From: Microbacterium sp.
GTDB taxonomy: Bacteria > Actinomycetota > Actinomycetes > Actinomycetales > Microbacteriaceae
Assembly (NCBI RefSeq): GCF_031178525.1
Contig: NZ_JAPSJA010000006.1
Span: 1-34,055 of the forward strand
Reading direction: 5' to 3'
DNA length: 34,055 bases
Shown here: positions 1 through 34,055 of the stretch, in pieces
How positions within the stretch are numbered: the stretch's first letter is position 1
How the letters are laid out: each line of letters starts with the position of its first letter
Translations under genes and position numbers: made by a program
Notes under the pieces: generated by a model
Seen by the model: only the letters and a program-made list of their open reading frames with translations
What the model was told of the DNA's origin: nothing
The model's database searches: none

Positions 1-63
1 AACGTCCGGCCTTGGCCGAGGCGGAGCCCAACTCCCGCACAGTCACGTCGAAAGGGGCGTTCG

Positions 64-1728
64 ATGACCGACGTCGCATCCCAGGGACCCGAGCCGAGCG
101 AAGAGGGTCGACCGATCCTCACCGACCGCCAGGGTCATCCGATCTACGACAACCAGAACCAGCGCACGGTCGGGGCCCGCGGCCCCGCCACGCTGGAGAA
201 CTACCATTTCCTCGAGAAGATCAGCCACTTCGACCGGGAGCGCATCCCCGAGCGCGTCGTGCACGCGCGCGGCGCCGTCGCGTTCGGGCACTTCGAGGCC
301 ACCGGCACCTGGGGTGACGAGCCGATCGCGAAGTACACCCGCGCGAAGGTCTTCGCCGAGGCCGGCAAGAAGACCGACCTGGCGATCCGCTTCTCCACCG
401 TGATCGGCGGTCGCGACTCGTCCGAGGCGGCTCGCGACCCGCGTGGCTTCGCGGTGAAGTTCTACACCGAGGACGGCAACTGGGACCTCGTCGGCAACAA
501 CCTCGCGGTGTTCTTCATCCGCGACGCGATCAAGTTCCCGGACGTCATCCACTCGCTCAAGCCGGACCCCGTCACGTTCCGCCAGGAGCCGGCCCGCATC
601 TTCGACTTCATGTCGCAGACGCCTGAGGCCATGCACATGCTCGTGAACCTGTTCAGCCCGCGCGGCATCCCCGCCAACTACCGCACGATGCAGGGCTTCG
701 GCGTCAACACGTACAAGTGGGTGAACGCGGAGGGCCACACGCACCTCGTGAAGTACCACTGGATCCCGCGCGCGGGCGTCGCGAGCCTGACCGAAGCGGA
801 CGCCGCGAACATCCAGGCGGGCGACCTCGGCCACGCGTCGAAGGACCTCTACGAGCACATCGAGCGCGGCGACTACCCCGAGTGGGACCTGTACGTGCAG
901 CTCATGAGCGACGACGAGCACCCCGAGCTCGACTGGGATCCGCTGGATGACACCAAGGTCTGGCCGGAGAACGAGTTCGAGCCCAAGCTCGTCGGCACCA
1001 TGACGCTCACCAGCAACGTGTCGGATCACCACAACGAGAACGAGCAGATCGCGTTCGGCACCGGCGTGCTGGTCGACGGCCTGGACTTCTCCGACGACAA
1101 GATGCTCGTCGGGCGCACGTTCTCGTACTCCGACACGCAGCGCTACCGGGTCGGTCCGAACTACCTGCAGCTGCCGGTCAACTCCCCCAAGCACGCCCGC
1201 GCGGCCACCAATCAGCGCGGCGGGCAGATGTCGTACGGCGTCGACCTCGGCGAGGGACAGAACCCGCACGTCAACTACGAGCCGTCCATCACGGGCGGGC
1301 TTCGCGAGGCGCAGTACCCCACCCACGACGAGCAGGGTCCCGAGATCACGGGGCGTCTCACGCGCAAGCGCATCCCGCGCACGAACGACTACCTGCAGGC
1401 GGGCCAGCGCTACCAGCTGATGGATCAGTGGGAGAAGGACGACCTGGTCCACAACTTCGTCACGCTCATCGGTCAGGCGGCGCGGCCCGTGCAGGAGCGC
1501 ATGGTGTGGCACTTCCTGATGGCCGACGACGAGCTCGGTCTGCGCGTGGGCGAGGGTCTCGGCATCGGCGTGGACGACGTCAAGGACCTGCGTCCGCTGC
1601 AGAGCCAGACGCTCAACGACGAGGAGTTGCAGCGCCTCGCCCATCTCGGCAGCAACGGCCCGCGCGACGTCACGGGCCTGAAGATGACGCACGTCGTACC
1701 GAACGAGCACGTGGTCGTCGAGCGCTGA
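64..1728 (+). CDS. katA: Monofunctional heme catalase
   Basis: Decomposes hydrogen peroxide to water and oxygen in the cytoplasm. The 554-residue product has the small-to-medium clade catalase layout. The distal catalytic His is in [12 protein letters not shown] (about residue 67), the distal Asn is in VGNNLAVFF, and the proximal heme-ligand signature [12 protein letters not shown] carries Tyr about residue 355. The length is slightly above the usual 480-500 of clade 3 because of a C-terminal extension of about 50 residues. The ATG is preceded by AAAGGGG at a good distance, which fixes the start. The gene stands alone, followed by a strong hairpin at 1742. The promoter lies mostly outside the window, so regulation cannot be judged. 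Family assignment is firm; the choice of symbol among kat paralogues is conventional. Confidence 0.95.
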
Positions 1729-1741
1729 GTCCGCATCCGCA

Positions 1742-1767
1742 GGGGCCGCCGGTTCGCCGGCGGCCCC
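1742..1767 (+). terminator. Hairpin terminator after catalase
   Basis: An 11-bp perfect GC stem (GGGGCCGCCGG / CCGGCGGCCCC) closes on a TTCG tetraloop 13 nt after the catalase stop. There is no U-tract, which is common in high-GC actinobacteria. Confidence 0.8.
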
Positions 1768-1877
1768 TCGCATGCCCGGGTGCTTCGCGGCGGCGGTGCG
1801 ATGCGGCCCCTGTCGCGCGAAGCGGCTCGCGCGCCCTATCCTGTCGCTCGTCCCCACCGTCCCTCGAAGGGATCCGC

Positions 1878-2258
1878 ATGAACGACACCCACAGCGCGTC
1901 AGAGATCGATCCGACCGCGACCCCGTCCGGCGCAGGCTGCACGGAGTGCGACGACCTCGACGGCTGGTGGGTGCACCTGCGGCGCTGCGCGACGTGCGGG
2001 CACATCGGCTGCTGCGACACGTCGCTCGGCCGGCACGCCACGGCGCACTTCCGGCAGACGGGTCACCGCTACGTGCGCAGCTTCGAGCCCGGCGAGACGT
2101 GGTTCTGGGACTACGTCGACGAGACGACCTTCGAGGGGCCCCGGCTCGCCGACCCGCAGAGCCGTCCGGACGACCAGCCGTCGCCGGGTCCGCGGGGCAG
2201 GGTGCCGCTCGGATGGCGTGCGCTCATCGCCGAGCGCGACCGGGCGGAGGCGTCGTGA
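1878..2258 (+). CDS. UBP-type zinc finger protein
   Basis: A 126-residue protein consisting almost entirely of one UBP-type (ZnF-UBP) zinc finger. Candidate ligands are C21, C24, C37, C40, C45/C46, H53, H57 and H63 in the order CTEC...CATC...CC...H...H...H, followed by a proline-rich tail. In eukaryotic deubiquitinases this fold binds the free C-terminal Gly-Gly of ubiquitin; the bacterial ligand is not known to me. The ATG at 1878 is chosen because GAAGGG lies 7 nt upstream; the longer upstream ORF is a shadow over the catalase end. The stop overlaps the next gene's GTG (GTGA), so the two are translationally coupled and probably act together. A TATCCT hexamer around 1837 is a possible -10 element. 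The fold is confident; function is open. Confidence 0.88.
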   Translation: MNDTHSASEIDPTATPSGAGCTECDDLDGWWVHLRRCATCGHIGCCDTSLGRHATAHFRQTGHRYVRSFEPGETWFWDYVDETTFEGPRLADPQSRPDDQPSPGPRGRVPLGWRALIAERDRAEAS

Positions 2259-3571
2259 CCGCCGCGGGCGGCCTCGCGCGGCTGTACGGCGGCCGGCATG
2301 ACCGCACCACGTACGAGATCCGCGACTTCCTCACCCGCACCGTGGTGCAGTACGAGTGGACGCCGATCGACTCCGATGCCGAGTGCTTCGATGCGCTGGG
2401 CACGTCGCTCGCCCACGCGCGGCTGCCCGTGCTCGTGCTGCCGGACGGCGCCGAGCTCGTCGAGCCGAGTCTCGAGCAGATCGCCCGCAGCCTGGGCTGG
2501 ATCTCGGAGCCGCACGTGTCGACGTACGACCTGGCGATCTACGGCGCGGGGCCCGCGGGACTGTCGGCCGCGGTGTACGCGGCTTCCGAGGGACTGCGCG
2601 TGGTGCTCGTCGAGCGCGAGGCGGTCGGCGGCCAGGCCGGATCGAGCAGCCTCATCGAGAACTACCTCGGTTTTCCGAGCGGGGTGCGCGGCGCCGAACT
2701 GATGGAGCGCGCTCGGCAGCAGGCGGTGGCCTTCGGCGCCGAGCTGCTGCTGATGCGGCAGAAGATCCGCGGCGAGATCCGGCAGCACGGCAGCCGCAGC
2801 GCCTTCTCCGACGGGACGCAGATCGCCGCGACCGCGGTCATCGCCGCCACGGGCGTCGCCTGGCGGCGCCTGGGGCTCGATAACGAGGATCGCTTCCTCG
2901 GAGCGGGCGTCTACTACGGGGCCGGCACGAGCGAGGCGATGGCGTGCGTGGACGAGGAGGTGTTCATCGTGGGCGGTGCGAACTCGGCGGGCCAGGCGGC
3001 GATGAACCTCGCCGCGCAGGCCTCGCGCGTGACCCTCGTGGTGCGCGGGCCGAGCCTGTCGAGCACGATGTCGTCGTACCTCGCGAACCGGATCGCGCAG
3101 GAGCCGAAGGTGCGCGTTCTCACGGACACGCGCATCGTGGAGCTGCGAGGCGGTGACGAGCTCGAGTCGATCGTGCTGGAGAACGGCCGCGGCGAGCGCG
3201 AGGAATGCCCGACCGGCCGCGTGTTCGCGTGCATCGGCGGCGTCCCGGACACGCACTGGACGACGCACACCTCGATCGTGTGCGACCCGCGCGGCTTCCT
3301 CCTGACGGGCCCCGATCTGACGCCCGAGCTGCTCGCCGGCCGCTGGGACCTCGATCGACCGCCGTTCCACCTCGAGACGAGCGTGCCGGGGACCTTCGCG
3401 GCGGGAGACGTCCGATCCGGATCCGTCAAGCGCGTCGCCTCCGCCGTCGGCGAGGGCGCGATGGCGGTGACGCTCGTCCACAGGTACCTCAGCGAGACGT
3501 TCGGCACCGAAGGCACGCTCGGGGCGCCTCCCCCGCCGCTGTTCGACGACCTCGCGCGGCCGGTCGCCTAG
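2255..3571 (+). CDS. Thioredoxin reductase-like FAD/NAD(P)-dependent oxidoreductase without CxxC
   Basis: Cytoplasmic flavoenzyme of 438 residues. Residues about 1-85 resemble the degenerate thioredoxin-like segment found before the reductase part of actinobacterial fused thioredoxin reductases. GAGPAGLSAA (97-106) is the FAD dinucleotide fold, GGANSAGQAA (about 240) the NAD(P)H-binding fold, and GTFAAGDVR (about 379) the C-terminal FAD motif. The redox-active CATC of true thioredoxin reductases is replaced by YYGAGTSEAMAC, with one Cys. Classical thioredoxin reduction is therefore unlikely, and substrate or partner is unknown. The start is the GTG overlapping the stop of the zinc finger gene by 4 nt; the 599-aa ORF of the track runs back through that gene. 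Related longer proteins carry an N-terminal cNMP-binding or response-regulator domain, absent here. Confidence 0.87.
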   Translation: MTAAGGLARLYGGRHDRTTYEIRDFLTRTVVQYEWTPIDSDAECFDALGTSLAHARLPVLVLPDGAELVEPSLEQIARSLGWISEPHVSTYDLAIYGAGPAGLSAAVYAASEGLRVVLVEREAVGGQAGSSSLIENYLGFPSGVRGAELMERARQQAVAFGAELLLMRQKIRGEIRQHGSRSAFSDGTQIAATAVIAATGVAWRRLGLDNEDRFLGAGVYYGAGTSEAMACVDEEVFIVGGANSAGQAAMNLAAQASRVTLVVRGPSLSSTMSSYLANRIAQEPKVRVLTDTRIVELRGGDELESIVLENGRGEREECPTGRVFACIGGVPDTHWTTHTSIVCDPRGFLLTGPDLTPELLAGRWDLDRPPFHLETSVPGTFAAGDVRSGSVKRVASAVGEGAMAVTLVHRYLSETFGTEGTLGAPPPPLFDDLARPVA

Positions 3572-3581
3572 GCGCGGTCGG

Positions 3582-3601
3582 GCACGGGGCACCTGCCGTG
3601 C
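3582..3601 (+). terminator. Weak hairpin after the zinc finger/flavoenzyme pair
   Basis: A 6-bp stem GCACGG / CCGTGC with an 8-nt loop is followed by TTCCT, ten bases after the flavoenzyme stop. It is short, so termination is only possible. Confidence 0.35.
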
Positions 3602-3620
3602 TTCCTCGTGCCGCCCGTCG

Positions 3621-3648
3621 CCTCAGCCCTCAGCCCTCAGCCCTCAGC
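3621..3648. repeat. Four tandem copies of CCTCAGC
   Basis: The 7-nt unit CCTCAGC is repeated four times without mismatch between two convergent genes. The last copy contains the TGA stop of nhaA on the minus strand. On that strand the tract reads as spaced GGG runs. Confidence 0.9.
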
Positions 3649-5509
3649 TGCGCACGGGATCCGACGCGGACTCCTCGAGCGCCCGGATGAGCGAGCGCGC
3701 GTCGTACGGGCCCACGTGGCGTCGCCCGTTGATGAAGAACGTCGGGACGCTCGTGATGTCCATCGCCTCGGCGTCGAGCAGATCGTCTCGCACGTGCGCG
3801 GCGACATCGCCCGAGCGCAGGTCGTCCTCGAACCGCTCGACGTCGAGTCCCAGCTCCTCCGCGCGGCGGATGATGTCAGAGGGGCGCTGGTGCTCCTGAT
3901 CCGCGAACAGGCTGCGCTCGTACTCGAAGAACCGCCCCTGCTTGGCGGCGGCCTCCGACGCCTCTGCCGCCGCGAGGGCGTTCGGGTGCTTGCGCGTCAG
4001 CGGCGCGTGCCGCCAGACGTACCGCACGCGGTCGCCCAGCTCCTCATGCACCTCCTGGATCACGCCGGACGCCTTTGAGCAGAACTCGCACTGGAAGTCG
4101 CCGTACTCGACGATCTCGAGGGGAGCGTCCATCGAACCGAAGACGTGATCCCGGCGCGGATCCACGGGACGCTGCAGGAACTGGCCGGTCTCCTCCGCCG
4201 GCCGCGCGGCGTCGGAGATCCGGAACACGATCGTCGCGATGATCAGCGCGATGACCGACGCCGCCAGCACGCCCACGCGCGCCTCGTTCTGCACGGCCGG
4301 ATCATCGATCGCGAGCTCGATGATGAACAACGAGATGGTGAACCCGATGCCGCACAGCGCCGCGCCGCCCGCGACACGGTCGAGCGTCAGTCCGGGGCCG
4401 AACTCGCCGATCCGCATCACGCGCATGAGTGCGACCGGCCCCAGGATGCCGACGATCTTGCCGATCACCAGCGCGATCACGATGCCCCACGCGACGGGCG
4501 AGCGCACGGCGGCCGCCAGGATCTCGCCGTCCAGCCGCACGCCGGCGTTCGCCAGGGCGAACAGCGGCAGCACGGCGTAGGCGACGTACGGACCCCACGC
4601 GCTCTGCAGCCGCTCGTTGATCGAGATCGACTCGCGCAGGCTGTTCGCCGCCGCGCGCGCATACTCGGTGTTCGGCGACTGCCGGAACGTGCGCGCGAGG
4701 TCGAGCGCATGCTCGATGTCGCGGCGGTTCGGCCGGTAGACCGGCACGAGCAGCGCGATCGTGACGCCCGCAAGGGTCGGGTGCACGCCGGACGCGAGGA
4801 ACGCCAGCCACACGACGATCGCGAGGGTCGCGTACACGGGTCCGCGGCCGTTCGGCAGGTAGCGCGTGAAGTAGATCGCGGCGAGGCCCACCGCGGCGAT
4901 GATCAGCGGCATCGGGTCGAAGCTCTCGGTGTAGACGAGCGCGATGATGCTGAGCGCGCCGATGTCGTCCACGACCGCGAGCGTGAGAAGGAAGACCCGC
5001 AGCCGCCCGGGGACGCGCGGACCTATCAGCGCGAGCGCGCCGACGAGGAACGCAGTGTCGGTGGAGATCACGACCCCCCACGCGTGCTCCTGCCCCGTCC
5101 CTGCCGTGATGGCGACGTAGACGAGCGCGGGAACGGCCAGGCCCACGACCGCCGCGACGACCGGGACCATCGCGCGGGACCAGTCGGTGAGCTCGCCGAT
5201 CGCGAACTCGCGCCGCACCTCGAGCCCGACCGTGAAGAAGAACACCGCCATGAGCGCGTCGTTCACGAGGGCGTGCAGCGTGAAGTCGAGGTGCAGATCA
5301 CCCACGCCGATCGTGAAGTGGGTCTCCCAGAAGTCGCGGTACAGATCGCCGAACGCGTTCGCCCACAGGATGGCCACGATCGTCGCGATCACCAGCAGCA
5401 GCGCGCCCATCCGGGTCTGCCCCATGTTCTGGATCCACGACGCGATCGACTCCTTCGCCCCGCGCGCCCCCGACGGCCGAGCCGCGCCGATCGTGCTCAT
5501 GTTCGTCAT
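3644..5509 (-). CDS. nhaA: Na+/H+ antiporter NhaA fused to a DsbA-like thioredoxin domain
   Basis: Membrane Na+/H+ exchanger for sodium and pH homeostasis. Residues about 30-430 form the NhaA core with multiple hydrophobic segments. Visible hallmarks include VFFFTVGLEVRREF near the N-terminus, the STDTAF segment, the ion-binding acidic pair in VVDDIGA (about 180), and the conserved Lys in ALVIGKIVG. Residues about 445-621 are a DsbA/thioredoxin-like domain with GDFQCEFC (C474 and C477) and the cis-Pro region TSVPTFFING. The length of 621 against about 390 for single-domain NhaA reflects this fusion, which is known in actinobacteria. The ATG at 5509 has GGGAGG upstream; M4 is an alternative. 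The orientation of the tail (cytoplasmic or exported) cannot be read with certainty. The gene is convergent with the upstream flavoenzyme. Confidence 0.93.
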   Translation of the reverse strand: MTNMSTIGAARPSGARGAKESIASWIQNMGQTRMGALLLVIATIVAILWANAFGDLYRDFWETHFTIGVGDLHLDFTLHALVNDALMAVFFFTVGLEVRREFAIGELTDWSRAMVPVVAAVVGLAVPALVYVAITAGTGQEHAWGVVISTDTAFLVGALALIGPRVPGRLRVFLLTLAVVDDIGALSIIALVYTESFDPMPLIIAAVGLAAIYFTRYLPNGRGPVYATLAIVVWLAFLASGVHPTLAGVTIALLVPVYRPNRRDIEHALDLARTFRQSPNTEYARAAANSLRESISINERLQSAWGPYVAYAVLPLFALANAGVRLDGEILAAAVRSPVAWGIVIALVIGKIVGILGPVALMRVMRIGEFGPGLTLDRVAGGAALCGIGFTISLFIIELAIDDPAVQNEARVGVLAASVIALIIATIVFRISDAARPAEETGQFLQRPVDPRRDHVFGSMDAPLEIVEYGDFQCEFCSKASGVIQEVHEELGDRVRYVWRHAPLTRKHPNALAAAEASEAAAKQGRFFEYERSLFADQEHQRPSDIIRRAEELGLDVERFEDDLRSGDVAAHVRDDLLDAEAMDITSVPTFFINGRRHVGPYDARSLIRALEESASDPVRS

Positions 5510-5571
5510 CCTGACCTCCCGCTGTCTGAGAGGTATTCTGCCCGTCGCGCGAGCGGTCCGGGGCGGACGTG

Positions 5572-5615
5572 ACGACGCCGCCGCGCCGGTCGGTGACCGA
5601 GCACGGCGGCGCCGT
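5572..5615 (-). terminator. Long hairpin after the Arg/Asp-repeat membrane protein gene
   Basis: A 12-bp stem (ACGACGCCGCCG with CGGCGGCGCCGT, one G-U wobble on the minus transcript) encloses an inner CGGTC/GACCG stem, 15 nt after the stop at 5630. No U-tract. It lies between the membrane protein gene and nhaA. Confidence 0.5.
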
Positions 5616-5629
5616 GTGAGAGGGCCGGG

Positions 5630-6712
5630 TCAGCGGCCGAAGCCGACCCGGTCGACCTTGCGGTGGTAGCGCATGCCGGCGAGGCCGCCGAGCACGGCGC
5701 CGAGGAGGCTGACGAGCAGCGCTCCGACGGCCGTGATGATGCCGGCGGTCGTCAGCTCACCCTCGCTGAACGGCAGACGCGGGAACGTGTTGATGTTCGC
5801 GAGGATGTTCCACTGCGCGCCGCCGATCGCGGCGATGATCGCGACCACGATCGCGATGATGATCGCCCAGAGCCACACGGCGATGCCCTGCTTCGCGCCG
5901 CTGAAGCGCGCCATGCGGCCCGCGACGTAGCCACCGCAGTAGTACGCGATCAGCAGGATCACGAGCACGGCGATCGCACCGGCGATGCCGATCGTGTCGG
6001 CGTTCTCCTGCGCGGCCTGCTCGGGGTCGACCTGCGCCCCGAGGCCCAGGGCGGCTCCCGCGCCGGCGACGAGCGCGGTCAGCAGCACCGTCATGCCCAT
6101 GGCGCTCAGCCAGCCGAAGAAGGCCGAGCCGAACTTCATCCCGCCGAACTCCTGCTTCTCGCGCTCGACCACCTCGTGCCGCGCATCACGCGCCGCCTCG
6201 GGCGAGACGGCGCCTGCCACCGGGGCGGCGGCGGTGGCGTCACGATCCCGGTCCATCGCGCCGTCGCTGTCGCGGTCACGGTCGCGATGAGCGTCGCCCT
6301 CGCGGTCGCGGTCGCGATCCCGCTCCGCGTCGGCCACGCCCTGCTTGTACGCCCGGTCGCGGTCCTCGGCGAGCCTCTCGTCCCTATCGGCGCCACCGCC
6401 CTGGCCGCCCTGGTCACCGTGGTCGCCGACGATCTGGCCGCGGCCCGTCGGCCCCGTCGCGACATAGTCACGGTCCACGAAGTCGCGCTGCACGACCTGG
6501 CGGTCGTCGTCGCCACCCGCGCGCTGGTCCGCCCGGAGCGCGCCGCTCGTTGAACGGTCGTCGACGGGTGCGGCATCGTGGACGACCGTCGGCTCGTCGC
6601 TGCCGCGCCCGGCGTCGAGGTCCGGCGAGGAGTGGCCCGTGGTCACGCCTGTGTCGTGCTCGCGGTTGCCTCGGTTGCGATCCGCGTCGTCTCGATCGAT
6701 GGGAGTGCTCAT
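5630..6712 (-). CDS. Membrane protein with Arg/Asp-repeat N-terminus and four TM segments
   Basis: A 360-residue protein of unknown function. Residues about 1-200 are hydrophilic and low-complexity, full of charged dipeptides (DRDRDREGDAHRDRDRD), with no signal peptide. Four hydrophobic segments follow: one starting at FGSAFFGWLSAMG, one at AIAVLVILLIAYYCGG, one at WLWAIIIAIVVAIIAAIGG, and one at TAVGALLVSLLGAVLGG. The tail is short and basic (RYHRKVDRVGFGR). The C-terminal half resembles small actinobacterial integral membrane proteins lacking a named function. The ATG at 6712 is chosen over the ORF-track start because AAAGGAG lies 7 nt upstream. The repeat-rich head is presumably cytoplasmic and disordered. 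It may share a direction with nhaA downstream, but a hairpin lies between them. Confidence 0.8.
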   Translation of the reverse strand: MSTPIDRDDADRNRGNREHDTGVTTGHSSPDLDAGRGSDEPTVVHDAAPVDDRSTSGALRADQRAGGDDDRQVVQRDFVDRDYVATGPTGRGQIVGDHGDQGGQGGGADRDERLAEDRDRAYKQGVADAERDRDRDREGDAHRDRDRDSDGAMDRDRDATAAAPVAGAVSPEAARDARHEVVEREKQEFGGMKFGSAFFGWLSAMGMTVLLTALVAGAGAALGLGAQVDPEQAAQENADTIGIAGAIAVLVILLIAYYCGGYVAGRMARFSGAKQGIAVWLWAIIIAIVVAIIAAIGGAQWNILANINTFPRLPFSEGELTTAGIITAVGALLVSLLGAVLGGLAGMRYHRKVDRVGFGR

Positions 6713-6806
6713 GGCTGTGCTCCTTTCGGGTTTCCCCTTCGGTGCATCCAGTGAACCGACATGTGCGCTTCCCGCCACAGGGCATTGCGCGAACGCCGCT
6801 GCCGCG

Positions 6807-9164
6807 CTAGGAGGTCAGGACCACGAGCTCGCGCGTCGCTCGCGTCATCGCCACGTAACGGTCGACGGCTCCCTCGATGCCGCCTCCCCACGACTGGGGA
6901 TCCACGATCACGACGAGATCGAACTCGAGACCCTTCGCCCGTGCCGGCGACAGCGAGCGGATCCGCGCCGTGTCGGCGAACGACGGATCGCCGATCACGC
7001 ATGCGACGCCTTCGTCATGGGCCGCGGCCCACGACGCGAGGATCTCGTCGCGCGTGCGGACCCCGGCGTGGCGCACCGGTATCCCGCTGCGCCGGATCGA
7101 GGTGGGCACGTTCGCGCCGGGAATCGCCGCCCGGATGACCGGTGCCGCTTCGGCCATGACCTCCTCCGGCGTGCGGTAGTTGACCGTCAGCGCCGCGAGC
7201 GTCACATCCCGCAGGCCGACGGTCGCGAGCCGGTCGCGCCAGGACTCGGCGAAGCCGTGCCGAGCCTGCGCGCGGTCTCCGACGACCGTGAAGCTGCGTG
7301 CCGGATTGCGGCGCAGCAGCATCTGCCATTCGGCGGCCGTGAGCTCCTGCGCCTCGTCCACGACGATGTGCGCGAACGGTCCCGCCAGCTCGTCGTCCCT
7401 CGCCGCGGGCGACGCCGACGCTCCGAGGGTGCTGCGCAGATCCTGCCCGCGCAGCATCGCCATGACCCGGAGGTCGGAGTCGTCGGTCGCGATCAGATCG
7501 GCGACGACGTCGTCCATCCTGGCGCGCTCGGCGGCCGCCTCAGCCTCGGCGCGACGACGACGGATGGCGGTGTCGGGATCGCCCGTCCGCAGCCGTGCCG
7601 CGTCGAGCAGCGGCAGGTCCGGCCGCGTCCACGGGGCATCGGCGGGGCGCTGCAGGAGTGCGACCTCGGCGTCGGCGAGCCAGGGCGCGCAGCGTCGCAG
7701 CAGCGCCGCGTCCGTCCACAGCGCCCGCACGAGAGCGACCGGGTCCAGCAGCGGCCACGCCGCATCGAACGCCGCGCGCAGTCCGTCGCTCTCGGCCAGG
7801 GCGCGGCGGATCTCCTCTTCGCCGTCCTCTGCGAGGCCGTACGCGTCGAACTGATCGTCGTCCTGGTCGGCACGGGCCTCCGCGCGACGCTCGTCATCCC
7901 AGGCGGTCGTGCCGGCGTCCCCCCAGCCTTCGCCCGCCCAGCGATCGTCGGGCCCGGCACCGCCCCGGCCGTCGTCCTCCCCCGAGACGTGCCCGCCGCG
8001 CGGTGCCGCATGCACCCGATCCACCAGGATCCGCAGGAGCGCGTTCCATGCCTGCTCCCGGGCCTCGTTGTGGGTGGCGGCCGGCTCGATCGCCCCGAAC
8101 GCCTCCTCCCACTCGGCCACGCGGACCCGCATCTCGCCCCATGCCGTGTCGACGATCGCCTCACGCTTCGGTGGGCGCTCGCGCAGCCGCACGGCCGCGT
8201 CGACCGCCGCGGTCATCCGGCCGTCCGCCTTGAGGCGTGACACCTCGGCGTCCGCCTCCTCCACAGCCGTCGCGCCCTCCGCAACCAGGTCTGGCAGCGT
8301 CGCGATGCGCACCCCCTCCTCCCCGAGCCTGGGGAGGATGTCGGCGACGTAGTCGGTGTAGGTGTGCGACGGACCGACGAACAGAACGCCGCCGCGCCCC
8401 TCCTGCAGCCGCGGGTCGGCGTAGAGCAGATAGGCCGTGCGGTGCAGCGCGACGACGGTCTTGCCCGTACCCGGCCCGCCGTCGACCACGAGCGTCCCGC
8501 GCGATCCGGCGCGGATGATCGCATCCTGATCCGCCTGGATCGTGCCCAGCACGTCCCGCATGCGGGGCGAACGACTGGCGCCGAGGGTCGCGATGAACGC
8601 CGAATGATCGTCGAGCGCGGCACCTCCCGCTTCCGTGATCTCCGCGAGCCCCTCGGCCGTGAACGCCTCGTCCCAGTAGTCGGTGACGCGCCCCTCGTGC
8701 CAGCGATAACGGCGCCGGCTGGTGAGCCCCATCGGATCGGCGTGCGTCGCCCCGAAGAAGGGCTCGGCGGCGGGCGCGCGCCAGTCGACGAGCAGCGGCT
8801 CGCCCGTCTCGTCCATCAGCGCGAGACGGCCGATGTAGAGGACACCGCCCTCGCCGACGACACGGCCGAGACACAGATCGAGACCGAAGCGGCGCAGCAT
8901 TCGCAGTCGGGCGGTCAGGCGATGGATCTCCAGGTCGCGCTCGAGTGCCGCCTGCCCGCGGCCGGCGGGCGCACGGCGCTGAGCGTCGAGGCGCGTCTCG
9001 AGGTCGGAGATCCGGCGCGCGAGGCTCGCCTCGATCCGCGCGAACTGCGCGACGTCGGGCGCGATGAGCGCGGGGTCGGCCTTCCCAGGATGCGCGTCGA
9101 GGAGGAACGGGTGGGTGCTGTGGGCGTGCAACACGGCGGCTCCGGTGGTGAGGGGAACCGCCAT
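6807..9164 (-). CDS. helR: HelR, RNA polymerase-recycling UvrD/HelD-like ATPase
   Basis: A 785-residue superfamily 1 helicase-like ATPase of the HelD/HelR group. These proteins bind RNA polymerase, remove stalled complexes and, for HelR, displace rifamycins. The N-terminus (about 20-110) is a charged coiled-coil-like arm. LYIGRLALMDETGEPLLVDW is typical of the HelD/HelR N-terminal domain. Walker A is GGPGTGKT (about 229-236), motif II VDEAQE (about 601), and the C-terminus carries the UvrD-like AMTRATRELVV motif. About residues 410-500 are an acidic insertion. The start at 9164 (MAVPLTTG) is preferred: it is the only nearby ATG, and the ORF-track extension would translate straight through the rifamycin-associated-element-like palindrome at 9179-9199. 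Intrinsic rifamycin tolerance is inferred from family plus element. HelD itself is the main alternative. Confidence 0.86.
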   Translation of the reverse strand: MAVPLTTGAAVLHAHSTHPFLLDAHPGKADPALIAPDVAQFARIEASLARRISDLETRLDAQRRAPAGRGQAALERDLEIHRLTARLRMLRRFGLDLCLGRVVGEGGVLYIGRLALMDETGEPLLVDWRAPAAEPFFGATHADPMGLTSRRRYRWHEGRVTDYWDEAFTAEGLAEITEAGGAALDDHSAFIATLGASRSPRMRDVLGTIQADQDAIIRAGSRGTLVVDGGPGTGKTVVALHRTAYLLYADPRLQEGRGGVLFVGPSHTYTDYVADILPRLGEEGVRIATLPDLVAEGATAVEEADAEVSRLKADGRMTAAVDAAVRLRERPPKREAIVDTAWGEMRVRVAEWEEAFGAIEPAATHNEAREQAWNALLRILVDRVHAAPRGGHVSGEDDGRGGAGPDDRWAGEGWGDAGTTAWDDERRAEARADQDDDQFDAYGLAEDGEEEIRRALAESDGLRAAFDAAWPLLDPVALVRALWTDAALLRRCAPWLADAEVALLQRPADAPWTRPDLPLLDAARLRTGDPDTAIRRRRAEAEAAAERARMDDVVADLIATDDSDLRVMAMLRGQDLRSTLGASASPAARDDELAGPFAHIVVDEAQELTAAEWQMLLRRNPARSFTVVGDRAQARHGFAESWRDRLATVGLRDVTLAALTVNYRTPEEVMAEAAPVIRAAIPGANVPTSIRRSGIPVRHAGVRTRDEILASWAAAHDEGVACVIGDPSFADTARIRSLSPARAKGLEFDLVVIVDPQSWGGGIEGAVDRYVAMTRATRELVVLTS

Positions 9165-9178
9165 TCTGCGCCCTGACC

Positions 9179-9199
9179 GGGGCCTTGCGGCAAGACCCC
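9179..9199 (-). promoter_or_regulatory. Rifamycin-associated element (RAE)-like inverted repeat
   Basis: Read on the minus strand the site is GGGGTCTTGC-C-GCAAGGCCCC: 10-bp arms with one mismatch around a single base, ending 14 nt before the helR ATG. It matches the RAE found upstream of rifamycin-inducible genes, including helR, as I recall that consensus. A GGATAC hexamer (plus-strand 9209-9214) upstream could be a -10, which would place the element in the 5' leader; the transcription start is not determinable by eye. Confidence 0.75.
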
Positions 9200-9422
9200 A
9201 CCCCTTCGGTATCCTGGAGATGCGGGCGGATCCCGGCCTCTCGCGTCCGCGCGATCGAGGCACTCCGACGGGGCGCACAGCGACCTCATCGCCCCGCCGA
9301 CGCTCGCGCAACGAAGCCTGCAGCGCCTCCTTCGCGCTGCCACCACCCCCGTCTCACCGGCGCGGCGGACACGGGCGGCACCGGCTGCTGTCAACCCTTG
9401 TCGGGCCGCCGGCAGCCGTGGT

Positions 9423-9434
9423 TACGCTCGGACG
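9423..9434 (+). promoter_or_regulatory. Leaderless-type -10 (TACGCT-N6-ATG)
   Basis: TACGCT at 9423-9428 is separated by CGGACG from the ATG of the histidine phosphatase. No Shine-Dalgarno sequence is present, so transcription probably begins at the ATG. Confidence 0.55.
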
Positions 9435-10235
9435 ATGGGACTCGAGCGACTCGTGATCGTCCGTCACGGTGAGAGCGTCGGCAACGAGGCGGCGACCGCC
9501 GCCGAACTGGCGGGTGACCAGGTCATCGACCTGCCGTTCCGCGATGCCGATACGCCGCTCTCCGACACGGGCGAAGCGCAGGCACGCGCACTGGGTGCCG
9601 CGCTGCCGTCACACGGTGTCGGAGCGGACGCCGCGGTGTGGGCCTCCACGTACCGTCGGGCCGCGCACACGGGCCGGCTCGCCCTCGTAGCCGCAGGCCT
9701 GCCCGGCGGGCCACGGCTCGACGAGCGATTGCGTGACCGCGAGCTGGGCGTGCTCGACCACCTCACGTCGCACGGCGTGAGCGCGCGCTACGAGGCCGAG
9801 GCGGAGCGCCGCGCCCACCTGGGCAAGTTCTACTACCGCCCGCCCGGCGGTGAGTCGTGGGCGGATGTCGCCCTCCGGTTGCGTTCCTTCCTCGCGGATG
9901 CGAAGGCCTCTCCCGCCACGACCGGCGTCGTGTTCGCGCACGAGGCGATCGTCCAGCTCATCCGCTACGTGCTCGAGGACTGGGACGAGCAGCGCGTGCT
10001 GAGCGCGGCGGTCGAGGAGCCGGCGCCGAACGCGTCGGTGACCGTCCTCGAGGCGGATCCTCGTCCCGGGCAGCCCTGGCGAGCCGCGGTGGTCGGCGAC
10101 GTCTCGCACCTCGATCGGCACGGCGTGCCGACGACGCTGCACACGGGCAGGAGGGACGTCGCGCCTCACCACGACGAGATCGACCCCGGCCGGCCCGAAG
10201 ACGCCGAGGAGGAATCCCGTGCCGCTGCAGACTAG
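9435..10235 (+). CDS. Histidine phosphatase family protein
   Basis: A 266-residue phosphoglycerate mutase-like phosphatase. The phospho-accepting His is H11 in IVRHGES, and the second conserved His is in FAHEAIVQLI (about 168). Conserved Arg/Glu lie in TYRRAAHT and RLRDRELGVLDH. The last 40 residues are a charged tail beyond the fold. The substrate cannot be told from sequence; the superfamily includes mutases, phytases and cofactor phosphatases. The start ATG is set by a leaderless-type promoter. The gene overlaps nnrD by 17 nt, so they are probably an operon, which could hint at a nucleotide or cofactor substrate, though this is only inference. It is divergent from helR. Confidence 0.88.
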   Translation: MGLERLVIVRHGESVGNEAATAAELAGDQVIDLPFRDADTPLSDTGEAQARALGAALPSHGVGADAAVWASTYRRAAHTGRLALVAAGLPGGPRLDERLRDRELGVLDHLTSHGVSARYEAEAERRAHLGKFYYRPPGGESWADVALRLRSFLADAKASPATTGVVFAHEAIVQLIRYVLEDWDEQRVLSAAVEEPAPNASVTVLEADPRPGQPWRAAVVGDVSHLDRHGVPTTLHTGRRDVAPHHDEIDPGRPEDAEEESRAAAD

Positions 10236-11100
10236 GACGATCAGCCGCCGGAGCCTGCGGCGGTGGGTCCTGCCGGATCCCGGGGAATCGAAGTACGACC
10301 GCGGCACGGTGCTCGTGATCGGCGGCGCTGCCAGGAGTCCCGGCGCGGTGGCCCTCGCCGGGGTGGCGGCGCTGCGCGTGGGCGCGGGCCGGATCACGCT
10401 GGGCGTCGCGCGCTCGGTGGCGCCCGCGCTCGGTGTCGGCGTACCGGAGGCCGGCGTGATCGCCCTGCCGGAGACGGATGACGGCTCCGTGCGCCCGGAT
10501 GCCTACACGGCGGTGCTGTCGTCGCTGAGCTCGGCGCGGGCCGTGCTCATCGGACCGGGGCTGGACGACGTGGAGTCCGCCGTCCAGCTCGTCAGGGCGC
10601 TCGGCGAGGAGGCACCCGAGGATGCCACGTTCGTGCTCGACGCCTTCGCTCTCGCGGCGGTCGCCGAGCACCGATCGCTCGTCGCGCCGCTGCGCGGGCG
10701 GCTCATCCTGACGCCGAGCCCGACAGAGCTCGGGGTGCTGCTCGGTGGCGGAGACGTGGCGGCGGACCGACCCTCCGACATCCGCCGCGCCGCGCGCGAG
10801 GTGTCGCGCACCTACGGGGCTGCGGTCGCGACGCAGGCGCTCGTCACGGACGCGGACGGATCCGCCTGGCGGATCCGCGCGGGCGGTCCCGGCCTCGGAA
10901 CCTCGGGCAGCGGAGACGTGCTCGCCGGCGCGATCGCGGGCCTCGCGGCACGAGGCGCGTCCGCCCCCGTCGCGGCCGTGTGGGCCACCTATCTGCACGC
11001 CTCGGCCGGTGACCAGCTCGCGCGCGGCCGCCGCGGCGTCGGCTATCTTGCGCGGGAGATCGCCGATCTGTTCCCCGACCTGATCGCGGATCTGTCCTGA
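10219..11100 (+). CDS. nnrD: ADP/ATP-dependent NAD(P)H-hydrate dehydratase
   Basis: Repairs hydrated NAD(P)H (NADHX/NADPHX) back to the active cofactor in the cytoplasm. The 293-residue protein is a ribokinase-like NnrD domain only; the NnrE epimerase domain often fused in front is absent. Motifs are VLVIGGAARSPGAVALAG (nucleotide/substrate loop, about 30-50), IGPGLDD (about 112), and GTSGSGDVLAG (about 228-238) with the catalytic Asp. The usual TPHPGE motif is replaced by TPSPTEL, so one normally conserved position differs. The GTG start at 10219 is supported by GAGGAGG just upstream, lying inside the end of the phosphatase gene. The gene is convergent with the SDR gene; only 18 bp separate the stops and no clear terminator is seen. 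Confidence 0.9.
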   Translation: MPLQTRTISRRSLRRWVLPDPGESKYDRGTVLVIGGAARSPGAVALAGVAALRVGAGRITLGVARSVAPALGVGVPEAGVIALPETDDGSVRPDAYTAVLSSLSSARAVLIGPGLDDVESAVQLVRALGEEAPEDATFVLDAFALAAVAEHRSLVAPLRGRLILTPSPTELGVLLGGGDVAADRPSDIRRAAREVSRTYGAAVATQALVTDADGSAWRIRAGGPGLGTSGSGDVLAGAIAGLAARGASAPVAAVWATYLHASAGDQLARGRRGVGYLAREIADLFPDLIADLS

Positions 11101-11118
11101 CGCGCGACGACGTCGCTC

Positions 11119-12690
11119 TCAGCCGGCGGGCGCGTCCCCCGCGCGGTTCTCGGCGGTGGCGACGATTCGGCTGACCATACCGCTGAAGATGAAGCCGTGG
11201 AAGGGCAGCATCGCCAGCCAGTAGAGCCGGCCGGTGAGCCCGCGCGGGAAGAACACCGCGCGCTGCCGGTACTCGGCGCCCTCGGGAGCGTCGTCGACAG
11301 CGAGTTCGAGCCACGCGCTGCCGGGCGTCCACATCTCGGCGCGCAGGCGCAGCAGCCGTCCGGGCTCGAGCGCCTCGACGCGCCAGAGGTCGATCGCGTC
11401 TCCCTCGGACAGCCGCCCGCGGGTCCGGCGTCCGCGCTGCAGTCCGACCCCACCGGTCACCCGGTCGAGCCAGCCCCGCACGGCCCACAGCGCGGGCGCC
11501 GAGTACCACCCGTTGGTCCCGCCGATCTGCGTGATGACCGCCCACACGGCATCGCGGTCGGCGGTCGTCCGGCGCGAGCGGCGATCGGTGAAGACGGTGC
11601 GTCCTGCCCACGCAGGGTCGCTCGGCAGCGGGTCGCTCGGCGCCCGCGCCACGGTCGCATCGACCCAGCTGGTCTCGACCTGGTCGATCTCGATGCGGGA
11701 CAGCGCGAGCCGCACCGACTCGCGGTACCCCGTCAGCCCGGCGGGCGGCGGCGGGATGATCGCGTCGATCGCGTAATCCCTCATGACGCACGGGTGCTGC
11801 AGCGATTCGACGAGAGGCCGGGCGATCTGACGCGGAACCGGCGTCACCAGCCCCACCCACAGCGAGGCCAGCCGCGGCGTCAGCACCGGCAGCGCCGCGA
11901 TGCCGCGCTGCGGAAGACCCGCCTCCAGCGCGTAGCCGTTCATCATCTGGCCGTAGCGCAGCACGTCCGGCCCTCCGATGTCCACGGCACGGTTGACGCC
12001 CGGGTCCACGCGCGCGGCGGCCAGCAGGTAGTGCAGCACGTCGCGCACCGCGATCGGCTGGATCTCGTTGCGCACCCACTTCGGTGCGGGCATGTACGGC
12101 AGGACGTCGGTGAGGTGACGGACCATCTCGAAGGACGCGGACCCGGATCCGATCACCACTCCCGCACGCAGCACGAGGGTCGGCGCTCCCGAGGCCAGGA
12201 GGATCTCCCCGACCTCCTTCCGCGAGGCGAGGTGCGCCGACAGGCGCACGCCCTCGGGATGCAGCCCGCCGAGGTACACGATGCGCCCGACGCCGTGCGC
12301 AGCCGCCTGACGGGCGACGTTCTCGGCGATGATGCGGTCAGTGACCGCGAAATCGGACCCGCTCGTCATGGAGTGCACGAGGTAGTGGACGACGTCCACG
12401 TCGGCCATGGAACGATCCATCGCGTCGGGATCCGTGGCGTCACCCGTCACGACCTCCACGTCGCCCGCCCACGGCAGGGCCGCCGCGCGGCGGCCCGAGC
12501 GCACCAGGACGCGCACCCGGTACCCTCCGTGCAGCAGCCGCGGCACGAGCCGCCCGCCCAGGTAGCCCGTCGCCCCGAGCACCAGCACGCGCGGCGCCTG
12601 CCCATCCGGGCGCGGCACCGCACGCAGGCTCTCCTCCGCACCGGTGGGCGTGCTGAGCTCGCTCGCTGCGGAGGAGAGCCCCTGACTCAC
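11119..12690 (-). CDS. NAD(P)-binding SDR/epimerase-like protein with DUF2867 domain
   Basis: A 523-residue two-domain protein. Residues about 33-310 form an atypical SDR Rossmann domain starting VLVLGATGYLGG, with VDVVHYLVHSM and VYLGGLHPEG as conserved stretches. Residues about 330-510 match DUF2867 (GGTNGWYSAP, PGSAWLELAVDD, FHGFIFSGMV). The reaction is unknown. The domain pair is common in actinobacteria, often close to carotenoid or photolyase genes. The start is GTG at 12690, overlapping the ferrochelatase stop by 4 nt (GTGA); the 658-aa track ORF runs back through hemH. It is the last gene of the nine-gene array, and a role tied to light or membrane pigments is inferred only from position. 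Confidence 0.86.
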   Translation of the reverse strand: MSQGLSSAASELSTPTGAEESLRAVPRPDGQAPRVLVLGATGYLGGRLVPRLLHGGYRVRVLVRSGRRAAALPWAGDVEVVTGDATDPDAMDRSMADVDVVHYLVHSMTSGSDFAVTDRIIAENVARQAAAHGVGRIVYLGGLHPEGVRLSAHLASRKEVGEILLASGAPTLVLRAGVVIGSGSASFEMVRHLTDVLPYMPAPKWVRNEIQPIAVRDVLHYLLAAARVDPGVNRAVDIGGPDVLRYGQMMNGYALEAGLPQRGIAALPVLTPRLASLWVGLVTPVPRQIARPLVESLQHPCVMRDYAIDAIIPPPPAGLTGYRESVRLALSRIEIDQVETSWVDATVARAPSDPLPSDPAWAGRTVFTDRRSRRTTADRDAVWAVITQIGGTNGWYSAPALWAVRGWLDRVTGGVGLQRGRRTRGRLSEGDAIDLWRVEALEPGRLLRLRAEMWTPGSAWLELAVDDAPEGAEYRQRAVFFPRGLTGRLYWLAMLPFHGFIFSGMVSRIVATAENRAGDAPAG

Positions 12691-13865
12691 GGCGCGAGTC
12701 CCGCCGCGGCAGGCTTGAAGCCGGCGCGCACGTTCTCGCAGCACGCGGGGCGGCAGACGTCGAACCACGGGCCCAGCTCCGTCACGTGCGGGCGGTCCGC
12801 CGGCGGCACTGCCGCCATCCGCTCCTCGACGAGGTCGATGATCCCCGAGACGTAGACGGGATCGACGCCGGGCGTGGGCGTCCGGATCGCGCGGAGCCCG
12901 GCCTCCGCGGCCGCCTCCAGCGCCTCGTTGTCCAGGTCCCACATGACCTCCATGTGGTCGCTCACGAAGCCGACCGGGACGATCGCGACGGACGAGACGC
13001 CCTCGCCGGGCAGCTCCGCGATGCGATCGCAGATGTCGGGCTCCAGCCAGGGCTGCGAGGCAGGACCCGACCGCGACTGGTACACGAGCTCCCACGCGAC
13101 GTCCGCCATCCGCGCGTCCCGTTCCGCCGCGCGCTGCATCACGGCCTCGGCGACGGCGCGGTGCTGTGCCTCGTACGCGCCTCCCTCGCCCAGGTCGAGG
13201 TCGCGCGGTCCGGACCGGCGAGCGTCCTCGGTGGGGATGCTGTGCGTCGTGAACAGCACGCGCGGCGCGGCCTCACCGGCTCGCCACAGCTCGTTGACCG
13301 CTTCCACCACCCCCGGGACGAACGCGTCCACGAAACCGGGGTGGTCGAAGAACTGCCGGATCTTGTCGATCGTGACGGTGCCCTCGAGTCCGGTCGAGGT
13401 CAGCACGCGCGCGAAGTCCTCGCGGTACTGGCGGCAGCTCGAGAACGAGCTGTAGGCGCTCGTGGCGAACGCCAGCAGCCGGGTCTTGCCGTCCTCGGCC
13501 GCCTCGGTGACGGCGTCCTCGAGGTACGGCCCCCAGTTGCGGTTGCCCCAGTACACGGGCAGGTCCATGCCACGTCGGGCCAGCTCGGTTTCCAGCGCCT
13601 GCTTGAGCGCTCGATTCTGCGCGTTGATGGGGCTCACGCCGCCGAAGTGCCGGTAGTGGTGGGCGACCTCCTCGAGACGCTCATCCGGGATCCCCCGGCC
13701 CCGCGTGACGTTGCGCAGGAAGGGGATCACGTCCTCCTGCCCCTCGGGACCGCCGAAACCGGCCAGCAGGATGCCGTCGTAACGCTGCGGCTCGGTGACG
13801 AAGGGCGCTCCCGATGCCGAGGCGGGCGAGGCGAAGGGGACGGTTTCGGTGTCGGTCGATTCCAT
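12687..13865 (-). CDS. hemH: Ferrochelatase (coproporphyrin III type)
   Basis: Inserts ferrous iron into a porphyrin. In actinobacteria the substrate is coproporphyrin III, so the enzyme is also called CpfC. The core starts at GILLAGFGGPEGQEDV and includes FATSAYSSFSSCRQYREDF, FTTHSIPTED with the catalytic His, and PVGFVSDHMEVMWDLD. The C-terminus DVCRPACCEN supplies Cys residues consistent with the [2Fe-2S] cluster of actinobacterial ferrochelatases. The start at 13865 (392 aa) is preferred because GGAG sits 6 nt upstream; the 408-aa start at 13913 has no Shine-Dalgarno sequence and overlaps crtEb. It lies directly behind the carotenoid genes and is coupled to the SDR gene, an arrangement that could limit light-excited porphyrin damage. 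Confidence 0.93.
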   Translation of the reverse strand: MESTDTETVPFASPASASGAPFVTEPQRYDGILLAGFGGPEGQEDVIPFLRNVTRGRGIPDERLEEVAHHYRHFGGVSPINAQNRALKQALETELARRGMDLPVYWGNRNWGPYLEDAVTEAAEDGKTRLLAFATSAYSSFSSCRQYREDFARVLTSTGLEGTVTIDKIRQFFDHPGFVDAFVPGVVEAVNELWRAGEAAPRVLFTTHSIPTEDARRSGPRDLDLGEGGAYEAQHRAVAEAVMQRAAERDARMADVAWELVYQSRSGPASQPWLEPDICDRIAELPGEGVSSVAIVPVGFVSDHMEVMWDLDNEALEAAAEAGLRAIRTPTPGVDPVYVSGIIDLVEERMAAVPPADRPHVTELGPWFDVCRPACCENVRAGFKPAAAGLAP

Positions 13866-13893
13866 ATCGGGCTCCATGGTCGAGGGGCGGATG

Positions 13894-14754
13894 TCAGGCG
13901 GTGCGGATGGCATGAACGATCAGCAGCATCGTCACGACGAAGCCGCATGCGTAGTTGATCCATAGGAAGTGTCGCCAACCACGATTGGCGCGCGCTGAGT
14001 CCCCGTCGGAGACACGCGCGTAGGGTGCGGCGGCGAGAAGGTACGGGATCGCGAGCAGCGCGGCCCATGCGCCCGGGAATCCGGTGGTCAGCATGAGCAG
14101 CCCGGCCGCGGTCCAGGCGACGAGCGCGAGCAGCACGGTGCGCGCGGCGCCGAGGGCGGTGGCGATCGAGGCGATGCCGGCCTCGCGGTCGGGAACGACA
14201 TCCTGCACGGCCCCGAACGCGTGGCTCGCGACGCCCCACAGGAAGAACGCCGCGAGCACCGCGACCAGCGGCGCGTCGAACGTCCCGCCGCCGAGCACGA
14301 CGCCGTACACCGCGGGGCTCACGAAGTGCACGCTGGAGGTGACCGAGTCGAGCATCGGCACCTCCTTGAAACGGAACGGCGGCGCCGAGTACGCGAGTAC
14401 GGCGAAGAGGCTGACGGCGAGCACGAGCCAGGACAGCGGCGATCCCCACGCCACGAGCAGCACGACGAACGGAAGGCACGCGACGGTCGAGGCGACGAGG
14501 ACGCCGCGATGCCGCTCCGGCGGCAGCAGCGCTCCCTCCACCCCGCCCTTTCGCGGGTTGGCGAGGTCGGAGGCGTAGTCGAACACGTCGTTCACGCCGT
14601 ACATCGCGAGGTTGTACGGGATGAGGAAGAACAGCGTGCCCACGATCAGGGCGGCGTCGACCTCCCTCGTCGCGAGCAGGTACGCGGCCGCGAACGGAAA
14701 GGCCGTGTTGATCCAGCTGAGCGGGCGCGAGGCCACGAAGAGGTCACGGATCAC
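13894..14754 (-). CDS. crtEb: Lycopene elongase, UbiA-type prenyltransferase
   Basis: Adds C5 prenyl units to lycopene to make acyclic C50 carotenoids at the membrane. The 286-residue protein has several hydrophobic segments and both UbiA aspartate motifs: NDVFDYASD in the first third and DVVPDREAG in the middle. The GTG at 14754 is chosen because the protein then begins IRDLFVASRPLSWINTAFPF, as in the family; the upstream 34 residues of the track ORF lie in crtYf. It overlaps crtYf by 11 nt. Position after the two cyclase subunits and homology indicate the decaprenoxanthin/sarcinaxanthin type of pathway. UbiA prenyltransferases for other substrates are excluded by the cluster. Confidence 0.92.
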   Translation of the reverse strand: MIRDLFVASRPLSWINTAFPFAAAYLLATREVDAALIVGTLFFLIPYNLAMYGVNDVFDYASDLANPRKGGVEGALLPPERHRGVLVASTVACLPFVVLLVAWGSPLSWLVLAVSLFAVLAYSAPPFRFKEVPMLDSVTSSVHFVSPAVYGVVLGGGTFDAPLVAVLAAFFLWGVASHAFGAVQDVVPDREAGIASIATALGAARTVLLALVAWTAAGLLMLTTGFPGAWAALLAIPYLLAAAPYARVSDGDSARANRGWRHFLWINYACGFVVTMLLIVHAIRTA

Positions 14755-15097
14755 GGCGGCTCCTCGTCTCCCGCGCGACGATGAGACGCGCCCAGACCGC
14801 CGGCAGCAGGATGACCGACGCGAGCGGGTAGGCGAAGTCCTCGATCGGCGCCGCACCGATCCGGATGCCGGAGATGTGCGCGTCGGCGTACGCGAACAGG
14901 CCCGCCGCGATCATGACGTTGTCGAACACCGCGGTGAGCACGATGAGCGCCGCCGCGGCGATGGAAAGCGCCGTGAGCGAGATCGTCCCCGGCGCGCCCG
15001 CGGCGTCGGTGGCGGCGCGGCGAGCGCCGCGCCGCAGCAGCACCGAGGTGACGACCGCGACCGCAAGGAAGGCCGCGCACAGTCCGAGGTACGTCAT
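14744..15097 (-). CDS. crtYf: C50 carotenoid cyclase subunit, lycopene cyclase domain
   Basis: One half of a heterodimeric membrane cyclase that forms the end rings of C50 carotenoids. The 117-residue protein has about three hydrophobic segments and the family motif PIEDFAYPLASVILLPAVW near the C-terminus. The ATG at 15097 overlaps the previous stop by 4 nt (ATGA). The track shows it only inside a longer 219-aa ORF. The epsilon or beta ring specificity cannot be read from sequence. The Ye/Yf naming follows Corynebacterium order, and the Yg/Yh naming of Micrococcus is an alternative. Confidence 0.9.
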   Translation of the reverse strand: MTYLGLCAAFLAVAVVTSVLLRRGARRAATDAAGAPGTISLTALSIAAAALIVLTAVFDNVMIAAGLFAYADAHISGIRIGAAPIEDFAYPLASVILLPAVWARLIVARETRSRRDP

Positions 15098-15423
15098 GCG
15101 CGCCCCGTCCTTCCACGCCCGAGCCAGCGCTCCGCGCCGCACGCGAGCACCATCGTCAGCTCGCACAGGAACAGCAGGAACACGGGCTCCTCGATCGGCA
15201 GCTCGGGCGCGAGCAGGATGCCCGTCATGAACGGCGTCTCGGCGCGGAAGAAGATCCCCAGGCCGATGCCGAGGAGATCCCACGCCAGGAAGAAGGCGAG
15301 ACCGATGCCGAGCACCAGCAGCGCCGGTCCCGGTGCGCGGCCGAGGAACAGCCGGTGCCGCAGATCGAGGGCCAGGACGCCCGCCAGCGAGACCAGCAGG
15401 CACGCGAGATAGACGATGCTCAC
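15094..15423 (-). CDS. crtYe: C50 carotenoid cyclase subunit, lycopene cyclase domain
   Basis: The partner of crtYf. The 109-residue protein has three hydrophobic segments, FLAWDLLGIGLGIFF in the centre and the PIEEPVFLLFLCEL motif that characterises lycopene cyclase domain subunits. The GTG at 15423 overlaps the crtI stop by 4 nt (GTGA). The track hides it at the end of a 578-aa shadow ORF running antisense to nothing real but out of frame with crtI. Both subunits are required together in characterised systems. Confidence 0.9.
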   Translation of the reverse strand: MSIVYLACLLVSLAGVLALDLRHRLFLGRAPGPALLVLGIGLAFFLAWDLLGIGLGIFFRAETPFMTGILLAPELPIEEPVFLLFLCELTMVLACGAERWLGRGRTGRA

Positions 15424-16964
15424 GGCTCCTCCAGGGGGCCCGCAGAACGGTCGCCGCGCAGGCGCTTCAGCACGAGCTCCGCGCTGATCAGGCACATGGG
15501 CAGGCCGATCCCGGGGATCGTGGTGGCGCCCGCGTACAGCAGCCCGCGCACGCGCGGCGAGGCGTTCGTGCCGCGCAGGACGGCGCTCTGCCGCAGGGTG
15601 TGCGCGGGCCCGAGCGCTCCCCCGCGCCACGCGCCGAAGTCCCGCTCGAAGTCGGCGGGGCCGATGCTGCGTCGCACGACGATGCGGTCGGCGAGGTCGG
15701 GGATGCCGGCCCAGGTCGAGATCTGGCCGATCGCGGCGTCGACCGCCCGCTCCACCGCCGGGCTGCCGTCGCCGTCGCGACCGCCGTCGCCGATGCCCGG
15801 ATCGGCGGGCACGGGGATGAGCACGAACAGGTTCTCGTGCCCCTCTGGAGCGACGTCGTCGGTCGCGCTCGGGCGACAGACATAGATCGACGCGGGATCC
15901 GGGATGTGCGGATTCTTGCCGTAGATCGCGTCGAAGCCCTGCTCCCACTCGCGCGTGAAGAACAGCGTGTGATGCGCGAGCTCCGGCAGGGATCCGCGCA
16001 CACCGAGCAGGGCGAGCACCGCGCCGGGACCCGGGTCGCGCGATGCCCACCACGCGTCCGATCGCGCCCGGTGCGCAGGGGCGAGCAGCCGCCGCTCGGT
16101 CTCGTGCAGGTCGGCGCTCGACACGACGACGTCCGCCGCGAGGTGCTCGACGCCGCCGTCGGCGCTCTCGACCTCGACACCGGTCACGGTGCGGCCGTCG
16201 ACGGTGATCCGTCGCGCGCGCGTGCCGGTGCGCAGCTGCGCGCCCTGCTGCGCGGCGAGCCGGGCGATCGCCTCGATCACGGCCCCGAATCCGCCCCGCG
16301 GGTAGAGCACGCCCTGCCCGATGTCGAGGTGGCTCATGAGGTGGTACATGCTGGGCGCCGCGGCCGGGGACGTGCCGAGGAACACCGCGGGATAGCCGAG
16401 CACCTGCTGCACGCGCAGATCCCGGGAGTGCCGGCGGATGAACTTGTCCAGCGGCTCGGCGAGCAGGCGCGACAGCAGCGGCAGCCGAGCCAGGGTGTCC
16501 CGCCCGAGGAACGGGCGCAGCGACGCGAAGGTGCTGTAGAGGAACCGCGACGTCGCGAGGTCGTACGTCTCCGCCGCGGAGGCGAGGTAGGCGTCGATCC
16601 GGTCCGCCGCCCCGGGGTCCAGCGACACGAGCGCATCGCGCGCTCCGGACGCGGGCAGGTCGAAGGCGTCCGCCTGGCCCTCGAAGTAGACGCGGTACGC
16701 GGGATCGAGCGGAACGAGGTCGAGCTGCTCGGCCGACGAGGTGCCGAGCAGGCGGAAGAAGTGGTCGAACACCTCCGGCATGAGATACCAGGAGGGTCCG
16801 GTGTCGAACGTGAATCCCTCCGCCGACCACCGTCCCGCGCGTCCCCCGAGCTCGTCGCGCGCCTCGATGAGGGTCACGTCGGCGCCCTCGCGGGCCACGA
16901 GCGCCGCGGTGGCGAGGCCCGAGATGCCTCCGCCGATCACGACCACGCGCTGCCGCGCGGTCAC
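15420..16964 (-). CDS. crtI: Phytoene desaturase
   Basis: FAD-dependent four-step desaturation of phytoene to lycopene at the membrane. The 514-residue protein opens with the FAD fold VVVIGGGISGLATAALV and continues EARDELGGRAG. FTFDTGPSWYLMPEVF is a CrtI hallmark. The bacterial phytoene desaturase signature GLLYAGATTIPGIGLPM lies near residue 475. The start GTG at 16964 overlaps the crtB stop by 4 nt. Length and motifs fit the family. The number of desaturation steps is inferred from the lycopene-using enzymes downstream. Confidence 0.95.
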   Translation of the reverse strand: MTARQRVVVIGGGISGLATAALVAREGADVTLIEARDELGGRAGRWSAEGFTFDTGPSWYLMPEVFDHFFRLLGTSSAEQLDLVPLDPAYRVYFEGQADAFDLPASGARDALVSLDPGAADRIDAYLASAAETYDLATSRFLYSTFASLRPFLGRDTLARLPLLSRLLAEPLDKFIRRHSRDLRVQQVLGYPAVFLGTSPAAAPSMYHLMSHLDIGQGVLYPRGGFGAVIEAIARLAAQQGAQLRTGTRARRITVDGRTVTGVEVESADGGVEHLAADVVVSSADLHETERRLLAPAHRARSDAWWASRDPGPGAVLALLGVRGSLPELAHHTLFFTREWEQGFDAIYGKNPHIPDPASIYVCRPSATDDVAPEGHENLFVLIPVPADPGIGDGGRDGDGSPAVERAVDAAIGQISTWAGIPDLADRIVVRRSIGPADFERDFGAWRGGALGPAHTLRQSAVLRGTNASPRVRGLLYAGATTIPGIGLPMCLISAELVLKRLRGDRSAGPLEEP

Positions 16965-17833
16965 GCCGGCACCCGCCCGAGAGCCGCGCGCGCCAGCAGG
17001 CTGACCTTCGTGTGCGCCGGCACGGAGACGCGGCGACGGCGCAGCTCCTCGGCGGGCGTCCTGCGCACGCGGTCGTTCAGCTCGCCGAACAGGGCCGCGG
17101 CCGCTGCGGTCGCGCGCCGCGAGCCCGGGGGGAGCCGCACGATCGCGCGCCGCGCGACCGCGAGGTCGTCATCGATCTCCTGCACGAACCGATCCTTGTC
17201 CTTCTCCGTGAAATGTCCCGGGTCGACGCCCGGCAGGTAGACGCGCCCGAGGCGCTCGACGTCGTCGCGCAGGTCCCTCAGGAAGTTCACCTTCTGGAAC
17301 GCGGCTCCCAGGCGCCGCGCGCCCTCCTCGAGCTCGTCGTCGATGCGCACGCCCGCACCTTCCCGGGCGAAGACCCGCAGGCACATCGAGCCCACGACCT
17401 CGGCGGAACCGTGGATGTAGGTGCGGTAGGCATCGGGATCGAACGTCGACGTGCCGTCGGCATCCGCCCGCATGGACGCGAAGAACGGGCGCAGCAGCTC
17501 CTCGCCGATGCCGGTCTCACGCGCCGTGACCGCGAAGGCGTGCACGACGAGATTCCCGCTGAAGCCGCGTGCGAGGGCGCGGATCGTCTCCTGCTCCAGC
17601 TCGTCGAGCAGCGCGCGACAGTCGGGCGCGGCGAGGCCCGCCTCCGATGCGGGGCCGTCGACGATCTCATCGGCGACGCGCACGAGGGCGTAGACGTCGG
17701 CGATGCGACCGCGCACGTCGCGGGGAAGCAGACGGCTCGCGAGCCCGAACGACGTCGAGTAGGCGCTGATGACGCGCGCCGACGAGCTGTGCGCCGTACG
17801 GGTGTACAGCTCGAGGCCGGACGGGCGCGTCAT
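16961..17833 (-). CDS. crtB: Phytoene synthase
   Basis: Condenses two geranylgeranyl diphosphates into phytoene. The 290-residue protein has the first aspartate motif DEIVD (55-59) after VYALVRVA, and the second in FLRDLRDDVERLGRVYLP (about 183). The start ATG at 17833 overlaps the crtE stop by 4 nt (ATGA). The 782-aa track ORF is a read-through of crtE and idi in another frame and is not real. Squalene synthase relatives share the fold, but the position between crtE and crtI settles the call. Confidence 0.95.
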   Translation of the reverse strand: MTRPSGLELYTRTAHSSSARVISAYSTSFGLASRLLPRDVRGRIADVYALVRVADEIVDGPASEAGLAAPDCRALLDELEQETIRALARGFSGNLVVHAFAVTARETGIGEELLRPFFASMRADADGTSTFDPDAYRTYIHGSAEVVGSMCLRVFAREGAGVRIDDELEEGARRLGAAFQKVNFLRDLRDDVERLGRVYLPGVDPGHFTEKDKDRFVQEIDDDLAVARRAIVRLPPGSRRATAAAAALFGELNDRVRRTPAEELRRRRVSVPAHTKVSLLARAALGRVPA

Positions 17834-18942
17834 GCGTCGCGCTCCACGCACATCCCCGCGATCTCCCGCAGCTCGCGGCGGAGGCCCTCCGGCAGGCCGG
17901 CGCCGTCGATGTCGCGCTCGACATGCGACAGCTGCTCGGCGATGAGCGCCTCCACGGCGGCCACCGCGCCGCACTCGACGAGCGCGGCGCGCAGTCGCTC
18001 GGCGTCCTGCGGCGCGAGCGAGCGCACGCCGAACAGGTGAGCGACCTCGCGCCAGACATCCTCGCGCTCCGCGAAGGCGATCAGCAGCGTGCGCTTGCCC
18101 TCGCGGAGGTCCCCCGTGGCGCTCTTTCCCGTGCGCTCCTCGGCGCCGAAGACGCCGAGCACGTCGTCGCGGAGTTGATAGAGCACTCCGAGGCCCGTGC
18201 CGATGCGCCAGAGGTCGTCGGCGGTCGCGGGGTCTGCTCCCGCGAGCACGGCGCCCGCGCGCAGGGGCGCTGCGAAGGAGTAGGTCGCGGTCTTCTGCTC
18301 CATCATGCGCCGGATGGCGCCGCTCTCGGCGGGCATCACGCCGAGAGCGAAGCCCACGTCGGCATGCTCGCCGGCGGCCGTCAGGAAGACCGCGTCGTCG
18401 ACGATCTCGTTGAGCTGCGCCCGCGCCGGGCTGTCGATGCGGGCGATCAGCGCGTGCACGCCGCTGAGCAGCAGGTCGCCGGCGAGGAGGCCGGATGCCG
18501 CGCCCCACGCGGTGGCGTTCACGGGGCGGGCGCCCGCCTCGATGGCCGATCCGGCGAACTCGCCCGCCAGGTTGGGCCGCCCTCGCCGCACGAGGTCGCC
18601 GTCCAGGACGTCGTCGTGCAGCAGCAGCGCACTGTGCAGCACCTCGAACGCGGCGGCGACCACCGCGGCCGATGCGTGGTCGCGACCGCCCAGCGCGTCG
18701 TGCGCGAGCACGACCAGCCGTGGCCGCAGGCGCTTCCCGCCGCGCGCGGAGGCCGCGGCGCGCTGCCAGAGCAGGCCCGCGTGCTCCCCCAGCGCCTGCG
18801 CGCGGGCGATGCGGCTCGCGAAGTAGTCCTCGATCACCGCGTCCACGAGGTGCTCGACGGGCGCCCGGTGCGTGTCCGCGGAACCCGCGGGCGTGGCGCT
18901 GAGCGCCTCGCGCGTGCTCGCGGGCGCCTCGTGAGTGCTCAC
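17830..18942 (-). CDS. crtE: Geranylgeranyl diphosphate synthase (polyprenyl synthetase)
   Basis: Makes the C20 precursor for phytoene by condensing isopentenyl diphosphate with allylic diphosphates. The 370-residue protein has the first aspartate-rich motif HDDVLD (D110, D111, D114) before GDLVRRGRPN, and the second as YQLRDDVLGVFG, where the last Asp is Gly, as in many actinobacterial IdsA/CrtE enzymes. The GTG at 18942 overlaps the idi stop by 4 nt. The first 25-30 residues are a Thr/Ser/Ala-rich leader of no clear role. Chain length (C20) is inferred from context. Confidence 0.92.
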   Translation of the reverse strand: MSTHEAPASTREALSATPAGSADTHRAPVEHLVDAVIEDYFASRIARAQALGEHAGLLWQRAAASARGGKRLRPRLVVLAHDALGGRDHASAAVVAAAFEVLHSALLLHDDVLDGDLVRRGRPNLAGEFAGSAIEAGARPVNATAWGAASGLLAGDLLLSGVHALIARIDSPARAQLNEIVDDAVFLTAAGEHADVGFALGVMPAESGAIRRMMEQKTATYSFAAPLRAGAVLAGADPATADDLWRIGTGLGVLYQLRDDVLGVFGAEERTGKSATGDLREGKRTLLIAFAEREDVWREVAHLFGVRSLAPQDAERLRAALVECGAVAAVEALIAEQLSHVERDIDGAGLPEGLRRELREIAGMCVERDA

Positions 18943-19505
18943 GCGCGCGCCTCCGCCCACGCGGCCGCCGAGATCGCGCCCCCCGCGTCCGACATCTCGC
19001 GGGCCTGCAGCACCAGCCAGGGGCTGAAGGCCCACGGCGCCGCCTCGAGCGCCGCGGCGAGCCGCGCGGGCTCGATCCATGCCGCATCCATAGCCTCGTC
19101 CGGGTCGAGAACGGGGTCCCCCACCGCCTCGGCGGTGTACACAGGGCAGATCTCGTTCTCGACCACGCCGGACGCGTCGACCGCGCGATAGCGGAAGTCG
19201 GGCAGCACGAGCCGCAGGTCGCGCAGCTCAAGCCCGAGCTCCTGGTCGGCTCGCCGCTCCACCGCCTCGGGAATCGGCTCGAAGGGCTGCGGGTGGCCGC
19301 AGAAGGCATTCGTCCACGTGCCGGGCCACGTGCGCTTCGTCAGGGCGCGCCGCGTCAACAGGATCCGTCCGTGTGTGTCCCGCACATGGCACGAGAACGC
19401 CAGGTGCAGCGCGGTCCGCGCATCGTGCACCGTGTCCTTCAGGGCGACACCGCACGGATCTCCGCGCTCGTCCAGCAGGACGACGCGTTCGGTTGGGTCG
19501 CTCAC
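18939..19505 (-). CDS. idi: Isopentenyl-diphosphate delta-isomerase, type I
   Basis: Interconverts isopentenyl and dimethylallyl diphosphate, feeding the carotenoid pathway. The 188-residue protein is a NUDIX-fold type I isomerase. The catalytic Cys is C69 in TWTNAFCGHP, the metal-binding His residues are in LHLAFSCHV and CGHP, and the catalytic Glu pair is in VENEICPVY. The GTG at 19505 has GGGAG upstream at 6 nt. It is the first gene of the overlapping carotenoid array, so the promoter region at 19506-19560 should drive the whole set. Confidence 0.95.
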   Translation of the reverse strand: MSDPTERVVLLDERGDPCGVALKDTVHDARTALHLAFSCHVRDTHGRILLTRRALTKRTWPGTWTNAFCGHPQPFEPIPEAVERRADQELGLELRDLRLVLPDFRYRAVDASGVVENEICPVYTAEAVGDPVLDPDEAMDAAWIEPARLAAALEAAPWAFSPWLVLQAREMSDAGGAISAAAWAEARA

Positions 19506-19524
19506 GTGATTCTCCCGGTGTATT

Positions 19525-19539
19525 ACTAGCCTGGCTAGT
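19525..19539 (-). promoter_or_regulatory. Operator-like palindrome in the carotenoid operon promoter
   Basis: ACTAGCC-T-GGCTAGT is a 15-bp inverted repeat with perfect 7-bp arms, about 20 bp before the idi start. A further TGCTAGC half-site lies at 19544-19550. On the minus strand TAATAC (19525-19520) or TAGCAT (19548-19543) could be the -10, so a bound protein would block transcription. A MarR-type repressor is plausible, since CrtR of that family controls crt genes in Corynebacterium, but no such gene is adjacent. Confidence 0.6.
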
Positions 19540-19808
19540 TACATGCTAGCTGAACGATCGTCGAGGGACGAGCACGTTGCGCGTGGGCCCCCATCCGTGA
19601 GAATGCGGCCATCCGGGGTCCTGCAGCACCATGACCGAGCTCCTGGTTCGACTGGCGGGGGTCCATATCCGCAGGATGCCTCATCCCGGCGATCGGCGCA
19701 GCCCTGCGATCGGGGTCACGCATGGGACGGGCCTGGCCGCCGACACGGAAGACGGAACGGCGCCCGCCCGATCCTCTCCCGGCGGCCCGCGCCCCGCCGG
19801 GGCCCGCC

Positions 19809-19821
19809 TAGGGTCGCAGAC
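19809..19821 (+). promoter_or_regulatory. Leaderless-type -10 (TAGGGT-N7-ATG)
   Basis: TAGGGT at 19809-19814 lies 7 nt before the ohr ATG with no Shine-Dalgarno sequence between, so transcription probably starts at or beside the ATG. Confidence 0.55.
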
Positions 19822-20244
19822 ATGGATGCTCTCTATTCGACCGAAGCTCTCGCCACCGGCGCCGGACGTGACGGCCGCGTCGCCGTCGCCGGTTCGGATC
19901 TCGCTTTCGACCTCGCCGTGCCCAAGGAGATGGGCGGATCCGGCGTGGGCGCCAACCCCGAGCAGCTGTTCGCCGCCGGCTACGCGGCATGCTTCCACTC
20001 GGCGCTGCAGGCCGCCGCACGCGGCCGCAAGATCGGGATCGACGGCTCCTCTGTGGGTTCCCGCGTCTCGATCGGCCCGAACGAGGGCGGCGGCTTCCAG
20101 CTCGCGGTGAACCTCGAGGTCATCATCCCGGAGCTCGACCACGCGACGGCGCAGGAGCTCGCCGATGCGGCGCACCAGATGTGCCCGTACTCGAACGCCA
20201 CGCGCGGCAACATCGAGGTGACCGTCACGGTCTCCGACGACTGA
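19822..20244 (+). CDS. ohr: Organic hydroperoxide resistance protein, Ohr/OsmC family
   Basis: Thiol peroxidase that reduces organic and fatty-acid hydroperoxides in the cytoplasm. The 140-residue length is typical. The reactive Cys is C57 in YAACFHSAL and the resolving Cys is C121 in CPYSNATRGN. The catalytic Arg is probably R18 (GRDGRV) and the partner Glu E47 (NPEQLF). The ATG at 19822 is preferred to the longer track ORF because homology starts there and a leaderless -10 precedes it. No OhrR-type regulator gene is adjacent. A strong hairpin follows. Confidence 0.95.
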   Translation: MDALYSTEALATGAGRDGRVAVAGSDLAFDLAVPKEMGGSGVGANPEQLFAAGYAACFHSALQAAARGRKIGIDGSSVGSRVSIGPNEGGGFQLAVNLEVIIPELDHATAQELADAAHQMCPYSNATRGNIEVTVTVSDD

Positions 20245-20272
20245 CCATCGCGACGCGGGCTGAACCGCGATC

Positions 20273-20300
20273 CCGCGCCGGCCCGATCGGGCCGGCGCGG
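20273..20300. terminator. Bidirectional terminator between ohr and prpC
   Basis: CCGCGCCGGCCCG and CGGGCCGGCGCGG form a 13-bp perfect stem around AT, between two convergent genes, followed by TTGCGT on the plus strand. It can serve both transcripts. Confidence 0.8.
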
Positions 20301-20307
20301 TTGCGTG

Positions 20308-21492
20308 TCAGCCGACCGGCTCCTCGGGCCGCTCGGCGACCTCGGCCGCGGCCTCGTCCGGCACGTAGCCCTCGACGTGGCGCTCATCCGGGCCGCTGTA
20401 CGCCGACAGGGGGCGGATCAGCGCGTTCGAGGCCTGCTGCTCCATGATGTGCGCGGTCCACCCGGTGATGCGCGCGGCAACGAACAGCGGCGTGAACGTG
20501 ACGGTGTCGAAGCCGATGAGGTTGTACGCCGGACCGGACGGGTAGTCGAGGTTCGGGTAGATGCCCTTGCGCGCGACGAACTCCCGCTCGAGCGTCTCGT
20601 ACAGCTCGGCGACGTCGGGACGGTCGTAGTGCGCCACGAGAGAGTCGAGCGCGGCCTTCATCGTCGGCACGCGCGAGTCGCCGCGCTTGTAGACGCGGTG
20701 GCCGAACCCCATGATCTTGCGCTTCTCGGCGAGCGCGGCGTCCAGCCAGGCACCCACCTCGGCGGCTGAGCCGATCTCCTCGAGGATGTGCAGAACGGCC
20801 TCGTTGGCGCCGCCGTGCAGCGGGCCCTTCAGCGCGCCGATGGCGCCCACCACGGCCGAGTACAGGTCGCTCAGCGTCGATGTGATGACGCGGGCGGTGA
20901 ACGTCGAGGCGTTGAAGGAGTGCTCGGCGTACAGGATCATCGACCGGTTGAACGCGTCGACAACCGCGTCGTCCGGATCCTCGCCGAACGTCATCCAGAG
21001 GAAGTTCGCGGCGTACGCGAGGTCGTCGCGCGGCTCGATCGGGTCGAGACCGCGCCGACGGCGCTGACCGTAGGCGACCAGCGCCGGCAGCGCCGCGAAC
21101 AGGCGGATCGAGCGCTCGAGGTTCTGCTCGGCCGTTCCGACGGCCTCCAGCACGTTGTCGGTGCCGGCCGTGTCCATCGCGCCGAGCGCGCTCACGGCGG
21201 TGCGCAGCTCATCCATCGGGTGCGCCGAGGCCGGTTGCAGGTCGACGACGGCCTTCACCTCGGGAGCCAGGTGCCGGTGGCGGCGCTCGGTCGCGCGCAG
21301 CTCGGCGAGCTGGGACTCGTCCGGGAGCTCGCCATGCCACAGCAGGTAGGCGACGGCCTCGAACGGCTGCGTCGCGGCGAGCTCCTGCACCGGATAGCCG
21401 CGATAGAGCAGCGTGTTCGTCTCGGGGTTGACCTTGGAGATCGCGGTCTCGTCGGCGATCACACCGGCGAGACCCTTCTTGATGTCGCTCAT
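20308..21492 (-). CDS. prpC: 2-methylcitrate synthase / citrate synthase
   Basis: Condenses propionyl-CoA with oxaloacetate in the methylcitrate cycle. The 394-residue protein is of the short bacterial citrate synthase type, with LYRGYPVQELA near the start, GPLHGGANEAV and the catalytic-His motif GFGHRVYKRGDSRVPTMK. The start at 21492 (MSDIKKG) is chosen for its 4-nt spacing from AGGAG. ATG 21495, or a GTG at 21510 overlapping the prpB stop, are alternatives. Substrate choice rests on its position behind prpD and prpB; some activity with acetyl-CoA is usual for this group. Confidence 0.93.
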   Translation of the reverse strand: MSDIKKGLAGVIADETAISKVNPETNTLLYRGYPVQELAATQPFEAVAYLLWHGELPDESQLAELRATERRHRHLAPEVKAVVDLQPASAHPMDELRTAVSALGAMDTAGTDNVLEAVGTAEQNLERSIRLFAALPALVAYGQRRRRGLDPIEPRDDLAYAANFLWMTFGEDPDDAVVDAFNRSMILYAEHSFNASTFTARVITSTLSDLYSAVVGAIGALKGPLHGGANEAVLHILEEIGSAAEVGAWLDAALAEKRKIMGFGHRVYKRGDSRVPTMKAALDSLVAHYDRPDVAELYETLEREFVARKGIYPNLDYPSGPAYNLIGFDTVTFTPLFVAARITGWTAHIMEQQASNALIRPLSAYSGPDERHVEGYVPDEAAAEVAERPEEPVG

Positions 21493-21506
21493 CATGCTCC
21501 TCACGT

Positions 21507-22406
21507 TCACCGGCGCACGTCGAAGTTGAACACCGACGTGTCGAAGTGGTTGTAGCCCTCGTAGTCGATCAGGTCGTAAAGGTCGGCGCGGTGCTGCATG
21601 TGCCCAAGCTGCGAGGTGAGGTGGCCCTCCTCGAGCAGGGTGTCGAGCGCGCGATCGGCGGCGCCCATCGCGATCCGCAGCAGCGAGACCGGCCAGATCA
21701 CGATGTTCACGCCCACGTCGCGCAGCTGGTCGACGGAGAACAGCTCCGACTTCCCGAACTCGGTCATGTTCGCAAGGATCGGCACGTCGACGGCCGCGCG
21801 GATCGCGGCGAACTCCTCCAGCGAGCGCATCGCCTCGGGGAAGATCGCGTCCGCCCCGGCGTCGACCAGCGCCTTGGCCCGGTCCGCGGCCTCTTCGAGG
21901 CCGTCGACGGCGCGGATGTCGGTGCGCGCCATGATCAGGAAGTCGGCGTCCCGGCGGGCATCGACAGCAGCCCGGATCCGCTTCGTCGCCGTGGATTCGT
22001 CGACGACCGCCTTGCCGTCGAGATGACCGCACCGCTTCGGGTTGATCTGATCCTCGATGTGCGCGCCGGCGAGGCCCGCGTCCTCGAGCGTCTGGATCGT
22101 GCGCGCGACGTTCATGGGCTCGCCGAAGCCGGTATCCGCGTCGATCAGCGCCGGCAGATCGGTCATCCGCGCGATCTGGCCCCCGCGCGCGGCGACCTCG
22201 GTCAGCGTCGTCAGCCCGATGTCCGGAAGGCCCAGGTCGGCCGACAGCACCGCACCCGAGACGTACACGCCCTCGAATCCCTTGCGCTCGATCAAGCGCG
22301 CCGAGAGCGGGTTGAACGCGCCGGGGAGCCGGAGCAGCTCGCCGGAAACCAGGCGCTCGCGGAACAGGCGGCGCTTCTCGTGCGCGGGCACCTGCGAGTA
22401 CAGCAT
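21507..22406 (-). CDS. prpB: 2-methylisocitrate lyase
   Basis: Cleaves 2-methylisocitrate to pyruvate and succinate. The 299-residue PEP mutase/isocitrate lyase superfamily member shows the KRCGHLDGK signature with the catalytic Cys, the metal-binding Asp in DADTGFG, and LPGAFNPLSARL near the N-terminus. The start ATG at 22406 overlaps the prpD stop by one base (TGATG), which means coupled translation. The track lists it within a longer 417-aa ORF whose first 118 residues are antisense-free shadow of prpD in another frame. Confidence 0.95.
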   Translation of the reverse strand: MLYSQVPAHEKRRLFRERLVSGELLRLPGAFNPLSARLIERKGFEGVYVSGAVLSADLGLPDIGLTTLTEVAARGGQIARMTDLPALIDADTGFGEPMNVARTIQTLEDAGLAGAHIEDQINPKRCGHLDGKAVVDESTATKRIRAAVDARRDADFLIMARTDIRAVDGLEEAADRAKALVDAGADAIFPEAMRSLEEFAAIRAAVDVPILANMTEFGKSELFSVDQLRDVGVNIVIWPVSLLRIAMGAADRALDTLLEEGHLTSQLGHMQHRADLYDLIDYEGYNHFDTSVFNFDVRR

Positions 22407-23926
22407 CAGAAGAGTCCCTTCGGGCCGGGCGCGATCACGCCGTGCTTCGCGACGATGGTCAGCTCCCGCACCTCGTCCGCCGTCAGCTCGGGCAGGCGCT
22501 GCGCGAGGTCCAGGAAGCGCTCGATCTCCGCGGGCTCGAGCACCGGCTCCGCCAGCAGGCGGAACTTGCGCACGTAGTCCTCGCGAGCGAACGGGCGGGC
22601 GCCGAGCGGGTGCGCGTCGGCGACGGCGATCTCGTCCTGGACCACCGTGCCGTCCGCGAGCGTGATCTCCACGCGGCCGCCGAACGCCTTCTCGTTCGGG
22701 TCCGCCGAGTGGTACCGGCGGGTCCACTCGGCGTCCTCCTGCGTGGTGACCTTGCCCCACAGCTCCACCGTGTCGGCGCGGCCGGCGCGCTCGGGGGTGT
22801 ACGAGTCGACATGGTGCCAGGCGCCGTCCTGCAGCGCGACGGTGAAGATGTAGGGGATCGAGTGATCCAGCGTCTCCCGCGATGCGGTGGGGTCGTACTT
22901 CTGGGGGTCGTTCGCGCCCGAGCCGATCACGTAGTGCGTGTGATGCGACGTGTGCAGCACGATCGAGCGGACGTTCGCGGGGTCGCGCAGCTCGGGACGC
23001 TCACCGCCGAGCCGGCGGGCCAGGTCGATCCAGGCCTGCGCCTGGTACTCGGCCGAGTGCTCCTTCGTGTAGGAGTCGAGGATGCCGCGCTTGGCCTCCC
23101 CCGCCCCCGGCAGCGGCACGTCGTAAGCGGCAGCCTTGCCGTCGAGCAGCCAGGCGATCACGCCGTCCTCGCCCTCGTAGATGGGGCTCGGGGAGGTCTC
23201 GCCGCGCATCGCGCGGTCGACGGCCTCGACGGCCATCTTGCCGGCGAACGCCGGCGCGTGCGCCTTCCACGTCGAGATCTCGCCCTTGCGCGACTGGCGC
23301 GTCGCGGTTGTCGTGTGCAGCGCCTGCCCGACGGCCTGGTAGATCGTCTCGGCGTCCAGTCCGAGCAGCGTGCCGATGCCGGCGGCCGCCGACGGGCCGA
23401 GGTGCGCGACGTGATCGATCTTGTGCTTGTGCAGGCTGATCGCCCGCACGAGGTCGATCTGGATCTCGTACCCGGTCGCGAGGCCGCGCAGCAGCGCGGC
23501 GCCGTCGCGCCCGGTGTGCTGGGCGACCGCGAGGATCGGCGGGATGTTGTCGCCCGGGTGCGAGTACTCGGCGGCCAGGAACGTGTCGTGGTAGTCGAGC
23601 TCGCGCACCGCCACGCCGTTCGCCCAGGCGGCCCACTCGGGGCTCGTGCGCTTCTCGAGTGCGCAGCCGAAGACGGTGGCTCCCGCTCCCCCGACGGACA
23701 CGGGGTGATCCTCCGCCTGCTGGCGCGCCGCCACGACCGGGCGCCGTGTCAGCGATGCCGCCGCGACCGCCGCGTTGTCGATCACCCGGTTGATGATCAT
23801 GTCCGCGACATCCGCGTCGACGGCCACCGGATCGACCGCGACCTGCGCGATCTTCCAGGCGAGCTGTTCCTCCCGGGCCAGATTCTCGTCGCTGCGGTGC
23901 ACGCGGACATGGTGGGTGACGGTCAT
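22406..23926 (-). CDS. prpD: 2-methylcitrate dehydratase
   Basis: Dehydrates 2-methylcitrate to 2-methyl-cis-aconitate. The 506-residue protein has the MmgE/PrpD fold, recognisable from [51 protein letters not shown] and KWKAH-like [12 protein letters not shown]. The ATG at 23926 (MTVTHHV) is selected because GGAGG lies 8 nt upstream; the 26 additional residues in the track have no such site. It is the first gene of prpD-prpB-prpC. No PrpR-type regulator is adjacent, so control is unknown. Confidence 0.94.
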
Positions 23927-24014
23927 CGGTGATCCTCCGGGCTCGGCTTGTGGCGCTGTGCGCGGTGCTCGGACGCCGTCGTACGGGCCGCCCGGCCTCC
24001 ACACCCTCCCAGCC

Positions 24015-24027
24015 TAGGATGTCGCGC
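24015..24027 (+). promoter_or_regulatory. Leaderless-type -10 (TAGGAT-N7-ATG)
   Basis: TAGGAT at 24015-24020 is 7 nt before the ATG of the VOC reading frame, with no Shine-Dalgarno sequence. Confidence 0.5.
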
Positions 24028-24412
24028 ATGCCGGTCTTCGATCACCTCGGAATCACCGTCGACGACGCCCGCGCGGCGTCGCGCAGTTCGATCCGATCTT
24101 CCGCGCCCTCGGGTTCGAGCGCACCGACGCGGACGCCTCGGCGTCGTGGTGGAGAGAGGGCGAGACGGAGTTCATCCTGATGCCTCCCCGCGAGGAGGGC
24201 ACGGGTCCGCACGTGCACGGAAGGGTCGGATGGCAGCACCTCGCGTTCGCCGTCGACACGCGTGAAGACGTGGATCGCTTCCATGCGATCGCGCTCGACG
24301 CCGGGTGGACCGCCGTGCGCGACCCGAAGCCGTATCCGCGGTTCAGCGCCGGACGCGCGTCGGGCGCAATCGAGGGCCGCCCGCCGGCTTCTGCATCACG
24401 ACGTTCGCGCCG
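24028..24412 (+). pseudogene. VOC/glyoxalase-like protein, frameshifted
   Basis: The ATG at 24028 begins MPVFDHLGITVDDARAA, a clear VOC-superfamily start. That frame then turns into arginine/serine nonsense. The homologous continuation QFDPIFRALGFERTDADAS is in the frame beginning at 24081 and runs through WWREGETEFIL, GWQHLAFAVDTREDVDRFHAIA and DPKPYPRFSAG. A single missing base around 24073-24081 (GCGGCGTCG in place of GCGGCGGTCG) explains the shift. Near 24371-24386 the similarity appears to change frame again (GFCITTF in the third frame). The end is uncertain and overlaps the tail of the opposite ThrE-type gene. It is either a decaying gene or sequencing error in a GC-rich stretch. Function, if intact, would be an unassigned metal-dependent VOC enzyme. 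Confidence 0.7.
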
Positions 24413-25821
24413 CCGGCCGTCGGGCGCGACACGGCCCGGCGGCGGGCCTCCGCGCCGCCGATCGTGCGGCCGATCGGCGACCCGAGGAACAGCCCGAGCG
24501 TTGCCCCCGCGGCGAGCGCGATGCCGACCATCCCGGCCGTGATGAGGGACGAGGTCGCGAACAGGACGTGCTCGGCCTCCCCACCGGCCTCGACGAGTCC
24601 GAGCAGCCCGCGGAAGACCGCGGCTCCCGGAACGAGCGGCAGGATGGCCGCCGTCGTGACGGCGACGGACGGGACGTGCAGCCGGTGCGCGATCACGGCG
24701 CCGACCACGCTCGCCACGAGCGCGCCCGCGAAGCTCGCGGAGGCCTGATCCAGGCTGGCGGCGCTCACGAGCGCGAATCCCGCCCACGCGATCATGCCGA
24801 GCAGCGCGCTGACCACCACGATCCGGATGCCCGCGCCGTTGAACACCGCGACCGCGACCGCGACGAGCACGGCGCCCGCGAACTGCGCCGGGAGGGGCCC
24901 GAGCGGCAGCGGCTCACTGGGCGGCTGCATGCCGATCGACAGCGTGCCGGCGAGCTCGAGCCCGACGAGGATGCCCAGCACCACGCCGAGCGTCTGCACG
25001 GTGAGTTCGAGGATGCGTCCGCCGGCGGTGAGCGAGAACCCGTCGATCGCATCCTGCGCGGCCCCGACGACCGCGAGACCGGCGAGCATGAGGACGATGC
25101 CGGAGGAGACGACGATCGTCGCCTTCACGTCCGAGAAGGGGTCGACGCCCATGCGCGCCAGCATCGCAACGAGCACCGTCACGGCCGTGAGCACGAACGC
25201 GCCCGCGATCTGGCTGAAGAACAGCGGCACCTGCAGCCGCGCGAGCCCCGCCTGGGTGAGCGCCACGGCGAGCGCCGCAACGAACGTGACGGCGAGGATC
25301 TGCAGGGAGGCGCCGAACATCATGCCGACACCGACCGCGAGCAGCGCCTGCGACAGGATCACGATGGGCTGGCGGTAGCGGAACGGTGTGCGCCGGATCT
25401 CGTGGAAGCGGCTGCGCGCGGCGCCGAGCTCGAGCCCGTCGTCGATGTCGCGGACGAGCGCCTGCAGGGCCTGCAGCTTCGAGTGATCGGGAACCGCCGA
25501 GCGCACCACGCGCATCAGGGTGATCGGCCAGTCCTCGCCGTGCCGGTGATCCGATACGGACACCGAGTTGAAGGTCACATCGACGTGCACGCTGCGCAGC
25601 CCGTAGGCGCGCGCGATCCCGAGCGCGGCGATCACGACCTCCTTGGCGGACGCGCCCGCGGAGAGCATCACCTCGGCCACCCGCATCGCCAGGTCCATGG
25701 CGCGCAGCGCCATCTGGTCGTCGATGACGGGCAGCGCCTCGGTCGCTGTGCGATCCGAGGGATCCGCGTGGATCGCCCGTCGCACCGTGTCGATCATCCG
25801 CCAACTGCGCTCGCGAACCAT
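24343..25821 (-). CDS. Threonine/serine exporter family (ThrE-type) membrane protein
   Basis: A 492-residue inner-membrane protein. Residues about 35-170 form the DUF1212/ThrE N-terminal domain (LSAGASAKEVVIAALG, VDVTFNSVSVSDHR); about ten hydrophobic segments follow, matching the ThrE carrier and its C-terminal ThrE_2 part. Export of threonine or serine is the family role; substrate here is not shown. The ATG at 25821 (MVRERSW) follows GGAG by 11 nt, and M9 at 25797 is an alternative; the track extends 65 residues further through the marR end. The last 25 residues (from PTAGGANVV) are read antisense to the frameshifted VOC gene, so the natural stop may be different. It lies 52 bp behind marR on the same strand. 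Confidence 0.85.
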   Translation of the reverse strand: MVRERSWRMIDTVRRAIHADPSDRTATEALPVIDDQMALRAMDLAMRVAEVMLSAGASAKEVVIAALGIARAYGLRSVHVDVTFNSVSVSDHRHGEDWPITLMRVVRSAVPDHSKLQALQALVRDIDDGLELGAARSRFHEIRRTPFRYRQPIVILSQALLAVGVGMMFGASLQILAVTFVAALAVALTQAGLARLQVPLFFSQIAGAFVLTAVTVLVAMLARMGVDPFSDVKATIVVSSGIVLMLAGLAVVGAAQDAIDGFSLTAGGRILELTVQTLGVVLGILVGLELAGTLSIGMQPPSEPLPLGPLPAQFAGAVLVAVAVAVFNGAGIRIVVVSALLGMIAWAGFALVSAASLDQASASFAGALVASVVGAVIAHRLHVPSVAVTTAAILPLVPGAAVFRGLLGLVEAGGEAEHVLFATSSLITAGMVGIALAAGATLGLFLGSPIGRTIGGAEARRRAVSRPTAGGANVVMQKPAGGPRLRPTRVRR

Positions 25822-25873
25822 GCATCCATTTTCTCCGATGCGGCTGACGGTCCTCTCCGCGAAGCGGCGGTGC

Positions 25874-26383
25874 TCAGTCCCCGCTCGCGGTCTTCCTGCG
25901 CCGTCGCGGCGACGCCGACCGCGGCGGGGTCTGACGCATGTGATCGCGCGCGCGGCCCAGGATGTCGGCGAGCGCTTCGACGTCGGAGCGGGACAGCGCG
26001 GCGAACAGCAGCTCATCGAGCAGCGCGACGTGGCCGGAGAGCACGCGCCCGAGCACGGACCGCCCGTCGTCGGTGAGGGAGACCACGATGCTGCGCTCGT
26101 CCTCGGCAGACGGTGTGCGCGTGACCAGCCCGCGCTTCTCCAGTGTCTGCGCCTGGTAGGTCAGGCCGCTGCGGCTGTACACGACACCGTCGGCCAGGTC
26201 TGTCATCCGGCGACTGCCGGCGGGTGAGTCGCCGAGGGTCGCCAGGAGCTGGAACTGCACGTAGCTGAGCCCTCCGGCGTCCTGCAGCTGCTGCTCCACC
26301 GCGTGCTTCAGCAGGCTGCTGGCCTCGATCAGCGCGAAGTACGCGCCCAGCTGGACGGGGTCGAGCGACGGCGTGGACGACAT
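25874..26383 (-). CDS. MarR family transcriptional regulator
   Basis: A 169-residue winged-helix DNA-binding dimer. Helices and wing are visible as SYVQFQLLATLGDSPAGSRRMTDLADGVVYSRSGLTYQAQTLEKRGLVTR, and DERSIVVSLTDDGRSVL is the typical MarR wing. No Cys occurs in the protein, so a ligand-responsive rather than thiol-sensing mechanism is likely. The basic C-terminus (SPRRRRKTASGD) is an addition. The start ATG at 26383 is preceded by TACGAT at 6 nt, a leaderless-type promoter. It is divergent from the quinone oxidoreductase; three matching inverted repeats between them are the presumed targets, with autoregulation through the first. Confidence 0.93.
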   Translation of the reverse strand: MSSTPSLDPVQLGAYFALIEASSLLKHAVEQQLQDAGGLSYVQFQLLATLGDSPAGSRRMTDLADGVVYSRSGLTYQAQTLEKRGLVTRTPSAEDERSIVVSLTDDGRSVLGRVLSGHVALLDELLFAALSRSDVEALADILGRARDHMRQTPPRSASPRRRRKTASGD

Positions 26384-26395
26384 GGCGACATCGTA
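26384..26395 (-). promoter_or_regulatory. Leaderless-type -10 of marR (TACGAT-N6-ATG)
   Basis: On the minus strand TACGAT (26395-26390) is followed by GTCGCC and the marR ATG, with no Shine-Dalgarno sequence. Operator copy 1 covers the spacer region just upstream. Confidence 0.6.
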
Positions 26396-26398
26396 TCA

Positions 26399-26418
26399 AT
26401 GCTTCTCATTCGAAACAG
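26399..26418. promoter_or_regulatory. MarR operator copy 1
   Basis: TGCTTC-N6-GAAACA, a degenerate copy of the repeat TTGCTTC-N6-GAAGCAA. It lies between the -35 and -10 positions of the marR promoter. Confidence 0.6.
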
Positions 26419-26438
26419 TTGCTTCCACTTCGAAGCAA
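26419..26438. promoter_or_regulatory. MarR operator copy 2
   Basis: TTGCTTC-CACTTC-GAAGCAA, a perfect inverted repeat directly abutting copy 1. Its TTGCTT (26419-26424) is also the probable -35 of the oxidoreductase, 17 bp before TACGGT (26442-26447). Confidence 0.75.
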
Positions 26439-26455
26439 TGCTACGGTCATTCCAG

Positions 26456-26475
26456 TTGCTTCGAATCCGAAGCAC
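26456..26475. promoter_or_regulatory. MarR operator copy 3
   Basis: TTGCTTC-GAATCC-GAAGCAC, one mismatch in the arms, with the same 6-nt spacer. It sits at about +2 to +21 of the oxidoreductase transcript, where binding would block initiation or elongation. Confidence 0.7.
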
Positions 26476-26493
26476 CAACGGAAGGAAGACATC

Positions 26494-27432
26494 ATGAAGG
26501 CAGTACGGTTCCACGAGACGGGCGGCCCCGAGGTCCTGCGCTATGAGGACGTCGAGCGGCCCACGCCCGGTCCTGGCGACGTCCGCATCCGTGTCGCCGG
26601 CTCGGCGTTCAGTCCGGCGGACGGCGGCATGCGCGGCGGCTTCCTGCCGATCCCGATCACGCTTCCCCACATTCCGGGCTACGACGTCTCCGGCACGATC
26701 GACGCGCTCGGCGACGGTGTCGACGGGCTGCGTGTCGGCGAGGACGTCGTCGGCTTCCTCCCGATGGCGGCGGACGGCTCCGCGGCGCAGTTTGTGATCG
26801 CTCCAGCGCAGGCGCTCGTGAAGGCACCGACGTCGATCCCGCTGGCCGATGCGGCCGGTCTGCCGTCGGTCGGGCTGACCGCCTCACAGTCCCTCTTCGA
26901 GGCCGGCCGCCTCACGGCGGGCCAGCGCGTGCTCATCAACGGCGCGGGCGGACCGGTCGGCGGGTACGCCGTGCAGCTCGCCAAGCGCGCCGGGGCGTAC
27001 GTCATCGCGACCGCGAGCCCGCGTAGCCGCCGGATCGTCGAGGCCGCGGGGGCGGACGAGATCATCGACCACACCGAGACCTCACTGCGGGAGGCGGTCA
27101 CCGAGCCGGTCGACGTCCTGCTCAACCTCGCGCCGATCACGCCCGACGGCTTCGCCGCCCTGGTCCCGCTCGTGCGCGACGGCGGCGCGGTCGTGTCCAC
27201 CACGCCCACCGTGCCGACGCCCGGCGACGAGGCGCGAGGCGTGCGCGCCGTGACGATCTTCGTCCACCCGGACGCGGACGTCCTCTCGGACCTGGTCTCT
27301 CTCATCGACAGCGGCGAACTGCACGTCGAGATCGCCCGACGCGTGCCGCTGAGCGAGCTCCCGGCCCTGCACGCGCAGGCCGATGCCGGCCAGGTCCACG
27401 GCAAGGTCGTGATCATCCCGCCCGCGGCATGA
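26494..27432 (+). CDS. Zinc-independent quinone oxidoreductase, NADP-dependent MDR family
   Basis: A 312-residue medium-chain dehydrogenase/reductase. The GroES-like domain covers about 1-120 (MKAVRFHETGGPEVLRYEDV, HIPGYDVSGTI), and the Rossmann domain begins at INGAGGPVGGYAVQLAK (about 150). There are no Cys ligands for catalytic or structural zinc, which fits the quinone oxidoreductase/zeta-crystallin branch that reduces quinones or enones with NADPH. The ATG at 26494 follows GGAAGGAAG, and homology starts there. It is divergent from marR and carries two operator copies in its promoter, so induction by electrophilic or quinone-like compounds is likely. A strong terminator follows. Confidence 0.92.
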   Translation: MKAVRFHETGGPEVLRYEDVERPTPGPGDVRIRVAGSAFSPADGGMRGGFLPIPITLPHIPGYDVSGTIDALGDGVDGLRVGEDVVGFLPMAADGSAAQFVIAPAQALVKAPTSIPLADAAGLPSVGLTASQSLFEAGRLTAGQRVLINGAGGPVGGYAVQLAKRAGAYVIATASPRSRRIVEAAGADEIIDHTETSLREAVTEPVDVLLNLAPITPDGFAALVPLVRDGGAVVSTTPTVPTPGDEARGVRAVTIFVHPDADVLSDLVSLIDSGELHVEIARRVPLSELPALHAQADAGQVHGKVVIIPPAA

Positions 27433-27444
27433 CGCCCGGGTGCC

Positions 27445-27479
27445 GGAGGCCCTCGAACCCGCCGGGTTCGAGGGCCTCC
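27445..27479. terminator. Strong hairpin terminator after the quinone oxidoreductase
   Basis: GGAGGCCCTCGAACCC and GGGTTCGAGGGCCTCC form a perfect 16-bp stem with a 3-nt loop (GCC), 12 nt after the stop. The U-tract is missing. Confidence 0.85.
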
Positions 27480-27541
27480 TCCGATCGGTCAGGAACCGCG
27501 CGGATGACGCAACGCCGATCCGAGAACTGCCCGTGTCTTCA

Positions 27542-27766
27542 TCAGGGCCAGATCGCGGATGCGGCTGACAGCAGAAGTGCTCCGGTCAGTCCGAAGCCGA
27601 CCAGCATCGCGAGGCCCTTCACGATCATCGGCAGGCGACGCCGGTCGAGCAGGCGCCACAGCACCGCCGCACCCACCACGACGATGCCGCCGAGCGAACT
27701 GAGCGCGGCAAGCACCACCAGCACCCGCGAAGGCGCGGCTCGGTCTTCCGGTGCAGCGCCTTGCAT
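27542..27766 (-). CDS. Small two-TM membrane protein
   Basis: A 74-residue protein with two hydrophobic segments: VLVVLAALSSLGGIVVVGAAVLW and LAMLVGFGLTGALLLSAASAI, joined by a basic loop (RLLDRRRLPMIVK). No family recognised. The ATG at 27766 is preferred because AGGA lies 7 nt upstream; the track start (TTG at 27796) lacks a site. It is convergent with the quinone oxidoreductase and divergent from the next gene. Confidence 0.6.
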   Translation of the reverse strand: MQGAAPEDRAAPSRVLVVLAALSSLGGIVVVGAAVLWRLLDRRRLPMIVKGLAMLVGFGLTGALLLSAASAIWP

Positions 27767-27898
27767 GCTCACATCCTGGGCCCCATGACCGGACAAGTCA
27801 CCACCTCGTCAACAGGAGCGAACACGACTGCGCTTCTCGTGACGACGAAGGTTCGACACTATGGAGCTGGGAAGCTGTCGCTCGATCGATGAAAGGCG

Positions 27899-28393
27899 AT
27901 GATCCGCTTGCGCACGATCGCGTACCGCCCCTTCCACGCGGGCCTTCGGGCGATCCTGTTCGTGGGGCCGGCGATCCTGCTTCTCGTCGGCCTTCTCAAC
28001 ACCGCCTCTCCCGCCGGTTGGATCGTCGCCGGCGTGGCCGTCGCGATGCTCGTCGTCATCACCTTCTTCTCGGGCGTGCGCATCCGCGCCGACGAGACGT
28101 CGGTGGCCGTGTCCCTCGTCCCCTTCTGGGGCAAGCGACTCCGTTGGTCCGACGTCACGTCCGTCGTGGTCGAAGACGTCCGCCCGTTCGAGGACTTCGG
28201 CGGGTGGGGCATCAAGGGGACCCAGAAGAAGCACGGGATTCTGCTGAGCGCGGGCGACACCCGTTCGATCAGGTTCACGCTCATCGACGGGCGACGGTAC
28301 CTCGTCGCCGTCGGTGAGGGCGCCGAAGCAGCCGTGCGCGACCTCGCCGATCTTGCACCGCGGAAACCAGGTGACACCCGATTCGCGAAGTGA
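27899..28393 (+). CDS. Two-TM protein with a PH-like cytoplasmic domain
   Basis: A 164-residue protein. Two hydrophobic segments (about 18-38 and 43-62: ILFVGPAILLLVGLL and GVAVAMLVVITFF) are followed by a mainly beta region (VRIRADETSVAVSLVPFWGKRLRWSDVTSV ... TRSIRFTLIDGRRYLVAV) that looks like the bacterial PH-like fold found in many small actinobacterial membrane proteins. Function is unknown. AAAGG lies close before the ATG at 27899, only 2 nt away, so the exact start is less certain. The gene ends before the tRNA terminator on the other strand. Confidence 0.75.
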   Translation: MIRLRTIAYRPFHAGLRAILFVGPAILLLVGLLNTASPAGWIVAGVAVAMLVVITFFSGVRIRADETSVAVSLVPFWGKRLRWSDVTSVVVEDVRPFEDFGGWGIKGTQKKHGILLSAGDTRSIRFTLIDGRRYLVAVGEGAEAAVRDLADLAPRKPGDTRFAK

Positions 28394-28474
28394 ACGGAGC
28401 ACGATGTCGTGCGCTGTCTCGGGATGCGCGCCATCCAGCCGGAACGGACAAGACATCCGCCTCGATACGACAAA

Positions 28475-28505
28475 GCCCAGGCGGGAGACCTGCTCCCGCC
28501 TGGGC
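28475..28505 (-). terminator. Intrinsic terminator of tRNA-Pro
   Basis: A perfect 13-bp stem (GCCCAGGCGGGAG / CTCCCGCCTGGGC) with loop ACCTG is followed on the minus strand by TTTGTCGT. It ends transcription of the tRNA 7 nt upstream and may serve the PH-like gene from the other side. Confidence 0.85.
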
Positions 28506-28511
28506 GTGATG

Positions 28512-28585
<74 letters not shown>

Positions 28586-28678
28586 ATGCCCGCACTCTCG
28601 CGCGGACAACTCCCCTAGTCTACCGGGTCGCGGAACGTGCCGCGAACCGGCGCCCTCGCGCGTGTCCGGGGCCGGTCC

Positions 28679-28690
28679 TAGAGTGACCGC
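28679..28690 (+). promoter_or_regulatory. Leaderless-type -10 (TAGAGT-N6-ATG)
   Basis: TAGAGT at 28679-28684 is 6 nt before the GNAT gene ATG. No Shine-Dalgarno sequence is present. Confidence 0.58.
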
Positions 28691-29269
28691 ATGGTGGAGA
28701 TCACGACCAGGCCCGCCACGCTCTCGGAGTGGGACGCCGTGCAGGCTGCGCTCACGGGTGGTGGTGACGGTCGCTCGTGCCAGTGCGTGTGGCCGCTCCT
28801 GGCCAACCGGGAGTGGGACGCCACGACGGTCGAGGAGCGTCAGGAAATGCTGCACGAAGAGATACAGGCCGGCCCGCCCCCGGGCCTCGTCGCGTACGCG
28901 GACGGGGAGGCGGCGGGATGGATCCGCATCGGCCCGCGACCCGGTCAGCAGCGGATCGTGCGCAGCCGTGTCGTGAAGAACGGATCATCAGAGCCCCTGG
29001 ACGACGCGTCCGTGTGGGCCGTGACGTGCTTCTCGGTGCGCAAGGAGCCCCGACGCCAGGGAATCAACGTGGCACTGCTGGACGCCGCCGTCGCGTACGC
29101 GCGCGAAAGCGGCGCGCGGGTGATCGAGGGCTACCCCATCGCGACCGACACGACGACCGCGTCCGCGAACTCGCTGTTCGTCGGCGCACTGTCGACCTAC
29201 CTGAACGCGGGCTTTCGCGAGATCGCGCGCCCTACCGACAAGAGAGTGGTCGTCGCCCTCGAGCTGTAG
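28691..29269 (+). CDS. GNAT family N-acetyltransferase
   Basis: A 192-residue acetyl-CoA-dependent acyltransferase-like protein. CFSVRKEPRRQGINVALLDAAVAYARESGA supplies the beta4/alpha3 acetyl-CoA loop of the R/Q-x-x-G-x-G/A type. The GYPIATD stretch and the C-terminal LSTYLNAGFREIAR match GNATs that modify small molecules. The N-terminal third carries CQCVWPLL, a Cys-containing segment common in this subgroup. Substrate is unknown. The start is set by a leaderless-type promoter. The S4-domain gene follows 20 nt later with its own leaderless-type promoter. Confidence 0.87.
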   Translation: MVEITTRPATLSEWDAVQAALTGGGDGRSCQCVWPLLANREWDATTVEERQEMLHEEIQAGPPPGLVAYADGEAAGWIRIGPRPGQQRIVRSRVVKNGSSEPLDDASVWAVTCFSVRKEPRRQGINVALLDAAVAYARESGARVIEGYPIATDTTTASANSLFVGALSTYLNAGFREIARPTDKRVVVALEL

Positions 29270-29277
29270 CGGGTTCG

Positions 29278-29289
29278 TACGATGGACGG
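29278..29289 (+). promoter_or_regulatory. Leaderless-type -10 (TACGAT-N6-ATG)
   Basis: TACGAT at 29278-29283 is 6 nt before the S4-domain gene ATG and lies in the short gap after the GNAT gene, giving this gene an independent start. Confidence 0.58.
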
Positions 29290-29661
29290 ATGAGTGAGGG
29301 ATCCGTCCGCGTCGACGCGTGGCTGTGGGCCATCCGCGTGTACAAGACGCGGTCGGCTGCGACCACGGCCTGCCGCGCCGGGCACGTCCGTGTGAACGGC
29401 TCCCACGCCAAGGCGGCTCAGGCCATCCGCCCCGGTGACGAGCTGCGGGTGCGGATCAACGGATTCGACCGGATCCTCGTGGTGCGTCAGCCGATCGCCA
29501 AGCGTGTCGGCGCGACGGTCGCCGCGACCGCGTTCGAGGACCGCACGCCTCCCCCGCCGCCGCGCGAGTTCGCGGGCGTGGTCGCGGTCCGGGACCGCGG
29601 GGCGGGACGCCCGACCAAGCGCGAGCGCCGCGACCTCGACCGGCTGCGCGGCCGCGACTGA
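29290..29661 (+). CDS. RNA-binding S4 domain protein (Hsp15-like)
   Basis: A 123-residue protein. The S4 RNA-binding fold is residues about 5-70: VRVDAWLWAIRVYKTRSAATTACRAGHVRVNG, then KAAQAIRPGDELRV. The C-terminal part is basic (RGAGRPTKRERRDLDRLRGRD). This is the Hsp15/HslR-type architecture; the E. coli protein binds stalled 50S subunits carrying peptidyl-tRNA and helps rescue them. The same role here is inferred. Start ATG at 29290 is supported by a leaderless-type promoter and by homology. It is convergent with the NUDIX-NYN gene. Confidence 0.9.
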   Translation: MSEGSVRVDAWLWAIRVYKTRSAATTACRAGHVRVNGSHAKAAQAIRPGDELRVRINGFDRILVVRQPIAKRVGATVAATAFEDRTPPPPPREFAGVVAVRDRGAGRPTKRERRDLDRLRGRD

Positions 29662-29738
29662 GGCGGAGGCCGCAGACGGTCTGGGCGGTTCGACCGGCTA
29701 CGCCCGCTCACCCGACCGGGGGCCCCGTCATCGGGAAG

Positions 29739-30641
29739 TCAGGCAGACAGCAGGCCCGTCAGCCACCCGGCGCCCCGCACGGTCGCGCCGGCCTCCTCGG
29801 CGCGAGCACGCAGCTCGCGGTCGCTCGTGACGACCGTGACCGTGTGGCCGTCCTCGACCAGCGCCATGGTCTCGGACGCGATCGTGTCGTCACCCTCCCC
29901 CGCCGCGCGCACGGTGCGCACGCCGTCGACATCCATCACGTCGCGCGCCTGTCCCTCGACCACCACGACGAAGTCCGGGAACCAGTGCGTCGCTCCCAGG
30001 CCCAGCTCCAACGCCGGGACGCCGAGTGCGGCGAGGGCGGCCACGCGCGTCAGCAGGCGCTCCGCCGCGCCCGCGCGGTCCTTCCACCAGCCGTCGGGCA
30101 CCGAGCCGACCACGTTCGCGGCGTCGACGACAATCACGGGGCGCACGTGCAGCAGGTCGCGCAGGTGCTCCCAGGCGACGGCGAAGCCTGGGTGCAGCGG
30201 ACGCCGATCCACGTCATCGATGCGCGCCCACTCGACCGCGAAGCTCTCCGGGTCCGTCACCGCTCCGGCGAAGTGCTCGATCACATCCGCGATCACGGTC
30301 GTGTACGACCACACCTTGAGATCCAGCACGTTCGTGAAGCGCGGACGCACCGAGGCGATCGGCACGCCGGCCTCCTCCGCGGCCTCGCGCAGCGCCCCCG
30401 TGATGGGCGACTCCCCCTGATGCAATGCGCCGCCGGGCAGCGCCCACGTGCCGCCGAAATGGCTCCAGCCGACGCGATGCTGCAGCAGCACGCCACGCTC
30501 GTCGTCGAAGGCCATCAGCCCGGCCGCGCCGAAGCGCCCCCAGTACCGCTCGCCCGACTCGGTGACGACCCAGGCGTCACCCGGGTCGCGCGGGCCCGAG
30601 AACCGGGGCGGCTCTCCTGCGCGGGCTGGCTCGGTGGTCAC
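29739..30641 (-). CDS. NUDIX hydrolase fused to a NYN/PIN-like domain
   Basis: A 300-residue two-domain protein. Residues about 35-160 are a NUDIX hydrolase with a complete box GALHQGESPITGALREAAEEAGV (71-93 including the first Gly), which cleaves nucleoside diphosphate linkages. Residues about 168-300 look like a NYN/PIN-type nuclease domain: VIVVDAANVVGS (D173, N176), GEGDDTIA (D251, D252) and VTSDRELRARA (D274) supply the expected acidic residues. Substrates are unknown; an RNA 5'-end or nucleotide clean-up role is inference. The start GTG at 30641 has no Shine-Dalgarno sequence but CAGGCT lies 6 nt upstream, a near match to the leaderless pattern. It is 53 bp behind der on the same strand. 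Confidence 0.85.
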   Translation of the reverse strand: MTTEPARAGEPPRFSGPRDPGDAWVVTESGERYWGRFGAAGLMAFDDERGVLLQHRVGWSHFGGTWALPGGALHQGESPITGALREAAEEAGVPIASVRPRFTNVLDLKVWSYTTVIADVIEHFAGAVTDPESFAVEWARIDDVDRRPLHPGFAVAWEHLRDLLHVRPVIVVDAANVVGSVPDGWWKDRAGAAERLLTRVAALAALGVPALELGLGATHWFPDFVVVVEGQARDVMDVDGVRTVRAAGEGDDTIASETMALVEDGHTVTVVTSDRELRARAEEAGATVRGAGWLTGLLSA

Positions 30642-30694
30642 CCGTCCAGCCTGTCACAGCACCGCGAGGCGCGCCCCGTCGGAACGTAACGGAG

Positions 30695-32218
30695 CTACCG
30701 CTGGCGGCGCTCGCGCACGCGCATGTTGATCACGATGGGGGTGCCCTCGAAGCCGTACAGTTCGCGCAGGCGTCGCTGCACGAAGCGGCGGTAGCCGGGG
30801 TCGAGGAAGCCGGTCGTGAACAGCACGAACGTCGGCGGACGCGTGCCCGCCTGCGTGCCGAACAGGATGCGCGGCTGCTTGCCGCCGCGCAGCGGGTGCG
30901 GGTGCTCCGCGACCAGCTCGGAGAGGAACGCGTTGAACTTGCCGGTCGGGATGCGCTGATCCCACGACTCGAGCGCCGTCTCGAGCGCCGGCACGAGCTT
31001 CTCGAGGTGGCGGCCCGTCTTCGCGGAGATGTTGATGCGCGGCGCCCACGCCACGTGCGCGAGGTCGGTCTCGATCTCGCGCTCGAGCATGCGCCGGCGG
31101 TCGCCGCCGCGGCGGTCGTCCTCGAGCAGCTCGTCCCACTTGTTGAACGCGAGCACGAGCGCGCGACCCGACTCGAGCACGAGGTCGATGATACGGACGT
31201 CCTGCTCGCTGATCGGCTGGCTCACGTCGAGCACCACGATCGCGACCTCCGCCTTCTCGAGCGCGGCGGAGGTGCGCAGCGACGCGTAGAAGTCGGCGCC
31301 CTGCTGCAGGTGCACGCGACGGCGGATGCCCGCGGTGTCCACGAGCGTCCACAGCCTGCCGCCGAGCTCGACGATCTCATCGACCGGGTCGCGAGTCGTG
31401 CCGGCGAGCTCGTTGACGACCACGCGCTCCTCGCCCGCGGCTTTGTTCAGCAGCGACGACTTGCCGACGTTCGGGCGACCCAGGATCGCCACGCGACGCG
31501 GCCCGCCGATCTCGTGCTTCGCGACGGCCGAGACCTCCGGCAGCACCTTCATGATCGCGTCCAGCAGGTCGGCGACGCCGCGGCCGTGGATCGCCGAGAC
31601 GGGGTGCGGCTCACCGAGGCCGAGATTCCACAGGGCGTAGGCCTCGGGCTCGTGACGCGCGTCGTCGATCTTGTTGGCGACCAGGAACACCGGCTTGTCG
31701 GTCTTGCGCAGCAGCCTCACGACGTGCTCGTCGGTCGAGGTCGCGCCCACCATGGCGTCCACCACGAACAGGATCACGTCGGCGAGGTCGATCGCGACCT
31801 CGCTCTGGGCGGCGACAGAGCGGTCGATGCCCTTCGCGTCGGGCTCCCAGCCACCGGTGTCCACGAGCGAGAAGCGACGGTCGAGCCACTCCGCCTTGTA
31901 CGTGACGCGGTCACGCGTCACGCCGGGGGTGTCCTCCACGACCGCCTCGCGGCGGCCGAGGATCCGGTTCACGAGCGCCGACTTGCCGACGTTCGGGCGG
32001 CCGACGATCGCCACCACCGGAAGCGCCGGCAGGTACTCGATGCCGTCATCGCCGCGCTCGACGCCCGCGAGCAGCTCGGCGTCCTCCGCCTCGAGGTCGT
32101 AGTCCTCGAGACCCTGGCGCAGGGTCGCGGCACGGCGCTCGACGAGCTCCTCGTCCAACTCCGCCATGCGCTCGGCGAGCCGGTCCGGCTTGCCCTCGTA
32201 TTCGTCCTCAACGGCCAT
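30695..32218 (-). CDS. der: Ribosome biogenesis GTPase Der (EngA)
   Basis: Essential tandem GTPase acting in 50S subunit maturation. The 507-residue protein contains two G domains, [13 protein letters not shown] (about 73) and [14 protein letters not shown] (about 245). Each has a G3 motif (DTGGW, DTAGI) and the G4 motifs NKID and NKWD. The C-terminal KH-like domain ends [27 protein letters not shown] charged N-terminal extension of about 65 residues precedes the first G domain, typical of actinobacterial Der. The ATG at 32218 overlaps the cmk end by 11 nt, so it belongs to the tyrA-cmk-der operon. Confidence 0.97.
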
Positions 32219-32894
32219 CTCGGCCTCCTAGCTTGCTGTCGATCACTGCGAGCACGGCGTCGATCGCCTGCTCGAAATCCAAGTTCGTCGAGTCGACGAC
32301 GTCGACCCCCGGGTCCGCCACGGCGAGATCCAGCACGTGACTGTCCGACTCGTCGCGCGCGTTGATCGCGGCCGCGACGGTCGCCGTGTCGGCGCCGAGC
32401 TCGAGCCCGCGGCGCGCGGCCCGCACCTCCGGCGACGCCGTCATCAGGATGCGCACGGGAGCGTCGGGAGCGACGACGGACGTGATGTCGCGGCCCTCCA
32501 TCACGACCCCGGCCAGTCCCGATGCGCCCGCGAGCCGGCGGTAGATCGCGTTGAGGTAGGCTCGCACCTCCGGAACGCGCACGAAGCCGGCGATCGCGGC
32601 GGTCACCTCGGGCGTGCGGATCACGCCGGTCACGTCGGTGTCGCCGACCGTGACCGTGCGGTCGTCGGGCTCCAGCCCGAGACGCAGCTCGAAGCCGCCG
32701 AGCGCGGCGATCACGGCGTCCGCGTCCGTGGTGTCCACGCCCGTCTCGCGCAGATGCCACGACAGCGCGCGGTAGCCCGCTCCCGTGTCGAGGTAGCCGT
32801 AGCCACGACGGCGCGCGATCTCCTTCGAGACGCTCGACTTGCCGGATCCGGCCGGCCCGTCGATCGCGATGATCGGGGTCTGATCGTCAGTCAT
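32208..32894 (-). CDS. cmk: Cytidylate kinase
   Basis: Phosphorylates CMP and dCMP in the cytoplasm. The 228-residue protein has the P-loop GPAGSGKSS (13-21), [12 protein letters not shown], the CMP-binding/LID region [16 protein letters not shown] and [24 protein letters not shown]. The ATG at 32894 overlaps the tyrA stop by 8 nt; the 21 additional residues in the track are read-through of tyrA. The cmk-der pair is a widely conserved neighbourhood. Confidence 0.96.
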
Positions 32895-34038
32895 TCGTCG
32901 TACTCGCAATCCGCCATCCGCGCGCCTCGAGGCCCTCGGCCGCCGCGCGCAGCGCACCGGGGATCACACTGAGCTCCGCGAGGCCGAACTGCGCGCTCGG
33001 CGAGTGCTCGAGGCGCACCTCCTCGATGTTGATGCCCAGCTCGCCGAGGTCCCCGAACAGGCGGCCGAGCTGTCCCGGCGTGTCGCCGACGAGCACGACG
33101 AGCGTCTCGAAGCGCCGGTTCTGGCCGTGCTTGCCCGGAAGGCGCTCGACGCCCTCGTTGCCGCGACGGATCGTGTCGGCGAGCGTCCGGCGCGCGCCCG
33201 AGGCGTCGGGGGCGCGCAGCGCGTCGGCGAACGACGTCAGGTCTGCGGCGAGCGCGTCGAGCACGTCGACGACGGCCGCGGCATTCGCGCCCAGGATCTG
33301 CACCCACAGCTCGGGTGCGGAGTGCGCGATCCGCGTGGTGTCGCGCACGCCCTGCCCCGCGAGGCGCAGCGACTCGTCGGGCGCGTCGACGAAGCGGCTC
33401 GCGAGCAGGCTCGCCACGACCTGTGGCACGTGCGACACGAGCGCCACCGAGCGGTCGTGCTCCTCCGGCGTCATCTCGATCGGCGTGGCGCCGAGATCCA
33501 GCGCGAGGTCCTCCACGAGCGCGAGGTCGGCCACGGGCGTCTCACCGTCGCGGCACACGACCCAGGGCCGCCCGATGAAGATGTCGGCACGGGCCGAGAT
33601 GGCGCCGCCGCGCTCGCGGCCGGCCATGGGGTGCGAGCCGATGTAGTGCGTCAGGTCGACGCCGCGGGCGCGCAGCTCCGCGAGCGGACCGAGCTTGACC
33701 GACGCCACGTCCGTCACCACGGCGTCCGGGTACCGCTCGAGCTCGGCCTGCACGACGTCCGCCGTGACATCCGGCGGCACGGCCACCACGATCAGGCGGG
33801 GCTCGTCGCCCGGTGCCTCCGCGCGACCCGCGCCGTAGTCGATCGCGAGCCGCAGCTGCGTGGGCGAGGTGTCGGTCAGGATGACGTCGACCTCGTTCGC
33901 GCGCAGCGCGTGGCCGATCGAGGCGCCCAGCAGACCGGCGCCGACGATGCGCACGGTTCCGGACACGCGCGCCGTCCGCCCAGGGACGAGCGGGTCCCGC
34001 GCACTCACGCCGCCCGCGGGCACAGCGATGTCGCTCAC
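32887..34038 (-). CDS. tyrA: Prephenate dehydrogenase with ACT domain
   Basis: NAD(P)-dependent oxidative decarboxylation of prephenate in tyrosine synthesis. The 383-residue protein begins with a leader of about 28 residues, then the Rossmann fold VRIVGAGLLGASIGHALR, the catalytic GSHPMAGRERGG and VSHVPQVVASLLA. An ACT-like regulatory domain covers about 315-383 (LVVLVGDTPGQLGRLFGDLG), giving likely feedback control by an amino acid. The GTG at 34038 is supported by GGAGG 4 nt upstream; a shorter start at the inner GTG (VSGTVRIVG) is possible. It leads the tyrA-cmk-der operon, whose promoter is probably beyond the window edge. Confidence 0.95.
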   Translation of the reverse strand: MSDIAVPAGGVSARDPLVPGRTARVSGTVRIVGAGLLGASIGHALRANEVDVILTDTSPTQLRLAIDYGAGRAEAPGDEPRLIVVAVPPDVTADVVQAELERYPDAVVTDVASVKLGPLAELRARGVDLTHYIGSHPMAGRERGGAISARADIFIGRPWVVCRDGETPVADLALVEDLALDLGATPIEMTPEEHDRSVALVSHVPQVVASLLASRFVDAPDESLRLAGQGVRDTTRIAHSAPELWVQILGANAAAVVDVLDALAADLTSFADALRAPDASGARRTLADTIRRGNEGVERLPGKHGQNRRFETLVVLVGDTPGQLGRLFGDLGELGINIEEVRLEHSPSAQFGLAELSVIPGALRAAAEGLEARGWRIASTTND

Positions 34039-34055
34039 GAGTCCTCCGGCTCCTG

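Follow-up and report, generated by a model that had tools for sequence, protein, structure and literature searches.

Rifampicin induction has been documented for the helD genes of M. smegmatis (PMC6529629) and M. abscessus (PMC10719064). In M. smegmatis, two gene-directed promoters, P1 and P2, have been assigned to helD, with the start of P1 lying ~20 bp upstream of the rifamycin-associated element (RAE), and the -35 of helD promoter 2 has been placed on the RAE itself (PMC10719064). The pairing of an RAE with helR in Microbacterium is already known, since the RAE-linked helR group of Larsen 2021 (PMC8655204) includes two genes from Microbacterium. RAE-based rifamycin sensing in actinobacteria, including rifampicin-treated mycobacteria, was described as unexplained in papers from 2022 and 2026. 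A two-promoter alarm is known from the helD/pps region of Bacillus subtilis, where the gene is kept off by an opposing promoter that makes a short terminated RNA, and this opposing promoter is jammed by rifampicin; moving the two promoters close together abolished induction (PMC12802891).

The locus described here lies in a 34,055-nucleotide stretch of DNA from Microbacterium sp. (the window), in which helR is the rifamycin-resistance gene directly under the RAE. Its protein family and the 19-bp palindrome upstream are those already described for helR genes under RAE control in Streptomyces venezuelae, Mycobacterium abscessus and Microbacterium (Surette 2022; Hurst-Hess 2022; Larsen 2021). Whereas the literature regards this palindrome as probably factor-bound, we propose a symmetric arrangement that includes an outward promoter and a terminator; the RAE papers cited here by PMC number mention no such symmetric outward promoter or terminator. 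As in Bacillus helD/pps (PMC12802891), where helD and a rifampicin-modifying enzyme lie downstream of the arrangement, a gene-directed promoter would be combined with an opposing promoter for a short RNA. Unlike the Bacillus promoters, which converge and yield an RNA of ~90 nt, the predicted RAE promoters diverge, share a single -35 and would produce an outward RNA of roughly 30 nt, so that the Bacillus-type layout of two convergent promoters 45–100 bp apart is not found here. Interference between the promoters would have to take another form. Bidirectional bacterial promoters with symmetric elements, in which sigma reads one DNA element both ways as proposed here, have reportedly been described by Warman et al. 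2021; those promoters are said to share or overlap their -10 elements, whereas in the RAE it would be the -35 that is shared, within a dedicated palindrome associated with genes for rifamycin resistance.

HelR and its RAE

Translated from ATG 9164, the window protein scores 1062.7 bits against NCBIfam NF041254 (motor_HelR, cut-off 750), but only 334 bits against HelD_MYCSM, below the cut-off of 1051, and it also falls under the cut-offs of HelR_2 and HelD_BACSU. Among solved structures, its closest relative is M. smegmatis HelD. In a FastTree phylogeny of 117 HelR and HelD proteins, it lies inside a clade of 83 RAE-type HelR (support 0.986), with 30 mycobacterial or class HelD loci outside. 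The first-pass annotation of this DNA, which had called the protein HelR-like and named grouping with HelD as a refutation, is borne out on this point. As a candidate acidic tip of the primary-channel loop, ATDDSDL (residues 559–565) matches the DDS/DDD of relatives; compared with EDLMDDEDH of mycobacteria the loop is shortened, which leaves Glu484 and Asp485 with no clear one-to-one counterparts. The 'PEAN' motif that the same annotation had named was not found in the HelD/HelR papers cited here by PMC number. An acidic, low-complexity insertion at 7819–8009 (residues ~386–450) interrupts the alignment, so that most genus orthologues match in two pieces.

The RAE reads GGGGTCTTGCCGCAAGGCCCC on the helR strand, 14 nt from ATG 9164–9162, and contains at 9180–9198 an exact match to the 19-bp palindrome GGGnCTTGCsGCAAGnCCC, the form seen in genus and class. 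The window's own genome (2.85 Mb, 87% complete) holds one HelR and one RAE, the latter being the sole copy at up to two mismatches, and the RAE core is present upstream of 60 of the 64 HelR-type genes inspected in the genus, where HelR occurs in somewhat fewer than half of 149 genomes. A chance match can thus be dismissed, and the 21-bp inverted repeat is a genuine RAE, as had been proposed. The features of the region are as follows.

6807–9134, minus strand: helR coding region (NF041254), 775 aa, likely start GTG 9134 (from 60 aligned upstream regions and ribosome sites)
9140–9143, minus strand: ribosome-binding site GGAG, 5 nt before GTG 9134; a CGGAGCC motif also stands ahead of orthologue starts
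9156–9158, minus strand: predicted helR transcription start, 5–7 nt downstream of the -10
9163–9168, minus strand: predicted gene-facing -10 CAGAAT, overlapping ATG 9164; ANNNT exactly here in 59/60 genus loci and 26/26 class helR loci among the matches listed
9179–9199, no strand: RAE palindrome, GGGGCCTTGCGGCAAGACCCC on the plus strand, with core CTTGCsGCAAG at 9184–9194; kept upstream of genus helR
9185–9190, plus strand: predicted outward -35 TTGCGG, the palindrome partner in the RAE, with the same 19-bp spacing to the outward -10
9188–9193, minus strand: predicted gene-facing -35 TTGCCG, within the RAE, 19 bp from the conserved -10
9210–9215, plus strand: predicted outward -10 TATCCT; exact TATCCT in 36/60 genus loci, ANNNT in 59/60
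9222–9244, plus strand: predicted outward +1 (9222) and hairpin-terminator site of relatives; here an imperfect 8-bp stem with no T run

To place the start of the gene, we aligned 60 genus loci on the RAE core, taking the first C of CTTGCsGCAAG as index 0 (window coordinate = 9194 minus index). Nearly all of them carry a block CA[GT]A[AC]T at index 26–31, 19 bp past the TTGCsG in the RAE, and ATG 9164–9162 is made of the last two bases of this block (CAGAAT, 9168–9163) plus a G. Orthologue starts fall between index 40 and ~125, mostly behind GGAG or GAAGGAG; GTG 9134 of the window stands at index 60, behind GGAG 9143–9140. Since ATG 9164 is part of the conserved -10, would add ten residues that are not conserved, and lies closer to the core than the starts of orthologues, the alignment makes GTG 9134 the likely start of helR. 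The edge of the RAE is then ~44 nt away, and its supposedly unusual position almost at the ATG vanishes as an artefact: the repeat had been located exactly, but the codon from which the 14 nt were counted is the tail of a -10 box. More generally, helR start codons called beside an RAE can be -10 boxes.

The first-pass annotation had offered two readings of this proximity, a very compact promoter, which comes close to the arrangement proposed here, and an RNA hairpin formed by the RAE in the helR 5' leader beside the ribosome site. The 14-nt distance to ATG 9164 would suit the hairpin, and RNA transcribed from a 21-nt dyad would fold. With the gene-facing -10 overlapping that ATG, however, the predicted +1 lies downstream of both the ATG and the RAE, which would leave the RAE outside the helR mRNA; moreover, other species start well downstream of the RAE, and induction is transcriptional (PMC10719064). 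A leader hairpin is therefore very improbable.

Mirror-image boxes around the RAE

The genus alignment contains a second conserved block at index -21 to -16, at the mirror distance of the gene-facing -10, and in the window both boxes stand exactly at the expected positions. We scanned GTDB genomes for the 19-bp palindrome, with the boxes not used in the search, and recovered at least 80 loci (at least 81 sites), nearly all from at least 37 actinobacterial genera, plus two MAGs; mycobacterial relatives represented the M. smegmatis region in the comparison. Among the matches listed, NANNNT occurs at one exact mirror offset in 96% of 162 arms (81 sites), compared with mostly 0–5%, and at most 27%, at other offsets, and 76 of the 81 sites carry both boxes at equal distances either side of the core; the loci are phylogenetically related, so these counts, like those for terminators below, are not independent. 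Three of the five sites lacking the pair (L129, L155, L160) are chance matches outside Actinobacteria without boxes, while L111 has its gene-facing box displaced by 1 bp and L163 lacks the outward box.

The boxes fall into two types among the matches listed, one CAGAAT-like and one TAnnTT-like (TAnnnT), and it is the former that faces the resistance gene, in 71 of 72 checkable loci: HelR in 28, Rox in 24, Rph in 8, Rgt in 6 and Arr in 5, with these family assignments confirmed. A T-type box faces a resistance gene once among these matches, and there the C-type box faces another. The exception to the 71 is L121 from Actinoplanes aureus, where the CAGAAT-type box faces an MFS transporter. At this locus (L121:60-1797), the RAE, both boxes and an outward hairpin stand ahead of the transporter gene (PF07690), which is a candidate RAE-controlled efflux pump.

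Since ANNNT is self-complementary, the position of the outward box alone gives no direction, and its strand was tested separately. This bears on an alternative in which the RAE is the -35 of an ordinary gene-directed promoter, and a second such promoter, P1, has the upstream ANNNT as its -10. Such a reading would agree with the report that both P1 and P2 drive M. smegmatis helD (PMC10719064) and draws on the same self-complementarity, which allows reading of the box in both directions. Among the matches listed for the class, and in the genus, the first position is nevertheless T when the box is read outward (48/60 genus and 24/26 class loci) and rarely so when read inward (1/60 and 2/26), where it is C. 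No TTG is found at spacers of 15–21 for an inward -35 in the 86 loci (60 genus loci and 26 class loci among the matches listed), and the fit to TATAAT is better outward in 59/60 genus and 23/26 class loci among the matches listed, and poorer in 0 and 1. We consequently rejected the outward box as the gene-directed P1. No conserved gene-directed -10 for P1 was found in our alignment, in conflict with PMC10719064.

A terminator just past the outward box also argues against the P1 reading. In many loci the outward strand there reads GGCAAGGAG...CTCCTTGCCTTTT, an intrinsic terminator. Among the matches listed class-wide, such terminators are found outward in 37 of 73 loci, compared with 6.6 in mononucleotide shuffles and with 1 of 73 on the gene side, and for 35 of the 37 outward hairpins the first base is exactly the predicted +1. 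Stems of at least 8 pairs at the outward +1 are present in 47 of 74 loci among the matches listed (shuffled mean 23, maximum 31); a T run follows in 70% of the loci with a stem against a background of 6%, and most stem positions show several pair types. With hairpin and T run starting at the outward +1 in outward polarity, an inward P1 is improbable. No Rfam family matches the outward hairpin. The terminator has mostly been lost from the genus Microbacterium, where 6 of 60 loci exceed the threshold, and the window keeps both boxes, including the outward -10, without it. Within window positions 9050–9600, a generic search for sigma-70 promoters and terminators found nothing, because its spacer limit is 18 bp and the spacer here is 19 bp.

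The outward box does not appear to be kept for a neighbouring gene, because among 64 outward-side ORFs of the matches listed any one Pfam family turns up in at most 2, and the orientation of the upstream gene is mixed and often opposite to the outward direction; we rejected this role on those grounds. A leaderless or conserved outward peptide was likewise rejected: [AG]TG is often found near the outward +1, but the open frames are no longer than other frames. In the window, a histidine-phosphatase-like gene lies downstream of the outward promoter (9435–10235, plus strand), and the outward transcript could reach it, as the terminator is missing here. Further away, at 3644–5509 on the minus strand, a 621-aa ORF resembles an NhaA-type Na+/H+ antiporter fused to a DsbA/thioredoxin-like domain; both assignments come from reading the sequence only.

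A possible choice of direction for RNA polymerase

Taken together, the conserved boxes and spacings indicate that the RAE is very probably the shared -35 of a back-to-back promoter pair, and the element would be better annotated as a directional module of ~70–100 bp. Our favoured explanation, which we judge to be about as likely as not, is that this pair governs helR by acting as a polarity switch. In such a switch, the palindrome would offer a TTGCsG -35 both ways, each separated by exactly 19 bp from the -10 of its arm. The gene-facing promoter, its -10 weakened to CAGAAT (with C, not T, at the first position), would produce a short-leader helR mRNA, with translation starting at GTG 9134, while the outward promoter, with its TAnnnT box, would in many lineages yield nothing beyond an RNA of roughly 30 nt that ends in a hairpin terminator. 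By default, RNA polymerase would be drawn outward into this dead-end unit; rifamycin would tip promoter use towards the resistance gene, and HelR would then displace rifamycin from RNA polymerase.

Joint occupancy of both promoters would be difficult, which is why the element may act as a polarity switch. Everything presented here comes from comparing sequences, and this shows the identity of HelR, the RAE, the two boxes with their fixed symmetric spacing, the polarity towards the gene and the terminator; firing of both promoters, their mutual exclusion and a rifamycin-driven shift from one to the other are what we infer. Since the outward promoter appears to be kept for its own sake, ends at once in a terminator and has its -35 in common with a weak promoter facing the gene, the choice of the polymerase between the two directions is suggested as the regulated step. 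Against the switch, simple competition on a shared -35 has the wrong sign, as a polymerase jammed by rifamycin at the outward promoter is then predicted to obstruct the gene, not to induce it. The loss of induction from closely spaced promoters in Bacillus (PMC12802891) and the missing terminator in most Microbacterium loci, the window among them, also count against it. In a narrower version, RNA polymerase itself would be the sensor, with no dedicated regulator: the outward unit, a self-terminating and non-coding decoy of ~30 nt, would hold the resistance gene silent up to the point at which polymerase is stalled there by rifamycin. This version seems to us rather unlikely.

Constraint on the RAE, with its GGG and CCC flanks, goes well past the requirements of a -35, which suggests that a protein also binds it. 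In a further explanation, the RAE would be chiefly the operator of a dimeric rifamycin-responsive protein sitting on the -35 region, with rifamycin releasing or converting the protein and the outward promoter being a co-regulated by-product. The near-perfect 19-bp dyad and its strictness speak for an RAE-binding protein as the sensor, this is the view taken in the literature (PMC10719064, PMC12802891), and in M. abscessus induction is lost when half of the RAE is deleted (PMC10719064). That deletion also takes away the -35, however, and an operator leaves unexplained why nearly all loci among the matches listed keep an outward -10 at one fixed distance, often with a terminator just past it; nor does any Pfam family, and hence any regulator family, recur among the 64 outward-side ORFs of these matches. 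We regard the operator as a real possibility, though on balance not a probable one. For the promoter pair, the symmetric layout, fixed 19-bp spacers and dead-end outward RNA reduce the sensing question to a few point mutations in a reporter.

Complete RAE modules with a terminator stand before rph and arr in a Chloroflexi MAG (L166) and a Xanthomonadaceae MAG (L179). Their binning outside Actinobacteria reflects either transfer or mis-binning; transfer would argue against a specific regulator. Within the genus, four HelR-type genes (L086, L095, L097 and L098) have neither an RAE nor an outward box and carry a GAGAAT/CAGAAT box a few nt ahead of a GTG start, resembling a leaderless promoter. 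Three of them form a single clade (support 0.937), L098 being too short for the tree, and these RAE-less helR genes are perhaps constitutive.
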